DNA from: Oceanidesulfovibrio indonesiensis
GTDB taxonomy: Bacteria; Desulfobacterota; Desulfovibrionia; Desulfovibrionales; Desulfovibrionaceae
Direction: 5' to 3'
Assembly: GCF_007625075.1 (NCBI RefSeq)
Contig: NZ_QMIE01000003.1
Coordinates: 105,326-169,325 of the forward strand
Length of the DNA: 64,000 nucleotides
A model generated the notes under the pieces. It saw only the letters and a list, made by a program, of their open reading frames with translations, was not told the origin of the DNA and did no database searches. A program made the translations under genes and the position numbers. Within the stretch, counting starts at the first letter, position 1. Each line of letters begins with the position of its first letter. Positions 1 to 64,000 of this stretch are shown in pieces.

Positions 1-448
1 CCTGGTCATGGAGGATCCGGCCCGCACCCGCGCCATTCTGCGGCAGATGAAGGAACTCGGCGTCAACATCGCCATCGACGATTTCGGCACCGGCTACTCT
101 TCGCTGAGCTCGCTGCACAACTACCCGTTCGACACGCTCAAGATAGACCAGGCCTTCGTCCGGGCGATGCGCGAGGAGCACTTTACCGAACGCACCGGCA
201 GGAATTCCATCGTCCGCACCATCCTGGCACTGGCCGAATCCATGGGCATGAGCGTGGTGGCCGAAGGCATCGAAACCGCTTTTCAGAAGGACGCCCTGCA
301 CGCCATGGGTTGCACCCATGCCCAGGGCTACCTCTTCGCCAAACCCATGGACGCCGATTCCATCGAGCGCCTTCTGCTGGACTCGGATGACGGCGTCTTC
401 GACGCAACCGCCGCTGTGAGCCTTCGGAAATCAGCCCCGGCATCATGA
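1..448 (+). CDS. EAL-domain protein, C-terminal part (c-di-GMP phosphodiesterase)
   Basis: The reading frame is open to the left edge, so this is the last ~148 codons of a longer gene. It holds the second half of an EAL domain: DDFGTGYSS (metal-binding aspartate pair), KIDQAFV (conserved lysine), VVAEGIET (loop glutamates) and HAQGYLFAKP (conserved glutamine). EAL domains hydrolyse cyclic di-GMP to pGpG, and every catalytic position visible here is intact, so unlike the EAL domains at 13992 and 39461 this one may be active. The EAL glutamate itself and any sensory or GGDEF domain lie outside the window. The stop is TGA at 446-448. Confidence 0.93.
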   Translation, partial: LVMEDPARTRAILRQMKELGVNIAIDDFGTGYSSLSSLHNYPFDTLKIDQAFVRAMREEHFTERTGRNSIVRTILALAESMGMSVVAEGIETAFQKDALHAMGCTHAQGYLFAKPMDADSIERLLLDSDDGVFDATAAVSLRKSAPAS

Positions 449-607
449 GGCCCTGTATGGCTGAATTCCACTAGCACTCCTGAATCCGCGCAGCATCGGC
501 ACACGCCGCTTTCCAATTCCCGTGCCCTTGGGCTATCGTGAGCCGGACGCTGTCGTGCTGCATTGAGCGGCGAAGCCTTCTTCCAGCGATTGAGAATCGA
601 GGTTCCC

Positions 608-1063
608 ATGGTCCCGTGTCACATATGCGGACAGAACGCCGCGTCCGGCTGGGTATACGGCATCCCCCCGGCGCCGGACCGCCAGAAGCTGGGCTTGTGC
701 CCGAAGCACGATACCATGGAGAACCGCCGCATCGTGCGCCGGCAGTGGATTCGGCTGATGGAGGAAGAAGCGGCACGGGCCATGTCCGGACGCCCCGAAG
801 ATGCCAAGCCGCACGGCTATGAAGTGGAAATCGATTTCCTGGACGGCGGCCGTCGCACCATCCAGTGCCGGGCCTACGATGTCATGGAAAAACAGGACCT
901 GCTCGCCATCACCGCCGAAGACGAAGCCGTGTACTACCCCCTTCAGCACATCCGCACGTTTCGCGTGCGTCCGCTCTCGTTCCTGCCCACACACGATAAA
1001 GAGCCGGCACAGAATACGGGCAACAGTAAATCCCCCCAGCTATCGGACGAAAAAAACACATGA
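608..1063 (+). CDS. Small CxxC protein of unknown function
   Basis: The protein has 151 residues if it begins at ATG 608, which has GAGG five bases upstream; a TTG at 563 would add 15 residues but has no better site. The N-terminus carries PCHICGQ followed about 24 residues later by LCPKH, a CxxC...CxxH pattern that could bind zinc. The rest is hydrophilic, with a DGGRRTIQCRAYDV stretch. No family was recognised. Its TGA overlaps the next ATG as ATGA, so the two genes are probably translationally coupled and may act together on a redox or metal function. Confidence 0.75.
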   Translation: MVPCHICGQNAASGWVYGIPPAPDRQKLGLCPKHDTMENRRIVRRQWIRLMEEEAARAMSGRPEDAKPHGYEVEIDFLDGGRRTIQCRAYDVMEKQDLLAITAEDEAVYYPLQHIRTFRVRPLSFLPTHDKEPAQNTGNSKSPQLSDEKNT

Positions 1064-1557
1064 ACGACACAGAAAGAACGGAAGAGCCGGCACTTGCAGT
1101 ATCCGCCGCCGAACACGCCAGAACCATGGCCCGCGCCAAATTCCTGTGCGCGGAAAGCGTCTTCGCCTCACTGGTCCGCGCCAAGGGATGGGACATCCCC
1201 AACCCCACGGCCCTGGCCACGGGGTTCTGCAGCGGCGTGTCCCGCACGCGCGGCCAGTGCGGCGCCCTCTCCGGCGCCATCCTCGCCCTGGGCTATGGCC
1301 TGGGCAGAACTTCGCCCGAGGATTCCCTGGAGCCCTGCTACGCCGCCGTGGACGAGCTGGTGGACGAGTTCCGCGAGAAGTTCGGAGGCCGGGACTGTCT
1401 GGACATAGCCGGCTACGACATCGCCGACCCAGACGGCCTCGCCGCGTTCCGCCAGGCGAACATGTGGACCGAGCGCCGTGAAGAGGTCATCGCCTACGCC
1501 GTGACACGCACTATCGAACAGCTGGATGCCTGCCCTGAAGCAAAGACGGATTCATGA
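1060..1557 (+). CDS. C_GCAxxG_C_C-type redox protein
   Basis: The 165-residue protein has the cysteine layout of the C_GCAxxG_C_C family of small probable redox proteins, common in anaerobes: C30 in FLCAESV, C57 in GFCSG, C67 in GQCGALSGAILALG, C93 in EPCYAAV and C113 in RDCLDIAG. The glycine-rich stretch after C67 is the most typical part. The biochemical role of the family is not established; membrane-independent electron transfer or metal binding has been assumed from the cysteines. The ATG overlaps the stop of the upstream CxxC protein. The next gene, tesA, faces it from the other strand. Confidence 0.8.
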   Translation: MNDTERTEEPALAVSAAEHARTMARAKFLCAESVFASLVRAKGWDIPNPTALATGFCSGVSRTRGQCGALSGAILALGYGLGRTSPEDSLEPCYAAVDELVDEFREKFGGRDCLDIAGYDIADPDGLAAFRQANMWTERREEVIAYAVTRTIEQLDACPEAKTDS

Positions 1558-1586
1558 CCAACCGACATCCCGGGGAAGGGAATCAT

Positions 1587-1602
1587 ATCCCCTGCAGGGG
1601 AT
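1587..1602. repeat. Perfect 16-base palindrome between convergent genes
   Basis: The sequence ATCCCCTGCAGGGGAT is fully self-complementary and lies between the converging stops at 1557 and 1651. It has no T-run on either side, so it is not a classical terminator. It could still stall transcripts from both directions or be a protein binding site. Confidence 0.4.
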
Positions 1603-1650
1603 GCCCCAGAGTGGCAGCGCCCCTTCCGGCCGAATGATATTGCTGCGCCG

Positions 1651-2340
1651 TTACCCGGCTTCCTTCTGGCTGCGGGTTTTCTCGATGAGCTTGACCACGT
1701 AGGGATAAAGGTTCTCGGCGATGCGCCGGGCGCCTTCCTCGTTGGGGTGGATGCCGTCCGGCAGGTTGAGGTCCGGATTGCCGGCAACGCCTTCAAGATA
1801 GAACGGGTAGAAGATGACGTCATGTCGTTCGGCCAGGCGCGTGAACACGGCAGAAAAATCCTTTTCGTACGCCTCGCCCAGGTTCGGCATGGCTTTCATG
1901 CCGGTGAACAGGAGGGGGATGGAGCGTTCCGCGAATATCCGCAGCATCGCGTCGAGGTTGTCTTCCATCATCTGGGGGTCTTCGCCGCGCAGGCCGTCGT
2001 TGGCGCCAAGCTCCAGAATGGCTGCGTCGGGATTCTGCTCCAGCGACCAGGGAAGCCGCGCCAGGCCTCCGCTGGTGGTGTCGCCGGAGACGCCGGCATT
2101 GATGATCGTCACGTTGTAGCCGTTCTCCCGCAGCATGGTTTCGAGCCGGTCGGGAACGGCCGCGCCCGGGTCCAGCCCGTAGCCGGCTGTCAGGCTGTCG
2201 CCGAAAGCAAGTATGTTCACGGGAGCCTCCATGGAGGTCGTCTCGCTTGTTTGGTTTGTTTGGGAAATGGCGATGGGAGCGACGCACAGAAACATCGCTT
2301 GCACGAGGGCGAAAACAAGGTAGACTTTCCGCTGTACCAT
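1651..2340 (-). CDS. tesA: Arylesterase / lysophospholipase L1 (TesA, SGNH hydrolase)
   Basis: The 229-residue exported SGNH hydrolase is the homologue of E. coli TesA (thioesterase I, protease I, lysophospholipase L1). It has a hydrophobic N-terminal signal segment, block I GDSLTAGYG with the nucleophilic serine, the block II glycine in NAGVSGDTTSGG, block III LGANDGLRG with the oxyanion asparagine, and block V DGIHPNEEG with the catalytic Asp and His. The frame runs open upstream, but the ATG at 2340 is the start giving a signal peptide and normal length. It is divergent from the ybbA-ybbP pair, an arrangement conserved in E. coli, which supports the assignment and suggests linked envelope-lipid work. 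Confidence 0.9.
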   Translation of the reverse strand: MVQRKVYLVFALVQAMFLCVAPIAISQTNQTSETTSMEAPVNILAFGDSLTAGYGLDPGAAVPDRLETMLRENGYNVTIINAGVSGDTTSGGLARLPWSLEQNPDAAILELGANDGLRGEDPQMMEDNLDAMLRIFAERSIPLLFTGMKAMPNLGEAYEKDFSAVFTRLAERHDVIFYPFYLEGVAGNPDLNLPDGIHPNEEGARRIAENLYPYVVKLIEKTRSQKEAG

Positions 2341-2368
2341 ACGCTTCCGATACGTTGAGGAGAACCTA

Positions 2369-3118
2369 GTGATTCGTGACGACATGCAGCGCTCCGTGGA
2401 GGCTCCGGCCGCGGCCGAGCCTATGATTCTGATGGATGACATACACTTGATGTTACAGGGGGGCAGCGGGCCGGTCAACGTGCTGCGCGGCGTGTCCCTG
2501 TCCATCGCGGCCGGAGAGACGGTGAGCGTGGTGGGGCCCTCCGGCTCCGGCAAGACGACCATGCTCATGGTCATGTCCGGTCTGGAGAAACCGACCTCCG
2601 GCAGGCTCGTGGTGGCTGGACAGGACCTCACCACCCTGGATGAGGACGGCCTGGCGCGGTTCCGCCGCGGCCGCGTGGGCATAGTGTTCCAGGGATTCCA
2701 CCTGGTGGCGACCATGACCGCCCTGGAAAACGCCGCACTGCCCCTGGAACTGGCCGGATATGAGGACGCATTCGAACGCGCGCGCAAAGGGCTGGACGAC
2801 GTGGGCCTGTCCAAACGCGCGGGCCACTACCCTTCGCAGCTTTCCGGCGGCGAGCAGCAACGTGTCGCCATAGCCCGGGCCTTCGGAGCCGAGCCGTCCA
2901 TCCTGCTGGCGGACGAGCCCACCGGCAACCTGGATGCGGCAACGGGCGGCAAGGTCATGGATCTGCTCCTTGGCCTGGCGGACCGACACGGCTCCACTGT
3001 GGTGCTCATTACCCATGATGCGCAGCTGGCCGCCAAGGCCGACCGCACCCTGGAACTGCTGGACGGCCGCATTACGGACGGCTTTGAGCAGCCCCTGGCG
3101 GCGGAAGGAATGCGCTAG
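2369..3118 (+). CDS. ybbA: ABC transporter ATP-binding protein, YbbA/LolD type
   Basis: The 249-residue ATPase has Walker A GPSGSGKT, signature LSGGEQQR, Walker B ILLADEPTGNLD and the switch histidine in LITHD. ADEPTGNLD is typical of the LolD/MacB/FtsE branch, whose members drive mechanotransmission through FtsX-fold permeases rather than import. The GTG start at 2369 has a strong GAGGAGA five bases upstream; ATG 2384 is an alternative. It ends three bases before the large permease gene at 3121, so the two form one operon. Between its start and divergent tesA only 28 bases remain, so promoter elements must overlap the gene starts. Confidence 0.92.
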   Translation: MIRDDMQRSVEAPAAAEPMILMDDIHLMLQGGSGPVNVLRGVSLSIAAGETVSVVGPSGSGKTTMLMVMSGLEKPTSGRLVVAGQDLTTLDEDGLARFRRGRVGIVFQGFHLVATMTALENAALPLELAGYEDAFERARKGLDDVGLSKRAGHYPSQLSGGEQQRVAIARAFGAEPSILLADEPTGNLDAATGGKVMDLLLGLADRHGSTVVLITHDAQLAAKADRTLELLDGRITDGFEQPLAAEGMR

Positions 3119-3120
3119 CA

Positions 3121-5676
3121 ATGGTCTTCATTTCCGAGTTGAAGCTCGCCCTGCGGTTCGCCCGGCGGGAGCTGCGCGGCGGCGTGCGCGGTTTCGGCAT
3201 ATTCCTCGCCTGTCTGGCGCTGGGCGTGGCCGCCGTGGCGGCCGTGGGCACGGTGGCGTCCTCCGTGGATCATGCCCTGTCTCGCGACGCCAAGAAGCTC
3301 CTGGGCGGAGATATCCAGATTCGGCAGGTCCACATGCCAGCTTCGGACGATGCCCTCGGCGTGATGGAAGAGTTGGGCCAGGTGATGCGCGTGGTGGGCA
3401 TGCGCTCCATGGCCCGGCCGCCCGAAGGAATGGAAAACCGGACCGACGGCAGCCGGCGCTCATCCCTCGTGGAGCTCAAGGCCGTGGGACCGTACTATCC
3501 GCTGTTCGGCGAAGTGGAACTGGCTCCGGCCATGCCCCTGGCGGAAGCGCTGGCCCAACATAACGGCACGTTCGGCGCCGCCGTGGAGGAGAACCTGCTC
3601 ATTCGGCTGGGGCTCCAGGTAGGCGATACCATCCGCGTGGGTGAGACATCACTGGAGGTGCGCGCCAGACTTGAACGCGAACCGGACCGGCCGTCCAATT
3701 TCTTCGGTCTGGGACCACGCATCATCCTGTCGTTGCAGGCCCTGGAGTCCACCGGCCTGCTGCGGCCCGGCAGCGTGGTCACCTATGAGTACGCCATCGG
3801 GCTCGATGCCGGAATTACCGTAGAACAGGCCAAGAACCGGTTACAGCCGGTGCGGCAACCTGGCTGGCGCGTGCGCGATTACATGACCTCCAGCCCAGGA
3901 CTGTCCAGATTTTTCGACAACCTCGCCGTATACCTCACGCTGGTGGGCCTTGCAGCGCTTCTCGTAGGCGGCATCGGCGTGGCCAACGGTGTGCGCGCTT
4001 CCCTGGAAAAGAAATACGAAGCCATCGCCTCGCTCAAGTGCCTTGGCGCCACGCGGCGGCTCGTCATGTGGACGTACCTCGTGCAGACCATGGCCCTGGC
4101 TCTGCTGGGCAGCGCCATCGGCCTGGTGCTGGGCGTCGGCGCATCCTACATCGCCTCGCCGCTCATTGCCCAGCTGCTTACCGTGCCCGTCTCCATCCGC
4201 CCGTCTTTCGGGCCTATGGCCCTGGCGCTGGGATACGGCCTGCTCACAGCCGCGACGTTCGCCCTGTGGCCGCTCTCGGCAGCCGGCGCCGTCTCGCCGG
4301 CGCGGCTCTTCCGCGGGTATGGGGAAGCCGGTCCGCGCCGACCATCAATGCAGGCGGCGCTCGCCTCGATATGCTGCGGCGCCGGGCTCATCGGCCTCAC
4401 CCTGCTCTACGCGGACAACACCCGCCTCGCCCTGGGGTTCGCCGGCGGCGTCATCGCCGCCATGGCCTTCTTCCGCATAGCCGCCGTGGCAGTCATGCGC
4501 GTGGCGGCGCGATTGCCCCGGCCAAGAAAGCCGCGCCTGCGCCATGCCATAGCCAACCTGCACCGGCCCGGCGCGGCCACGCCGGCCGTGCTTTTCTCCC
4601 TGGGGCTCGGGCTCACCATCCTCGTGACAGTGAGCCAGGTGGACAGCACATTGCAGCGATCCATCAGCGAACAATTGCCGGAAGACGCGCCGTCGTACTT
4701 CTTCCTCGACATTCAGAACACTCAAATCGACGCGTTTCGCGAGATCGTGGCGGAGACGCCGGGCGTGGCAAGGATGGAGGCGCAGCCCTCCGTACGCGGA
4801 CGGATCACGGCCATCGACGGCGTGCCGGCCGAGGAAGCCGAAGTCGCAGAGGACGTCCAATGGGCGCTCCGCGGTGATCGCGGCATGACCTACGCGGCCA
4901 CGCCGCCCGAGAGCACGCAGATCGTTTCCGGAGAATGGTGGCCGGCGGATTACTCCGGGGAACCGCTCGTGTGCCTGGATTCAGACATCGCCGAGGGTTT
5001 CGGGGTGGGTCCCGGGGATACGATCACGGTGTCCATCCTGGGCCGAGAGTTCACGCCGACCATCGCCTGCACGCGGAACATCGAGTGGTCCACCCTCTCG
5101 CTCAACCATACAATCGTGTTCTCGCCCGGCGTGCTGGACAACGCGCCGCACAGCTGGATCGCCACCACATATGCGGACACGCGGGAGGCGGAAGACGCGC
5201 TGTTCGCCAAAGTGACTGCCGCCCTGCCCAGCGTGGCGGCTGTGTACGTGCGCGACGTGCTGGAGGACGTGGAGGCCATCGCCACGAACATCGGCATGGC
5301 CATCCGGCTCACGGCAGCGGTGACGCTGCTGGCCGGGCTGCTCGTGCTGGCGCAGACACTTGCCGCCAACCTGGAGCAACGGCATTACGATTCGGTCGTA
5401 TTCAAGGTGCTGGGCGCCACGCGACGGGATATCCTCGTCACCCTGGGGCTGGAGTTCCTGCTGCTGGGCGCGGTGACTGCGGCCGTGGCCGCGCTGGCCG
5501 GCTGCGTTCTGGCCTGGGCCTTCGTGAATACGTTCTTAATAACCAAGTACGTGCCGCTGTTGGGCCCGCTCGCGCTCATCCTGACCGGCGGGGTGCTGGC
5601 CACGCTGGCCTTGGGGCTGTTCGGAGTGAGGCATGCGCTTTCGAGACCGGCATGGCCTGTGCTGCGAAACGATTAA
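3121..5676 (+). CDS. ybbP: FtsX-fold ABC permease, YbbP type
   Basis: The 851-residue inner-membrane protein has an N-terminal helix (about residues 20-43), a periplasmic domain, an FtsX core of three helices (about 265-395), further central helices, a second periplasmic domain and a C-terminal FtsX core (about 720-845). KYEAIASLKCLGATRR and the related VVFKVLGATRRDI are the coupling segments that precede the helices in each half. This is the long, duplicated form seen in YbbP. Partnered with the upstream ATPase it should work on envelope lipid or lipoprotein substrates; the precise substrate of YbbAP is not established. Confidence 0.9.
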   Translation: MVFISELKLALRFARRELRGGVRGFGIFLACLALGVAAVAAVGTVASSVDHALSRDAKKLLGGDIQIRQVHMPASDDALGVMEELGQVMRVVGMRSMARPPEGMENRTDGSRRSSLVELKAVGPYYPLFGEVELAPAMPLAEALAQHNGTFGAAVEENLLIRLGLQVGDTIRVGETSLEVRARLEREPDRPSNFFGLGPRIILSLQALESTGLLRPGSVVTYEYAIGLDAGITVEQAKNRLQPVRQPGWRVRDYMTSSPGLSRFFDNLAVYLTLVGLAALLVGGIGVANGVRASLEKKYEAIASLKCLGATRRLVMWTYLVQTMALALLGSAIGLVLGVGASYIASPLIAQLLTVPVSIRPSFGPMALALGYGLLTAATFALWPLSAAGAVSPARLFRGYGEAGPRRPSMQAALASICCGAGLIGLTLLYADNTRLALGFAGGVIAAMAFFRIAAVAVMRVAARLPRPRKPRLRHAIANLHRPGAATPAVLFSLGLGLTILVTVSQVDSTLQRSISEQLPEDAPSYFFLDIQNTQIDAFREIVAETPGVARMEAQPSVRGRITAIDGVPAEEAEVAEDVQWALRGDRGMTYAATPPESTQIVSGEWWPADYSGEPLVCLDSDIAEGFGVGPGDTITVSILGREFTPTIACTRNIEWSTLSLNHTIVFSPGVLDNAPHSWIATTYADTREAEDALFAKVTAALPSVAAVYVRDVLEDVEAIATNIGMAIRLTAAVTLLAGLLVLAQTLAANLEQRHYDSVVFKVLGATRRDILVTLGLEFLLLGAVTAAVAALAGCVLAWAFVNTFLITKYVPLLGPLALILTGGVLATLALGLFGVRHALSRPAWPVLRND

Positions 5677-5721
5677 AAGGGGCACCTAGCATACAGGCAT
5701 ATCAGAATCTTAACAGAACGA

Positions 5722-6513
5722 TTAATCTGTATTATACTTTTCGAGCAATTGATTTAGAGTTTTTTTTACTCTGCGTTTTTCAATTTCAGGATCAATGGCT
5801 TGAAGATATTCACTCGCATTAAAACCGTCCCCTCTTTTCCTATTTTGTGGTGGCTCAAGCCCTTCAATCAACAAACTCTCCAGGGTGCTTACAATCATGT
5901 CTGCAGAGTTAGCTGAGGTATTCGCCACATCTTTTTCAAGTACACCGCCTCCTTCCTCCAACGCTCTAACTGAGTATAAGCCAAACCAGGAGAATCGATT
6001 CCAACGTCCATTTAGCCTGTCTTGAGTATGTTCATACAGTCTTTTCCCCAATGGACGGTCAATAGCTCTACCAACATAAACTGTCTCCTTACCATCATAC
6101 AAAATGTATACACCTATCTGTTCAGAAAAATCTACAGAATCTGCACCTAGCTGCTGCCTTCCTAACAACTTTGGAGTACCACACCAAAGTACAAAATCGC
6201 GTTGCCAAAACATACCAAATGCATTCACTATATTCTGGCCATTCTCACCTTGTTCTGCATTAACCTCTGCCAGCGATTCTTTCCCTTTCAGACTATATAC
6301 ACCTCTTGAGACTCTAATAAAAGGTGAACCCTCTTTTTCTTCATTGATTGACCCATTAATATAGACATTAACAGTATTGGCCGGAGTTGCTCCGATTTTA
6401 TTTTTTCGCAGTCCCAATTCAACAATTTTCTCGGCAATGTCAGCGTAATGCATTGCGTCCGAAGATTTTGAGAGGACCTCCAGGATTGCTTCTTTCCATG
6501 GCATATCATGCAT
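5722..6513 (-). CDS. HARE-HTH plus GIY-YIG nuclease-domain protein
   Basis: The 263-residue protein joins two domains. Residues 5-75 match the HARE-HTH (HB1/ASXL) winged helix, with WKEAILEVLSKS, MHYADIAEKIV and a SRGVYSLKG end. Residues 133-228 are a GIY-YIG nuclease fold: GVYIL, YVGRA at 146-150, R158 in KRLYEH, the E212/E217 region of TLESLLIEG and N224 in PPQNRKRG, so the catalytic Y, R, E and N are all present. ATG 6513 is preferred because GGAG lies six bases upstream; ATG 6525 has no such site. The gene is clearly more AT-rich than everything around it and stands alone between ybbP and the aldolase, which points to transfer. HARE domains are often found in restriction and other DNA-targeting proteins, so defence or selfish-element function is likely but unproven. 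Confidence 0.85.
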   Translation of the reverse strand: MHDMPWKEAILEVLSKSSDAMHYADIAEKIVELGLRKNKIGATPANTVNVYINGSINEEKEGSPFIRVSRGVYSLKGKESLAEVNAEQGENGQNIVNAFGMFWQRDFVLWCGTPKLLGRQQLGADSVDFSEQIGVYILYDGKETVYVGRAIDRPLGKRLYEHTQDRLNGRWNRFSWFGLYSVRALEEGGGVLEKDVANTSANSADMIVSTLESLLIEGLEPPQNRKRGDGFNASEYLQAIDPEIEKRRVKKTLNQLLEKYNTD

Positions 6514-6567
6514 AACCGTCTCCATTTTCTATTTGTTCTGCTAGCACCCAAAAAAACAATTTATTAA

Positions 6568-6596
6568 TTTATACAAACTTATTTATCTTATGTCAA
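6568..6596 (-). promoter_or_regulatory. Sigma-70 promoter of the HARE/GIY-YIG gene
   Basis: On the minus strand the sequence reads TTGACA, a 17-base spacer and TATAAA, about 50 bases upstream of the gene. This is the closest match to the vegetative consensus found in the window and lies in very AT-rich DNA. Confidence 0.75.
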
Positions 6597-6646
6597 CGAA
6601 TCAGTCTTCCAAATGCCTTTCTGAAGATGCCATATACGAAATGACA

Positions 6647-6683
6647 GCGCCCCGAGTCTCCCCGGGGCGCTTTCATTTTTATT
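6647..6683. terminator. Intrinsic terminator downstream of the aldolase gene
   Basis: A perfect 8-bp stem, GCGCCCCG with CGGGGCGC (6647-6654 and 6663-6670), has an 8-base loop and is flanked by a T-rich run on the plus strand (6671-6683). It sits just past the stop of the leftward aldolase gene. The A-rich DNA before the stem on the minus strand is typical of a two-way terminator. Confidence 0.6.
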
Positions 6684-6733
6684 GATGAGCACGTGTTCAT
6701 GCATCGATGAACAATGCTGCTCGGTTCATTTCG

Positions 6734-7786
<1,053 letters not shown>

Positions 7787-7847
7787 GCGTCCCTCCGGTG
7801 CGGGAATTGGTGCGGCGGATTCGTGGAAAGATAAGAATACCACTTTA

Positions 7848-7877
7848 CGTATAGCACAGGATATGCACGAGTGTAAG
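7848..7877 (-). promoter_or_regulatory. Candidate promoter of fbaB
   Basis: The minus strand reads CTTACA, 18 bases, TATACG, about 60 bases upstream of the aldolase ATG. The match is moderate. The rest of the 310-base gap to tmcA holds the tmc terminator and no gene that I can see. Confidence 0.45.
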
Positions 7878-8031
7878 CCCTTGGACGCGAACAACGCGAT
7901 CATGGCGCTTGTCGAACAAAGGCGGTGCGTTGTTGAAATTCCTGGAGAGGACGCAGGCACCGGGTCCAGCCGCCGCCATGACATCTCATTATTGTGCGTG
8001 CCCGCTGACGCGGCGCGCGTCGATGCAGCAT

Positions 8032-8072
8032 GTGAAAAGACCCGGGCAATCCGTGGTTGGATTGTCCGGGTC
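8032..8072 (-). terminator. Intrinsic terminator of the tmc operon
   Basis: A 14-bp stem (8039-8052 with 8059-8072, one G-U pair) and 6-base loop is followed on the minus strand by TCTTTTC. It lies 25 bases after the tmcA stop and ends the tmc transcript. Confidence 0.75.
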
Positions 8073-8096
8073 TGTGCGGGTCAGTTCAACGTCGGC

Positions 8097-8504
8097 TCAG
8101 CGCACGTGGCACTCGCCGCAGGTGATCGGGCCGGCCTTTTCCTTCATGTGACATTCCTTGCACTGCTTGTGGTAGGCCATCATGAGCGGGGTCATGTCTT
8201 CCATTGCCTCTACGGAATGGCAGTCGGCGCAGGGAATGCCGATGGAGTCTTCGTCCGGGCTGGGATTGGCGCCGTCCATGTGGTGACAGTACCAGCACTG
8301 GTCCTCAAGCTCTGCAACAGCATTGTGTTCGTCGTGATTGAACACGGCCGGCGGCCGCTGGTCGTTCTCGAAGGCTGGATTAGAGAGGACCTGGATATCC
8401 GCCTGGGAGTGTACCAGGCCAGGCGCGAGCGCCACGAGAACGAGCGCCGCGGCCGTCAGGGCGAGCCACATTGGCTTGCGGAGGCGTACTTTCGTAAATT
8501 GCAT
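8097..8504 (-). CDS. tmcA: Type II tetrahaem cytochrome c3 (TmcA)
   Basis: The 135-residue periplasmic cytochrome has a signal peptide (cleavage near residue 33, VHS-QA) and four haem-binding CxxCH motifs: CWYCH 70-74, CADCH 92-96, CKECH 115-119 and CGECH 129-133. Extra histidines, including the HDEH pair at 57-60, H75 and H112, fit bis-histidine ligation. The mature protein is acidic, like the type II cytochrome c3 that accepts electrons from type I c3 and periplasmic hydrogenase in Desulfovibrio. It passes them to the membrane subunits encoded upstream. ATG 8504 has GAGGAAA ahead of it. It is the last gene of the tmcDCBA transcript. Confidence 0.93.
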   Translation of the reverse strand: MQFTKVRLRKPMWLALTAAALVLVALAPGLVHSQADIQVLSNPAFENDQRPPAVFNHDEHNAVAELEDQCWYCHHMDGANPSPDEDSIGIPCADCHSVEAMEDMTPLMMAYHKQCKECHMKEKAGPITCGECHVR

Positions 8505-8527
8505 GGCTTTCCTCGTTGCTCTCGCGG

Positions 8528-9883
8528 TTAGATCGCGTCCGGCTTTTCCATGTGCTCGTAGATGATGTCGCCCAGGAACTTGAGCTCCATCCCGAGATGG
8601 TTCGCATGGATGATGTCCTCGATGCCGCCGTGGCAGTTGTGGCACGGCGCCACGACGATGGAGGCCCCGGTTTCCCTGAGCTGGTCGGCCTTCACCGAGT
8701 TGCCGACGATGCGGGTGTTCTTGTGCGGCGGACCGCAGTTGATCACACCGCCGCCGGCCGAGCAGCAGTAGTTGTGCTCCTTGTTGGGATACATCTCCAC
8801 CACATTGTCGCAGAAGGCGTGCACCACGGTGCGCAGTTTCTCCTGCAGGCCGCGGCCGCGTATGATGTTGCAGGGATCGTGGATGGTGACTTTTTCCTGG
8901 ATCTTGGTCTTCACCTTGATTTTGCCCAGACGCAGGAGCTCCTCGAAGAAATCAACGGAGTGCTGGATTGTGACTGGCATCGATTCCCAAGCATCCCATC
9001 GGTTTCCGGTGTCGTAGATGGAACGGAAGGCGTGGCCGCATTCGCCCATCACGATGCGTTTGACCTTGAGACGCATGGCGTCTTCGAAGTGGCGGCGCTT
9101 AAGCCGGCCCATCATCTCCAGATCGCCTGTGAACATACACATGTCCGAATTGTCCCAGCCAGGCAGCGAGGACATGGTCCAGTCCGCGCCGGCCTCGTGC
9201 ATGATGACCGCGGCCTGGTAGATGAGCTGCGTGCGGAATTTGGGCTCCGGCGCGATGACAGAGTAGTAGATGTCCGCGCCCTCTTTTTCCAGTGGAATGC
9301 GCATGTTCGGAATCTCGTCGCGCGATTCGTCCTCCTGCCAGAACAGACTGTCCGTCCATTCGTCCTCCTTGACCCACATCTGATTGTAGGTGGCGGAGTG
9401 GCTGTGCGCCGTATCCTGAATATACTGCGGAGTGATGCCCAGCTTGTGACAGATGCGCCTGGTCAGGCTGATAAGGTGCGCGGTATCGATGCCGAAGGGG
9501 CAGTACTGCACGCAGCGGCGGCAGAGATTGCATTCCGTGTGCGCCACCTGCACGGCGCGCATGAGGAATTCCTTGGACACCTTGCCCTTCTTACGCAGCA
9601 TTTCCCAGATAGTCTGCTTGACCTTGCCTACGGGCGCATACTTGGGGTCGCGATCGTGAGACATGAAGAAATGGCACGCATCGGAACACAGCCCACAATG
9701 CACGCAGGTTTCCACGAGGATCTTGAGCCGGGCGCCGCCCTCTGCCTCGAGCGTCTGGTTGATGACCCGTTCGATGGTGGCCTCGTCCAGCTTTTCGAGC
9801 CCTTTCATGACGCCCGGATCATCATAGATCGGCTGGAGGAGATCCTTTTCCTTTTCTTTGGTTGCTGTCGCTGTCTCTGACAT
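8528..9883 (-). CDS. tmcB: CCG-domain iron-sulfur protein (TmcB, HdrD-like)
   Basis: The 451-residue cytoplasmic-side subunit resembles HdrD/DsrK. Two [4Fe-4S] cluster motifs lie in the N-terminal third, C60-C63-C66-C70 and C118-C121-C124-C128. The C-terminal CCG-type segments include C338 in IHDPCN, C373-C374 in NYCCSAGGG, C383 and C414/C417 in APCHNCHGG; in heterodisulfide-reductase relatives these bind a special cluster that acts on disulfides. The protein probably receives electrons from TmcC and delivers them to a cytoplasmic acceptor. The start at ATG 9883 has AGGAG eight bases upstream. It lies 19 bases after tmcC. Confidence 0.92.
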   Translation of the reverse strand: MSETATATKEKEKDLLQPIYDDPGVMKGLEKLDEATIERVINQTLEAEGGARLKILVETCVHCGLCSDACHFFMSHDRDPKYAPVGKVKQTIWEMLRKKGKVSKEFLMRAVQVAHTECNLCRRCVQYCPFGIDTAHLISLTRRICHKLGITPQYIQDTAHSHSATYNQMWVKEDEWTDSLFWQEDESRDEIPNMRIPLEKEGADIYYSVIAPEPKFRTQLIYQAAVIMHEAGADWTMSSLPGWDNSDMCMFTGDLEMMGRLKRRHFEDAMRLKVKRIVMGECGHAFRSIYDTGNRWDAWESMPVTIQHSVDFFEELLRLGKIKVKTKIQEKVTIHDPCNIIRGRGLQEKLRTVVHAFCDNVVEMYPNKEHNYCCSAGGGVINCGPPHKNTRIVGNSVKADQLRETGASIVVAPCHNCHGGIEDIIHANHLGMELKFLGDIIYEHMEKPDAI

Positions 9884-9902
9884 ACGTGTATCTCCTGAGG
9901 CG

Positions 9903-10565
9903 TTACCAGTCTTTGGTGTGGCGCACGCCGCCGAACTCGGAGCCCAGGTAAGCGCGTACCATAGGGCCATAGATCATATGCCCGATCCTGCTGAAAGGCA
10001 CTATGACCAGGGCGGCCTGACCGGCAAGAATGTGGAATATAATCATGAACTTGTAGTTGAAGATCTGATAGTGCGCGAGAATCCCTGTAAGGAACGGCAG
10101 CGCGATGACTACGAGCAGTGCGAAGTCCGTCCAGTCGGTTACGTACTTCACCTCGTTCACGGTCATGCGGCGTGCGGCGAAGAAAACGCAGCCAGCGAGC
10201 ACGCACACGGTGAGCACGTCGGCCAGCCATTCCGGCATGGTCCACAGGGAGATGCCGAGAGCCCCTTCCTCCCACATCAGTATGTGGGCCAGCAGGAATA
10301 TGGGGACGAGAATGACGCCGATATGGAAGAGGAAACCGAAAAACGTGACCCAGGGATGCATGCGCATGCTGCGCGGGTAGTACGGAATGAGCCAGGCGCC
10401 CCAGGAACGCAGGGTCCACTTGGCTTTCAGATAGTGCATTACATACGGATCTTTTTTGCGCGCCAGTCGCGTGATTGCGACGAACCGCCACACGAGGCCG
10501 CCGATGAAGACTATGGCCACGGCCCACATGAGGGGGCCCACCAGGAATGCATAGAGATCGTGCAT
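9903..10565 (-). CDS. tmcC: Cytochrome-b-like membrane subunit (TmcC)
   Basis: The 220-residue integral membrane protein has about five hydrophobic helices (roughly 8-30, 72-95, 112-135, 145-165, 172-192) and histidines within or near them, as in NarI/DsrM-like quinone- or haem-b-binding subunits. In the Tmc complex it links the periplasmic tetrahaem cytochrome to the cytoplasmic CCG protein. GGAGGG lies directly before ATG 10565. It begins 14 bases after the tmcD stop, so the operon is tightly packed. Confidence 0.9.
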   Translation of the reverse strand: MHDLYAFLVGPLMWAVAIVFIGGLVWRFVAITRLARKKDPYVMHYLKAKWTLRSWGAWLIPYYPRSMRMHPWVTFFGFLFHIGVILVPIFLLAHILMWEEGALGISLWTMPEWLADVLTVCVLAGCVFFAARRMTVNEVKYVTDWTDFALLVVIALPFLTGILAHYQIFNYKFMIIFHILAGQAALVIVPFSRIGHMIYGPMVRAYLGSEFGGVRHTKDW

Positions 10566-10579
10566 GGCTCCCTCCAGTG

Positions 10580-11851
10580 CTAGAATTCAGAGATCGGGAC
10601 CACGATCCGCTTGTACACGCCGCCGTCCAGACAACGGATCATGACGTGCTGGGAATCGGGGCTGAAGACAGGGCTCCACGCCTTGTCGAAATCCTTGTGA
10701 TAGGCGTGGCCGTCCAGGATGATGGTCATCTGGCCGTCCTTGCGCTCCACGGCGTAGCCTACGTGCCTGGAGTCAGGACTGAACACAGGGGGATAGGCCA
10801 TGGCGAACCAGCCGACCCAGCGTGTGTCATCCACGATGATGCCCCACTGCTCGTCGGTCTTGCCGATGATGGCGGCGCGTTTGCCGTCCGGGCTGATCAC
10901 CAGGTCGCTGACGGCCTGCTTGAACTTCTCGCCCCAGGCCTTGCCATTCACGGCTACGGTCCACCTGCCGAAGGATGGCGCGACCACGGCGTAGAGGTTG
11001 GCGCCGTCATCCGAGAACGCCGGCTTCCAGCACTGGAAGAATCTGGGCTCCCATATCCATTCGTCGTCCTTGAGCATGCCCCACTTGCCACCCTGACGAC
11101 CCGCGGCGACCACAGAGCCGTTGCCTGGGTTGAAACGGGGCTCCCACATGCACTGGTAACGTGAGTTCCAGGCCCGGCCGTCCACGGCGATGGTGTAATC
11201 ATAGAGCGATGTACGCACCGTTGTCGCAACGCTCTCGCCCTTGGCGTCGAATACCGGGTCCCAGCAGTTCACGAAGTTCCGGTCCCATGGCTCACCGTTC
11301 ACGGCCACGCTGAAACAGCCTTCCTTGAAAGTGAATATGTCGGCCTGCGGAATGTTGCGCGTCTGCACCACGGAGGCGATCTTCGAGCCGTCCGGGGACA
11401 TGACGGGATGGTTCGTATTCTCGAAGAACTCACCCCAGGGTTCGCCGTCTTTTACGTACCCGTACTGCATGTCCTGCTGCACCGCGGCGGCGATTGCGCC
11501 GCTGTCTTTGGCGAAGCGGGTATCCCAGATGAAGCCGTAGCGTTCCTCCCAGGGTTCACCGTCCACCACGAGAGTCCATTCCGCCATTTCCGAACACAAC
11601 GCAGTGAGTCTGCTGTCCGGTGAGAAGCGGGGATACCAGCACCGTTCGAATGTGGATTCCCAGAGTTCCCCGTTGACCGCGAGGGTGAATACAGCTTCTT
11701 CCTCATCGCGAATCTTGGCGACCCGGGCGATTTTCTCGCCGTCGGGACTGACGACCGGTTCTTCGAGCCACTCACAATCGCCTGAGCAGGCGTCGTAGGC
11801 GACGATTTCCTTCTCTCCGGGGTTCCAGTCCCAGAGGGATGCGTCCTTCAT
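10580..11851 (-). CDS. tmcD: Tryptophan-rich propeller protein (TmcD)
   Basis: The 423-residue protein is built of about ten degenerate repeats of 35-45 residues with the theme VxVNGExW...CWxPxFSPDxxxxA, which resembles WD40/PD40 beta-propeller blades. Tryptophan is unusually frequent. There is no signal peptide or membrane segment, so it should be on the cytoplasmic side. Its position as first gene of the tmcDCBA transcript identifies it as TmcD, the accessory subunit of the complex; its function is not known. The ATG has GGAGG five to nine bases upstream. Confidence 0.9.
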   Translation of the reverse strand: MKDASLWDWNPGEKEIVAYDACSGDCEWLEEPVVSPDGEKIARVAKIRDEEEAVFTLAVNGELWESTFERCWYPRFSPDSRLTALCSEMAEWTLVVDGEPWEERYGFIWDTRFAKDSGAIAAAVQQDMQYGYVKDGEPWGEFFENTNHPVMSPDGSKIASVVQTRNIPQADIFTFKEGCFSVAVNGEPWDRNFVNCWDPVFDAKGESVATTVRTSLYDYTIAVDGRAWNSRYQCMWEPRFNPGNGSVVAAGRQGGKWGMLKDDEWIWEPRFFQCWKPAFSDDGANLYAVVAPSFGRWTVAVNGKAWGEKFKQAVSDLVISPDGKRAAIIGKTDEQWGIIVDDTRWVGWFAMAYPPVFSPDSRHVGYAVERKDGQMTIILDGHAYHKDFDKAWSPVFSPDSQHVMIRCLDGGVYKRIVVPISEF

Positions 11852-12758
11852 GGGTTCCTCCTTGTCGAGGAGATCATTGATTAGACGTAATACAGCCCCT
11901 TGCCCACAGGACCAAGCAACGAAAGCTTTTCATACAAACTACCCAATACGTAAGGCGAAGTCATGAATCAAGCCAATTTTAATCCTACCCTACTTATAGG
12001 AATTAATTACTACTACAACAGGAGGTTTCTGCGTTCTCAGGATGTATACCAGACAGCGCCTCGATACCTTTCACATCAATTCTCAACCCATTTCGTGGGA
12101 ATTAACCCTTTTTGATCCTGGTTTTCTTTCCCTCTCACAATGATTACAACATTTCAACACAGAAAATCTTCGCGGTTCATTTTGAATTACTTTTTGAAAC
12201 CACATCGACTTTGCATACAGATTACTTACTCAACAACTCACAGGCGAATTACACTGTCGGCTACGAATCCATTCTGTTTATGTTTGTTTTGAAACAACGC
12301 TGCACATTGCACAATCATACTTACACCACCCATGCATCGCCTGATTTTTTCTGGAACGTGCACTTTGACATATTCTGCAACTCATACTACTGTACAGGCT
12401 ATGCGGTGGAGAACCCTGGAACGCTCCTCGATTCGCAACGTTCCGTTCGCTTTTGGACGGAGGTTTGGGGCCACACGCAGCTTTTTTTCCATGGCAGCAA
12501 TCCACCATGCATCGGACACAGTTGCCGCATCGATGCGCATGGTGCTTGCAGGGGCATATGTGCGGAGCAAGACAGCCCCGCGTCCGGCACAACATTCCCC
12601 TCCTTTAAATTAGGTGTTATGGAAAGAAAGAGTATTCCCCACAAAAAACTTCGATGATCGCTTTGAGGAAATACACGCGTGTTACGCACCGCAAGCCACA
12701 GCGCCTGCGAAAAGCCATGCACCCTGCAAACACTCGCCGATCCTGGATGGTGCACACA
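11852..12758. other. Long spacer upstream of tmcD and of the TPR gene
   Basis: These ~900 bases separate the leftward tmc operon from the rightward TPR gene. The part from 11870 to 12330 is AT-rich and must contain the tmc promoter, but I could not pick a convincing one. A TTG-initiated plus-strand frame (12112-12657) looks non-coding. The only gene candidate is the minus-strand cysteine-rich frame at 12278-12595. Confidence 0.6.
12278..12595 (-). CDS. Possible small cysteine-rich protein
   Basis: This 105-residue frame starts at ATG 12595 with AAAGGAGGGGA directly upstream, as good a ribosome site as any in the window. Cysteines are concentrated at the start (CPCK, CGNCVRC, DCC, AACG) and recur near the end (CRIC, CKYDCAMC), giving about 15 in all. 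The clusters suggest metal binding. Against it are uneven codon use, an AT-rich second half and no recognised family. It would be transcribed toward the tmc operon, but the tmcD start is ~430 bases away. I regard it as a coin-flip real gene. Confidence 0.42.
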   Translation of the reverse strand: MLCRTRGCLAPHICPCKHHAHRCGNCVRCMVDCCHGKKAACGPKPPSKSERNVANRGAFQGSPPHSLYSSMSCRICQSARSRKNQAMHGWCKYDCAMCSVVSKQT

Positions 12759-13790
12759 CTCATGCATTTCTCCCGATTCCACGACAGCGCCACCATGCCT
12801 GTCCTTCTGCTGCTGTGCTTGACACTTGTGGGCGTGGTTCCGATCGCGGCACTCGCTTCAGCGCATGAGGACGCGCGGGCCGGCCTGGAAGCCGTTCGCG
12901 TCGGCGACCATGAGCGTGGCGTGGAGTTGCTCACCAAGGCCATTGAGGCCGGCGATCTGGCGGACACCAATCTGACAATCGCCTACTACAATCGCGGCAA
13001 TGCCTGGTTCCATCTCGGGGACTACACGCGAGCCCTGGAGGACCTGACCACAGCCATCGATCGCAACCCCAGATTCCTCGAAGCCTTCATCAAACGCGGC
13101 GCCGCATACAAGGAGCTCGGCGAGTACGAACTCGCCATTGCGGACCTCTCCTCCGCGCTGGAGCTCAACCCGAACAATGGCCGGGCGCTCTTCATGCGCG
13201 GACTTGCCTGGTCCCTTGCCGGAGACGCCGAGGCAGCCATGCGCGACATGGCTGCGGCCCACCGAATCGACCAGCGCTTCCTCGTCACTCCGTTGCTGGA
13301 GGCTGTCCGCGCCGCCGGCGAAGAGTTCGCCATCAAGTTCACGACCCGCGCCATCGACTCCGGAGAACTTGGTCCGGAAAACCTCGCCCTGGCCCATTTC
13401 CACCGCGGCCTCGCCTGGCGCGATATCGGCGCGAACGAAAACGCCGCGGCGGATTTCACCCGGGCCGTCGAGCTCGATCCAAAAATGACGGAGGCATACG
13501 TCCGCCGGGCTGACATCGCCATGAATAACGGCCTCCACCACGAGGCCGTACACGACTACTCCGAGGCGCTTGCCGTCGATCCAACCATGGCCGAGGCCTA
13601 TCTGCGACGGGGCGTCGCCTGGGCCAGACTTGGCGACAGGACACAGGCCGTACGCGATTTCGCTGCCGCCAGAGAACTCGACGACTCTTTGATTATTCCC
13701 GACGTCGAAAGCATCACAGGCAAAGCTCCCTCCGGCGATGAAGCCGCCAACACCGACGCCTCCGGCGGCGCATTCCTCGAATCTCCCTGA
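12759..13790 (+). CDS. Exported TPR-repeat protein
   Basis: The protein has a signal segment (LLLLCLTLVGVVPIAALASA) followed by about eight tetratricopeptide repeats with typical signatures such as AYYNRGNAWFHLGDYTRALEDL, EAFIKRGAAYKELGEYELAIADL and EAYLRRGVAWARLGDRTQAV. TPR proteins are protein-protein adaptors; this one should be periplasmic. The start is uncertain: ATGs occur at 12654, 12717, 12747, 12759 and 12795 and none has a clear ribosome site. ATG 12759 gives a signal peptide of normal length. The C-terminal tail after residue ~320 is low-complexity. Confidence 0.85.
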   Translation, partial: LMHFSRFHDSATMPVLLLLCLTLVGVVPIAALASAHEDARAGLEAVRVGDHERGVELLTKAIEAGDLADTNLTIAYYNRGNAWFHLGDYTRALEDLTTAIDRNPRFLEAFIKRGAAYKELGEYELAIADLSSALELNPNNGRALFMRGLAWSLAGDAEAAMRDMAAAHRIDQRFLVTPLLEAVRAAGEEFAIKFTTRAIDSGELGPENLALAHFHRGLAWRDIGANENAAADFTRAVELDPKMTEAYVRRADIAMNNGLHHEAVHDYSEALAVDPTMAEAYLRRGVAWARLGDRTQAVRDFAAARELDDSLIIPDVESITGKAPSGDEAANTDASGGAFLESP

Positions 13791-13991
13791 ACTTTTCCCT
13801 GGCAGCCCGACTGGCTTTGAGCCGTTGTATGCCTCCCTGCCCAGTTCGTCAGAAACCATACCCGGCAAACACATGGTTCCTTGCCTTTGAGAACCGATGG
13901 TTCTATTCCTACGCATCGACTGTTCATCTGCCTCTCCCAACCGCAACCTATCTCCCGGCATTCTCGATTCTCACACTTGGCCGGAGCCGAT

Positions 13992-15248
13992 ATGCAGCAG
14001 GAAACCAGCACTTACCATGATGTCTTCCTCACCAAGCAACCCGTTTTCGACGGTGAGGGCAGACTGTGGGGGTTCGAGTTGCGCTACCGCGGCAGCAGAA
14101 ACCCGGACGGTGCGAACTCGGACAACGACCTCGCCAGCCTGGCCGTGACCGCGGCGGCGAGTCTGTGCCCGACGGACGGCTTAAGCGAAGACATCCGCAT
14201 CGCCCTCGCTTTCTCGGCCAAGAGCATCCTCGCCGGCGTCCCGGAAGCGCTGCCCCCCGACAACCTCGTTGTCGTGATCCGCGAGACCCAGGCCAACAAT
14301 CCGGACCTGAAACTGGCACTGCCCCATCTTGCCGAGAGGGGCTACCGCATTGCCGTGAACGATTATCGCGCCAGGCCGGACGCGGAATGGCTCCTGGCCA
14401 TGGCTGATTACCTTTTTATCGACATGGCCGACGCGCCCCCACAGGAGATCGCACATACCGCTTCCCGCGGCGGAATTGCCGGCAAGCAGCTCGTGGCCAG
14501 ACAGGTGGACGACGTACAGACGCGGCAGCTGGCCGCAACCATCGGATGCAGCCTGTTCCAGGGGTATTTCTTCAAGCAGCCGGAGATTGTTTCACGGCGT
14601 TCTTTGAGTTCCCAAGAGGCGGGACGCCTGCGGCTGCTCAAGCTCATCCAGCGCGGGGACCAGGCCCTTGAGGAACTGGCCGAGGCTATACGCGCCGACG
14701 TAGCGCTGAGCTACCGGCTCATCAGTTACCTGAACACCCCATTCTTCGGCATGCGCCACACCATCCGTTCAGTGGAGCAGGCAGTCACCCTGCTCGGCTG
14801 GCGGCAGATGGTGGACTGGCTGCGAGTCATCATCCTGGCGGACTTCGCCAACGGCGACGCTGCCAGGGAACTCGCCTTCGCCTCGGTCCAGCGAGCCCGT
14901 TTTCTGGAACTTGCCGCCTGTAAAGCGAACATGCATGCGGATATGGCCCGCTCCCGCTTTCTGCTCGGGCTTTTTTCCCTGCTCGATGTCATGCTGGCCA
15001 CGCCGATGAATGAGCTCTTGGACCCCATGAACCTGGAACCGGAGATCAGGGCCGCGCTCCTGGGAGAGGAAAACGAGGCATCCGCGTGGCTCGGCCTCGC
15101 CATCGCCTTCGAAAAGGGGGACTGGGAGGGTTTGGATGCGGCCATGTCGGCCATGGACCTGGATCCGGCAATGATCGCCCACAGCTACGCGGAATCCCTG
15201 GACTGGACGGCGCTTCTCCTGATGGAGCCGCCCATGAACGCGCGGTAG
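13992..15248 (+). CDS. Degenerate-EAL plus HDOD signalling protein
   Basis: The 418-residue protein has the two-domain layout of YuxH/CdgJ-type proteins: an EAL-like N-terminal half (to about residue 205) and a C-terminal HDOD domain. The EAL half begins DVFLTKQPVFDGEGRLWGFELRYRG, where the catalytic EAL is replaced by ELR, and the usual DDFGTG metal site is not recognisable (NDYRARPDAEW). It should not cleave c-di-GMP. The GCSLFQGYFFKQP segment and the HDOD helices (ALSYRLISYLNTPFFG, SVEQAVTLLGW) are well kept. ATG 13992 has GGAG five bases upstream. It ends four bases before the hybrid kinase gene, so the two are one operon and may form one signalling route. Confidence 0.88.
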   Translation: MQQETSTYHDVFLTKQPVFDGEGRLWGFELRYRGSRNPDGANSDNDLASLAVTAAASLCPTDGLSEDIRIALAFSAKSILAGVPEALPPDNLVVVIRETQANNPDLKLALPHLAERGYRIAVNDYRARPDAEWLLAMADYLFIDMADAPPQEIAHTASRGGIAGKQLVARQVDDVQTRQLAATIGCSLFQGYFFKQPEIVSRRSLSSQEAGRLRLLKLIQRGDQALEELAEAIRADVALSYRLISYLNTPFFGMRHTIRSVEQAVTLLGWRQMVDWLRVIILADFANGDAARELAFASVQRARFLELAACKANMHADMARSRFLLGLFSLLDVMLATPMNELLDPMNLEPEIRAALLGEENEASAWLGLAIAFEKGDWEGLDAAMSAMDLDPAMIAHSYAESLDWTALLLMEPPMNAR

Positions 15249-15252
15249 TGAC

Positions 15253-17640
15253 ATGCACATGCAGGCGCAGGACACACCTTTTCCCACGCCGTGGTCCGGC
15301 CGTTACGGCGATTCTCCCCTGGTCCTTGCCGCAGGTCCTCGTTCCGTCGCTGCCATGGAGTCAAGAAGCGAGGGCCACACGCGTCTGGTCTGCGTAAACA
15401 ACGCGCGCGAAGCGCTGCTTGCGGCGGCGCGCCATAAGCCCGAAATAGCCTTGGTCGACGACGATGTGAAACCACACGGCGGTGTCCAGCTGGTGGACGC
15501 CCTTCATTCAATCGATCCGTCGCTCCCAGTCATCTACATGATGAGCGACCTCGCCATTCTTGCCGACGCCGCATCCCGGGGACCGGCGTCCTTCATACCC
15601 CCGGACTCCGGGCCCGGGACTCTGGACAAGGCTCTTGCTGCGTCCAGGCGTCAGGTTCTGCGCAACCGCGAGCTGACCGAGTACCGCCGGATCACCGAAG
15701 CCATGCTCCACGGCATGGTGCATCCCGCTCTGCTTGTCCATCCGGTCAGTCGCGCTATCCTGCAGGTCAACGAACGCGCCGATCAACTGGGACTGAAAGC
15801 CGGATCCACCTTCGACGGACCTTTCTTCAGGGAAGAAGCCTTTCCCGCTCCAGAGAAAGTTCCCTCTCCCGACAGCTTCGACGCGGCCCTGGCGCGCATG
15901 GGGTCGCTTTGCTCCGCCGAGGTGCAGGCATATGGCCGCCGCTGGGAAGTGACCATGAACCGAGTGGCCACCTGGGGCGTGTTGGTCATGGCCACGGACA
16001 TCACCCAGCAAGCCCTGGCGCGCGAGGAGCTGGAACGACTGGTGGAAGAGCGCACGCGCGAGCTCTCCCGCTCTCGGGAGCGGCTCGAACTGCTCGTGGA
16101 CAACCTGCCGCTCATGGTCCGGGCCTTCGACGAAAACGGCGTGCACATTTTCTGGAACAAGGAGTGCGAACGCGTCACCGGGTACGCGAGCGAGCAGATC
16201 GTGGACAATCCGCAAGCCTCGTCCCTGCTCTATCCTTCGGCGGATACCGCGCTGCCCCCAACCCTCCCCGGACGATACAGCGATCGGGAAGTCGTCATTT
16301 CCGCTGCGGACGGATCACGACTCGTCACCGCGTGGACCAATATAGCCAGGGAATTTCCCATCCCCGGCTGGAGCACATGGGAAACCGGCCGTGACGTGAC
16401 TCTGGCCCGCGAGATGGAAAATCAACTGCGTGACGCACGGGAAGCAGCGGAGGCGGCCAACGAAGCCAAATCCTCGTTCCTCGCCAGCATGAGCCACGAA
16501 ATACGCACCCCGCTCAATTCCATCATCGGGTTCACCTCCCTGGCCCTGAATTCCGAACTCACGGACGAGCAGCGCGAAAGCCTGAATTATATCCGCATTT
16601 CTGCCCGAGAGCTCCTGGGAATTATCAACGACATCCTCGACATTTCAAAAATAGAGGCCGGCCACGTTGACCTGGAGCAGGAGGCGTTCTCGATCGGCGC
16701 CTTGCTCAAGGAGACCCTGGCCCTGTTCAGGCCGAACGCGGAGTCCAAGGGCCTGTCCCTGGAACTGCATATCGACCCGGCCACACCGGCCTTCGTGGTG
16801 GGCGATCAGACCCGGCTCCGCCAGATACTCACCAACATCGTCTCGAACGCAATCAAGTTTTCTCAAAAGGGCATGGTTCGCGTATCCGTTGAACCGGCCG
16901 GAGCCGACGAGGAAAAAGACGGACCGCTCATGCATTTTGCCGTGTCCGACGAAGGCGTCGGCATTCCCCACGAAAAGTTGTCCACCATCTTCGACACGTT
17001 CACCCGGCTCGAATCCACGGCCCGCACGGTCCAGGGAACAGGACTCGGACTGGCCATATGCAAACGCCTTGTCAGCCTGCTGGGGGGGACGATCCGGGCG
17101 GAGTCGGAACCGGGCGAGGGCTCATCCTTCCACTTCACAGTGCGGTTCCAGAAGGCAAGTGCAACACAGCACCCGCCGGATTCCGAAGACGAGAAGACGA
17201 CTGCTCCGACCAGACCCCTCTGCCTCCTGGTGGTGGACGACGACCAGGGCAGCCGGCGCATGCTCGCGCGGATGCTTCGGGCAAAAGGGCACGAGGTGCT
17301 TACGGCGGCCACCGGCAGCGAGGCGCTGGAAGTGCTCGCCCGCGACCGCTTCGACTGCATCCTCATGGACATCCGTCTGCCCGGCATGGACGGCCTGGAG
17401 ACGACCCGCCGGATACGCAGCGGCTCGTTTCCCGGGGTACGGCCCACTACACCCATCGTGGCGGTCACGGCGTTCGCCATCAAAGGAGACCGGGAACACT
17501 TCCTTGCCGCCGGCATGGACGAGTATGTGGCGAAACCCGTGGACTTCAGGCTGCTTGACAAAATCCTCGCGCAGCTTGCCGTTTCGGACGACTCCGAAAC
17601 CCCGCTGCTGATTCCCGGCAAGAATCAGCCCCGCAGTTAG
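15253..17640 (+). CDS. Hybrid sensor histidine kinase with N-terminal receiver-like domain
   Basis: The 795-residue protein has no membrane segment and should be cytoplasmic. Residues ~15-125 look like a receiver without the acidic metal pair but with an aspartate at the acceptor strand (IALVDDD). Two PAS-like regions follow (about 140-250 and 275-385) separated by a coiled coil ([19 protein letters not shown]). HisKA carries H415 in [13 protein letters not shown]; the ATPase domain has the N-box (NIVSNAIKF) and G-boxes ([15 protein letters not shown]). A C-terminal receiver has D706 in [11 protein letters not shown]. The gene directly follows the HDOD gene, a likely partner. Confidence 0.92.
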
Positions 17641-17768
17641 CAGGCTGTTGAAAAACATCCCACTTCTGCGTTGATTCAAAAAGATCGGATCCGATGGAGG
17701 CGCAGCATGTCGGCTCCTGTCGGAGTCCCACAGCCACGCCGCCAAAGTGAGAATTCTGCCGTGCACAC

Positions 17769-18494
17769 TCAGCCGCGGCTCAGCGTGCGCACGCCCTCCG
17801 GCCCGGCCACCCGCGCCTCGTGAGCCAGCCCCAGAAAGAGGCCGTGCTCCATGACGCCGGCCCTCCCGTCCAACTTTTTTGACAATGCAGCAATATCGCC
17901 CATGGATTCGAACCGGCAATCGAGAATGTAGTGGCCCTGTTCCGTAACGAATGGCTCGCCCGAATCCTCAGTCCGCAGCACGGCCTCGGCCCCAAGTGCT
18001 TCCATGAACCGCCGCTGCGCCTGCCAGCCGAAGATCGCGACCTCGACCGGCAGTGCGCAACGGCCCCCCAGCCTGGCCGAAAGTTTGGTGTGGTCGGCAA
18101 CAAGGATGATTCGCCTGCTGTTCTGATGCACGATCTTTTCCGTCAGCAGCGCACCGCCGCCGCCCTTGATCGCATCGCAGAATTCGGTGAGTTCGTCGGC
18201 GCCGTCGATGGTCAGATCCGCCGCCGCAGTGCGCTCGAACGTGGTGAGGGGGATGCCCAGCGCGTGGGCCTGCCATGCCACATGGTCCGAGCAGGGCAGC
18301 CCCTGCACACCATGCAGCTCGCCGTGTTTCAGCCGCCGGGCGATCTCGCGGAGCGCATGAATTGCCGTAGATCCGTGGCCAAGCCCGACCACCATGCCAG
18401 GCCTCACCGCTTCAACAGCGGCCATGGCGGCTTCGTACTTGTAACGCTCCACCTCGTCGCTCATGTTGCCACCGGATCGAACTCCGCGTTTCAT
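17769..18494 (-). CDS. rpiA: Ribose-5-phosphate isomerase A
   Basis: RpiA interconverts ribose 5-phosphate and ribulose 5-phosphate in the non-oxidative pentose phosphate pathway. The 241-residue protein shows TIDGADELTE with the catalytic aspartates, KGGGGALLTEKI, VADHTKLS and the LPVEV segment. The phosphate-binding loop reads GLGHGST where GxGTGST or GxGSGST is usual, a threonine/serine-to-histidine change worth noting. ATG 18494 overlaps the stop of pgl in an ATGA arrangement; ATG 18464, with GGTGG upstream, is a possible internal start. It is the last gene of glk-pgl-rpiA. Confidence 0.9.
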   Translation of the reverse strand: MKRGVRSGGNMSDEVERYKYEAAMAAVEAVRPGMVVGLGHGSTAIHALREIARRLKHGELHGVQGLPCSDHVAWQAHALGIPLTTFERTAAADLTIDGADELTEFCDAIKGGGGALLTEKIVHQNSRRIILVADHTKLSARLGGRCALPVEVAIFGWQAQRRFMEALGAEAVLRTEDSGEPFVTEQGHYILDCRFESMGDIAALSKKLDGRAGVMEHGLFLGLAHEARVAGPEGVRTLSRG

Positions 18495-19219
18495 GGTTGG
18501 AGAAGATACCAGATGAGGCACTCCTGCGGGGCTATCCGCGCCGCCGGCAGATCCACGGCTCCAGATTCGCCGGCCTCCATGGCGCGGAAGAGCGCGAGCT
18601 TGTCTTCATCCATGATGAGATACATCGCGCAGCGCGCCTCGTTGAGAACTCTGGGCGTGAATGTGACGCGGTCCACCCGTGGCGTCACCCCTTCTGCCAT
18701 TTCCTCGGCGCGCACCGCAGCAACCAGGGCGTTGTCCTGCATGGCCGCAGCCCCGGGAAAGAGAGATGCGGTGTGTCCGTCCGGGCCCATGCCGAGAAGC
18801 ACAAGATCTATATGACCGCTGCCAGGAACGGCGCCGCCGGGCCCCAGAACTTCGGCGAGCTCTGATGCATATGCAGACGCGGCTTCGGCAGGTGCAAGCC
18901 GTGTGTCCACGGCATGGACGCGCGGTGTTTCGCGATCGAGCTGGCCGAGCAGGTGGTCCTGCACCATTCGCATGTTGCTGAGTTCCGAGTCCGCAGGCGC
19001 CATCCGCTCGTCGCCGAGAAAAATGTCCACCTGCCCCCATGGTACGCCGGGAACCCTGGCGAGTCGCTCGTACACGGGTTTTGGCGTGGAGCCTCCGGCC
19101 AGGGCCAGGGTCGCACGGCCACGCGCTTCAACAGCCTCCACGAGCATCGCGGCGATCTCCCGCGCGGCAGCGTTGGCAAGACTTTCTGGATCCTTGAAGT
19201 ATCGGAGATATCGTTCCAC
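18491..19219 (-). CDS. pgl: 6-phosphogluconolactonase (DevB type)
   Basis: The 242-residue enzyme hydrolyses 6-phosphogluconolactone to 6-phosphogluconate, the second step of the oxidative pentose phosphate pathway. The family motifs ALAGGSTPKPVYERL, FLGDERMAPADSELSN and GMGPDGHTASLFPG are all present. The start is GTG 19219 with GGAG six bases upstream. It follows glk by 13 bases and overlaps rpiA by four bases. No glucose-6-phosphate dehydrogenase gene is in this window; it would be needed for the route to be complete. Confidence 0.92.
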   Translation of the reverse strand: MERYLRYFKDPESLANAAAREIAAMLVEAVEARGRATLALAGGSTPKPVYERLARVPGVPWGQVDIFLGDERMAPADSELSNMRMVQDHLLGQLDRETPRVHAVDTRLAPAEAASAYASELAEVLGPGGAVPGSGHIDLVLLGMGPDGHTASLFPGAAAMQDNALVAAVRAEEMAEGVTPRVDRVTFTPRVLNEARCAMYLIMDEDKLALFRAMEAGESGAVDLPAARIAPQECLIWYLLQP

Positions 19220-19232
19220 CCGGGTCTCCGTT

Positions 19233-20183
19233 TCAGCTGACGAGATCGAGCCGTTGGGCAGCCATGTACGCCGCGCCCCAGAGCCCGGACTCTTCGTTGC
19301 AGTTCAACCAGATGGGAATAGTGGCGAGAAGATCACCATATGTGGGCGAGATGATGAACTCGTTGCGGAAGACGTCGTTATCCACAAGGGCCGGGTTTTT
19401 TGCGGCAACGCCGCCGGCCACGAACACTCCGCCCTGGGCAACCACGGCGAGGGCATAGTGTCGCGCGGCCCGGCCGTAGAACCTGGAAAACCATTCGAGC
19501 ACCTGCGGGTTGCCTTGCTCGGCCACTCCGGCCGGTTCGAGGCTCTCGCCCACGAGATATTCGTGGATCAGGCTGAGACCCGGCCCGGAAACCACCACAT
19601 CCCCGTACGCATACGGCACGCCGAGCCTTGTGCGCAAAAAGGCGTGGAACGCCTCTTCCGCTTCCCCATAAAATGAAAATGCCACGTGCCCCATCTCGGC
19701 CGGAATGGCCGCGACCCGCCCCGGCGCATCCAGCGCCACGGCCGCGTGGCCCAGCCCGGTGCCGGCGCCTATGACGGCCACCACGCCGCCTTCCACTGCC
19801 AGCCCATCCTTGACAGGCATGGCGTCCGCTACGGCCGGCGTGCGCGTAGCCAGGGCCTGCGCCTTGAAATCGTTGATGAGCATGAGCGTGCGCTTGAAGA
19901 ACGGACCGTCCAGCGCATCGAGATCGATGTCCCAGGAGACGTTGGGCATTGAGACGTACACGCCGCGCCGCACTGCTCCAGGCACGGCGAACACAGCCGC
20001 ATCCGCCGCGCCGGTGTCGATGCCTTCCTCGGCAAGCCGCTCCACCAGAGCGGCGAAAGATCCGGACTCCGCAGTGGGAAAGCGCACCGTGCGTTCCATG
20101 GCGAGCGTTCCGTCTGCGCCAACGGTGAACTGGCCGAACCTGCTCGAAGTACCGCCTATATCCGCTGCAAGTACGGTGGCCAT
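19233..20183 (-). CDS. glk: Glucokinase (Glk family)
   Basis: The 316-residue ATP-dependent glucose kinase belongs to the Glk family rather than the ROK family: ADIGGTSSRFGQF forms phosphate-1 near the N-terminus, INDFKAQALA carries the catalytic aspartate, VIGAGTGLGHA is phosphate-2, AAIPAEMGHV lies in the sugar site and GGVFVAGGVAAKN is the adenosine motif. It makes glucose 6-phosphate, which feeds the pentose phosphate enzymes encoded just downstream. GAGGAG precedes ATG 20183. It is the first gene of the glk-pgl-rpiA operon, with only 13 bases to pgl. Confidence 0.92.
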   Translation of the reverse strand: MATVLAADIGGTSSRFGQFTVGADGTLAMERTVRFPTAESGSFAALVERLAEEGIDTGAADAAVFAVPGAVRRGVYVSMPNVSWDIDLDALDGPFFKRTLMLINDFKAQALATRTPAVADAMPVKDGLAVEGGVVAVIGAGTGLGHAAVALDAPGRVAAIPAEMGHVAFSFYGEAEEAFHAFLRTRLGVPYAYGDVVVSGPGLSLIHEYLVGESLEPAGVAEQGNPQVLEWFSRFYGRAARHYALAVVAQGGVFVAGGVAAKNPALVDNDVFRNEFIISPTYGDLLATIPIWLNCNEESGLWGAAYMAAQRLDLVS

Positions 20184-20487
20184 GCCGGCTCCTCGTGGTT
20201 ATGTGATTGGCTCGACAGTGTACATCCGCAAGATGGACAATCACCATGAAAGTTATGACCGCCAACAGAAAATCCTGTCTGATCGCTCACCGGGTATCAA
20301 AATCGCCACGCCTCCAGCGGGGCCCCGCGGCGAATCACGCGGAAGCACGAAGTCTCCGACCCTGTATCCTGAGCATTATCATAGCTCAAACAGCGGCCAC
20401 AACCGGAGACCGGTCATCGGCGGCTCGCGCAGGGCCACCGGCTGAAATGTGCGAACCGGCGGCGCGTGGGTCGGCATCGCCTCTGTG
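20184..20487. other. Spacer upstream of glk
   Basis: These 304 bases lie between the glk start and the stop of the next minus-strand gene. They should hold the glk promoter and the upstream gene's terminator, but I see no clear consensus boxes, no T-tailed hairpin and no credible small gene. Confidence 0.5.
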
Positions 20488-21969
20488 CTAGGACTCTTCG
20501 TCGGAAAGGGGACCGGCATCCAGCGGCGACTCGGGGTCGTTTCCGCCGTTGCCATTCTTCGGCTTGGGAGGTTTGCTCAGCAACTTGGCGCGGAGATTCT
20601 TGGCGTCCTTGTGTTTGGCGGCAGAAGCGAGCAGTTCGTCCAGAGCGCGAACGGCGGACTGCTTGTCTCCCTTGAAGGACAGCAGCAGCGCATACGCCCA
20701 CAACATGTCCGCATCCTTTGGAGCGAGTTTGCGACCCTGCTCCAGCAGTCGCAGCGCCTTGTCCAGCCGGCCGCGCTTGACCAGGGTCTGGGCTACGGCG
20801 CCGAACGGATGGACCGTGGTGATGCCGCGCTTCTTCATTTCCTCGTGCATGGCCAGGCCTTCCTCGAATTTGCCGCACCAGATGAAGCTCTGGCAGGCGC
20901 GGCCCAGGAAGTAGCAGGAGCGGTTCCAGTCCCCCTTGCCCCGAAACGCTACGGCCAAGCCTTTATAAGCCTGGGGCGAACCGGGCTTGAGTTGCAGCAC
21001 GGCGGTGAAGTTGCGAATAGCCTGGGTATAGTCCCTGGCGGCCAGAGCCTCCTTGCCTCTGGAGAAATGCAGCCGCGCCGTCATTGCCGAGGACTCCTTG
21101 GCTGTTTCAGCCGCCTGGTCGCGCGGTGATTCCTGCAGAGGTTGCGGTGGAGCCGAGCTCGCCACCGGGGCGGCCTGCTCGCCATACGGTGCGGGCGGTT
21201 CCGCGACCTTTTCCACAGAAACGCCGTTATTGGTCTCGTCAAAACTGAGTCGGAACTGGATGGACTCGCGCAATCGTTGCGTGGAGCCGAGAAACTCCGG
21301 ATCGTCGAACCAGCTGACCACGGCCTGCTCTTCTTCGGTCAAGGACCCGTTTGCGGCGCTCCCATTGACAGAGGCGCCGTCGGCTTCTGCCAGATCGAAA
21401 AGCGAACTGCGCACCTGGATTTCCGGAGTATCCGGAGACATGTCGCCTGAGTTCGAGGCCTGGTTGTGCGGGCCGGCCCCCGGCAAGTCGGCTGTGCCAG
21501 GCAGAGAAGCCGCGCCCAGATCGAACGGGGTGGTCAGGTGGCCATTGCCCATGCACCGCCGGTAATCGTCCCGCAATGCTTCCGGAAGCGCGGCGACGAC
21601 GTCGTGGAGAGCTTCCTCAAGCTTGTCTGTGGAGAATGGCTGGCTGAGGATGAACCGAGAGCCGCGGTCCTCCAGCTGTCCCTGGAATTTTTCGGCCGGA
21701 CCGTCCTTGTCCCGGAGCATCACGATATACGGTATGGGCGTCGAGCTGTTTTCCAGATTCCGGAGGAACGAAAAGTCGTCGGCCGAGGCGATGGCCCATT
21801 GTACCATGACAAAATCGAGGCAGCCCTTTTCCGAGCCCGGAGGATTTGTTCCCTGCTCGTTGATGTCCTCTGCCGGATATCCGGAACAGGCCACCTGATT
21901 GAGGATGATTTTGGCCATCACCGGATCCGATTCGGCAATCAGGACCCGGAACCGTTCGAAATTGCTCAT
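20488..21969 (-). CDS. Pseudo-receiver and TPR protein
   Basis: The 493-residue protein starts with a receiver-like domain (residues 5-130: RFRVLIAESDPVMAKIIL, PYIVMLRDKD, SRFILSQPF). At the acceptor position the sequence is DFVMVQW, so glutamine 57 replaces the phosphorylatable aspartate. A linker of ~150 residues rich in A, S, P and E follows, then four or so tetratricopeptide repeats (about 300-460). The basic C-terminal tail (KPPKPKNGNGG) is disordered. It is soluble and is probably an adaptor that docks by the receiver fold without phosphorylation. It stands alone; ATG 21969 has a weak GAGG upstream. Confidence 0.85.
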   Translation of the reverse strand: MSNFERFRVLIAESDPVMAKIILNQVACSGYPAEDINEQGTNPPGSEKGCLDFVMVQWAIASADDFSFLRNLENSSTPIPYIVMLRDKDGPAEKFQGQLEDRGSRFILSQPFSTDKLEEALHDVVAALPEALRDDYRRCMGNGHLTTPFDLGAASLPGTADLPGAGPHNQASNSGDMSPDTPEIQVRSSLFDLAEADGASVNGSAANGSLTEEEQAVVSWFDDPEFLGSTQRLRESIQFRLSFDETNNGVSVEKVAEPPAPYGEQAAPVASSAPPQPLQESPRDQAAETAKESSAMTARLHFSRGKEALAARDYTQAIRNFTAVLQLKPGSPQAYKGLAVAFRGKGDWNRSCYFLGRACQSFIWCGKFEEGLAMHEEMKKRGITTVHPFGAVAQTLVKRGRLDKALRLLEQGRKLAPKDADMLWAYALLLSFKGDKQSAVRALDELLASAAKHKDAKNLRAKLLSKPPKPKNGNGGNDPESPLDAGPLSDEES

Positions 21970-22271
21970 ACGACAGACGCCTCGGACAACATGGGGATCC
22001 GATGTCGTGACAACAGCTGCAACGAGGCCGGCGAAAAAAGGTGGCGCCCCCTACCCCTGTTACGCACATGCCTGATGGTTTTCCTGACTCAATTTTATAG
22101 GGCATTCATGGTAAAATCACAAGGGGTTCTCTCTTTAACCCACCTTGCAAGTGGGAAATAAAGCTCTCTGCTCTCACGACCAGGCTTGACCCGCCGCAAC
22201 TCTTGCCGGATTCTTTTCGGGAGCAGGTTATTCCTGTATTTTCGTTCCCAATATATAACACCACACCCACC
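21970..22271. other. Divergent spacer
   Basis: These 302 bases separate divergent genes. I find only weak promoter-like pieces (TTGACC near 22187; an AT-rich run at 22251-22260) and no gene. A TTG at 22203 could extend the glycosyltransferase but has no ribosome site. Confidence 0.45.
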
Positions 22272-23453
22272 ATGCGCAGAATCTGTCACATAATCACGGG
22301 CCTCAACGTCGGCGGCGCCGAACGGCACCTTGCCGCCCTGCTCCAGCGACTCCGGAACGATGCCCAGAAGCCGGGCTTCGACCACGAGGTGGTGAGCCTG
22401 CTGGACCCCGGCCCCATGGCCGATGAGTTGGGCCGCGTTCCGGTGTTCAGCCTCGGCATGGGCCGCGGCCTTTCCACCCCGCACAAATGGCCCGCCGCCA
22501 TTCGCCGTCTTGCGCGCCTCATGGAGAGCCGTCCGCCGGACCTCATCCAGACCTGGATGTACCACGCGGACTTCATGGGCACGGCCGCCAGACGATTCGC
22601 AGTCTGGCCTGGCAACACTCCGCCGCCCCTGGTGTGGGGGCTGCGCAACGCCTACGTTTCGTCCAACGCCGTCAGGCTCACCACCCGCATGCTTATCACG
22701 GTGCTGGCGCGTCTCTCCAGACGGAAAGCTGTCCCGGCAGCCATTGTGGCGCCGTCGCATGCGGCGGTGCGCATCCATGCGGACCTGGGGTACGCTGCTG
22801 ACAAGTTCCGGGTAATTCCAAGCGGAGTGGACACGAACCGCTTCGCACCGGACAGCGGAGCAAGGCAACGCCTGAACGAGGCCGCCGGCATCGCCGACCC
22901 GGGCGCGCTGTTTGTGGGGCTTGTGTCACGCTGGGATCAGGTAAAGGACGTGCCTGGTTTCCTCGATGCCATCGCTGCACTACCCGAACGCACCGTCGCT
23001 CGTTGTGCGTTCCTGCTTCTGGGCTCGGGCCTGAGCGAATCGAACGCGGAGTTGGCCGGGCTCGTGGCGCGCCACCCCCGAAAGGAATCCATCCGAATGC
23101 TCGGCGTGCGCAACGACATAGCCGAACTGCTGCCGGGGCTGGACCTTGCGGTGAACAGCTCGCGCGGGGAGTCTCTGCCCATGGCGGTGCTGGAGGCCAT
23201 GGCCTGCGGGGTTCCGTGCATTGCCACCGACGTGGGCGATACAGCCCGCGCCGTGGGGAACACAGGTCGCATCGTGCCACCAAGCGACCCTGCCGCGCTG
23301 GCTGAAGCTATTGATGCCCTGCTTCGCCTTCCGCAGACTGAACGCCGCACCATGGGGGACGCATCCCGAAAACGCATTCTTGAACAGTATGATCTGCAGC
23401 GCTCGGCCAGCCAATACGCCGAGCTCTATCGCTCACTGACGGACTCAACTTGA
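22272..23453 (+). CDS. Glycosyltransferase, GT4 type
   Basis: The 393-residue enzyme has the GT-B fold signature of family 4: HIITGLNVGGAERHL at the N-terminus, SHAAVRIHADLGY and VIPSGVDTNRFAP in the middle, and the EX7E motif within SRGESLPMAVLEAMACG in the nucleotide-sugar site. GT4 enzymes are retaining transferases that build lipopolysaccharide, capsule or glycolipids. There is no signal or membrane helix, so it acts on the cytoplasmic face. Acceptor and donor cannot be told. No other glycosyltransferase is adjacent; an O-acetylation pair lies 1.6 kb downstream. Confidence 0.88.
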   Translation: MRRICHIITGLNVGGAERHLAALLQRLRNDAQKPGFDHEVVSLLDPGPMADELGRVPVFSLGMGRGLSTPHKWPAAIRRLARLMESRPPDLIQTWMYHADFMGTAARRFAVWPGNTPPPLVWGLRNAYVSSNAVRLTTRMLITVLARLSRRKAVPAAIVAPSHAAVRIHADLGYAADKFRVIPSGVDTNRFAPDSGARQRLNEAAGIADPGALFVGLVSRWDQVKDVPGFLDAIAALPERTVARCAFLLLGSGLSESNAELAGLVARHPRKESIRMLGVRNDIAELLPGLDLAVNSSRGESLPMAVLEAMACGVPCIATDVGDTARAVGNTGRIVPPSDPAALAEAIDALLRLPQTERRTMGDASRKRILEQYDLQRSASQYAELYRSLTDST

Positions 23454-23514
23454 CAGAATCCCATGGATGCGTGATTTGAGGGCATCATTGCCAAACCAGT
23501 CACGGACATCCACC

Positions 23515-23733
23515 ATGCGCCGATTCCCTCTCCTTACATTGTCTCTGGCCGTATTCCTGCTTCTCGGCAGCTGCGCGGCGCCGAAGGACCCAGACGGCAT
23601 GCTGGCAGCCCCACTGGGCGGTCCGGCACGCGAAGTCCTGGAGACGCCGCCGGCCGACATGCTGGGACTCCCCGCCTACGCCAGGACAGGAGAGGACATC
23701 AGCGTCGAGACCACCAGGGAGGCGGCTCCATGA
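23515..23733 (+). CDS. Small lipoprotein
   Basis: The 72-residue protein is a lipoprotein precursor: MRRFPLLTLSLAVFLLLGSCAAP has a basic start, a hydrophobic core and the lipobox LGSC. The mature part of ~50 residues is proline-rich with no known domain. ATG 23515 is chosen because it begins the signal peptide. Its stop overlaps the next ATG as ATGA, so the two exported proteins are made together. Function unknown. Confidence 0.75.
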   Translation: MRRFPLLTLSLAVFLLLGSCAAPKDPDGMLAAPLGGPAREVLETPPADMLGLPAYARTGEDISVETTREAAP

Positions 23734-24200
23734 CCCGGACGCTGCGGCGCATCGCCGTGCTGCTCGCCATCATCGCTTTTGCCGTGCTGTACAGCCGTTC
23801 TGCGCATGCCGAAGAATTCAACGAAAAAGGTTGGTTCGTCCCGGACGTAGAGGCCTACGGCCTGAAGCTGAGCGCCTATACCACGAAAAAGGACCTCGTA
23901 TCCCGTTGCCCGGGGCGCGAGCACGTGCAGACGTTATGGATGGTGAACGGATACCGGTTTCCTGACGATGTGCGGGCCAAGTACGGCATTGAGTCCGAAG
24001 AGGGTCTCGTGCTCGTCGCCGTGAACACTCTGGGCGACAACGTGACCTCCGTTTTCATCGACGTCGACCTCGAATACCCCATGGAGTTAACCCTCGTTGA
24101 TCGCGAGGGAGATGGAGTGTTCCGGCACCTCTACGGACCGAAGGACAGGCGTATCGACACGCCGGAGTGGATACTGGAACTCTGCAACGGGACGGACTGA
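23730..24200 (+). CDS. Exported protein of unknown function
   Basis: The 156-residue precursor has a signal peptide (RTLRRIAVLLAIIAFAVLYSRSAHA-EE). The mature domain of ~130 residues has VDLEYPMELTLVDREGDGVFRHLYGP and two cysteines (C60 in SRCPGRE and one near the end, LELCNG) that could form a disulfide. I do not recognise the family. The overlap with the upstream lipoprotein gene suggests that the two work as a pair in the periplasm. Confidence 0.75.
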   Translation: MTRTLRRIAVLLAIIAFAVLYSRSAHAEEFNEKGWFVPDVEAYGLKLSAYTTKKDLVSRCPGREHVQTLWMVNGYRFPDDVRAKYGIESEEGLVLVAVNTLGDNVTSVFIDVDLEYPMELTLVDREGDGVFRHLYGPKDRRIDTPEWILELCNGTD

Positions 24201-24354
24201 GCTGCCCCGGATTGTTCGGACAGCACAGCCTGCCGGCGGCGGGAAGAGCCCTGAGCGCATCAGGTCCGAGCTCGCATTCAGTATTCCATGCCGTGCTTGG
24301 CGTCGCAGCTCGCAATAGCGCCCAGTCTGAAAAGGCGAGGCCATGACAGGCGCG

Positions 24355-24627
24355 CTACAACTTGTCGAAGAAGATCAGCGCACCGATGAGGATAAACCCT
24401 ATGGCGGCGACTTTTTTGACTATATCCGTTGGGATGTACTGACAGATGAACGACGCAAAGACGATCCCCAGAGCGCTCACGAGCACGAGTGCCATAGAAG
24501 AGCCGAGAAACACGGTCCACGGTTTTTCCGTTTTTGCTGTCAACAGAATACAGGCGAGCTGAGTCTTGTCGCCAAGCTCTGCGACGAAAAGCGTTCCGAA
24601 TGTTGTTGCGAGCAGCTTCCAATCCAT
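24355..24627 (-). CDS. Single-domain GDT1/UPF0016 membrane protein
   Basis: The 90-residue protein consists of one GDT1 unit: three hydrophobic helices with the family motif AELGDKTQL (ExGDK[ST]) in the first. Most bacterial and eukaryotic members (MneA, TMEM165, Gdt1) carry two such units in one chain and move Mn2+ or Ca2+. Half-size members must assemble as dimers, as known for some cyanobacterial proteins. A manganese export role is inferred only from the family. ATG 24627 has AAAGGA nine bases upstream. The leader back to the candidate promoter is about 200 bases, unusually long. Confidence 0.85.
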   Translation of the reverse strand: MDWKLLATTFGTLFVAELGDKTQLACILLTAKTEKPWTVFLGSSMALVLVSALGIVFASFICQYIPTDIVKKVAAIGFILIGALIFFDKL

Positions 24628-25069
24628 AGTATCGAGTCCTTTAGGCGTTGCAGCATGATAATATGGGGAGCAGAAATTTATATTCTTTTCCCTGGTTTCA
24701 AGGACGGACCACGGCTCTGACCGGTGTTGCGCGGCGAATGCCGCTGGATCACGAATCAACAACTTCATGCCCCAGGCAGTAAGCGATGCCGGCAGCTGCA
24801 CGCACAACGTTCGCGCACGCAAGCGTCCGGTTCGCAGTTATCATATTCCGCTGGTCAATTCGTCAAGCGGCCGGGGCCTGCAGCTGGAGTTTTGCCGTCG
24901 AGTATTCTCCGAGCCCGTGAACTTTTCGGCTTCGTCCGCGGAATGCTCGCACAGGTGAGTTGCCAACGCTCGCCATTTGCAGTAGGAGGCAAGTCCGCTT
25001 CGCGGCACGCCGCCTGAAGGATTATTTCCCCACAACCTTGCATCATCCCCACCCGGGTCAGTCTGATCG
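24628..25069. other. Long divergent spacer with ~200-base leader
   Basis: The region holds the leader and promoter of the GDT1 gene on the minus strand and the upstream region of the MBOAT gene on the plus strand. Short frames on both strands look non-coding. I looked for the yybP-ykoY manganese riboswitch in the leader and could not match its conserved core. Confidence 0.5.
24839..24867 (-). promoter_or_regulatory. Candidate promoter of the GDT1-type gene
   Basis: The minus strand reads TTGACG, 17 bases, TGATAA. The transcript would carry a leader of about 205 bases before ATG 24627. Confidence 0.45.
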
Positions 25070-26509
25070 ATGGTATTCAGCTCGCCACTGTTCCTTTTTC
25101 TGTTTCTCCCGCTGGTGCTCGGCCTCTATCTGCTGGGCGGCAAGCTCCTGCGCAATCTTATTCTCTTTGCGGCGAGCATCTTTTTCTATGCCTGGGGCGA
25201 GCCTTTCCACTTCTGGCTGCTGCTCGTATCCATCGGCATCAACTACGTTTTCGGCCGACTCATAGACACGCCGGACTCGGGACGATCGCGACGCAAGCTG
25301 TTCCTCGGCCTGGGGGTGGCCGTAAACCTCGGCCTGCTGCTGCACTTCAAGTACGCCAACTTCCTGGTGGCGAACCTGAACCAGTTGGCCATGGACCTCG
25401 GCGCGTCCGCCCCATGGATTGTGATGGAGAGCAAGGTCCACCTGCCCATAGGCATTTCCTTCTTCACTTTCCAGGCCGTCTCGTACCTCATCGACGTATA
25501 CCGCGGCCTCTCAAAACCGCAGCGAAGCCCCCTCAAGCTGGGGCTGTACATCTCCATGTTTCCGCAGCTCATCGCGGGGCCCATTGTTCGCTACGAACAC
25601 GTAGCCGCGGAGATGGACAACCGCGAGATGACCCTGTCAAAGTGGTCCGTGGGAGTGCGGCGTTTCGTCATCGGTCTGGCCAAGAAAGTTTTCATCGCCA
25701 ACACCATGGGCGCTCTGGCCGATCAGGTGATGACCCTGCCGCCCAACGAGATCACCACGTCCCTCGCGTGGCTCGGCGCCATCTGCTACACCATGCAGAT
25801 ATTCTACGACTTCGCCGGCTACTCGGACATGGCCATCGGCCTGGGACTCATCTTCGGGTTCAAGTTCCCGGAAAACTTCAACTATCCATACATATCCCGG
25901 TCCATCCAGGAGTTCTGGCGCCGCTGGCACATCACCCTCTCCACCTGGTTCCGCGACTACCTGTACATCCCACTGGGCGGCAACAGGCGCGGCGCTGTGC
26001 GCACGTACATTAACATCGCCATCGTCTTCACCCTCACGGGCATATGGCACGGCGCAAGCTGGAACTTCCTGGTATGGGGCGCATTCCACGGCCTGTTTTT
26101 GATTTTCGAGCGGCTGGGGCTCAAGAACCTGCTGGACCGCTTGCCCGCCGCCGTGGCGCATGTGTATTGTATTCTCGTATTCATCACCGGCTGGGTCTTT
26201 TTCCGCATCGAGGACCTCGGCGACGCCGGCCGCTACGTGGGCACCATGTTCGGGTTGACCAAAACGGACCCGCTGTTCGATATGAGCATGTTCATACACG
26301 CCGAACTCGTGCTCACGCTGTGCATCGCGATCCTCTTCAGCCTGCCCGTGGCGCCATGGCTGGAAACCCAGGCCGAGAAGCTGCGCACTGGTCCCGGCCG
26401 CACGATCGTCGCTGCATGCCAGGGCGCCGCCATGGTCGTCATGCTGCTCATCGCCGTGTTCTATACCGCGAGCTCCACATACAACCCGTTCATCTATTTC
26501 CGTTTCTGA
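25070..26509 (+). CDS. MBOAT-family O-acyltransferase (AlgI-like)
   Basis: The 479-residue inner-membrane protein has about ten hydrophobic segments and the MBOAT hallmarks: LPIGISFFTFQAVSYLIDVYRG, YPYISRSIQEFWRRWHITLSTWFRDYLYIPLGG and the invariant histidine H327 in GIWHGASWNF. AlgI, DltB and PatA relatives carry acetyl or other acyl groups across the membrane to a polysaccharide, teichoic acid or peptidoglycan. The next gene, four bases on, encodes an AlgJ-like transferase, so the pair should O-acetylate an exported glycan. Nothing here shows that the glycan is alginate. Confidence 0.9.
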   Translation: MVFSSPLFLFLFLPLVLGLYLLGGKLLRNLILFAASIFFYAWGEPFHFWLLLVSIGINYVFGRLIDTPDSGRSRRKLFLGLGVAVNLGLLLHFKYANFLVANLNQLAMDLGASAPWIVMESKVHLPIGISFFTFQAVSYLIDVYRGLSKPQRSPLKLGLYISMFPQLIAGPIVRYEHVAAEMDNREMTLSKWSVGVRRFVIGLAKKVFIANTMGALADQVMTLPPNEITTSLAWLGAICYTMQIFYDFAGYSDMAIGLGLIFGFKFPENFNYPYISRSIQEFWRRWHITLSTWFRDYLYIPLGGNRRGAVRTYINIAIVFTLTGIWHGASWNFLVWGAFHGLFLIFERLGLKNLLDRLPAAVAHVYCILVFITGWVFFRIEDLGDAGRYVGTMFGLTKTDPLFDMSMFIHAELVLTLCIAILFSLPVAPWLETQAEKLRTGPGRTIVAACQGAAMVVMLLIAVFYTASSTYNPFIYFRF

Positions 26510-26513
26510 CGCC

Positions 26514-27653
26514 ATGCCCTCGAAGCCGAAAGCATACGACGCGGCCCGCGCCGAGGCCAAACGCTACCCAGGAGAAAAGCTCGTCCTCGTGCTCTTCTTC
26601 GCGTTCATGCTGGCGCCGCTCACGGCCAACCTTTTCGGAATAGAGTTCTACACGGACAACTTCGAGAAGCGCCTTAAAGCCAAGTTTCCTCCCTTCAATC
26701 TGGAAGACAAAAACATTTATCGCTTCCCGCAGCGGTTCACTGAATACTTCAACGACCACTTCGGCCTGCGCGACGTGATGATCCGCGGTTACGTAATGCT
26801 CAAGGAAAACGTCATGCAGGCGTCCCAGATCAACAAAGTCGTGATGGGCGAGGACGACTGGCTATATTACAAGTACGAGTTCGCCGACGCCGACCCCATG
26901 GCCACATACATGGGCACCAACGTCATGAGCACCCCCGAGCTGGTGGCGTACGTGAACGTGCTCAATACGTGGAATGAATGGCTGGCGCACCGGGACATAC
27001 CGATGCTTCTCATGATTCCGCCCAACAAGGCGTCCATCTACCCCGAACACCTGCCTCAGCACATCCAGCCGGTGCGCGCCTACACGCGAACCGACCAGAT
27101 CATCGACATACTGGAGAAACACGGTGATTTTCCCGTGGTGGATCCGCGGAAGACGCTGCTCGAACACAAGCACGAACCGCTCTTCTATTACACGGACACC
27201 CACTGGACACAGCTCGGCGCGTTCTATGCCTACCAGCAACTCATGCAGCAGATCGCGGCCATGTTGCCCGAATGGAACATCGAAATCCCGGAACTGGACG
27301 ATTTCGAATGGACCTACGTGCGCCGCCCCTCCGGCGACCTGGGCAGGATGCTCGTGAACTTCGACCAGACCATCGACCATGACATGGCCTACATGCCCAG
27401 GCCTTCTGCCACCCGGGAAGGCCCCAGGCCAAGAATCCTCATGTACGGAGATTCCTTCTCCTGGGCGCTGCTGCCATTTCTCGAACTGCAATTCGACATC
27501 ACGCGCATGCCAATCGAGGAAGTCATCGATCCGGCTGTCATCGAGGCCTTCAAACCCGACCTCTTCATGTTCGAGGTGGTGGAACGCAACGCCCACAAGC
27601 TTGCGGAGATAGGCGCCGAGGTCAAAGCCGTGTCCATCGGCCCTGGCAGATAG
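26514..27653 (+). CDS. AlgJ/AlgX-like SGNH acetyltransferase
   Basis: The 379-residue protein has one N-terminal membrane anchor (about residues 22-42) and a periplasmic SGNH-like domain. The catalytic Asp-His motif is D228-x-H230 in YYTDTHWTQLGAF and the nucleophile serine is S314 in MYGDSFSWALL. This is the DHHW/AlgJ layout, which accepts acetyl from the MBOAT partner and passes it to a glycan. The gene starts four bases after the MBOAT stop. The glycosyltransferase and two small exported proteins upstream could belong to the same surface-glycan system. Confidence 0.87.
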   Translation: MPSKPKAYDAARAEAKRYPGEKLVLVLFFAFMLAPLTANLFGIEFYTDNFEKRLKAKFPPFNLEDKNIYRFPQRFTEYFNDHFGLRDVMIRGYVMLKENVMQASQINKVVMGEDDWLYYKYEFADADPMATYMGTNVMSTPELVAYVNVLNTWNEWLAHRDIPMLLMIPPNKASIYPEHLPQHIQPVRAYTRTDQIIDILEKHGDFPVVDPRKTLLEHKHEPLFYYTDTHWTQLGAFYAYQQLMQQIAAMLPEWNIEIPELDDFEWTYVRRPSGDLGRMLVNFDQTIDHDMAYMPRPSATREGPRPRILMYGDSFSWALLPFLELQFDITRMPIEEVIDPAVIEAFKPDLFMFEVVERNAHKLAEIGAEVKAVSIGPGR

Positions 27654-27698
27654 CTCGCTTCTGACAAGTGCAGTCAACGCTTTCTGAAGTCCATTTCC

Positions 27699-27727
27699 TT
27701 GCAACGGCGCATGGATGCATGTATTGT
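27699..27727 (+). promoter_or_regulatory. Candidate promoter of the HD-GYP gene
   Basis: The sequence reads TTGCAA, 17 bases, TATTGT, about 55 bases upstream of ATG 27782. The same TTGCA-type -35 with a 17-base spacer occurs at 36967 and 61164. Confidence 0.5.
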
Positions 27728-27781
27728 AGTGAATGATAGTTCTCCCTGAACCGTTTCACGCACTCCGATCACTCCAGAGCC

Positions 27782-28786
27782 ATGAACGCATCCCCCAAGC
27801 CGCAGCAAGACTCGGGCAATGAAAGCAGGACGCCCCGCGTCCTCCCTTTCTCGCCCCATTTCATACTGCCGGCCACACGCTCAGATTTCACGGTGCTGCT
27901 CAAGCAGGACGGCCGCCTCGTGCTCTACGCCAAAGGCGGCGACGTCTTTACGGAAACGCATCGGAACCGGCTCCTGGAGATGGGCGTGGAGCGAGTCTAT
28001 GTGCGGGCTGAAGAAAAAGGGTTCTATGAGGAATACATGCGCGCCCACCTGGGCACGCTGCTCGACGACGACTCCATACCGGCCGTGGAACGCGCCGGAG
28101 CCTGGTACCAGACCTCCATTGCCCTGACGCGTGAGGTCTTCGAAAACCGCCTTTCGACGTCCGCCTCGGGTAAACGCTTCAGCCAGATCGAGAACCTGGT
28201 CAAAGCCACCGCGGAGTTCCTCACCGATCCGCTCGCCCTCAAGAAGGTTGCGGCACTCATCAACAAAGGTTTCCGGCTCTACGACCACGCCCTGGGCGTC
28301 ATGGTGCTCACCATTTCCATCCTGCGCACCTTTCCGGGAGTGGATGAGCAGTTGCTCACCCGCGTGGGCATGGGCGCCATTCTGCACGACATCGGCAAAA
28401 CATCCCTGCCCGGACACCTGCTGGAAAAACGCTCCGACCTCATGACGCCGGACGAGCGCCGGCAGTATCGCGCCCACCCGGCCACCGGCATTGCCCTGCT
28501 CGCCGGCCTGCCCCTGGAGAGCGAGACGATCCACTGCATCCTCTTCCATCACGAACAGGCCGACGGCGGGGGGTACCCCTCCGGCATTCAGGGCAACGAC
28601 ATTCCTCTGCACGCCCGCGTGCTCATACTCTGCAACGCATACGACAACCTGATCCGGGCCACGGCCGACGGCCCCGCCAGAAAACCCTTCGAAGCACTCA
28701 CGCAGATCAAGGCCGACAAGGACTACTACGACATCGAGTGCATCAAGCGACTCATCATGGTACTCTCCAATGCAGAGATCACCTGA
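27782..28786 (+). CDS. HD-GYP domain protein (c-di-GMP phosphodiesterase)
   Basis: The 334-residue cytoplasmic protein has an N-terminal region of ~110 residues (LLKQDGRLVLYAKGGDVFTETHRNRLLEMG, as in the DUF3391-like domains that precede many HD-GYPs) and an HD-GYP domain with H202-D203 in ILHDIGKT, FHHEQADGGGYPSG (262-268) and ILCNAYDNLI. These residues bind metals and hydrolyse c-di-GMP, and all are in place. It is read from its own promoter. The NYN gene follows 115 bases later and might be co-transcribed. Confidence 0.9.
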   Translation: MNASPKPQQDSGNESRTPRVLPFSPHFILPATRSDFTVLLKQDGRLVLYAKGGDVFTETHRNRLLEMGVERVYVRAEEKGFYEEYMRAHLGTLLDDDSIPAVERAGAWYQTSIALTREVFENRLSTSASGKRFSQIENLVKATAEFLTDPLALKKVAALINKGFRLYDHALGVMVLTISILRTFPGVDEQLLTRVGMGAILHDIGKTSLPGHLLEKRSDLMTPDERRQYRAHPATGIALLAGLPLESETIHCILFHHEQADGGGYPSGIQGNDIPLHARVLILCNAYDNLIRATADGPARKPFEALTQIKADKDYYDIECIKRLIMVLSNAEIT

Positions 28787-28901
28787 TTACGAACAAGAAC
28801 CCGGTCAAAACGACGGCAAGGAGTTGCCTGCAACGCAAAACAGGCATACTCATAGATATTCTTTACCAAAAAAAACCTCACGATATCGCGAAAGGACAGT
28901 T

Positions 28902-29525
28902 ATGAAGACCTCCATTTTCATCGACGGCGGATTTCTGAAGTCAAAGTACCGGCAGTACAACAATTCGTTCCCCAATGCGGAAGAAGTCGCATCCATATGC
29001 AACGAGAAAATCATGGGATCTGTCCAACTCAAGGACGATTTCCTGTTCCGCATCCATTATTACGATTGCCACCCCTACGCCGGGCACATCACGGACCCGG
29101 CCACCGGCGAGACCGTCGACTACAGCCAGACGCCCTCGGCCCGGGCCCAGGACAACTTCCTGCTCCGCCTCTCGGAACAGGAGAAGTTCTTCATGCAGGT
29201 GGGCGAACTCGTGTTCAACGGCTGGCGGCTCCCCCCGGACAAGATCGAGGAAATCCTCTCGGCCGGCGCCAACCTGAGTTCCCAGGACCTGATCCCCGAT
29301 TTCCGGCAAAAGCAGGTGGATATCAATATAGGCCTGGACATCGCATGGCTCGCCACCACCCACATGGTGGACAAGCTCGTGCTCATCGCCGGAGACTCTG
29401 ACCTCACACCGGCCATGGCCTTTGCCAGACGCCACGGACTGCTTGTCTACCTCGCCACCCTTGGCCAGACCGTCAAGCAGGAGATGATCCGCAACTCGGA
29501 CGGCCTCATCAACATTTTCATATGA
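28902..29525 (+). CDS. NYN-domain protein (LabA/DUF88-like putative RNase)
   Basis: The 207-residue protein has the NYN/PIN-like fold shown by SIFIDGGFLKSKY at the start, DFLFRIHYYDCHPYAG, the QKQVDINIGLDIAWLA strand with metal-binding aspartates, and VLIAGDSDLTPAMAFARRHG. All three acidic clusters expected for the single metal site are present. NYN proteins are proposed RNases or RNA-processing enzymes; the target is unknown here. ATG 28902 has AAAGGA six bases upstream; the frame continues further up but without a ribosome site. A strong hairpin ends the unit. Confidence 0.87.
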   Translation: MKTSIFIDGGFLKSKYRQYNNSFPNAEEVASICNEKIMGSVQLKDDFLFRIHYYDCHPYAGHITDPATGETVDYSQTPSARAQDNFLLRLSEQEKFFMQVGELVFNGWRLPPDKIEEILSAGANLSSQDLIPDFRQKQVDINIGLDIAWLATTHMVDKLVLIAGDSDLTPAMAFARRHGLLVYLATLGQTVKQEMIRNSDGLINIFI

Positions 29526-29537
29526 AGCAAACCTCCC

Positions 29538-29580
29538 CGGGCATGAAGTCGTCTTCCCGACGGCTCCATGCCCGAATATT
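29538..29580 (+). terminator. Terminator hairpin after the NYN gene
   Basis: A 16-step stem with one A-C mismatch and one G-U pair (arms 29538-29553 and 29559-29574) and a 5-base loop starts 13 bases past the NYN stop. It is followed by AU-rich sequence but not a pure T-run. Confidence 0.6.
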
Positions 29581-29607
29581 CTCCGTCTCATACAGACGTC
29601 CAGAACG

Positions 29608-29661
29608 TTGACAAACGCGTTGTCTCCCGGGCATTGATTGTGTTTTCCCAGGAAACACAAT
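29608..29661 (+). promoter_or_regulatory. Promoter/operator region of the BMP transporter operon
   Basis: A perfect -35 box TTGACA (29608-29613) is present, but the -10 is poor (GCATTG at 17 bases). Just after it lies a near-perfect inverted repeat, ATTGTGTTT ... AAACACAAT (29637-29661). Its place at the expected transcription start suggests an operator. The regulator is unknown. Confidence 0.45.
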
Positions 29662-29693
29662 CTGTCGGCTCACCTTTTCCAGGAGATACGTCC

Positions 29694-30803
29694 ATGCAAC
29701 GTTCATCCCGTGTTGTTGCGCTTCTGTGCGCCCTCGCCGTCTTCTGTTTCGCCGCAGCGGCCAATGCCGCCGAGAAAAAGGACAAGGTCAAGGCGGCCTT
29801 CGCCCTGCTGGAGACAATCGACGACCAGGGCTGGACCACCGCCCACTACAAAGGCATCGAGTACCTGAAAGAGCAGCTCGGCGACCAGGTGGAGATCGCC
29901 TACACCGAGAACGTGGTGAACCCTGCCGACGCTGAGCGCGTGCTGCGCGACTACGCCGAGCAGGGCTACGACATCATCTTCGCCACCACCTTCGGCCACA
30001 TGGATCCGGCCCTGAAGGTCGCCGAGGACTTCCCGGACATCGTGTTCGAGCACTGCTCCGGCTACAAGACCGCGCCCAACATGGGCACCTATTTCGCGCG
30101 GATGTACCAGGCCGAGTATCTTTCCGGGTACATGGCCGGCCTCATGGGCTTCAAGAACGTGGGCACAGTGGCCACCCAGCCCATCCCCGAGCCCATCCGC
30201 GGCATCAACGCCTTCACTCTGGGCCTCAAGCGCGGCCTCACCGAGGCGGGCGTGGAATTCAATCCCGAAAAGGTCAACACCGTGACCTGGCTCAAAGCCT
30301 GGCGCGATCCGATCAACGAGACAACCCTGGCCGAGACCCTCGCCGCCCGCGGCCATGACCTCATCCGCCAGATGGCCGACACCCCGGACTCATCCAAGGC
30401 CGCCTGCGCAGCCGGAACCCCGGCCATCGGCTACGGTGTGGACGCCGCCGAGTACGGCGCCGACTGCGCCCTTGTCTCCTCGGTCTGGATATGGGGCCCC
30501 ATCTACGTGGAGAAGGTCAAGCAGGTTATGGAAGGAAGCTGGGAAATGGAAGAGTACTGGGGCGGTTTCGATGAAGCCGTCATCGGTCTTTCCAACTTCC
30601 ACGACGACGTGCCCGAAGACGTCCAAAAGAAAGTCCTTGCCGCCAAGATGCAGCTCCAGGAAGGCGATGACACCATCTTCGCCGGTCCCCTCCATGCTCA
30701 GAACGGCACCCTGATGGTCGAGGAAGGCCAGCAGGCCACGGACGGCGACCTGCTCACCCAGCGTTGGCTGGTCCAGGGCGTTTCCGGCTCCATTCCCGAG
30801 TAA
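29694..30803 (+). CDS. BMP-family ABC transporter substrate-binding protein
   Basis: The 369-residue periplasmic protein has a signal peptide cleaved near ANA-AE and the fold of the BMP (PnrA/Med) family: VKAAFALLETIDDQGWTTAHYKG, YDIIFATTFGHMDPALKVAEDFPDIVFEH, YFARMYQAEYLSGYMAGLM and GYGVDAAEYGADCALVSSVWIWGP. Known members bind nucleosides or purines, and the phosphoribosyltransferase gene downstream supports this. ATG 29694 has AGGAG eight bases upstream. It is the first gene of a five-gene importer operon. Confidence 0.9.
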   Translation: MQRSSRVVALLCALAVFCFAAAANAAEKKDKVKAAFALLETIDDQGWTTAHYKGIEYLKEQLGDQVEIAYTENVVNPADAERVLRDYAEQGYDIIFATTFGHMDPALKVAEDFPDIVFEHCSGYKTAPNMGTYFARMYQAEYLSGYMAGLMGFKNVGTVATQPIPEPIRGINAFTLGLKRGLTEAGVEFNPEKVNTVTWLKAWRDPINETTLAETLAARGHDLIRQMADTPDSSKAACAAGTPAIGYGVDAAEYGADCALVSSVWIWGPIYVEKVKQVMEGSWEMEEYWGGFDEAVIGLSNFHDDVPEDVQKKVLAAKMQLQEGDDTIFAGPLHAQNGTLMVEEGQQATDGDLLTQRWLVQGVSGSIPE

Positions 30804-30821
30804 GTCCGACACGATACACCG

Positions 30822-30847
30822 GCGGCCGCGGCGTATGTCGCGGCCGC
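30822..30847 (+). other. Intercistronic hairpin after the binding-protein gene
   Basis: A perfect 9-bp GC stem (30822-30830 with 30839-30847) with an 8-base loop lies between the binding protein and the next gene. There is no T-run, so it is more likely an mRNA-stabilising or partial-termination element that raises binding-protein output over the membrane parts. Confidence 0.6.
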
Positions 30848-30868
30848 TCCATTTCAGGAGCACGCGCC

Positions 30869-31528
30869 ATGGACATCTTCACGAGCCGCGAATCCGGCGA
30901 CAAACACCGTTTCCAGGTTCCGGGCCTCTCGTATGACGTCGAGATTCCCTATGTGCTGCTGCCCCGCGAGAACGGCGACCACATCAAGATCGCCTCGCTC
31001 AACCTCGTGGGCCAGACCCGGCTGAATCGCGACCTCGGCGTTCTTCTCGCCCGGCTCGTGCAAAAGCACATCCCGGACACCACGGGCGTGGCCATGCTCT
31101 GTGTGGTGGAGAAGGCGCTGCAACTCGCCCAGGTGGCGGCCATGGAGCTGGGCATGGACGAGACCGCCATCGCCTACAACCGCATCAAGCCGCACATGGA
31201 GCCCGGCCGTCGGCCCATCATCCAGATTGGCGTGGATTCCATCACCAGCGGCGACAAATTCCTCGCCCTGTACGAGCGCGACATCAACATCCTGCGCAAA
31301 GCCGACAAGGGAATCTTCATCGTGGACGACGTGATCAGCTCCGGCGGCACCATGTTCGGCGCCGTGGACCTGGTGGAAGCGTGCTTCGAGGAAATCGGCA
31401 AGCCCGCGCCCCCACTGCACGGTTTCTTCTGCGTGGCCACGGAAGGCGAGCCCCAGCTGAGCCTGCCCGCACCTGTGCTGAGTCTCGCCCACTTGCCCGC
31501 GCCCGAGTTTCTTCCCAAGTCGAAATAA
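30869..31528 (+). CDS. Phosphoribosyltransferase in a transporter operon
   Basis: The 219-residue cytoplasmic enzyme has the type I PRTase PRPP loop GIFIVDDVISSGGT at 148-161. The N-terminal half differs from the standard Apt and Gpt sequences (FQVPGLSYDVEIPYVLLPREN), so the base that it uses cannot be named; a purine is most likely given the BMP-type transporter around it. It would trap the imported base as a nucleotide. ATG 30869 has CAGGAG eight bases upstream. Only six bases separate its stop from the ATPase gene. Confidence 0.85.
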   Translation: MDIFTSRESGDKHRFQVPGLSYDVEIPYVLLPRENGDHIKIASLNLVGQTRLNRDLGVLLARLVQKHIPDTTGVAMLCVVEKALQLAQVAAMELGMDETAIAYNRIKPHMEPGRRPIIQIGVDSITSGDKFLALYERDINILRKADKGIFIVDDVISSGGTMFGAVDLVEACFEEIGKPAPPLHGFFCVATEGEPQLSLPAPVLSLAHLPAPEFLPKSK

Positions 31529-31534
31529 TTCGCC

Positions 31535-33073
31535 ATGACCGCCGCTTCACTCCTGTTCGCCTGTCGCGGACTCACCAAGCGCTTCGGCGATCTCACCGCC
31601 AACCAAGCCATAGACCTCGACGTGCACCAGGGGTGCATCCACGCCCTGCTTGGCGAGAACGGCGCCGGCAAGTCCACGCTCATGTCCATGATCGCCGGCC
31701 GGCTCCGGCCGGACGAGGGCGAACTGCTCTTGCGCGGGGAACCCGTCGCCTTCGCCACCCCGGCCCAGGCGCTGGCAGCCGGCGTGGGCATGGTCTACCA
31801 GCGGTTCATGCTGGTCCGCGGCCTGACCACGGCAGAAAACATCCTGCTCACCGCCCCGGCCTCCCAGAACCGCGATGCATACTTGGCCCGCGCACTGGAG
31901 CTGGCCGAGCGATTCAAACTGCAGATCCGACCCGGAGCTCGCATCGGCGAGCTGTCCATGGGCGAAAGACAGCGGGTGGAAATCCTCAAGGTCCTGGCCC
32001 GGGACGCCGAGCTGCTCATCCTGGACGAGCCCACGGCAATTCTCACCCCGCCGGAGATAGACACCCTGTTCGAGGTGTTGTCCAGACTCCGCGAAGAAGG
32101 TCGCGCCATCATCTTCATCACCCACAAGCTCGAAGAGGTCCTCGCTCTGGCCGATGAGATTTCCGTGCTGCGCAAGGGCCGTATGGTGGCGCGCAACCTG
32201 GACCCTGAAAGAATCCACTCCAAGCGGGAGCTCGCCCGGCTCATGGTTGGGCGCGAGGTGCTGCTCTCCATGCCCGGCGAGCACGATGAGGCGGAAGACG
32301 ACCAGGCCACGATCGACGAAGAACCGGTCATCGAGGCCAGGAACCTGGCAGGCGGCGGCGAGAAAGGCCGCCCGGCCTTCAAGAACATATCCTTCTCCAT
32401 CCGCCGGGGCGAGATATTCGCGGTGGTCGGCGTGGCCGGCAACGGTCAGAACCAGCTCACCGCCTGCCTTTCCGGAATGGAACCCTTTACCAGCGGGGCT
32501 CTCAGCTTCGGCGGCAGGAATTTCACCTATCGCTCCTGGAAACCGCCGCGCGGAAAGTTGGCCTATGTTCCGGAGGACCGCCATCGCACGGGCAGCGTGC
32601 CCTCCATGAGTCTGCTGGACAACTTCCTGCTCACCACCCTGGACCGCTTTCGCTCCCGGTTTGGCGGACTCGACATGGACGCCGCGCGCAAGGCGACCCG
32701 CAAGGCCATCGAGGATTTCGAGGTCGCCGCAACGGACATAGACGTCCACGCCGGCAACCTTTCCGGCGGCAATCTGCAAAAGTTTCTCCTGGCGCGGGAG
32801 TTTTCCCGCGAGCCGGACCTGTTCATCGCCGAGCAACCTACGCAGGGTCTGGACATCCGCGCCGCGCGGGAGGTCTGGCGTGCTCTGCTGCGCGAACGCA
32901 AACGCCGCGCCATCCTCCTGGTCACGGGCGACCTCAAGGAAGCCCTCTCCCTGGCGGACCGCATCGCCGTCATGTTCCGCGGCCGCTTCCTGGAAATCAT
33001 GGACCTGCGCGACAAGAAGACCGATCCGCCGCTGGAGCGCATCGGCATGCTCATGGCCGGGGTGCAGGCATGA
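31535..33073 (+). CDS. Duplicated ABC ATPase (nucleoside/sugar type)
   Basis: The 512-residue ATPase contains two ABC domains, as in RbsA, MglA and the Nup/YufO nucleoside importers. The first has Walker A GENGAGKST (40-48), signature LSMGERQR and Walker B LLILDEPTAIL. The second has a degenerate Walker A (GVAGNGQNQL) and an aspartate-less Walker B end (FIAEQPTQGLDI) with the signature LSGGNLQK, the usual asymmetry of this subfamily. Its stop overlaps the next permease start as ATGA. Confidence 0.92.
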   Translation: MTAASLLFACRGLTKRFGDLTANQAIDLDVHQGCIHALLGENGAGKSTLMSMIAGRLRPDEGELLLRGEPVAFATPAQALAAGVGMVYQRFMLVRGLTTAENILLTAPASQNRDAYLARALELAERFKLQIRPGARIGELSMGERQRVEILKVLARDAELLILDEPTAILTPPEIDTLFEVLSRLREEGRAIIFITHKLEEVLALADEISVLRKGRMVARNLDPERIHSKRELARLMVGREVLLSMPGEHDEAEDDQATIDEEPVIEARNLAGGGEKGRPAFKNISFSIRRGEIFAVVGVAGNGQNQLTACLSGMEPFTSGALSFGGRNFTYRSWKPPRGKLAYVPEDRHRTGSVPSMSLLDNFLLTTLDRFRSRFGGLDMDAARKATRKAIEDFEVAATDIDVHAGNLSGGNLQKFLLAREFSREPDLFIAEQPTQGLDIRAAREVWRALLRERKRRAILLVTGDLKEALSLADRIAVMFRGRFLEIMDLRDKKTDPPLERIGMLMAGVQA

Positions 33074-34251
33074 CGCAAAGCCCCTCCACCTCCGCCGGCG
33101 CATTGCTGCTCTCCCCCGCGGCGTCCCGCACCCTCTTCGCCCTGGGTTTCGCCGCGCTCCTGGCCCTTGTCAGCGGCGCGGTCATCATCGCCAGCTACGG
33201 CAAGAATCCTTTCGAGGCGTACTGGCTCATGGCGCGCGGGGCGTTCGGCTCATGGTACTCCATCACCGAGGTCCTGGTGAAGGCCGCGCCCTTCACCTAC
33301 ACCGGCCTGGCCGTGGCTCTTGCCGCCACCATGCAGCTCTGGAACATCGGCTGCGAAGGCCAGCTCGTCATGGGCGGCGTGTTCGCCACCGGCGCGGCGC
33401 TGTTCCTCGTGCCGGAATCCCCGGCCCTGGTGGCGCTCCCCACTGTCGCCATGGCAGGGGCACTGGGCGGCGCCTTGTGGGGACTCATCCCGGCCGTGCT
33501 CAAGGTAACCAGCAGGGTCAGCGAAATTCTCTCCACCCTGCTGCTCAACTACGTGGCCATCATATTCATGGAGCACCTGTTCTACGGGCCCTGGCGCGAC
33601 CCGGCCGGCATGGGTTTCCCCGGCACGGCCATGATCAGCGAGGCGGCGCAGCTGCCCCGGCTGTTCGGCACGAGGCTCCACCCCGGACTCATCGGCGCGG
33701 TGATCTTCGCGTTCATACTCTACTGGCTTCTCAGTCGCAGCTCATGGGGCTACAAGGTCCGCGCCTCGGGCAAGGGCCCCCAGGCATCACAGTACGCCGG
33801 GGTCGACGCCGGGCGGCTGACCCTGACCACCCTGGCGGCGAGCGGCGCACTGGCAGGCATGGCGGGCATGGCCGAGATAACCGGCCTGCATCACCGGCTT
33901 CAGGCCGGTCTGGCCATAGGCTACGGCTACGACGGCATCATCGTCGCCTTCCTGGCCCGGCTCAACCCTCTGGCCGTGCCCGTGGCGGCAGTGGCCCTGG
34001 GAGGCCTCATGGTGGGAGGCGAGCAGCTCCAGTCCCGCATGGGTCTGCCCGCATCCATCAGCATCGCCCTGGAAGCTGCGCTGCTGTTCGGCGTGCTGGG
34101 CGGTGAGGCCATTGCCAGATGGCGCGAAACCCGCCGGGCCAAACGCAAGGCCTCGCTGCATCCGGATCCGGCAGGCCAGACGCCGCCGGCTACAGGCGCC
34201 GCGGTCCATCCGGTGGAGTCCGGCGCACAGGGGAAAGCCGATGTTCGGTGA
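33070..34251 (+). CDS. ABC transporter permease 1 (BMP importer)
   Basis: The 393-residue inner-membrane permease has about nine hydrophobic helices and the BPD_transp_2 family motif region SSWGYKVRASGKGPQASQYAG, which contacts the ATPase. It resembles YufP/NupB of nucleoside importers. The ~45-residue C-terminal tail after the last helix is basic, then proline- and alanine-rich, and is longer than usual. It overlaps the ATPase gene by four bases and the second permease gene by eleven. Confidence 0.9.
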   Translation: MTQSPSTSAGALLLSPAASRTLFALGFAALLALVSGAVIIASYGKNPFEAYWLMARGAFGSWYSITEVLVKAAPFTYTGLAVALAATMQLWNIGCEGQLVMGGVFATGAALFLVPESPALVALPTVAMAGALGGALWGLIPAVLKVTSRVSEILSTLLLNYVAIIFMEHLFYGPWRDPAGMGFPGTAMISEAAQLPRLFGTRLHPGLIGAVIFAFILYWLLSRSSWGYKVRASGKGPQASQYAGVDAGRLTLTTLAASGALAGMAGMAEITGLHHRLQAGLAIGYGYDGIIVAFLARLNPLAVPVAAVALGGLMVGGEQLQSRMGLPASISIALEAALLFGVLGGEAIARWRETRRAKRKASLHPDPAGQTPPATGAAVHPVESGAQGKADVR

Positions 34252-35173
34252 CGCCGCGTTCATCCTCCAGATATCGCTCAAATCCTCGGTGGCCGTGCTT
34301 TTGGCCGCCTTGGGGGAAACACTTGTCCAGCGCAGCGGCGTGCTCAATCTCGGGCTCGAAGGAATGATGCTTATGGGCGCGCTCACGGGCTTCGCCGTGG
34401 GCTACGTCACCGGCAATCCGTGGCTCGCCGTATCCGCAAGCTGCCTGGTGGGCGGCGCCATGGCGCTCATCCACGCGTTTTTCTGCATCACCCTCAGGGC
34501 CAACCAGGTCCTTTCCGGCCTGGCCCTGACCATGCTCGGCATGGGGCTGTCCAACTTCCTGGGCCGCGGCCTTATCGGCCGCTCAGGCATCCGCCTGAGC
34601 CAGATGCCCATCCCTGGCCTGTCGGACATTCCGGTACTGGGCAAGGCGCTCTTCACGCAATCGATCTTCGCCTACGTCGCCATTGTGCTCACGGTGCTGC
34701 TCGCCCTGTTCCTGGCACGCACGCGGCGGGGGCTCATGGTGCGCGCCGTGGGCGAGGACGCCGCCGCGGCCGACACCGCCGGCATCAACGTGGTGGCGGT
34801 GCGCTATCTGTGCACCATGGCGGGCGGCATGCTCGCAGGCATGGGCGGAGCGTACCTCTCGCTGGTCTATACCCCGGGCTGGAAGGAAGGCATGACCGCC
34901 GGCCAGGGCTGGATCGCCATCGCCATGGTGGTGTTCGCCACATGGAAGCCGCCGCGGGTGCTCGTGGGCGCGCTGCTCTTCGGCCTGCTCACGTCCCTGC
35001 AGTTCTACTTCCAGGTCACGGGTGTGGAGCTCATTCCGGTCTACGTGCTGCGTATGCTGCCCTATCTGCTCACCATCGCGGTGCTCGTGCTGGTGAACCG
35101 AGTGCTCATGCGCCGGGGGGCGGACGGCGCATCCGGCCCGGCCGATCTCGGCGTTCCCTTCTTCCGCGGCTGA
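34241..35173 (+). CDS. ABC transporter permease 2 (BMP importer)
   Basis: The 310-residue permease partners the preceding one, like YufQ/NupC. It has about eight helices and the segments GVLNLGLEGMMLMGAL and TRRGLMVRAVGEDAAAADTAGI, the ATPase-contact motif of the family. ATG 34241 lies inside the end of the previous gene with GGGGAAA just ahead. It ends the importer operon; the next gene, flgE, has its own promoter. Confidence 0.9.
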   Translation: MFGDAAFILQISLKSSVAVLLAALGETLVQRSGVLNLGLEGMMLMGALTGFAVGYVTGNPWLAVSASCLVGGAMALIHAFFCITLRANQVLSGLALTMLGMGLSNFLGRGLIGRSGIRLSQMPIPGLSDIPVLGKALFTQSIFAYVAIVLTVLLALFLARTRRGLMVRAVGEDAAAADTAGINVVAVRYLCTMAGGMLAGMGGAYLSLVYTPGWKEGMTAGQGWIAIAMVVFATWKPPRVLVGALLFGLLTSLQFYFQVTGVELIPVYVLRMLPYLLTIAVLVLVNRVLMRRGADGASGPADLGVPFFRG

Positions 35174-35192
35174 CTCCGTCCTCTGCACATCC

Positions 35193-35208
35193 TGGCACGC
35201 TCCCTGCT
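35193..35208 (+). promoter_or_regulatory. Sigma-54 promoter of flgE
   Basis: The -24/-12 element reads TGGCACG, four bases, CTGCT, matching TGGCACG-N4-TTGCW except one base. The start would be near 35219, about 60 bases before the flgE ATG. Sigma-54 control of flagellar genes is established in many bacteria, including Desulfovibrio. Confidence 0.7.
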
Positions 35209-35229
35209 TCTCTACCGGTGTCACACGTC

Positions 35230-35252
35230 CGGGCGGCACATTTTTCCGCCCG
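35230..35252 (+). other. Hairpin in the flgE leader
   Basis: A perfect 7-bp stem (CGGGCGG with CCGCCCG) encloses a CACATTTTT loop about 11 bases after the predicted start. It may protect the 5' end of the mRNA. The T-run is in the loop, so it is not a terminator of the importer operon. Confidence 0.5.
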
Positions 35253-35280
35253 CTGGACAAACGCAAGGGACGACACCGCC

Positions 35281-36798
35281 ATGATGTCATCACTCTATAT
35301 CGGCTCCACGGGCATGAAGACCCACTCCAAGGGCATGCAGGTTCTTGGCAACGACATCGCCAACGTGAACACCGTGGGCTACAAGGATGCGGACTTCCGG
35401 TTCGCGGACCTGTTCAGCACGCAGGTCACCTCACAGGGCAATGGGATCACAGGTTACTCCCAGAAAGGCCTGGGCTCGAGCCTGCACGACATCAAGACCA
35501 AGTTCACCCAGGGCGCCATGCTCACCACCAACCAGGATACCGACCTGGCCATCTCGGGCAAAGGGTTCTTCAAGGTGGTGGACAACAGGGACAACACGGA
35601 GTTCTTCACCCGCGCCGGCAACTTCCGGTTCGACTACCAGGGCACAATGCGCGACCCCAATGGGTTCGCACTGCAGGGAAAGCCTGTAACTGGCATAGCC
35701 CCGGACGGTTCTCTTACCCTGGGCGCCACCCAGGACGTCACTCTGGACCTCGGCCCGGACGGCAATGTGGTGCTTGCCCCGCAAGCCACCTCCAACGTTT
35801 CCTTCTTCACCAACCTCGAAGGGGACGACCTCGTCTCCGACCCGGCCTCCCCGTACTTCTCTCTGGTCACAGCCTATGACGGAACGAGCAAACCTCCCCT
35901 GAACCCGGCCTACCAGGACACCATGCGCGTCTACGATTCCAACGGCCAGGCCAGGGACCTCAATCTCTATTTCGACAAAGTCGGCACGGAAAATGGCGTG
36001 ACCACCTGGGAATACGTGGTGGCCAGCAACGCCGACGAGGACGGCTCCAACCTGGCCGGGGGCGCCGGCGCAGGGCTGCTCCAGGCCGGAACCCTGAGCT
36101 TCAACTCTTCCGGCCAGCTCATCAGCCAGTCCGCCTACAATTACACAGGCGACGGCGCCGACCATACCGACCTGAACGACTGGACCCCGGCCGGGTTCGA
36201 CGCCGAGGGCACGCCTTCCTTCACCGCCAGGTACGACGGCGGCGCCACGGCCACCATCGGACTGAACTTCGGCTTCGAAAACTCCACCGGCCAGTGGCAG
36301 GGCGGCACGGGCTCTGCAGCCGGCGTGAGCAGCGCCGGCGATCTCGTCTCCCTGAATGCCGCACGCGCGGCTGACGCTTCGTCAGGTTTTGCCGGCCAGG
36401 GTGCGTTTACCCGCTTCAACAACCAGAACGGTTATGCCGAAGGATTCCTGCAACGGGTCACTTTTTCCGAGGACGGTGTCATGACCGGTTCGTTCTCCAA
36501 CGGTCAGAAGGCCCCCTTGTACCAGATCCCGCTATACAACTTCACCAGCGAGGACGGACTGCGGCGCGAAGGCAAGAATCTTTATTCAGCTACGGACGAA
36601 GCCGGCAACATCACCGAGAATCTTCCCGGCGAGGGCGCCGCCGGCCTGCTTACGGGCAACTCTCTGGAGCAGTCCAACGTGGACCTCGCGCGGGAGTTCA
36701 CTCACATGATCACCACGCAGCGAGGATTCCAGGCCAACAGCAAGATCATCACCACTTCGGACGAGATTCTGCGGACCGCGCTGAGCATGAAGCGCTAG
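35281..36798 (+). CDS. flgE: Flagellar hook protein FlgE
   Basis: The 505-residue protein forms the flagellar hook. It starts with the rod/hook family helix SLYIGSTGMKTHSKGMQVLGNDIANVNTVGYK and ends with the matching C-terminal helix SNVDLAREFTHMITTQRGFQANSKIITTSDEILRTAL. FlgE-specific features are GFFKVVDN, FTRAGNFRFDYQG and the large variable middle domain. The frame is open far upstream through the permease gene, but ATG 35281 starts the conserved helix. No other flagellar gene is nearby, so it is an isolated late or middle-class gene under its own sigma-54 promoter. Confidence 0.93.
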   Translation: MMSSLYIGSTGMKTHSKGMQVLGNDIANVNTVGYKDADFRFADLFSTQVTSQGNGITGYSQKGLGSSLHDIKTKFTQGAMLTTNQDTDLAISGKGFFKVVDNRDNTEFFTRAGNFRFDYQGTMRDPNGFALQGKPVTGIAPDGSLTLGATQDVTLDLGPDGNVVLAPQATSNVSFFTNLEGDDLVSDPASPYFSLVTAYDGTSKPPLNPAYQDTMRVYDSNGQARDLNLYFDKVGTENGVTTWEYVVASNADEDGSNLAGGAGAGLLQAGTLSFNSSGQLISQSAYNYTGDGADHTDLNDWTPAGFDAEGTPSFTARYDGGATATIGLNFGFENSTGQWQGGTGSAAGVSSAGDLVSLNAARAADASSGFAGQGAFTRFNNQNGYAEGFLQRVTFSEDGVMTGSFSNGQKAPLYQIPLYNFTSEDGLRREGKNLYSATDEAGNITENLPGEGAAGLLTGNSLEQSNVDLAREFTHMITTQRGFQANSKIITTSDEILRTALSMKR

Positions 36799-36966
36799 AT
36801 CCGCACCAACTCCACGACGCGACTCGTTCCAAAGGCGTATCCCATATCAAACGCCTTCTTCTCTCGGCTCTGCTCGAAAGAATCGGTGTCGGACAGGTTC
36901 CGACCATCAACGCGGCGCGCCGAACCAGCTGTGCCCGCACGATATTTCCCGCCTCAATCAAGATGT

Positions 36967-36995
36967 TTGCAAGCATAGGGCAAGCTGCGTATACT
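36967..36995 (+). promoter_or_regulatory. Promoter of the receiver gene
   Basis: The sequence reads TTGCAA, 17 bases, TATACT, about 90 bases before ATG 37087. The -10 is close to consensus. Confidence 0.6.
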
Positions 36996-37086
36996 TATTG
37001 AAACAATTTATTATTGCATGCCGGAATAATTGACGTTACGCAGCCAACTCAGATGCGCCGGAAGCGAATCGGGTCAAGGAATATCT

Positions 37087-37473
37087 ATGGGAAAAAAGCT
37101 TCTCATCGTCGAAGACGAACTGCACATCCGCACGCTTCTCGAGCAGGCGCTCGAAGATCTTGAAGAAGAATACGCCGTGGAAATCATCACGGCGTCGGAC
37201 GGCGAAGAAGGACTCGAGATCATCCGCAAGGAGCGACCTCAGGCTGTTTTTCTGGACATCATGATGCCCAAGATGAACGGCTATGAGGTCTGCAAGGCAG
37301 TCAAACAGGATCCGGAACTCAAGGACACGATCATCGTCCTTCTCACGGCCAAAGGCCAGGAGGCCGACCGCCGCAAGGGGCTGGAGATCGGCGCGTACGA
37401 CTACATGACCAAGCCGTTCGATCCGGACGAGGTCGTGGAGCTGGCCAAGGAACTGCTTCAACTCGTCGATTAG
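37087..37473 (+). CDS. Single-domain response regulator
   Basis: The 128-residue protein is one receiver domain of CheY size: KLLIVEDE acidic pair, phosphoacceptor D57 in VFLDIMMPKMNG, the threonine in IVLLTAKG and the lysine in MTKPFDPDE. ATG 37087 has AAGGA six bases upstream. There is no output domain, so it relays or binds a target. The GAF/HD-GYP protein encoded 54 bases downstream is the obvious candidate partner; the two are probably co-transcribed. Confidence 0.9.
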   Translation: MGKKLLIVEDELHIRTLLEQALEDLEEEYAVEIITASDGEEGLEIIRKERPQAVFLDIMMPKMNGYEVCKAVKQDPELKDTIIVLLTAKGQEADRRKGLEIGAYDYMTKPFDPDEVVELAKELLQLVD

Positions 37474-37527
37474 CAACGACTATCCCGCAGCCATGCGCTC
37501 CCCTCTCGGTTCAGGAGGCATCCCGGC

Positions 37528-39333
37528 ATGACCGGCGCTGCATCGATCTCGCGCCTTGTCAAAAAATCCTTTCTGGGTGCCTACCTGGAAGACGCCCTCA
37601 CTCTGTTCGAAGCAGGCAGTTTCCTGGCCGTCATACATCAGCCCGATGCGTACGCCCTGGCCGGAACCGCCGGCCCAGCCGCACACGAAGACCTTCTGCA
37701 ACGCTTCGCCGACGGCGTCATCCCCGCGCCCCATACTCGGGAACTCGCCGTGGAAGGCGTCGTTTTCGGCTGGCTGGTGCTCGACACGCCTTCCCACGCA
37801 GAAGCCTCCGCCCTCGACTTCGTTGCCCGCTCGCTCCGGGAGATCATATCCCGTGAACTACTCCGCCGCGGTCTGGGCGCTGAGACACTGGAGCAGTATC
37901 GGGAAGTCGCCCTGCTGCAACGCGCCGTGGGCAAGCTGAACGGCTCCCTGGACGTATATCAGGTAGCGCATTCGCTGCTGGACGAGTGCATGGCCACATC
38001 GTTCCCGGCGGATCACGCGCTGGTTCTGTTCCTGGACGATGCAAGCCGGACATATCGCATCGTGCAGTCCGCAGGCTCCCGGGAACTGCCTTACGCCGAG
38101 CGCATCGCCCAGAGTCGCCTTTTCAGCGAGGTCCTGGCCAATGCCTGTTGGGACGACGCTGACGGCGAGGACACCCTCGCCAGCGAACGCATGGTCAAGG
38201 GCGAGATCGTGAACGACCTGACGCGCGATCCGCGTTGGGACGTGGACGTGCCGGAAGTGTCCCGCATGCTCATAGTACCCCTGGCAACGTCTCGCATCAT
38301 CCATGGCGCGCTCGTCATGGCCTCGGGCCCGTCGTCGCGTCCTTTCGGGTCCGGCCACCTCAAGCAGACCACAACCCTGGCCACGGTTACGGGCATCGCC
38401 ATGGCCAACGCGCACCACTTTCACCAGGTGCAGCGCATCCTCATGTCGCTCATCCAGTCCATCGCCACGGCCATCGATTCCCGAGACACGCTCACCTCCG
38501 GCCATTCCCAGCGTGTGGCGCGCATTGCACATTCGTTGGCCCGGGCCGTGAGCCAGGACCGCAGGGAGTTTCCCGACTTCGCGTTCACGGAGATGGAGCT
38601 GCAGGAGATATTCTACGCCGGCCTGCTGCACGACGTGGGCAAAATCGGCGTGCGCGAGGAGGTTCTCACCAAAGCCACGCGCCTGCACCCCAGAAAGCTG
38701 GAGCTCATCGGCATGCGCCTGGAGCTCTGGGGAGCCATGCACCAACGCGAATGGACCGATCTGTTTGAACGACTCCAGGCGATCAACTCGGCCTATGACG
38801 TTTCCGAGGAAGACGAGGCCCTGCTCTACCGGCTCGCCAACAAAAGCATTGCCATCGGCGAGGCGACCATCGAGGTACTGAGTGCCGACGAGCTCTCGGA
38901 GTTTCTGACTCCCCGCGGCAACCTGAACGCCGAGGAGTGGGAAGAGATCAAGAGACATCCGGCTGAAAGCCATCGCATCCTGGAAAACATTCCCTTCACC
39001 AGCCATTTCCCCCGCATTCTGCAGATCATCGTGCAGCACCACGAACGGCTGGACGGCTCCGGCTATCCGGCCGGCCTCGAAGGTGACGAGCTTTTGCTGC
39101 AAAGCCGCATCCTTGCTGTGGCCGACGTCTACGACTCCCTGCGCCGGGACCGCCATTACAAAAAAGCGCTCTCGCAGGAGATGGCCCTGGCCATCCTGGA
39201 GCAGGAAGGCCGCCTGAACAAGCTGGACGCCCGGGTGGTCCGCGTTCTGACCGGGGCTTTGGAATCCGTGGAACACGCCGAAGCGCCGGAACCACGCGCC
39301 TTCGGTCTGGGTTCACCCGTCGATCACCCGTAA
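37528..39333 (+). CDS. GAF plus HD-GYP protein
   Basis: The 601-residue protein has an N-terminal region (1-120), a GAF domain (about 140-310) and an HD-GYP domain with H368-D369 in LLHDVGKIG, QHHERLDGSGYPAG (GYP at 512-514) and AVADVYDSLRRDR. Between HDVGK and the usual RGxLxxxEWxxIKxHP segment there is an insertion of roughly 80 residues (RLHPRKLELIGMRLELWGAM and following). Key metal ligands are in place, so c-di-GMP hydrolysis is expected, with GAF sensing an unknown ligand. AGGAGG precedes ATG 37528. Confidence 0.9.
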   Translation: MTGAASISRLVKKSFLGAYLEDALTLFEAGSFLAVIHQPDAYALAGTAGPAAHEDLLQRFADGVIPAPHTRELAVEGVVFGWLVLDTPSHAEASALDFVARSLREIISRELLRRGLGAETLEQYREVALLQRAVGKLNGSLDVYQVAHSLLDECMATSFPADHALVLFLDDASRTYRIVQSAGSRELPYAERIAQSRLFSEVLANACWDDADGEDTLASERMVKGEIVNDLTRDPRWDVDVPEVSRMLIVPLATSRIIHGALVMASGPSSRPFGSGHLKQTTTLATVTGIAMANAHHFHQVQRILMSLIQSIATAIDSRDTLTSGHSQRVARIAHSLARAVSQDRREFPDFAFTEMELQEIFYAGLLHDVGKIGVREEVLTKATRLHPRKLELIGMRLELWGAMHQREWTDLFERLQAINSAYDVSEEDEALLYRLANKSIAIGEATIEVLSADELSEFLTPRGNLNAEEWEEIKRHPAESHRILENIPFTSHFPRILQIIVQHHERLDGSGYPAGLEGDELLLQSRILAVADVYDSLRRDRHYKKALSQEMALAILEQEGRLNKLDARVVRVLTGALESVEHAEAPEPRAFGLGSPVDHP

Positions 39334-39460
39334 TCCCGCACCCTTCTCGAAAGCTCCCCAGTATTGTCATACATGCGTAACGGGGCTTTATTAAGCACAA
39401 GAGCTATTCCCTGGCCGAACATTGCAGCCGGGATGTACGAAATAGACCAGGGAGTGCGAG

Positions 39461-41773
39461 ATGACCGCGCTTCGCAAATTTTTCTCAAAGAAGCTTCAAT
39501 ATTCGGAGCCGCTGGCAAGGGCGGACGACGCCAACGGCCACGCCCTGCTCTCCTTTTTCGGCGAGGACGGCGCCGCCGAGCTGGAAGGGCTCTACGCCCG
39601 CGAGCACCTCGGAATCGTTACCCTGGAGCTCAAGGACTACTATTCCCTGCGCTCGCCGGATCAGGACATTCTCGGGCCGAAGATCATGGACACCCTGGAG
39701 TATGAAGCCGTCCGGGAGATTCCCAACATATTTCACCATGCCCGGTTTCTGTTTTCCGAGCGAATCGGCTTCTGCTGCGTATTTCTCGCGTTCATCATCA
39801 CCGAGGACGTGGTCGCCTTCGCCAACGCCACCCAGCTCTTTCGCATCCAGGTGCGCGAACGCATCAATAAGAATCTTCTCTCCACCACCAACGGCATCGG
39901 CGACGTGCTCGCCGGGCATGCGTACATCCCACCGCGTCGCCAGGGCCCCTTCTCCGAGGTCGTTTTCAAGGCTTATTGCCACTCCCGGCGGTTCGCGAGC
40001 CAGCCCAAGGAGCTTTCCTCTCTGCCCCTGTACGACGAGTTCCGCTGGATTCTGGAAAAGGGCAAGATATCAACGCTGTACCAGCCGGTCATCGATTTTC
40101 AACATGGCGACGTCATCGGCTGGGAGGCTTTCTCGCGAGGACCGCGCGGCGGTTTCTTCGAACCGCCGCAGACCCTGTTCCAACTGGCCGCCGAGCTCGG
40201 CTGCACTTTCGACCTGGAAACGCTGTGCCGGGACAAGGCGCTGCAGGGCCTCGGCCCCATAGGCCCCCACCAGAAGCTCTTTCTGAACAACTTCTGCAAC
40301 GATGCGAGCGCCCCGGGCTTCTCCGCGAGCCAGCTCCTGGACATCATCGCCCCGCACGGCCTGACGCCGCAGAACGTGGTGCTGGAGTTTGCTGAACGCC
40401 AGGGGTTCCGGGACATGAACCTGTTCTACAAGGCCATCGAAAACTTCCGCAGGGAGGGCTTCGCCATCGCCATAGACGACGTGGGATCCGGCGATTCCAG
40501 CCTGCACAACCTCACCCAGATTCGGCCCGACTACATCAAGATAGACATTTCGCTCATCGACGGCATCGACTCCAACCCCTACCACCGCAGCATGGTGGAA
40601 ACCCTTGTGTTTCTTGCCGGCAAACTGAACGCCTCCATCATCGCCGTGGGCATAGAGACGGATACCGAGCTTTCTTCCCTCGTCTCCATGGGGGTGGATG
40701 GAGGACAAGGCAACCTCATCGGCCCGCCGGCCCCGGCCGTATCCGCCAAGTCCGTAACCATCCCGGCAAAGGCCTGGTACACGCCGGCGAATACGGCCGG
40801 GTGGCACACCTTCTCGCCGGTGCGTGAGCTCGTCCGGCCTACCTGCTCCGTTTCCCCCGGGACGACAGTGAAGGAGGTCAAGGCCATGCTCGCAGACCAG
40901 CTGCCGCAGACCAGCGTGGCTGTCGTCAACGCATGCCGGCCCGTGGGGTTGCTCATGCAATACACCATGGACCGCCACCTCTCCACGCAGTTCGGCATGT
41001 CGCTCTACTATCATCGCGAGGTGGGCAGGATCATGGACTCCGCGCCCCTGGTTGTCGACGTTGAGACATCCGTGGAGGAGGCGGCCAAGGCCGCCATGGC
41101 GCGCGAGGGCACCAAGATTTATGACGACATCCTGGTCACGGAAAAGGGACGGCTCATCGGCGCTGTCTCGGTGCAGGGCATGCTCGACAAGCTCGCTGAA
41201 ATGCAGGTGGAGCTTGCCAAGGGCGCCAACCCCCTGTCCGGCCTGCCGGGCAACGTGGTCATCGAGCACGAGATCGAGAAGCGGGTGAAGAAACGGCTGA
41301 CCTGCGGAATGATCTACGTGGATCTGGACAACTTCAAGGTCTACAACGACGTCTTCGGCTTCGACCGCGGGGACAAGATCATCCTGCTCACGGCCCGCAC
41401 GCTGACCCGCGCCGTGGCGGAAAAGGGCGACGCGCGCGACTTCGTGGGCCATGTTGGCGGCGACGACTTCATCGTCCTGGCCGAACCGGACAACGTGCCG
41501 GCCATCTGCGACAGGGTCCTGGAACTGTTCGCCGCCGAAGTCCCGTCCCTCTACCGGAATGAGGATATCCAGCGCGGATATATCGTGGGCAAGGGTCGCG
41601 ACGGCCATATCCGCAAGTATTCGCTGGTCAGTCTTTCTCTGGCCGTGCTGGACTGCTCCTTTGACGAGCGCTTCTCCATGGGCAGGCTCTCCGAACGCGT
41701 GGCCGACGTGAAAAAACGCGCCAAGGACATCGAAGGCAACTCCTGTATTCGCGAACCTTTCGCGTCCTCGTAG
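39461..41773 (+). CDS. EAL-CBS-GGDEF protein with degenerate EAL
   Basis: The 770-residue soluble protein has an N-terminal region (1-185), an EAL domain (about 190-430), paired CBS domains (about 450-580) and a GGDEF domain (590-760). The GGDEF signature is GGDDF at 666-670, an accepted active variant. The EAL domain begins with WEAFSRG (E222) and keeps DDVGSGDSS and KIDISL, but V396 replaces the first glutamate of the AEGxE loop (AVGIET), so hydrolysis may be lost and the domain may only bind c-di-GMP. CBS pairs usually bind adenine nucleotides, linking energy state to c-di-GMP. ATG 39461 has GGGAG upstream. Confidence 0.9.
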   Translation: MTALRKFFSKKLQYSEPLARADDANGHALLSFFGEDGAAELEGLYAREHLGIVTLELKDYYSLRSPDQDILGPKIMDTLEYEAVREIPNIFHHARFLFSERIGFCCVFLAFIITEDVVAFANATQLFRIQVRERINKNLLSTTNGIGDVLAGHAYIPPRRQGPFSEVVFKAYCHSRRFASQPKELSSLPLYDEFRWILEKGKISTLYQPVIDFQHGDVIGWEAFSRGPRGGFFEPPQTLFQLAAELGCTFDLETLCRDKALQGLGPIGPHQKLFLNNFCNDASAPGFSASQLLDIIAPHGLTPQNVVLEFAERQGFRDMNLFYKAIENFRREGFAIAIDDVGSGDSSLHNLTQIRPDYIKIDISLIDGIDSNPYHRSMVETLVFLAGKLNASIIAVGIETDTELSSLVSMGVDGGQGNLIGPPAPAVSAKSVTIPAKAWYTPANTAGWHTFSPVRELVRPTCSVSPGTTVKEVKAMLADQLPQTSVAVVNACRPVGLLMQYTMDRHLSTQFGMSLYYHREVGRIMDSAPLVVDVETSVEEAAKAAMAREGTKIYDDILVTEKGRLIGAVSVQGMLDKLAEMQVELAKGANPLSGLPGNVVIEHEIEKRVKKRLTCGMIYVDLDNFKVYNDVFGFDRGDKIILLTARTLTRAVAEKGDARDFVGHVGGDDFIVLAEPDNVPAICDRVLELFAAEVPSLYRNEDIQRGYIVGKGRDGHIRKYSLVSLSLAVLDCSFDERFSMGRLSERVADVKKRAKDIEGNSCIREPFASS

Positions 41774-42004
41774 TTCGAACGCGACCACACCTCCCACTGC
41801 CGCAATCCCTGCCAGTCGTTGGTTCACGACCAGGCGCCACAGCGCATGGGGGCACTACCGCTTCGCAGCAAAACACCGGCGCCGGCACTAAAGCAGACCC
41901 GTCCAGGAACTGCTGGAAATTCCTTCTGGATTTTTGTACGGTTGGCTTTCGAGGCCCCGCAGCCTTCACGGGATTTCTTATTTCTCAGCCTCAAGGACTA
42001 TCGT

Positions 42005-42505
42005 ATGGCGGCAGACGAAACAAAAAAGGATACCGTCCAGGACGTGCTCTCCGAGCTGCTCACCAGTGCGCAACGCGACGAGACAATCCCCGACGCCGAG
42101 GATCTGAACGCCCTCCTCTACCGCGACCCGAAGGAACTCGGCGAAAAGCGGCACCGCTCGTTCAGGCTCTCCGACGCGTATGAGGACCTCGGCCCGGCGG
42201 GCCGGGCGGCCCTTGTGGACGAGGACAAGGACGAAGACGAGTACGATCTGCGATCGTTCCGGCTCGCCCAGACTCCGCGCAACAAGAAGAAAGCCACCGT
42301 GTACTTTCCCAAGAAGCTGCACACCAGGCTCAGATCCGCAAAATATCAGGTCAAGAAGCTGGTGCCGCCGGAAATGCGCTCCTACGTGACCATGTCCGAC
42401 ATCGTCACCATTGCGTTGCGCATCGCCCTGCGCGAGTTCGAGATGAAAGGCAAGAACAGCCTCATGCTCAAACTCCTGGTGAAGAACATCCAGCGGAAAA
42501 TGTAA
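42005..42505 (+). CDS. Ribbon-helix-helix-like partner of ParA
   Basis: The 166-residue protein has a strongly acidic N-terminal two-thirds and a basic C-terminal part. The latter starts with a strand, ATVYFPKKLHTRLRSAKYQV, followed by two predicted helices with SDIVTIALRIALREFE, a pattern seen in ribbon-helix-helix DNA-binding domains. ATG 42005 has AAGGA seven bases upstream. It ends 18 bases before the ParA-like ATPase gene, so it may be its DNA- or cargo-binding partner, replacing ParB. The family call is tentative because it rests on pattern alone. Confidence 0.7.
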   Translation: MAADETKKDTVQDVLSELLTSAQRDETIPDAEDLNALLYRDPKELGEKRHRSFRLSDAYEDLGPAGRAALVDEDKDEDEYDLRSFRLAQTPRNKKKATVYFPKKLHTRLRSAKYQVKKLVPPEMRSYVTMSDIVTIALRIALREFEMKGKNSLMLKLLVKNIQRKM

Positions 42506-42523
42506 CAGCAGCCCCGGACTCCG

Positions 42524-43390
42524 ATGGAAATCGTCTGCCCAAACTGTCAGCGAAAGCGAACCATCGACGCTTCCAAGCTACCGGCCGGCAACGTCACTGT
42601 CCGTTGCGAAGCGTGCGACCATCGTTTCTCGCTCAAAAGCGCGCGCAGACTCTCCGTCATGATCACCAAGGGCGGGGTCGGCAAGACCACAACCGCCGTC
42701 ACCCTCGCCTCCGGACTCGCCCTGAACGGCTACAAGGTCCTGCTCGTGGACACGGACACTCAGGGGCAGACCTCCTATATGATGGGCCTCAAGTCCAATG
42801 ACGGACTCGCCAAGCTCCTGCTCGGGGAAAAAGACGCCGGCGAGGCAGTGCTGAAGGCCCGGGAAAACCTCTGGCTGCTCGCCGGCGGCAAAAGCCTCGC
42901 CTCGGTCAAGCGCATGATCACCCGCATGGACTACGGCGGGGAGCGCACCCTGACCAACAAGCTCCAGCCCCTCGAAAAAAGCTACGACTTCATCATCCTC
43001 GACACCTCGCCTAGCTGGGACACCCTCACGGTGAACGTGCTTTTTTACGCGCGGGAACTCATTGTGCCCGTCTCCCTGGAGATCATGCCCGTGCAGGGTC
43101 TGGCCGAGTTCCTCAAGAGCTTTTCCCAGCTGCGGGCGCACAACAAGGATATCCGGCTCCGCTACATCCTGCCGCTGTTCCTGGCCAAGCCCACGGAGAA
43201 CTCACGCGCCATACTGCGCAGCCTGGAGAAATATTACGGCAAGTATATCTGCACGCCCATCCGCTACAGCACGCGCATCAGCGAGGCGCCGGCATACGGC
43301 ATGACCATTTTCGAGTATGCAGGCGGAGACAAGGTCGTGCAGGACTACAAGGATCTCGTACGGGAAGTCCTCAAGGGCGACGAAATCTGA
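42524..43390 (+). CDS. ParA-family ATPase with N-terminal zinc ribbon
   Basis: The 288-residue protein joins an MJ0042-type zinc ribbon (C5-x2-C8 and C28-x2-C31, residues 1-38) to a ParA/Soj ATPase. The deviant Walker A is KGGVGKTT (49-56), followed by LLVDTDTQGQTS and the Walker B-like DFIILDTSPSWD. ParA ATPases move DNA, chemoreceptors or other cargo on the nucleoid. The ribbon in front of the ATPase is unusual: such ribbons normally head membrane proteins of deltaproteobacteria and myxobacteria. The preceding ribbon-helix-helix-like gene is a probable partner. No parS-like repeat was seen nearby. Confidence 0.88.
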   Translation: MEIVCPNCQRKRTIDASKLPAGNVTVRCEACDHRFSLKSARRLSVMITKGGVGKTTTAVTLASGLALNGYKVLLVDTDTQGQTSYMMGLKSNDGLAKLLLGEKDAGEAVLKARENLWLLAGGKSLASVKRMITRMDYGGERTLTNKLQPLEKSYDFIILDTSPSWDTLTVNVLFYARELIVPVSLEIMPVQGLAEFLKSFSQLRAHNKDIRLRYILPLFLAKPTENSRAILRSLEKYYGKYICTPIRYSTRISEAPAYGMTIFEYAGGDKVVQDYKDLVREVLKGDEI

Positions 43391-43434
43391 CCCCCGCCGC
43401 ACCACGCACCCTACCGCACGAGTTTTCGCACCCC

Positions 43435-44490
43435 ATGCCAGACGCACCAGAATCCCTGACCATTGTCCCGTCGCGCCACATCCGCAAGACGACGCTGCAC
43501 GACGTCGCCGTGGTCGAACGACGGGCCGACGGCCGAATCAAACGCGCGTTCGTGAATTCCGAAACCGTGGTGAGCACATCCTGGGGCGACCTGGTTCCAC
43601 AGTTCAGCGGAGATTCCGACGGCGACAGCCGTCGCCCCCGATTGGCCGCCGTGCGGCTGGACAGCGAAGGCCGGCTGGCCTCCCTGGCCCTGGAGCGCAT
43701 GCAGGAGCTCGACACGCCACTCGGCCCGCTGCCGGCCGAGCTTGTCACCTTCCACGAGGACGGCTCGCTCAAACGAGTTTTTCCGCTGAACGGCAAGCTT
43801 TCCGCATACTGGAGCTGGCAGAACGAATACACCCTCGCTCCCGAGATCGCGCTGCCGCTGCCGGCTGCCGTGCGTCGTGAGGAATGTGCGCATCAAACCG
43901 CCCGGTTCATCAACATCCAGCTTTCCCCGGACGGCGCCTTGCGCAGCGCCACCCTCTGGCCCGGCGAAACGCTGGACATCAACACCCCTCTGGGTCCTGC
44001 CCGGGCGCGCGTGGGCGTCTCTTTCCACGAGAATGGACGGCTTGCCTCCTTCGAGCCGGACACGCCGTTTTGCGCAGCAACGCTCATCGGCGAGTTCCAT
44101 GCCTACGACCCGGATCCGGAAGCCGTCTCCGGCGACGTAAACTCCCTGGCCTTTGCCCCAGACGGCTCGGTATGCAGGGTCACGACGGTCCAGGACGCCA
44201 TCCGCGTGGAGAAAACGGACGGAAGCGTCCGCCGCTTCGCCCCACAGAACGCCGGCGACCTGTGTCGCTCGTCCATGGACCTGGACGACCCGGAAGGCAT
44301 GCCGGACGCGCCGGGACCACTCACCGTATGGTTCGATGAAGGAAAAGTGTGCATTGCCCACGGCAGGGTGGGTGCTTCGGGCGCGCTGCCGGAACCCCAA
44401 GCCGTGTACGGACTCCAGGATGCCGCTTTCAGCGTGGAGCCATTGCGGCGCGGCATGGCCCTCGCCCCGCTACAGCGTTCCTGCGGCTGA
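43435..44490 (+). CDS. Unknown protein with internal duplication
   Basis: The 351-residue soluble protein has no recognised family. It contains a repeat of about 90 residues: TPLGP at 94-98 and 184-188, FHE(D/N)GxL at 107-112 and 198-203, and a preceding DSEGRLASL / SPDGALRSA segment in each. A third, weaker unit follows with AFAPDGSVCRV. The short DG-turn strands suggest a beta-rich repeat fold. It starts 44 bases after the ParA stop and probably belongs to the same transcript, which makes it a candidate cargo or partner of the ParA pair. Confidence 0.75.
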   Translation: MPDAPESLTIVPSRHIRKTTLHDVAVVERRADGRIKRAFVNSETVVSTSWGDLVPQFSGDSDGDSRRPRLAAVRLDSEGRLASLALERMQELDTPLGPLPAELVTFHEDGSLKRVFPLNGKLSAYWSWQNEYTLAPEIALPLPAAVRREECAHQTARFINIQLSPDGALRSATLWPGETLDINTPLGPARARVGVSFHENGRLASFEPDTPFCAATLIGEFHAYDPDPEAVSGDVNSLAFAPDGSVCRVTTVQDAIRVEKTDGSVRRFAPQNAGDLCRSSMDLDDPEGMPDAPGPLTVWFDEGKVCIAHGRVGASGALPEPQAVYGLQDAAFSVEPLRRGMALAPLQRSCG

Positions 44491-44654
44491 TCTCCCCTGC
44501 AATTCTCTGGGAATCCAGGAGCCCCCCTCCCATGCACCTCACCACCAGGAAATCGCTGAATCTCCTGGATCTCAGAACAGGGTACAGGACAGAAAGCGAT
44601 GCTCCCTGACGGGTTTCAGAAATCGGAGCACTCGGACTCAAAACGCTTCCGGAA

Positions 44655-45437
44655 TCAGACCATGTAGGACTTGCCCACCTCGAACACCCTGTCGTAGTCG
44701 AGACGATTCCGTATCGCCAGGGCCATGTCCACGCTCGCATCCATCTTCATGCCCACGTCGTCGAGTATGGCCTGTCTGTGGGCCCGCAGCCGTTTGCGCA
44801 CGAACGGGCCGTCGAACCCGTCCACCACAAGGGCCAGACCGTCCCGGAAAAACGGCGATGCGACATACTTAGTGAACGCGCCCAGGTTGCGCTTGCCCTC
44901 CCGTCGGGACCACAGCACATAGAACAGCAGAACCACCATCAACTGGTCGACCTTCAGCCGGTGGTCCACATTGAAGTACTCCGGCCGCTCGTTCGGATCC
45001 TTCTCGGCGAGCGCCGTGAGATCCTGCGCGAAACGGAAAGCCTTTTCTTCGTTCAGGGGAGGATGGGTATACTGCGCCGTCATCTTGGCCAGTGTCTTCC
45101 GGGGATTCTCGGCAGCCAGGATATCCAGCAGCGACATGCGCATCAGGTTCAGGCGCCTGCTCAGTGAGTCCAGAAGCACGCTCTTCTTGGCCTGGGCCAT
45201 GCGGCGTATGTGCTGCTCTGGTAGTTCGTTGAAAGCGATTTCCAGAAGATGATGCACGAACGGTTCGCTTGTGTACTGCGCTTCCTCGCCCACCTGCCTG
45301 GCAATCTTGCGGGAGCCGCCCAGCAGCTTGGAGAGCGAGAGCCAGTATGTCACGACGCCCTCCATGGGCACGAGAACCAGATCGAAATCCTTTTTCGGAG
45401 CGGGGGCTTCCGGCGTCTGCTGCTTCTGCTCGTCCAT
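44655..45437 (-). CDS. Unknown cytoplasmic protein
   Basis: The 260-residue protein has a short Q/P/A-rich start and then a mostly helical body without signal peptide; one moderately hydrophobic stretch (VDQLMVVLLFYVLWS) may be buried or membrane-associated. I do not recognise the family. It lies 111 bases downstream of the asparagine synthetase gene on the same strand and might share its transcript. The ribosome site at ATG 45437 is poor because AAGGA is almost against the start. Confidence 0.7.
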   Translation of the reverse strand: MDEQKQQTPEAPAPKKDFDLVLVPMEGVVTYWLSLSKLLGGSRKIARQVGEEAQYTSEPFVHHLLEIAFNELPEQHIRRMAQAKKSVLLDSLSRRLNLMRMSLLDILAAENPRKTLAKMTAQYTHPPLNEEKAFRFAQDLTALAEKDPNERPEYFNVDHRLKVDQLMVVLLFYVLWSRREGKRNLGAFTKYVASPFFRDGLALVVDGFDGPFVRKRLRAHRQAILDDVGMKMDASVDMALAIRNRLDYDRVFEVGKSYMV

Positions 45438-45548
45438 TTCCTTCTGTTACGGAAGGATCGAAGCGATTGCAAGCCACCCGAGCGCGGGAGCGTCCAGGCG
45501 CCCGGCGGGATTGAATCTGTCTCGGAACAACAGGCTTCAGACCAGCTT

Positions 45549-47483
45549 CTACTCGATGGTCGGCGCGTTGCTTTTCAGCCACATCTGCAACACAAGCATG
45601 GTCCATAACGCCTTGCGGTGGTCCACCCTGCCCGAGTCGTGCTCGTCCACCATCCGCCGCACAGCTCTGGGAGCGAACAACTGCTGCCCGGCAAGGGCCG
45701 ATTCGCTCATCAATTCCTCAACGCACGGCTTGAGCGTCGTTCTGAGCCACTGCGCCGTGGGAATGAGCAACCCGCGTTTGGGGCGATTGATTATCTCGGC
45801 CGGAAGATACGGCGCCATGGCCTTCTTGAGCAGCCATTTGCGCTTGCTGCCCCGAAGCCGCCAGGACAAGGGCAACCGGCAGGCGAACTCGGCGAGCTCA
45901 CGGTCCAGAAAAGGCGCACGGACTTCCAGAGAATGCATCATGGACGCCCTGTCGACCTTCATCAGAATATAGTCCGCCATATACTGACGGGCGAAGACGT
46001 ACACCGCGCGCCCCATCTCGTCGGCCGACGGATAGGATTCGTACAACAGACGCGTAGGCTCGAACAATGAATCCGGACCCAACTCGGGCTTGCTGCCGTT
46101 GAACCAGATCGTTTCCTGCATTTCCGGAGACATGGCGGTGAGCCACCGCTGGACCCGCATCCAGGACGGACAGCGCATCCCAGCCAGAAACATCTCCGCG
46201 GCGAAACGATAATTGACATAGTTGGCTGAAGCCGGAAGAAACCGCGTGGCCCATTCGCCCGGCGCTCGAATCGAAGCGGGTATGCGCAGCAACCGCTTGG
46301 CCATGCGGAAGCCGTAATAGTACTCGTAGCCGGCAAAGAGTTCGTCCGGTCCGTCTCCGCTCAGCGCTACGGTAACGTGCCGCCGTGACGACTTGGCAAG
46401 CAGGAACGTTGGCACGAGCGAGGGATCGGCCAGCGGCTCGTCGATCCTGGACACGATTTCAGGAAGGTACTCGCCGCAACTGTTGGCGCGCAATCCATAC
46501 TCGTGGTGGTCAGTGCCGATATACTCCGAGACAAGCTGCGCATAGTCCGATTCATCATAACTCGACTCGTCGAAGGCTATGGAAAACGACTTGATCTGAC
46601 TCACCTGGGGAGTCATGAACGCCGCGATGGTCGAAGAATCCAACCCTCCGCTCAGGAACAACCCCAACGGCACGTCGCTCACAAGCCGACGTTTCACTGC
46701 ACGCTGTATGAGCTCGCGCAGCTCCTCGCACAGGTAATCTTCAGCCCGGGGACCGCCATAGCGGGGGCAGTCCTCCTCGTCGGGCAACGGCATTTCCCAA
46801 TACCGTTCGAGCCGGACGTCGGCGTTGTTGCCGGAAAACGGCTCATAGACCAGGGCATGGCTCGGCAACAGCTTGCGCACCTGGCGGTAGATGCATTCCG
46901 GCGCCGGGATATACTCGTAAGCCAGAAAGCGGGCCAATGTGGACCGTTCCACGCTGAATCGCAGCAAGGGGTGCCTGGTGAGCGTCGTAAGCTCCGAGGC
47001 AAAAGCGAATATCCCGTTCTGAATCGTGTAGTAGAAGGGCTTTTTGCCGAAACGATCCCGCGCCGCAAAAAGCCGACGCTCCTGCTTGTCCCATATGGCA
47101 AAGGCGAACATGCCTTCCAGGCGATCCAGGCAGGCGGGGCCCCAGGCGAGATAGGAGCACAGAAGAACTTCCGTGTCCGAGTCCGTCCGGAATACGAACC
47201 CCTTGCCACGGAGCTTCTCGCGCAGTTCGATGTAATTGTATATTTCGCCGTTGAATACGGCGACTGCCCTGCCGGCGCTATCTTCCATGGGCTGGGCGCC
47301 TGTGTGCAGGTCGATGATGGACAGGCGGCGGTGGCCCAGCGCCACGCCATCTCGCACCCACATCCCCTGCCCGTCAGGCCCCCGGTGCTCCAGAGAATCG
47401 GTCATGGCTTGCAGCCACTCCCGCGATTCTCCCTCGGATGCGCACCGAGATCCGCAGCTTAGAAAGCCTACGATTCCGCACAT
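45549..47483 (-). CDS. asnB: Asparagine synthetase (glutamine-hydrolysing)
   Basis: The 644-residue enzyme has the class II glutamine amidotransferase domain with Cys2 as nucleophile (MCGIVGFLSC), RGPDGQGMW, FNGEIYNY and DSDTEVLL, and a synthetase domain with the ATP pyrophosphatase loop LFLSGGLDSST and ALSGDGPDELFAGYEYY. AsnB makes asparagine from aspartate, glutamine and ATP. The length is near the exosortase/XDP-like and surface-polysaccharide-linked AsnB forms (~630), so amidation of another substrate cannot be excluded. No strong ribosome site precedes ATG 47483. Confidence 0.92.
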   Translation of the reverse strand: MCGIVGFLSCGSRCASEGESREWLQAMTDSLEHRGPDGQGMWVRDGVALGHRRLSIIDLHTGAQPMEDSAGRAVAVFNGEIYNYIELREKLRGKGFVFRTDSDTEVLLCSYLAWGPACLDRLEGMFAFAIWDKQERRLFAARDRFGKKPFYYTIQNGIFAFASELTTLTRHPLLRFSVERSTLARFLAYEYIPAPECIYRQVRKLLPSHALVYEPFSGNNADVRLERYWEMPLPDEEDCPRYGGPRAEDYLCEELRELIQRAVKRRLVSDVPLGLFLSGGLDSSTIAAFMTPQVSQIKSFSIAFDESSYDESDYAQLVSEYIGTDHHEYGLRANSCGEYLPEIVSRIDEPLADPSLVPTFLLAKSSRRHVTVALSGDGPDELFAGYEYYYGFRMAKRLLRIPASIRAPGEWATRFLPASANYVNYRFAAEMFLAGMRCPSWMRVQRWLTAMSPEMQETIWFNGSKPELGPDSLFEPTRLLYESYPSADEMGRAVYVFARQYMADYILMKVDRASMMHSLEVRAPFLDRELAEFACRLPLSWRLRGSKRKWLLKKAMAPYLPAEIINRPKRGLLIPTAQWLRTTLKPCVEELMSESALAGQQLFAPRAVRRMVDEHDSGRVDHRKALWTMLVLQMWLKSNAPTIE

Positions 47484-47763
47484 AGCACGTCGAGCCTCAG
47501 CAGAGGAAACAAGCGCCTGAAAAAGAAGCAGGTTGCATATACAAAGAGCAAGCGCGACTCAAAACGTCGACGCCGTCGTATCGAACAAAGCATACATGAT
47601 TTGACACTGCTAAACCATAGCTGAGGCTTCGAGCTTCAGCAAGTTCGAATACCGTGTCCTCGACAATCGAACGCTTGTGGGGCTGCTGGCGGTCTGGTAC
47701 AAACGGGATATAGGTGGGAATAGGGTACAAATGCCTGCCCGTTAACCTTCGCCGCTTCAGACC

Positions 47764-48960
47764 ATGGGCCACCACTCAAAAATACTCATCATCGACGATG
47801 ATCGTCCCTTGTTGGACAGCTTTTCAGCATTCCTGGAGGATTCCGGATTTGAAACGCTCACCGCCCCGGACGGCAAATCGGGCCTCGACCTGTTCCGGCA
47901 GCGACGACCCGACCTCGTGTTGCTGGACATGCGCATGCCCGGCACACATGGACTCGAGGTGATGAACGAGATTCGGGAACTCGCTCCGGACACGCCCATC
48001 ATCGTCGTCTCCGGCGCCGGCGTCCTGGACGATGTGGTTCACGCACTGCGGCAGGGCGCCCAGGACTTTTTCATCAAACCCGTGCACGACCTCTCCCTTC
48101 TGGAGCACAGCGTACGCAGAGCCCTGGAACACGCCGACCTCAAACGGGAACATACCCGGTATCAGCAACGGCTCGAAGAGGACATCGACTCCCGGACAAG
48201 GCAGCTTGTCGAAGCGAACAGAAAACTCCAGGAGGAAATCCGCCGGCGCGACGCCGCCGAGGCGGCCATGGCCGCATCCCTGCGGGAAAAGGAGTTGCTC
48301 CTCAAGGAAGTCCACCACCGGGTCAAGAACAATCTCCAGATCATCTCCAGCCTGCTCAATCTCCAGGCCGACGCCGCAACCGAAGACGCGACGCGCCGAT
48401 CGTTCATGGAAAGCAGGCAGCGTGTCGCATCCATGGCCCTGGTGCACGAAAAACTCTATCAAGCCGAGGATTTCTCCCATGTGGATATGGGCGTGTTCCT
48501 GCGCGAACTGATCGGCCAGCATACGTGTGCGGCCGACCAATGCGGCGCCATAGCCACCCACATGAGCGAGGAATCACTCCAGCTGTCCATCAACCAGGCC
48601 ATTCCTTGCGGGCTGGTGCTCAACGAGCTTACCTCCAACGTCATCCGCCACGCCTTTCCCGGAAACAGAACCGGAACCCTGCGCGTGCACATGACCAGAC
48701 AGAACCAGCACGCCGAGCTTGTGGTGGAGGACGACGGCGTGGGGCTGCCGCCAGGGTTCTCGGCGTCCGAAGCCGAAAGCCTGGGCATGCGACTGATATT
48801 CGCCCTGGTCGGCCAGTTGCACGGAACGGTCGAATTCGAAAGCGAAAAAGACAAAGGAGTGCGCTGCCGGATCGACTTTCCCATGCCGCCGGCGCCATAC
48901 GCTGCAAAGGGCGAACCGGACAAGAAGATCACGGCCGAGGTGCCCATTCTCAAGGAATGA
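47764..48960 (+). CDS. Receiver-coupled HisKA_2-type histidine kinase
   Basis: The 398-residue soluble protein has an N-terminal receiver (D55 in [14 protein letters not shown] in FFIKPVHD), a coiled coil (about 125-175) and a HisKA_2/HATPase module. The phosphorylated histidine is H185 in the motif [20 protein letters not shown], which defines the HWE/HisKA_2 group, and the ATPase has [12 protein letters not shown] and EDDGVGLP. An input receiver ahead of such a kinase is a known design in which an upstream kinase controls it. No cognate output regulator lies beside it. Confidence 0.9.
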
Positions 48961-49005
48961 CTGCGCACTTTGGAAATGCTCCAGCCGCGACCAAAGCGGT
49001 CGTAC

Positions 49006-49923
49006 CTACTCCACTCCCACCCGCCGCAAACCGCCTTGGCTGAGCCACACTCCGACCAAAACAACTGCCGAGGCGGCGATTTGTCCGGTGGTGAACGTCT
49101 CGCCCAGCAGCACCGTGCCCATCACCGCGGCGAGCACGGGAATGAGGTTGATGAACGCGGAAGCCTGACTCGCCGGCAGGCGGCTCAGGCCATAGTTGTA
49201 CATGCCGTATGCGCCGATACTCACGAAGGAGCCCAGATAGAGGATAGCGAGAATGCCGCCCATGCCGGGGTCGCCATGCACCCAGGCAAAAGGCATGGCG
49301 AGGCCGGGCAGATAGAAAAGCGCCCCCACAATCGCCTGGACGGCGGTGAGGAACCACGGCGAGTAACTCGCCGACAGCCGCTTGAGCAATACCATGTAAC
49401 CTGTGCCGCAGACCATGGCCGCCAGCTCCAGCGCGTTGCCCAGAACAGGGTTTGGCGCATGCTCCGTGGACTCGCCAGCGGCGGAAAGCCAGACCACACC
49501 GAACACGGCGACGAAGAAGCCTGCCCATGTCCGCGCGCGGGGACGCTCCCCCAGCGACACGAACGCCACGGCCGCGACCATGAGCGGGAGCACGGCCGCG
49601 ACCATCCCAGCCTGGGAGGCGGAGGTGTAGCGCAGCGCATATGCTTCGAATATGAAATACAAGCATGGTTCGCACAGCGCCATGAGCAGGATGACGCCCA
49701 CATCCTTGCGCTGCACCCGGGGAATGCCGGTGCGCAGGGCCACAAGGCTGAACAGAATGCTGGCCACGGCCATACGGCCGAAGATTACCACCACCGGGCT
49801 GTACGCCATGACGGCGATCTTCATGGCAACGTAGGAGCTGGCCCAGATGGTCACGGCGGTGACCAGGGCCAGACACGGCACGAACATGCCGGCGCCGGAC
49901 AGAGAGGAGGTCGAATAGCGCAT
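49006..49923 (-). CDS. EamA/DMT-family exporter
   Basis: The 305-residue inner-membrane protein has ten predicted helices in two EamA repeats; conserved pieces are VTAVTIWASSYVAMKIAV near the start, ALRYTSASQAGMVAAVLPLMVA in the first half and LPASQASAFINLIPVLAAVMGTVLLGE in the second. DMT exporters carry amino acids, metabolites or drugs outward; the substrate is unknown. The frame extends to a GTG at 49983, but ATG 49923 gives the usual length. It converges with the kinase gene, with 45 bases between the stops. Confidence 0.88.
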   Translation of the reverse strand: MRYSTSSLSGAGMFVPCLALVTAVTIWASSYVAMKIAVMAYSPVVVIFGRMAVASILFSLVALRTGIPRVQRKDVGVILLMALCEPCLYFIFEAYALRYTSASQAGMVAAVLPLMVAAVAFVSLGERPRARTWAGFFVAVFGVVWLSAAGESTEHAPNPVLGNALELAAMVCGTGYMVLLKRLSASYSPWFLTAVQAIVGALFYLPGLAMPFAWVHGDPGMGGILAILYLGSFVSIGAYGMYNYGLSRLPASQASAFINLIPVLAAVMGTVLLGETFTTGQIAASAVVLVGVWLSQGGLRRVGVE

Positions 49924-50447
49924 GGCCTGGGGGATACGCGGTGAAGGTGAATATGAAACGCTTGGGGCATTCCACCCCCGCACGCCGCCTGAGCAAAAGG
50001 CGATTTCTAGCCCGGACCCGAAAGCGTGTCCACCGCGAATAGCCGACTACTCTTTCGCCGCTTGCATTTTCTCGTCAGGGACTTTACGAAACCACCGCCT
50101 TTTGTAATTGTTGGTGCCCGTTCCCGCTGTTGCCGCCGCCTTTTCCGATGGGGCGCTCCCGAGCGGAAAACTTGTCGCTGAATGCCGCTCCTCGCCAGAG
50201 CACGGCGAGCGTACGAGCCCATGACAGAATCGGTCATTCCCGCGAGCGCGCACGGAGTGGCTTCTGATGAACAAATCACAACAAAGGCAGCCACAACCTA
50301 ACGCCGATTCAGGTTAACTACGCCAGATGCCGCGCAGGTTGCACAAAAAGACAACTGTTTGGCTTGTGGCATCCGGACTGAGCTTTGCATCCTGCGAAAC
50401 CGCTTGCTCCCGGCTCGTCCTTAGTGCCGGTTGGAGGAAGGCGTGTC
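49924..50447. other. Spacer of ~520 bases, no clear gene
   Basis: Between the EamA gene and the hybrid kinase I find no convincing gene. A minus-strand frame (50047-50274, TTG start) ends in a basic, aromatic-rich piece (NNYKRRWFRKVPDEKMQA) that reads like the tail of a real protein, but it has no ribosome site and could be a gene remnant. Confidence 0.5.
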
Positions 50448-53096
50448 GTGAACCAAAGCATCCGAAAAAGACTGACATTCTACTTTCTTGTCCTGGCAGT
50501 GGTGCCCCTGCTTGCAGTGGGGCTCGTGGTGCTCGGGCTGACAGCCACGGTCCAGAAGGAACAGGCGCTTTCGTTCCAGCAGGAGATGGCGGCCCAGGTG
50601 GCCTCCCGCATCGAGGACCATTTCCACCGCCTCGAGCGAGGGCTCGCCCTCACGGTCACCCTGGGGGACTACGAGTCCCTGCAGGGTCCCGACACATTCT
50701 CGGCAGAGCGGGTCGCGCGGAGCGAACTCAACTCTCTTATGGCAATCGAGGAGAACACCTTCGAGTGGCTGCTTTTACTCGATGACTCCGACGTCGTCAG
50801 GATGTCTCTGGCGCGCCGTCCGATGGAGGCTCCCGAGCCGCCTGCGGTCGTGCTCTCCACGGCCCTCGCCATGGCGCGGGGCGAAGCGTACAGCAAGCCC
50901 ATCATCGATCCGGACACCGGCGAGTGCTATGTGATCATCCGCCGCCAGAGCGCATCTCCTCGGGGCGCGCTCGTCGCCATCTGCCGGTTCGCGGCATTGC
51001 GGCGCATGATCGCCTCTCCGGAAAGCAACGAAGAACAGCTGTATATCGTGGATTCGCAAAACCGTCTCGTGCTCACGTCCTCCCCGCTGGCAACGGTGGA
51101 CGCCTCCACTTACAGCGTGCCTGCCAGGGACGGCGTGTCCCGCGGCATGGGCGGCGAGTACGCGCTCCTCGCCATGCGGACCTTCTCCCTGGGAGACGAG
51201 GCATACACCGTGGTCTGCCAGCGCTCCCTCGGCAACACCATGGGCCTGGCAACGTTCACCCTGCTTTCGGTCTTCTTCATCGTGCTCATCGCCCTGGTAT
51301 CCGCGGCGAGTCTTTCCTTTGCAACCATCAAACGCATAGTGCGGCCCATCTCCGAACTCGTGGTCACGGCCCGGGCCGTGCAAGGCGGAGACATCACACG
51401 CCGGGCCGAGGTGGAACGGGGCGATGAGATCGGCGAGCTCGCAGAGGCCTTCAACTCCATGACCGCGCGCCTCGCCGAGACTCTGGGCGGCCTGCGCTCC
51501 AAGGTCAACGCGCTGACCGCCACCCAACAACGCCTGCAGCAGAGCGAAACGCAGTACCGCGACCTGTTCGAACAGGCATCCGAAGGCATCCTGGTGGTTG
51601 ATCCCAATGGCGCGATTATCGAAGCCAACTCCCAAACCCTCGCGCTGCTTGGCCAGACAACAGATGACGAACCATTGCAGGGCAGGTTGCTCACCGATTT
51701 CATCCATCCGGACGAGCTGGAGCGGGATTCCCTCAAGGCCATGCTCGAGGCGATCCTGGAAGGCCACACCCTGCGGCGGGAAATGCGCCTGGTCACTCGC
51801 AAAGGCGCACCCATCACGGCCGACGTGGGCGCCACCCGCGTTTCCTCGGGCCGGATGCGCTTCATGGTCCGGGACATCTCCCACCGCAAGCGCATGGAAG
51901 AGGAGCTCCGCACAGCCAAGGAACAGGCCGAGCAGGCGAACAAGGCAAAAAGCATGTTCCTGGCCAACATGAGCCACGAAATCAGAACCCCGCTGTCCTG
52001 CGTCATCGGCATGACCGAAATGACCCTGGAAACCGATCTGGACGAGGAACAGCGCGACAACCTGGAGATGGTGCTCGATTCCGCCGAGTCCCTGCTGGAT
52101 ATCATCAATGACATCCTGGACTACAACCGCATCGAATCCAAAGGCCTGACCCTCTCCTTCACGGACTTCCAGCCGCGCCGCCTCCTGGCCAAGACCCTGC
52201 GCAGCTTCGCCACCCAGGCCGCCCGCCGCTCCACCACCATGGAATCCCACGTGGACGACGATGTTCCGGAAACACTGACCGGCGACCCGGGCAGGCTCGC
52301 CCAGATCATCCGCAATCTCATTTCCAACGCCATTAAATTCACGCCGGAAGGCACGGTGCGCGTCCATGTGGCTGTAGACTCCCTCGTGGACAGAATGGCT
52401 ACGCTCCGTTTCACGGTTTCCGACACAGGCATCGGCATTCCGGAAGACAAGATGGACGCCCTGTTCCAGAGCTTTTCACAGGTGGACAGCTCCTACTCCA
52501 AGAAGCACGCCGGCACCGGCCTGGGCCTCGCAATATCCAAAAGCCTGGTCACCATGATGGACGGCGAGATCTCCGCCAGAAACAACCCGGGCGGCGGATC
52601 CTCCTTCACTTTCACGGCCAGCTTCTCCGTTCCTGAAAGCGACGGGGACAAGCCCCGGGAAACCGCCCCCCGGGGACCGGCCAAGCAGGAAAGTGTCCAG
52701 GAACCTCCCCTCGCCATCCTTGTGGCCGAGGACAACAAAGTGAACCAGGTCTTCCTCTCCCGTTTCCTGGAGAAACGGGGCCACACCGTGGATGTGGCGG
52801 AAAACGGTCAGAAGGCACTCGATATACTCGCGGAAAAACGCTTCGACATCATTCTCATGGACATTCAGATGCCCGAGATGGACGGCCTGGAGACCACCCG
52901 CCGCATACGCGCCGGCATGGTGCCCGGGCTCGATCCGCAAATCCCGATCATCGCCCTCACCGCCTATGCCATGAAGGGCGACCAGCAACGCTTCCTCGCA
53001 GCCGGCATGGACAGCTATCTGTCCAAACCCGTGAACAGGCCGGAGCTCTCCGCTCTGCTGCTGCACTTCGGCGCCGGCCAGACCGCCAAAAATTAA
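50448..53096 (+). CDS. Membrane hybrid sensor histidine kinase
   Basis: The 882-residue protein has a first membrane helix (12-36), a periplasmic Cache-like sensor domain (about 37-270), a second helix (about 273-297), HAMP, PAS (about 368-480), HisKA with H510 in [13 protein letters not shown], an ATPase domain ([24 protein letters not shown]) and a C-terminal receiver with D805 in LMDIQMPEMDG. The GTG start at 50448 has GGAGGA nine bases upstream and begins directly before the first helix. The ligand is unknown; Cache domains bind small molecules such as organic acids or amino acids. Confidence 0.92.
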   Translation: MNQSIRKRLTFYFLVLAVVPLLAVGLVVLGLTATVQKEQALSFQQEMAAQVASRIEDHFHRLERGLALTVTLGDYESLQGPDTFSAERVARSELNSLMAIEENTFEWLLLLDDSDVVRMSLARRPMEAPEPPAVVLSTALAMARGEAYSKPIIDPDTGECYVIIRRQSASPRGALVAICRFAALRRMIASPESNEEQLYIVDSQNRLVLTSSPLATVDASTYSVPARDGVSRGMGGEYALLAMRTFSLGDEAYTVVCQRSLGNTMGLATFTLLSVFFIVLIALVSAASLSFATIKRIVRPISELVVTARAVQGGDITRRAEVERGDEIGELAEAFNSMTARLAETLGGLRSKVNALTATQQRLQQSETQYRDLFEQASEGILVVDPNGAIIEANSQTLALLGQTTDDEPLQGRLLTDFIHPDELERDSLKAMLEAILEGHTLRREMRLVTRKGAPITADVGATRVSSGRMRFMVRDISHRKRMEEELRTAKEQAEQANKAKSMFLANMSHEIRTPLSCVIGMTEMTLETDLDEEQRDNLEMVLDSAESLLDIINDILDYNRIESKGLTLSFTDFQPRRLLAKTLRSFATQAARRSTTMESHVDDDVPETLTGDPGRLAQIIRNLISNAIKFTPEGTVRVHVAVDSLVDRMATLRFTVSDTGIGIPEDKMDALFQSFSQVDSSYSKKHAGTGLGLAISKSLVTMMDGEISARNNPGGGSSFTFTASFSVPESDGDKPRETAPRGPAKQESVQEPPLAILVAEDNKVNQVFLSRFLEKRGHTVDVAENGQKALDILAEKRFDIILMDIQMPEMDGLETTRRIRAGMVPGLDPQIPIIALTAYAMKGDQQRFLAAGMDSYLSKPVNRPELSALLLHFGAGQTAKN

Positions 53097-53133
53097 GGCC
53101 GCCGCCCGGCGCGCCTTTCAGGAGCCTACGACA

Positions 53134-54534
53134 TTGCCACACCGCAACACCTATGACGCCATCATCGTAGGGGCCGGTCCTGCCGGCCTCTTTGCCGCCT
53201 ATGCTCTGTCCGCCGAGCCCTCCTTCAAAGTCCTCGTGCTGGAGAAGGGCCGCGAGATCCCCAAACGCATTTGCCCTCTCAAGGAGGAGATGTCCTGCAA
53301 GCGCTGCAACCCCTGCCACATCCTTTCAGGCGTGGGCGGGGCCGGCCTCTACTCTGACGGCAAGCTCAATTACATCCACAAGCTTGGCAAGACCGACCTC
53401 ACCCAGTTCATGTCCGTGCCCGAGGCCAAGACACTGATCGACGAGACCGAAGAAATATTCAACCGATTCGGCATGGACGGTCAGGTCTACCCCACAGACA
53501 TGGACGCCGCGGAAGAGATGCGCAAGAAGGCCAAGATCAACGGCATCGACCTGCTCATCATCCGCCAGAAGCACCTCGGCAGCGACAAGCTGCCCTGCTA
53601 CATCGAAGACATGACCAACGAGCTCAAACGCCGCGGCGTCGTCTTCCAGACCAAGGAAGCGGCTGAGGACGTCATTGTGGAGAACGGTCGTGTCGCCGGC
53701 GTTGTCACCAAAAAGGGCGAGTACAAAGCGCCCAACGTCATCCTCGCTCCGGGCCGTGTAGGCGCGGAGTGGGTCGCCGGCGTGGCCGAACGCAACGGCG
53801 TGGAGCTCAGCCAGCGCGGCATCGAGATCGGCGTGCGCGTGGAGGTCCACAAGGACATCCTGCACGACGTCACCAACGTCATCTACGACCCCACGTTCTT
53901 CATCCAGACCTCCAAGTACGACGACCAGACGCGGACCTTCTGCACGAACCGCCAGGGTTTCGTCTCGCTGGAGAACTATCAGGACTTCGTCTGCGTCAAC
54001 GGCCATGCGTACATGGACCGCAAGTCCGAGAACTCGAACTTTGCGTTCCTTTCCAAAGTGGTGCTCACCGAACCCATCTCGGACAACCAGGCCTTCGGCG
54101 AAGCCATCGGTCGGCTGGCCACGCTCATCGGCGGGGGCAAGCCCATTCTGCAACGCTTCGGCGACCTCAAGCGGGGCCGTCGCTCCACCTGGAACCGCAT
54201 CCGCAAGGGGTCCCTGGAACCCACGCTCCAGAACGTGGTCTGCGGCGATATCGCCATGTTCATGCCCCACCGCATCCTCGCCAACATCATGGAGGGCCTC
54301 GAAAAGCTCGACCTCGTGGTGCCCGGCGTGGCCAACGAGGAAACTCTGCTCTACGCCCCGGAGATAAAGTTCTTCGCCACGCAGGTGGAAACGGACTCCC
54401 ACCTCATGACGCCTGTCGACGGCCTGTACGTGGCCGGCGACGGCCCCGGCGTGGCCGGCAATATCGTCTCCGCGGCTGCCACCGGGCTCATCCCGGCCAG
54501 GCGCATTCTCGCTCGGCGGCACGGCGAAGAGTGA
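53134..54534 (+). CDS. FAD-dependent dehydrogenase (COG2509-like)
   Basis: The 466-residue flavoprotein has an N-terminal Rossmann motif DAIIVGAGPAGLFAAYAL, a cysteine-rich insert (ICPLKEEMSCKRCNPCHI) and a C-terminal FAD segment GLYVAGDGPGVAGNIVSAAATG. This is the layout of the uncharacterised COG2509 dehydrogenases; the substrate is not known. The insert, with four cysteines, could bind a metal or be redox-active. The start is TTG 53134 with AGGAG eight bases upstream; no in-frame ATG precedes the Rossmann motif. It follows the hybrid kinase by 37 bases. Confidence 0.88.
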   Translation: MPHRNTYDAIIVGAGPAGLFAAYALSAEPSFKVLVLEKGREIPKRICPLKEEMSCKRCNPCHILSGVGGAGLYSDGKLNYIHKLGKTDLTQFMSVPEAKTLIDETEEIFNRFGMDGQVYPTDMDAAEEMRKKAKINGIDLLIIRQKHLGSDKLPCYIEDMTNELKRRGVVFQTKEAAEDVIVENGRVAGVVTKKGEYKAPNVILAPGRVGAEWVAGVAERNGVELSQRGIEIGVRVEVHKDILHDVTNVIYDPTFFIQTSKYDDQTRTFCTNRQGFVSLENYQDFVCVNGHAYMDRKSENSNFAFLSKVVLTEPISDNQAFGEAIGRLATLIGGGKPILQRFGDLKRGRRSTWNRIRKGSLEPTLQNVVCGDIAMFMPHRILANIMEGLEKLDLVVPGVANEETLLYAPEIKFFATQVETDSHLMTPVDGLYVAGDGPGVAGNIVSAAATGLIPARRILARRHGEE

Positions 54535-54557
54535 TCGGCTGTTGAAGCGTATTCCCT

Positions 54558-54650
54558 GGCGTTGACGCAGACGCCTTTTTCCGCTTCGGTTTTCGCGGCC
54601 CTGGCGCGCGTCGGCATTTTTCGTCCCAATGCATGCGCCAGGGCTTTTAT
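54558..54650 (+). terminator. Double hairpin terminator region
   Basis: A short stem GGCGT/ACGCC followed by TTTTT lies at 54558-54580. A second stem of 10 bp (54598-54607 with 54635-54644) with a 27-base loop is followed by TTTTA. Together they should end the FAD-dehydrogenase transcript before the lipoprotein genes. Confidence 0.6.
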
Positions 54651-54741
54651 GAACCCGCTCGATGGTGTAGTGTGAAAGGTGTCGGGTTGTATCGTTCTCA
54701 CAAACACGAACATGCCGTGCGTCGGATGATGGAGGTGCGCC

Positions 54742-55080
54742 GTGCGAACCGTGACCCTGCTTCTGCTTGTATCTTGTCTTGTGGCGGCGTGCGCCAAGCC
54801 TATGACGCTCTCGGACTTCCGATTCCGCTGCCGTTTCGCAGATTCGAGCAGTGGCTCATTCGACAACCTTTCGGGCTGCAATTACCAGTTGCAGGAGAAC
54901 GTTTGCCGCGAGTACGCCAATGTTCTGAGCCAACAATACCTGAGCCGCGATGAGTGCATCCAGGGCTGCCGCAATGTGCAGCGTTCCTTCTCGCTGCAGG
55001 CCACACCCATGGGATGCCAAAGCTACCTGAACAGGACCAGAACGATCTGCGAGCAGTACTGCAGACAAAACTATCAATAA
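54742..55080 (+). CDS. Eight-cysteine lipoprotein, copy 1
   Basis: The 112-residue precursor has the lipobox VAAC (lipidated C17) and a mature part of ~95 residues with eight cysteines at 30, 46, 55, 72, 76, 92, 103 and 107. It shares FRFRCRF, CIQGCR and ICEQYCRQ with the next two genes, and the cysteine spacing after the second position is identical in all three. Two CxxxC pairs and an even cysteine number suggest four disulfides in the periplasm. GTG 54742 has GGAGG six bases upstream. No known family was recognised. Confidence 0.85.
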   Translation: MRTVTLLLLVSCLVAACAKPMTLSDFRFRCRFADSSSGSFDNLSGCNYQLQENVCREYANVLSQQYLSRDECIQGCRNVQRSFSLQATPMGCQSYLNRTRTICEQYCRQNYQ

Positions 55081-55181
55081 ACTCTCGAGGATAACGCCGC
55101 CTCCTGACGCAGCAGTTTGTTGTGCATCAGAAGGCGGCGGGGGGTTGCCCTCTTCGCCTTCGAAAAACCGGAGAACAGACC

Positions 55182-55550
55182 GTGGTTCGAGTTCGCTTCG
55201 TCATCATCGCTGCGCTTCTCTGCGTAACGTGCGCCGGCCTGCTTATCGCATGCGCTCCGCAACAGCCCATGACCATTTCGGATTTCCGCTTTCGCTGCCG
55301 TTTTGCCGAGGATCAGCGGCTCACCTACAGCGACACCATTGCCGGCTGTGACATGCAGACCCAGGCGCGCCTGTGCGACGAATACACGACGAACCTGCAA
55401 ACGAAGCACCCGAACCGCGCATCCTGCATTCAGGGGTGCCGGGACGTGTTGGCGCGCAACAGCGCCCTGACCATGTTTTCCAGCTGCTTCCACTTCGCCA
55501 CGCGTTCGCGAACAATTTGCGAGCAGTATTGCCGGCAGCATTATCCGTAA
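55182..55550 (+). CDS. Eight-cysteine lipoprotein, copy 2
   Basis: The 122-residue precursor has a signal with lipobox LIAC (C24) and eight mature cysteines at 39, 56, 65, 82, 86, 102, 113 and 117. SDFRFRCRFA, SCIQGCRDV and TICEQYCRQHY match copies 1 and 3. GTG 55182 has GGAG eight bases upstream. Between copies 1 and 2 there is a hairpin (arms 55095-55107 and 55127-55139) without a T-run, which may tune copy number per transcript. Function unknown. Confidence 0.85.
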   Translation: MVRVRFVIIAALLCVTCAGLLIACAPQQPMTISDFRFRCRFAEDQRLTYSDTIAGCDMQTQARLCDEYTTNLQTKHPNRASCIQGCRDVLARNSALTMFSSCFHFATRSRTICEQYCRQHYP

Positions 55551-55577
55551 CGCCAAAACCATGGAGACGCGCCAACA

Positions 55578-55961
55578 ATGAAACGATTCGTCCGCGTTAT
55601 TGCCGTCTTGTTGATGTTCACCGGGCTATCGTCCTGCATCACGGCGCATAAGATGGACATCTCCCATGTCCGCTTCCGCTGCCGCTTCGTTGTTGCGGAG
55701 GTTGAGGCCGGCGACCAGCTCGCTGCATCCTCGTCCTGCAACTTCTTCTTCCAGGACTACATGTGCGACCAGTACGCGGACGTGCTGCGTGTCAGCTACG
55801 AGAACCGCGAGTCCTGCATCGATGCGTGCACCGATGTCGCCACAATGTCCTCGCGGCAATACGGCGCCATGATCTGCTCTCGGCTCATCCACCGGGGCAA
55901 GACGATCTGCCAGCAGTACTGCCGTCAGCACTACGAATACTCGGACAGGCAGGAATCATGA
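55578..55961 (+). CDS. Eight-cysteine lipoprotein, copy 3
   Basis: The 127-residue precursor has the lipobox LSSC (C20) and eight mature cysteines at 35, 54, 63, 80, 84, 100, 111 and 115. VRFRCRF and ICQQYCRQHY tie it to copies 1 and 2, but the inner sequence has diverged further (CIDACTDV) and it has a short charged tail. Its TGA overlaps the moxR ATG as ATGA. That coupling ties the lipoproteins to the MoxR-DUF58-transglutaminase genes and is the best clue to their role. Confidence 0.86.
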   Translation: MKRFVRVIAVLLMFTGLSSCITAHKMDISHVRFRCRFVVAEVEAGDQLAASSSCNFFFQDYMCDQYADVLRVSYENRESCIDACTDVATMSSRQYGAMICSRLIHRGKTICQQYCRQHYEYSDRQES

Positions 55962-56929
55962 CCGCAGGCAGCAAGGAACTTGAGGACGCTGCGCTCAATC
56001 GCGCCCGCGCCGTGTTCCATGCCCTGCACGGCAACATAACCGCGGTGATGCGCGGCCAGGACCGCGCCGTGCGTTTCGTGCTCGCAGCCTTTGCCGCCGG
56101 CGGCCACGTGCTGCTGGAGGATGTGCCCGGCACGGGCAAGACCACCCTGGGCAAGTCCCTGGCCGCCTCGCTGCAGGCGACCTTCACCCGCGTACAGTTC
56201 ACGCCGGATCTCCTTCCCGCGGACATCCTCGGCGTCTCGGTGTACGATCCGGCCCGCCAGTCCTTCCGCTTCCATCCCGGCCCTGTGTTCACCAACATCC
56301 TGCTCGGCGACGAGATCAACCGCGCCTCTCCGCGCACCCAATCCGCTCTGCTGGAAGCCATGGCCGAACGGCAGGTCTCGGTGGAAGGCCGCATGATGGA
56401 ACTGAAGCCGCCGTTTTTCGTCATCGCCACCCAGAATCCTTCCGACTTCCACGGCACCTACCCCTTGCCCGAATCGCAGATGGACCGTTTCGCCATGAGC
56501 TTTCAGCTGGGGTATGTGGAACCGGAAATCGAAGCGACCGTGCTGGAAGCGCAGGTTCTCGGCCATCCCCTGGACACCTTGAAACCGTGCGCCACGCTGG
56601 ATGACGCCCTGGCGCTGATGCACGGCGCCAGTCTGGTCCGCGTGAGCCCGGAACTGACCCGCTACATGGTGGACCTGGCGGCGGCCACGCGCACCGAACC
56701 CGGAGTGCGGCTCGGCGCCGGCCCCCGCGCCTCCCTCACCCTCATGCGGTGCGCCCAGGCGCTCTCACTCGCGGACGGCCACGACTTCGTCATACCGGAC
56801 GCCGTGCAGGAAGCCGCGCCTGTGGTGCTGCCCCACAGAATAGTCCTGGAATCCCAGGCCGAGTACGCCGGCGAGACCGCGCACGCGGTGGTGGGCCGGC
56901 TGCTGGAATCCATCCCCGTGCCGGCATGA
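55958..56929 (+). CDS. moxR: MoxR-family AAA+ ATPase
   Basis: The 323-residue ATPase has Walker A GTGKTT (58-63), Walker B LLGDEIN (115-121), sensor 1 FFVIATQNPSDFHGTYPLPE and the arginine finger region of AAA_3 proteins. MoxR ATPases act as chaperone-like remodelers for the maturation of metal enzymes or envelope complexes, usually beside DUF58 proteins, as here. ATG 55958 is set by the ATGA overlap with the third lipoprotein; the longer frame upstream lies in that gene. The stop again overlaps the DUF58 start. Confidence 0.93.
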   Translation: MTAGSKELEDAALNRARAVFHALHGNITAVMRGQDRAVRFVLAAFAAGGHVLLEDVPGTGKTTLGKSLAASLQATFTRVQFTPDLLPADILGVSVYDPARQSFRFHPGPVFTNILLGDEINRASPRTQSALLEAMAERQVSVEGRMMELKPPFFVIATQNPSDFHGTYPLPESQMDRFAMSFQLGYVEPEIEATVLEAQVLGHPLDTLKPCATLDDALALMHGASLVRVSPELTRYMVDLAAATRTEPGVRLGAGPRASLTLMRCAQALSLADGHDFVIPDAVQEAAPVVLPHRIVLESQAEYAGETAHAVVGRLLESIPVPA

Positions 56930-58227
56930 AGGGCCATCCTCCGCTCCGCGTCCGCTTTGCCCGCTCTCTCGCCGCAAAGGCGGCGTGGGCGCTCTCCCGC
57001 TTCACTGCTGCGGGAAAGCTCGTGCTGCTCGGATACGGGGTGACCATCTTCTTTGTGGTGGATACACGCACGACTCTGAACTACCAGATATTCGGCTTGC
57101 TCATCGCACTGCTGCTCTTCGCCGTGTCCCTGGGCCTTATGCGCAAAGGAAGCTTTTCCTTACGTCGCATGCTTCCGCGGCACGCCACCGTGGGCGTGCC
57201 CCTGCGCTACGTCGTGCAGATAAGGAACATGGGATTGGTCGAAACCAGATCCCTGGATTTCAACGAGGACATCGCCTGGAGCGAAACCGATCCGCCGCGA
57301 CCCGCAGCCCGTGTCCTGCCGGCCTCCATCGATTCCATTCCAGCCGGTGAAGAACACAACGTATCCATGCAATTGCTGCCATTGACTCGCGGCGTGCTCG
57401 AATTTCGGACCGGCATTCTGGGATTGGTGGATCCCCTCGGACTTTACAAGAGGCTTCTGCCATTGCCCGCGCCGGAAAAGCTCGTGGTGCTGCCGCGCAC
57501 ATATCCCGTACCCTCGCTGGACCTGCGTGCCGGCAGACGCTATCAACCAGGCGGCAGACGGACCTCGCTCTCTTCGGGAGACTCCCAGGAGTTCGCCGGG
57601 CTGCGGGACTACCGGCCCGGCGATCCGGTACGCCACATCCACTGGCCCAGCTTCGCACGGTTCGGCGAGCCCAAGGTCAAGGAGTTCCAGGACGAATACC
57701 AGACGCGGCTGGCGCTGGTGTTGGACACGTTTCCCTGGAGACATCTCCGCACATGGCGCGCTCCTCTGGAAGGACAGCCGGCTCACCAGGACTCAATACA
57801 GGAGTCTGTGTTCGAGGCCGCTGTGAGCGTGGCCGCCTCCCTGGCCGCGGCAAAGCGGCCGCAGGACACCACCCTGGACCTCCTCTTCGTGGCAGACAAG
57901 GCGCGGCAAGTGAGCGCCGAACGCGGCCGGGCCGACGAGCACGGCCTGCTCGAAGCGCTGGCTGCCGTCACCCCGTGCATGGACAAGCCCTTCGACGTGC
58001 TTGAGCGCGTTGTGCTGCGCCATGCCGCGCTCGTCGGCGGCGTTGTTCTCGTGCTCCTCGCCTGGGATGACCGCCGGCGCAGCCTTGTCGACAGTCTGCG
58101 CGCCGCCGGGTTGACGATTCGCACCGTACTCGTGGCCGATCCCCCAGCTTCGGCCATGGAAGGCCTTCCGCCACCGGACGCGATCATCCGTCCGGACCAC
58201 ATCGAACAGGATCTGGCCGCCCTATGA
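56926..58227 (+). CDS. DUF58 protein
   Basis: The 433-residue protein has two membrane helices near the N-terminus (about 33-52 and 57-73) and the DUF58 signature RDYRPGDPVRHIHWPSFARFGEPKVKEF, followed by a von Willebrand-like region (LALVLDTF). DUF58 proteins are constant partners of MoxR ATPases and are thought to present or bind the substrate. It overlaps both neighbours by four bases, so MoxR, DUF58 and the transglutaminase are translated as one unit. Confidence 0.92.
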   Translation: MKGHPPLRVRFARSLAAKAAWALSRFTAAGKLVLLGYGVTIFFVVDTRTTLNYQIFGLLIALLLFAVSLGLMRKGSFSLRRMLPRHATVGVPLRYVVQIRNMGLVETRSLDFNEDIAWSETDPPRPAARVLPASIDSIPAGEEHNVSMQLLPLTRGVLEFRTGILGLVDPLGLYKRLLPLPAPEKLVVLPRTYPVPSLDLRAGRRYQPGGRRTSLSSGDSQEFAGLRDYRPGDPVRHIHWPSFARFGEPKVKEFQDEYQTRLALVLDTFPWRHLRTWRAPLEGQPAHQDSIQESVFEAAVSVAASLAAAKRPQDTTLDLLFVADKARQVSAERGRADEHGLLEALAAVTPCMDKPFDVLERVVLRHAALVGGVVLVLLAWDDRRRSLVDSLRAAGLTIRTVLVADPPASAMEGLPPPDAIIRPDHIEQDLAAL

Positions 58228-60182
58228 AGACGCCGCCGCTGCTCATAGGCCTTGCTCTGCTTCTGTGGGGGTGGATGTCCGGAATGCTCTGGATCGCCGT
58301 GTTGCTGGCGCTGCTGTTCGAGGCCCGCTGGATGACCCGCGCCGTCCTGGAACTCTCGGACACGGCCATCACGCTGTTCTTCGACATCTGCCTGCTCATC
58401 GCGGCCGGCGCCGCCCTCTCGCTCTTTCTCTCCCCGGACGATCCGCCGGTGGCCAAAACCCTGCTCGTCTGGCTGCCGCTGGTGTTCGCGCCGCTGGCGC
58501 TGGCCCAGGCATACAGCCAGCGTGCGCGGCTGCCCTTCTCAGCCCTGGCCCGGCTTCCTGGCATGGGAAAGAAAAGCCCCCATCCGGACGAAGCCGACGC
58601 CTTTCGGCCCGGCTTCCACTTTCCGTCCATATACGCAGGCATGGTCTGCATCGCGGCCGCCGGCGCCAATCGTGAGTATGCGTACTTCTATCCGGCGCTC
58701 GCCGTGCTTGCCGCACTGTTTCTGTATGCAAATCGTCCAGCCCGAGTCCGGCCAATCCCATGGGCCGCAATCCTGCTGCTGGCCCTGGGCTCCGGCTTCA
58801 TAGCCCAGGACGGCATCCAGCGTGCCCAGCAGTGGGCCCGGTCCTACGTCCAGCGCATGGTCCACGGTCCGTACCAGGTCCGCACCGCCATCGGCGAACT
58901 CGGGGAGCTCAAGATTTCACGGCGCATCCTCATGCGCGTGGCGCTGCCGGAAACGATAGACCCGCCGATCCTCCTGGCCACCGCCGGCTACGACTTCTTC
59001 GACGGCTCCCGCTGGCTGGCCACCAACTCCACCTTCGTGCCCCTGGAGCCCGTACCCGGCGTCGATATATACCGGCTCGCGCCGGAGGTTCAGACCGCGT
59101 CACCAGACAATCCGCAGCAAAACTCGATGTCCCTGCGCGTGTTCCAGAACCTGTTCCGCGGCAAAGGTCTGCTCGCCCTGCCCCTGGACACAGAGGAAGT
59201 CTCCGACGTGGATGCCGACCTCGTGGAAAGCAACGTGCTCGGATCCGTGCTCGTGGACGACGCTCCCGGTTTCATCGCCTACAACGCGACCATGCGCGCC
59301 GGAGCGCGACGGCTGGGAACTCCACTTCCCACCGATACACTGGTGCCGCCGCCCCATCGCGCTGTTCTGGAAGAGCTCGTGGGATCGCTCGGCCTGCGAG
59401 AGCTCGACCCGGCCGACGCAGCGCGAAAGGTGCGGGATTATTTCCATGGAAACTTCACCTACAGCGTCGTGCTCACACGCGAACGGCCCGACCTCGGCCC
59501 CCTCGAAGAGTTTCTTACCGTGTCCCGCTCCGGCCACTGCGAGTATTTCGCCACGGCGGCGGTTCTGCTCTTGCGTCAGGCAGGCATCCCGGCGCGGTAC
59601 GCCCTGGGGTACGCGGTCTGGGAACCCGGCGACGCCGACGCGCGAATGTTCCTCGTGCGCGAGAGCCATGCCCATTCGTGGCCACGGTTCTGGGCAAACG
59701 GACGCTGGATGGACATGGACCCTACACCACCGCTCTGGTACCCGCAGGAAACCGAGCCCCTGTCATCGTTGCAATGGCTCTGGGACTGGCGGGCGGACGT
59801 TTCTTTCGCGTTTATGCGCTGGCGGCATACGGCGCAGAACTCGGCCGCCCGAGGATGGTTGGTGGCCGGCGCAGTGGTGCTGGCGGTGTTTCTCGCTGCT
59901 CGGCTGGCGCGGCGGGGCGGGCTGCGCCGCCGGCGCGAGGCTGTCAAAGCAAAGCGTGAACAGACCATGTTTTTCGGTGCCGATTCGCCCTTCTACGAAC
60001 TCATCGCTAACGATGAACGACGCACGCCTCGGGCTTCCGGCGAACCCATGCTGTCCTGGCTGGCACGTTCCGGAGCCAAGCACCTCATTCCAATGGCCAG
60101 GCTTCACTACCGCTATCGGTTCGACCCCAGACGCGACGACGATTCCGTGAAGCGAGAGCTGGAGCGCCATAAAGCCGACTGA
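58224..60182 (+). CDS. Membrane transglutaminase-like protein (TgpA type)
   Basis: The 652-residue protein has about six N-terminal helices (to residue ~200), a periplasmic transglutaminase-like core and one late helix (about 545-560) before a cytoplasmic tail. The triad is complete: C439 in SGHCEYFATAAVLLLRQAG, H484 in AHSWPRF and D499 in WMDMDPTP. TgpA proteins accompany MoxR-DUF58 operons and are essential in Pseudomonas aeruginosa; their periplasmic substrate is unknown. The cysteine-rich lipoproteins at the head of this operon are possible substrates or guards. Confidence 0.92.
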   Translation: MKTPPLLIGLALLLWGWMSGMLWIAVLLALLFEARWMTRAVLELSDTAITLFFDICLLIAAGAALSLFLSPDDPPVAKTLLVWLPLVFAPLALAQAYSQRARLPFSALARLPGMGKKSPHPDEADAFRPGFHFPSIYAGMVCIAAAGANREYAYFYPALAVLAALFLYANRPARVRPIPWAAILLLALGSGFIAQDGIQRAQQWARSYVQRMVHGPYQVRTAIGELGELKISRRILMRVALPETIDPPILLATAGYDFFDGSRWLATNSTFVPLEPVPGVDIYRLAPEVQTASPDNPQQNSMSLRVFQNLFRGKGLLALPLDTEEVSDVDADLVESNVLGSVLVDDAPGFIAYNATMRAGARRLGTPLPTDTLVPPPHRAVLEELVGSLGLRELDPADAARKVRDYFHGNFTYSVVLTRERPDLGPLEEFLTVSRSGHCEYFATAAVLLLRQAGIPARYALGYAVWEPGDADARMFLVRESHAHSWPRFWANGRWMDMDPTPPLWYPQETEPLSSLQWLWDWRADVSFAFMRWRHTAQNSAARGWLVAGAVVLAVFLAARLARRGGLRRRREAVKAKREQTMFFGADSPFYELIANDERRTPRASGEPMLSWLARSGAKHLIPMARLHYRYRFDPRRDDDSVKRELERHKAD

Positions 60183-60304
60183 CCCGGTGTGCGCACATCT
60201 GCCGAAATCCCCCCATTGCGCTGCGTCGTCTGGTGGCTATTTTTAAATAAAGATTGTTGGCTCCGGCCCATCGAACCAGAGTACCCCAACACAAAGGAGG
60301 GGTT

Positions 60305-60538
60305 ATGTACTACATTACAGCAGCGAGGTTCCCCAGGGAGTCCTACGAAAAGGACGAGGTCGTCCGCGAGCGGGCGGAGAAGACACGGCGCCATCTGGAA
60401 GAACTGGCGCTGGACAACGGTTTGGATCCCGAAAAGAATGTGACGTTGACCAAGGCGGACGACGAGGTCCGCATAGGCGTGAGCGAAGAGTTCGACGAGT
60501 ACCTGCGTGAAGCGCCAGGTACGTGGCGTCATTATTAG
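60305..60538 (+). CDS. Small acidic protein of unknown function
   Basis: The 77-residue protein is highly charged (EKDEVVRERAEKTRRHLEEL helix; NVTLTKADDEVRIGVSEEFDEYL). It starts at ATG 60305 behind AAAGGAGGGG, a near-perfect ribosome site, and ends 25 bases before a strong terminator. This suggests high expression of a single small gene. No family was recognised and no signal peptide is present. Confidence 0.82.
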   Translation: MYYITAARFPRESYEKDEVVRERAEKTRRHLEELALDNGLDPEKNVTLTKADDEVRIGVSEEFDEYLREAPGTWRHY

Positions 60539-60562
60539 AGCGTGGTTGTATTGCGACAACCG

Positions 60563-60592
60563 GCCGGCCCAAATATCGGGTCGGCTTTTTTT
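60563..60592 (+). terminator. Intrinsic terminator
   Basis: An 8-bp stem (60563-60570 with 60578-60585, one G-U pair) and 7-base loop is followed by seven T (60586-60592). It ends the small acidic gene and reaches the bactofilin stop on the other strand, so it may work both ways. Confidence 0.88.
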
Positions 60593-61010
60593 ATCGCTTG
60601 AACCAGGATTTCTTTTCGGCTGCGCCGGTGACTGCGGCCCCTTCACCGGGCGATACCGGCGTAGCCGGGCTCTGCGGCTTGCCCTGGTTCATGATGATGC
60701 GCCCCTCGAAGCGCGCACCTTCTTCCATGTGAATGACGGACGTCGTGAGAGTGCCGCTGAACTGGGAGCCTTTCTGGAGCGTGGCTTTGGTGGATGTCGC
60801 GACGTCGCCGTCGATGGATCCAGCGGAAACGAGCTCCCCGACCTTGACCTCCCCTTCCACCTTGGCCCTTTCGCCCAGCACGAGCATGCCTTCGGATTCG
60901 ATGGTCCCATTGAAGCCGCTATCGATGCGCACCATTCCGCTGAAGCGGAGCGTGCCTTCAAACGTGGTGCCCGCGCCCAGAAACGCGTGAATCTCATTTT
61001 TTCCGGCCAT
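60591..61010 (-). CDS. Bactofilin
   Basis: The 139-residue protein has the bactofilin (DUF583) right-handed beta-helix core: TTFEGTLRFSGMVRIDSGFNGTIESEGMLVLGERAKVEGEVKVGELVSAGSIDGDV is shown by its repeated G/V pattern from residues ~12 to 105, flanked by short disordered ends. Bactofilins polymerise without nucleotides and scaffold cell-wall enzymes or polar complexes. ATG 61010 has GAGGA seven bases upstream. It is divergent from the STAS gene. Confidence 0.9.
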   Translation of the reverse strand: MAGKNEIHAFLGAGTTFEGTLRFSGMVRIDSGFNGTIESEGMLVLGERAKVEGEVKVGELVSAGSIDGDVATSTKATLQKGSQFSGTLTTSVIHMEEGARFEGRIIMNQGKPQSPATPVSPGEGAAVTGAAEKKSWFKR

Positions 61011-61163
61011 GATTTTTCCTCGATGCGCAACAGGAAGGTGGGACCGCCAACCAGCTTCCTGCAGCATTGAAAATACACCACGTCTGCAGGCGCCGCACGG
61101 GCTCTTTTGACTACCCCATGCCCGATGTGGAGTCCAGCGTTAATTCGGTCAACGCTCCAGTGT

Positions 61164-61192
61164 TGCACCTCACGAAAAAATGTCATATCAAT
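61164..61192 (+). promoter_or_regulatory. Candidate promoter of the STAS gene
   Basis: The sequence reads TTGCAC, 17 bases, TATCAA, about 65 bases before ATG 61258. The leader contains a small CCGGC/GCCGG hairpin. Confidence 0.5.
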
Positions 61193-61257
61193 AGCTTATA
61201 GTACGAAAGTATACCACCTACTCCGGCTTTCGATACGCCGGGACTGCGGAGCAACGC

Positions 61258-61605
61258 ATGACGCCCACCAGGAAATCAGCGCCCAAAAATGCCTATTCCT
61301 TTGATATCGATGGCAACGCCCTCATTATTCGGCTTGAGGGTGAGGTCACGCTGAAAGTCACGCCGGACCTGAAGCAGGAAATGGTAAAGGCCCTGGAGCG
61401 GTCTGCACAGGATGGGATACACGAAGTAGTGGTCGATCTCTCGGGCACGTCCTTCATGGACTCGACGGGGATAAGCAGTCTGGTGGTGCTGCGCAAACGA
61501 AGCAAGGAGCTTGGTCTTACCATGCGACTGGTCAATCCCAGTCAGCAGGTCCGCAAGATCCTCTCCCTCGTTCAACTCACGCAGTATTTCAATATCGAGG
61601 GGTAG
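61258..61605 (+). CDS. STAS-domain anti-sigma factor antagonist
   Basis: The 115-residue protein is a single STAS domain of the SpoIIAA/RsbV type: IRLEGEVTLKVTPDLKQEM, VVVDLSGTSFMDSTGISSL and LVNPSQQVRKILSLVQL. S69 in MDSTG is the site normally phosphorylated by a partner RsbW-like kinase. No such kinase or phosphatase gene is in the window. The partner switch it belongs to is therefore encoded elsewhere. Confidence 0.9.
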   Translation: MTPTRKSAPKNAYSFDIDGNALIIRLEGEVTLKVTPDLKQEMVKALERSAQDGIHEVVVDLSGTSFMDSTGISSLVVLRKRSKELGLTMRLVNPSQQVRKILSLVQLTQYFNIEG

Positions 61606-61736
61606 CAGGTCTCTGAGAACGTCATTTTACGCGGTGTTTTCAAAGATATCCCGTGCAAGGCTCGAACAAAGCGCCTGTTGAACAACCTCCGAATGGTGGA
61701 TTATATTCCGCATCCGGTCCCGCAGGCTCGCCCCGG

Positions 61737-62462
61737 TCACGGCAGGGTCCGGCCCATCCAGACGACTATACCAAGGATTGCCAGACCATGACGCCCTGCC
61801 GGCAGGGATTCGTCGCCCTCGCTTGAACCGAGAACGATCTCGTCCGCTCGCCGCCGTACTCTGCGCATGACCACATCCGGCCCGAATCGAAGGACGTGCA
61901 GCGCGCCTTCCACAATGTCCTTTCGTGACTCGTCCACAAGCAGCCAGTCTCCGCGCTCTGCCCCCACCGCCGCATGCCTGTGCTCTACGGAAACCAGACG
62001 GAGCGCCCCGGATTCGCCGAACTGATCGAGAAACACTTCGGAAAACGAAACTGGCGGCGCAAGCGAATCGTCCAGCGCAAGGCCGTCGCCACGAGCGGAA
62101 AGGGCCAGCCGCGCCACCGGAATTTCCCGGGATCGCTTCTGGGGGCGTGTACCGGAGGGCATGACGGCTTCCTGCGGCCGTAAAAGAGGTCCGGCAGATT
62201 CGGCCTGTTGGTCGATGCGTCTGGGGCCCAGGCCCATTTCCAGCCACACGGGGTTAGCGCTGTACGGAGGGCGGCTCAGTTTGAGGAGCCAGGAGGCAGG
62301 TAAGGCGCCGCGCGTTTTCGCGTCGGAGATGGCAGCCTTTCCCACGCCGAGGATTTCGGCGAGTTCGGTCTGCGAGGATGCGTTCGTGACCTCGATCATC
62401 CGACCGAGCACAGCCGCCGCATCTATGCTGCCGGAATCGGTTGAACGCATTTCCCTGTCCAT
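61737..62462 (-). CDS. CI/S24-like repressor lacking the cleavage motif
   Basis: The 241-residue protein has an N-terminal CI-type HTH (AAVLGRMIEVTNASSQTELAEILG, VGKAAISDAKTRGALPASWLLKL) as in phage CI-like repressors of Desulfovibrio and enterobacteria. The C-terminal part follows the S24 fold (GDWLLVDESRKDIVEGALHVLRFG, VVMRRVRR). At the place of the catalytic GDSM the sequence reads VEHRHAAV, so self-cleavage should be lost. It may be a domesticated regulator that is not inducible by RecA. No phage genes lie nearby. ATG 62462 has only a weak ribosome site. Confidence 0.82.
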   Translation of the reverse strand: MDREMRSTDSGSIDAAAVLGRMIEVTNASSQTELAEILGVGKAAISDAKTRGALPASWLLKLSRPPYSANPVWLEMGLGPRRIDQQAESAGPLLRPQEAVMPSGTRPQKRSREIPVARLALSARGDGLALDDSLAPPVSFSEVFLDQFGESGALRLVSVEHRHAAVGAERGDWLLVDESRKDIVEGALHVLRFGPDVVMRRVRRRADEIVLGSSEGDESLPAGRHGLAILGIVVWMGRTLP

Positions 62463-62632
62463 GAAGTCGAGTACCCGAAAAATACTCCGCTGTAGGATTG
62501 ATGGAGCAGTTCACCGGCTCTGCCCATCGCTTGCGCCCCCGCCACGCCAATGCGCTGCTCGCGGTCCGCAACCTGTCTCGTCTTTCCGGGCTCTCATTAT
62601 TCCGTGAGCCGGAGGACTGCGGCACAGTCAGA

Positions 62633-62941
62633 TCAGACCACAATCACCGAGTTGTCAGCGCTCGCGTAGGGGCTGTAGACATACTTGTCCGCTTCCCAGT
62701 CGTTTTCCCATTTTTCGTCGTTCACGAGAAAACGATAGTGGTACTCGTTGCCCACTTCCAGATCGAGCGTCACGGTGAAGCCGCCGGTCTTCAGCTTCTT
62801 CATGGGTGCGGCGGTCTTGTCCCAATCATTGAAATCGCCCACAAGACAGGCGCTTTCCGCTCCATCGGAAGCTTCCTTGGGAAGCTTGAAGGTCACTTTG
62901 CAGATCGGCTTGGATTTCAAATACTTCTTACTGACAGGCAT
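62633..62941 (-). CDS. Stand-alone CBM48/AMPK-type glycogen-binding protein
   Basis: The 102-residue protein is one CBM48 (isoamylase N-terminal/AMPK-beta) domain: VTFKLPKEA, ACLVGDFNDWDKTAAPMKK, GGFTVTLDLEVGNEYHYRFLVNDEKWENDWEADKY. The tryptophans in FNDW and KWENDW are the glycogen contacts. The domain normally sits on branching or debranching enzymes or AMPK-beta, but here it stands alone. ATG 62941 has GAGGAG six bases upstream. No glycogen enzyme is adjacent. Confidence 0.9.
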   Translation of the reverse strand: MPVSKKYLKSKPICKVTFKLPKEASDGAESACLVGDFNDWDKTAAPMKKLKTGGFTVTLDLEVGNEYHYRFLVNDEKWENDWEADKYVYSPYASADNSVIVV

Positions 62942-63137
62942 TGTCGTCTCCTCGCTGCGACGTGCGCAAATACTTCGGTTTTTTCGAGTCGTCAGCGGTC
63001 GCTGCAGCACCACGGCTTGTTTGCAACGTAAGCCGCAGGCGCCATCCGCTATTTCAACAATACCATTCTACAGAAAAACCGCAAGCGGCCTGAACCACTT
63101 GTCACCCGTCCGTCACTGCCGAAAGGAGATCAGGAAG

Positions 63138-63542
63138 CTATTCGTTGGCGGCGATATCCTGGTCCTGGCCAAGCGCCTCCCCAAGAAAATCGCTCTGGCG
63201 TGCATCTTCCTGCAGTCCGCACAGCCCTTTGACGGCGGTGAGCAGGTCGGCAGCGTTTATCGTGACGTCAAAAAGGCCGTTGTTGATGCGGCACAGCTGC
63301 CCTTCGCGCTTGATGATGTAGGCGCGTCGCTCTTTGGATGCGCCGGCGCCGCTGACCACGGAATAGGCCTGATGCCCATCGCTGGTGACATAGAGACGTT
63401 GCACGGTGAGCGTTCCGGTTTCTCCGTCATAGAAGGAGTTCTCGGCATGCACCCTGCCCTGGAAGACGATACTTGCGCCGGCATCGTTGACCAGGGTAAT
63501 CTCTTCGAAAGAGCCCTGGTCTTGTGCGTGTTTCTCTTCCAT
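63138..63542 (-). CDS. Unknown small protein
   Basis: The 134-residue soluble protein shows alternating strands (ASIVFQGRVHAENSFYDGETGTLTVQRLYVTSDGHQAYSVVSG fits this at ~25-65) and a C-terminal helix ending acidic. Two cysteines only. I do not recognise the family. ATG 63542 has GGAGGG upstream and lies 26 bases after the HTH gene, so the two are one transcript and may be regulator and target or a co-regulator. Confidence 0.75.
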   Translation of the reverse strand: MEEKHAQDQGSFEEITLVNDAGASIVFQGRVHAENSFYDGETGTLTVQRLYVTSDGHQAYSVVSGAGASKERRAYIIKREGQLCRINNGLFDVTINAADLLTAVKGLCGLQEDARQSDFLGEALGQDQDIAANE

Positions 63543-63567
63543 CTGTCTCCCTCCTTGCAAAACGGCC

Positions 63568-63831
63568 TCATGTGGGCAGTTTGAGTTGCTCCGGACCCTT
63601 TTCCTGCTTCTTCCTGGCGGCCGGTCGCTCCGGCCTCGGCGAATCGTCAAACAAAGCGCCGCCACCCTTCGCCGTCCAGTAATGCTCAAGATCCGTCTTG
63701 GAAATCCTGTATTCCTTCCCGATCTTGGCGGCAAAAAGATGCCCGTCCTTGATGGACCGGCGCAACGTTTCAGTATGGCAATTCAGCAGCTCGGCGGCCT
63801 GCTTCAGTGTAAAGACCGTGCGTTCTTCCAT
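63568..63831 (-). CDS. Excisionase-like helix-turn-helix protein
   Basis: The 87-residue protein has a MerR/Xis-type HTH_17 domain: FTLKQAAELLNCHTETLRRSIKDGHLFAAKIGKEYRISKTDLEHY is its full span (about 7-52), followed by a basic, proline-rich tail. Such domains are found in excisionases and in small transcription factors. No integrase or attachment site is in the window, so regulation is more likely than excision. The ribosome site is weak. Confidence 0.83.
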   Translation of the reverse strand: MEERTVFTLKQAAELLNCHTETLRRSIKDGHLFAAKIGKEYRISKTDLEHYWTAKGGGALFDDSPRPERPAARKKQEKGPEQLKLPT

Positions 63832-64000
63832 GCATCCGCTTTGGTAGGTGCGAAACGCCGTACTGTGTTCCTGCGCTCCGCCCTTGAGTCCATACCGATT
63901 ATCAACCGAGCTTTACTTGAACCACTTGGTATCACCCCAAAACAACTACTGTCAACTATAACCCACAATAATCAACATAGGCCAAAAAAAGCTTTGTAAG

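Follow-up and report, generated by a model that had tools for sequence, protein, structure and literature searches.

The HARE-HTH/GIY-YIG gene and its promoter

The window, a stretch of 64,000 nucleotides (G000:C3:105326-169325) from the 4.29-Mb genome of Oceanidesulfovibrio indonesiensis, carries a lone gene in which an N-terminal HARE-HTH winged helix is joined to a C-terminal part that is predicted to be a divergent GIY-YIG nuclease (Table 1). The flanking genes converge on the junction in which it lies, with a MacB/FtsX-type permease upstream and a DeoC/LacD-family aldolase downstream; a preliminary description of this DNA had named the site a "ybbP"-"fba" junction, correct as to position and incorrect as to both gene names. 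The gene has a GC content of 0.409 (window mean 0.616) and a GC3 of 0.336 (window mean 0.752), and its GC is the lowest among the 44 open reading frames (ORFs) of at least 150 amino acids in the window, in agreement with its earlier characterization as a lone AT-rich gene. A second AT-rich patch, at positions 11750-12500 (GC 0.43-0.44), contains short ORFs only, and no Rfam family or tRNA was found in it.

Table 1. Features of the permease-aldolase junction and of the gene within it (window positions).
Feature	Position	Strand	Basis or remark
Variable junction, permease 3' end/aldolase 3' end	5677..6733	.	YcaO gene there in same-genus genome
HARE-HTH/GIY-YIG fusion gene	5722..6525	-	267 aa; ORF free of internal stops
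Probable start M5	6513	-	Gives 263 aa; GGAG 6 nt ahead of second ATG
Promoter-like TTGACA-17-TATAAA	6568..6596	-	11/12 matches; -35 TTGACA at 6596-6591, 17-nt spacer, -10 TATAAA at 6573-6568
HARE-HTH winged helix, residues 9-80	6286..6501	-	Pfam PF05066 and model matches
Linker, flexible and poorly conserved, residues 81-100	6226..6285	-	Mean pLDDT 60 and 58 (two blocks)
Divergent GIY-YIG nuclease domain (predicted), residues 101-245	5791..6225	-	Active-site set, model, weak fold matches
Tyr140 (GIY)	6106..6108	-	Invariant; matched to Eco29kI Y49
Tyr150 (YIG)	6076..6078	-	Invariant; matched to Eco29kI Y76
Arg162	6040..6042	-	Invariant; matched to Eco29kI R104
His166	6028..6030	-	Invariant; matched to Eco29kI H108
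Glu216, presumed metal ligand	5878..5880	-	Invariant; matched to Eco29kI E142
Asn228	5842..5844	-	Invariant; matched to Eco29kI N154

Translation is likelier to begin at M5 than at the first ATG, because of the GGAG motif that precedes it and because the relatives L036 and L037 are read from the equivalent residue, under a rule that took the nearest ATG. The consensus-like promoter reported earlier is present; when the 208 bp upstream were simulated 3000 times with a first-order Markov model, 10 of the simulated sequences matched as well. A looser scan of positions 5600-6760 returned 3 promoter-like sites, compared with 2.3 expected from shuffling; TTGACA-17-TATAAA is missing from its list because that scan requires a T at the last -10 position.

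Protein domains and active site

The Pfam HARE-HTH model matches the window protein with an E value of 5.1e-14 and 52.9 bits (curated cut-off 25.9), and the domain was found in all 82 aligned members of the family (Pfam, E up to 0.001); the window gene is the sole HARE-HTH found in its genome. The full-length structure model (pLDDT 88.1) has helices at residues 10-20, 27-36 and 48-66 and strands at 69-73 and 76-79, and its HARE part matches the winged helices of linker histone H1 (the top match, Z 9.1), FOX, Fur and RNA polymerase delta. The linker that follows varies in length among members.

The C-terminal part is assigned to the GIY-YIG superfamily on an invariant active-site set, which is the stronger argument, and on a confident model with weak GIY-YIG structural matches. 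Y140, Y150, R162, H166, E216 and N228 are constant in 85 of 85 aligned rows (82 full-length and 3 nuclease-only), an invariance that is not a product of how the sequences were selected, since the pattern used to find relatives fixes residues 175-182 only. Their correspondence to Eco29kI was drawn by motif order, not by direct alignment; in that enzyme, mutation showed that all of the active-site residues but Y76 matter, Y76 mutants not having been obtained (PMC1952068).

Modelled alone (pLDDT 89.9), the nuclease part gave weak matches to the GIY-YIG structures of UvrC (Z 3.2-3.6), T4 endonuclease II (3.3), Hpy188I (2.4) and Eco29kI (2.0), in a ranking headed by an unrelated chain at Z 4.4 and with nothing at Z 5 or above. 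Even at an E value limit of 1, Pfam reports no GIY-YIG model for the window protein (two such models each match one of the 82 members), and a PDB sequence search for GIY-YIG gave it no significant match; the best PHROGs hit had an E value of 0.37, NCBIfam returned a weak UvrC match (E 0.14), and Foldseek gave no match at E ≤0.001 for the whole model against PDB and viral structures or for the nuclease model against the PDB. Across the 82 members, Pfam at E up to 0.001 detected only winged-helix and GIY-YIG models and no NUMOD-type module. The pairing of a HARE domain with a full set of GIY-YIG catalytic residues, as first described, is thus upheld, and such an architecture would suit the DNA-targeting role proposed for it.

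Insertion site and distribution among relatives of the host

The same-genus genome G001 lacks the window gene, and its junction is occupied by a 640-aa YcaO gene (PF02624, E 4e-47; GC 0.42; L035:3660-5582). Because the window gene stands there in one genome and the YcaO gene in the other, the permease-aldolase junction has received different inserts in two genomes; similarity between them stops in the last permease codons and resumes inside the aldolase gene. At 13 of 13 other permease loci outside the genus, no aldolase was found within the flank of ~1.5 kb on each side (shorter at contig ends).

Of 348 genomes of the class, 13 contain matches at E up to 0.001 and only three have full-length copies, the host's own genome included: the window gene itself, L008 (on an 8.6-kb contig, 49% identity) and the gene of plasmid pDMC2 of Solidesulfovibrio magneticus RS-1 (41%). 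In a sample of the phylum, 12 of 395 genomes match at 1e-10 and five have full-length copies, again with the host's own counted. Absence from G001, sporadic occurrence among relatives and close copies in unrelated hosts support the proposal of the preliminary description that this is a single, recently gained gene; genus-wide presence with a vertical phylogeny, the pattern that would speak against it, was not observed, G001 being the sole other genome of the genus compared.

Elsewhere in the Desulfovibrionaceae, the frame at L003:1459-2553 contains two HARE-HTH stretches and Mrr_cat, and a frame at L011:1426-2550 resembles it by eye.

Size, breadth and selection of the family

A profile scan of a genome collection covering 84,980 species yielded 360 candidate stretches, 321 of which encode relatives; the alignment-based scan found them, whereas searching genome and viral contigs with a single protein had confirmed none. 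The family set consists of the best 80 of the 321 relatives, each covering HARE and nuclease, and the alignments contain 79 of these loci, L044 being omitted as a near copy of L043. Record titles of the 80 best loci give 18 named phyla, with six loci lacking a phylum label, and 68 of the 80 are metagenome bins ("MAG" in the record title); the 12 non-bin loci belong to Pseudomonadota except for one from Planctomycetota, so that, with S. magneticus added, named isolates or strains represent three phyla.

On the tree, phylum labels change 31 times, compared with a minimum of 17 and with 35.1 after shuffling (as low in 1 of 200 shuffles). Pseudomonadota account for 16 changes (24.9 shuffled) and Verrucomicrobiota for 4 (7.7 shuffled), values reached in 0 of 500 shuffles, and Planctomycetota labels are scarcely clustered (7 changes, 7.7 shuffled), so that lineage structure and scatter are both present. 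How widely the gene has been transferred is less certain than the labels imply, because labels cluster, three neighbourhood-sharing pairs are same-family and bin labels may be wrong; the odds on function are independent of the phylum count and are therefore unchanged by bins and clustered labels. The window gene is nearest to L036 and L037 (57-58% identity), in a grouping that carries no starred set on the tree.

Among the 77 relatives' loci with enough flank, the GC content of the gene lies below that of the flank in 72 (mean difference -7.8 points), against an average of +0.6 points for 578 control ORFs of the same loci. Low GC is thus common to the family and fits a mobile pool, and since relatives share it, low GC alone is a weak argument for dating the gain of the window gene. 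The dN/dS ratio is 0.02-0.13 (dN 0.013-0.069, dS 0.15-1.38) across 11 close pairs, of which six span differently named phyla; the protein is thus kept under purifying selection in the relatives.

Queried with the window protein and with one or two further family members, 72,556 plasmids gave 2 matching records and 50,697 phage records likewise gave 2; both phage records, one plasmid record and 7 viral contigs contain only the nuclease part. The nuclease-only phage genes (L006:4013-4507 and L007:4013-4507) come from two Synechococcus phages, where they adjoin the portal and terminase genes and are encoded on the opposite strand, the L007 relative being annotated as endonuclease II and that of L006 noted as "integron gene cassette protein". 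A blastn search of one cassette-type gene against 5,426 E. coli genomes gave no match.

Integron cassettes, plasmids and arrays

Homology stops near the gene ends in 42 of the 45 closest pairs listed (<930 bp common to both), and the other three pairs, all same-family, have several kb of common neighbourhood. Across phylum labels, identity reaches 90% over 898 bp between L076 (Acidithiobacillus, an isolate contig) and L080 (a 4.2-kb contig of a Lentisphaeria bin), a homology that begins 22 bp ahead of the start and ends 63 bp beyond the stop; its limits are marked by GTTAGAT before the gene and ATCTAAC after it, followed by an attC-like palindrome. A safer pair is L076 with L059 (a 308-kb Bacteroidota bin contig), 80% identical over 826 bp.

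A cassette border pair, defined as GTTRRRY and the complementary RYYYAAC at the gene borders, is present in a minority of copies, namely 10 of the 77 loci considered (three of the 80 were left out for short flanks), compared with 1 of 1105 control ORFs (Fisher p 8e-12); the p value is optimistic because the test was framed after the alignments had been seen, several of the hits are related (L076/L080 and L070/L082 among them) and overlapping control frames were kept. The single control ORF with such a pair (L099) may itself be a cassette, and 7 of the 10 hits also fit when the border is narrowed, post hoc, to 35 nt upstream and 10 nt downstream. In L045, an integron integrase (TIGR02249, 8e-114) is encoded ~1.2 kb from the gene, which is followed by a 117-nt hairpin of 37 symmetric pairs; a quick integrase motif screen near the other cassette-like copies added only L114, which is a XerC.

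The two boxes of an inserted attC site derive from different cassettes. A first attC scan, which combined strict complementarity with a fold-energy filter and found sites on both sides of only 1 of 83 genes, was for this reason too strict. An attC array scan of the 80 loci detected gene-adjacent sites in L070, L076 and L099 only, with 19 same-strand against 21 opposite-strand sites over all loci, and testing for hairpins alone gave a noisy result (24 of 78 against 95 of 682). The window copy itself was rejected as an integron cassette, there being no border boxes within 70 nt of the gene; the two plasmid-type copies likewise have none within that distance. Integrons have been reported to carry anti-phage genes (PMC12444791, citing Darracq, Getz and Kieffer 2025), and an Aeromonas integron cassette encoding a GIY-YIG protein is in print (PMC10609294).

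The gene is also carried by two small Solidesulfovibrio-type replicons, L004 (an 8.9-kb plasmid, GC 0.37) and L033 (an 8.6-kb contig whose first 2.7 kb have a GC of 0.34 and which has no terminal overlap to prove circularity). They have six proteins in common, including a DnaB_C protein, a recombinase, RelE and CopG, and in both a convergent DnaB_C-type gene adjoins the HARE-GIY-YIG gene. To derive the window copy from a plasmid would be too strong, since the Solidesulfovibrio copies (39-49% identical) form their own starred branch and the window gene is nearest to L036 and L037.

Direct repeats lie beside single genes, the HARE-GIY-YIG gene included, in two genomes of one genus (L141:7627-7736 and 8553-8662; L142:12040-12091, 10146-10197 and 9264-9315). 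They copy the 3' end of an adjacent gene that is oxidoreductase-like by eye, one L142 copy being only 65% alike, and gene order differs between L141 and L142, giving a cassette-like array without attC. The candidate array of G561/G492 was rejected as attC, as its flanking repeats copy the 3' end of the adjacent gene.

Genomic neighbours and defence context

Neighbour clusters within 6 kb recur in at most 6 of the 80 loci, and Pfam families in at most 2 of the 140 nearest neighbours; hence there is no recurrent linked methyltransferase. In this respect the gene stands alone as type IV enzymes do, with no cognate methyltransferase recurring among its neighbours, and the adjacent methyltransferase of an Eco29kI-type restriction-modification system is missing at the window, where the flanks are the permease and the aldolase. 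Nor do the 80 loci have a common insertion neighbourhood of the kind that marks homing endonucleases.

The comparison with defence databases that had been suggested earlier gave little: PADLOC returned only a weak PDC-S14 match in the GIY-YIG region (residues 136-177 to profile positions 48-91 of 280, E 1e-3), and 4 of the 82 members have a match at E up to 0.01. In a crude, family-wise comparison of 140 near genes with 140 length-matched genes out of 264 distant ones (4 of 144 near neighbours, above 900 aa, having been left out), 81 PADLOC families were matched near the gene and 78 among the distant genes, scarcely different. Matches near the gene include PDC-S41, type I and II restriction enzymes, AbiU and reverse transcriptases; among the first 25 families of each listing, type II methyltransferases had 2 distant-gene members and none near.

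Proposed function and rival explanations

We consider it reasonably probable that the window gene encodes a stand-alone, single-protein, type IV-like restriction nuclease in which the HARE domain would read and the GIY-YIG domain would cut, and the family probably serves as a single-gene defence, directed at DNA that is foreign or chemically modified. The winged helix would dock on a feature that marks DNA as foreign, for which a modified base of a phage or mobile element is the likeliest candidate, and the flexible linker would let the C-terminal domain cut near the mark; as the host's own DNA would lack the mark, no partner methyltransferase would be needed. The gene moves as a single unit, in integron cassettes in several lineages and on small cryptic plasmids in Solidesulfovibrio, and the window copy is a chromosomal insert with its own promoter at a variable junction. 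Support comes from the constant HARE domain and active-site set, purifying selection, the lack of recurrent neighbours, gene-sized homology between hosts and the cassette borders of some copies, and from two tested single-protein precedents that combine a modification reader with GIY-YIG, namely Ahi29725I/Apa233I (PMC11037411) and CMoRE (PMC12923530). Against this reading count the marginal PADLOC match, neighbours without clear defence enrichment, the weak GIY-YIG fold match, the lack of a cassette border at the window copy, and nearest relatives that are not the Desulfovibrio plasmid genes.

As to what would be read, cytosine modification is regarded as the likelier target of HARE, which has an extra helix in its HTH (PMC11037411), and modification discrimination has been proposed for HARE-REase fusions (PMC10853773); in the literature searched, the ligand of bacterial HARE is given as a prediction only. 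We inspected 32 hosts, all of them gene carriers (7 genomes and 25 of the 80 loci, chosen by hand and mostly longer contigs or named strains). Dam-family genes over the cut-off are present in 7 of the 32, including the window's genome, and C5-methyltransferase matches, a few of them only fragments, in 16, not including it. The Dam-family methyltransferase of the window's genome lies at G000:C19:74318-75052, and there are two weaker matches elsewhere in that genome. If host methyltransferases of both kinds are active, plain GATC-6mA or generic 5mC is unlikely to be the trigger; the coexistence of both kinds with the gene family argues against the HARE domain as a Dam reader or a 5mC reader, and leaves a phage-type modification or a narrower context as its possible trigger. 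The fuller proposal, that HARE-GIY-YIG modification-dependent nucleases form a cross-phylum, partly integron-borne one-gene defence whose HARE domain reads a phage-type mark that the usual host methyltransferases do not make, is put forward tentatively, as less likely than not.

Four rival explanations were weighed against the restriction nuclease. A selfish nuclease, directed by one element against another, would read sequence and either exclude competing plasmids, phages or integrons or insert itself like a free-standing homing endonuclease; the carriage by two related small replicons and by integron cassettes would suit it, as would the nuclease-only relatives in two Synechococcus phages and 7 viral contigs. 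We regard it as unlikely, because there is no conserved insertion site or neighbour, unlike for homing genes, purifying selection acts between hosts and none of the 82 members has a NUMOD-type module. More doubtful still is a UvrC- or ANKLE1-like nuclease of repair or recombination, structure-specific and spread horizontally, in which HARE would act as a general DNA clamp; in its favour one may cite UvrC as the top-ranked GIY-YIG structure and linker histone, a general DNA binder, at the head of the HARE matches. Against it, the family is sporadic (full-length in 5 of 395 phylum genomes), cassette- and plasmid-borne and AT-rich, a distribution that is rare for housekeeping repair genes.

The resemblance of the HARE part to RNA polymerase delta, and the annotation of the plasmid copy merely as an HTH-domain protein, could point to a regulator whose nuclease domain is degenerate or RNA-directed; this is very improbable, as all six presumed catalytic residues are constant in every aligned row. 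The poorest candidate is an orphan type II restriction enzyme that recognizes a specific sequence, with protection coming from unlinked host methyltransferases or from absent sites; it has in its favour the Eco29kI active-site set and the C5-methyltransferase matches in half of the hosts, and against it the lack of a recurrent linked methyltransferase in 80 loci and the likelihood that so portable a cassette would be lethal on reaching an unmodified host.

If the restriction nuclease is modification-dependent, the family would be a compact set of enzymes with a HARE-HTH sensor, a class whose ligand is so far predicted in the literature searched, and a cutting assay would make the target of HARE directly testable. 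It would then add another single-gene defence to those in integron cassettes and provide a tractable enzymatic read-out of HARE recognition, that of human ASXL1 included.

Comparison with known systems

Our literature search for HARE-HTH with GIY-YIG returned no description of a HARE-GIY-YIG fusion in the sources covered, the founding HARE paper (Aravind and Iyer 2012) lying outside its scope, and the DefensePredictor paper (PMC13092281) makes no mention of HARE or GIY-YIG. T4 endonuclease II (2wsh), whose role, together with the protection of T4 DNA, is treated in PMC1564403, resembles the nuclease part through a weak fold match (Z 3.3) and through the name "endonuclease II" on a Synechococcus phage relative; it differs in having 129 residues in the solved chain and no HARE, and it is not among the 9 PDB sequences matched by the family profile (E up to 10). 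Eco29kI (PMC1952068) has the six active-site residues in the same order, but belongs to type II, is accompanied by the methylase gene eco29kIM and has the fixed site CCGCGG, whereas the window family is without a recurrent linked methyltransferase.

HARE is joined to a DNase also in the HARE-HTH-PD-(D/E)XK/Mrr fusions (PMC10853773, PMC12839542; L003 above), in which, however, the nuclease belongs to another superfamily, those of Dnd and BREX being parts of multi-gene systems. The wH-GIY-YIG enzymes Ahi29725I and Apa233I cut near Gm6ATC (PMC11037411); like the window gene, each is one gene that combines a winged helix with GIY-YIG, and linked methyltransferases are rare. Their reader is a DpnI-type winged helix sensing Gm6ATC, which that paper sets apart from HARE-HTH, the reader found here. 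An enzyme of their kind would be expected in hosts without the Gm6ATC mark, and a Dam-family gene, which may supply that mark, is present in 7 of the 32 hosts of our family.

CMoRE/PD-T4-3 (PMC12923530), which cuts 5hmC/ghmC DNA, is likewise a single-component GIY-YIG defence enzyme with a separate modification-sensing domain, as is predicted for the window protein. CMoRE has an N-terminal nuclease with a GIYxY motif and a sensor fold without known homologues, whereas in the window protein the nuclease is C-terminal, the motif reads GVYILYD with the next Tyr three residues on, not two, and the putative sensor is HARE.
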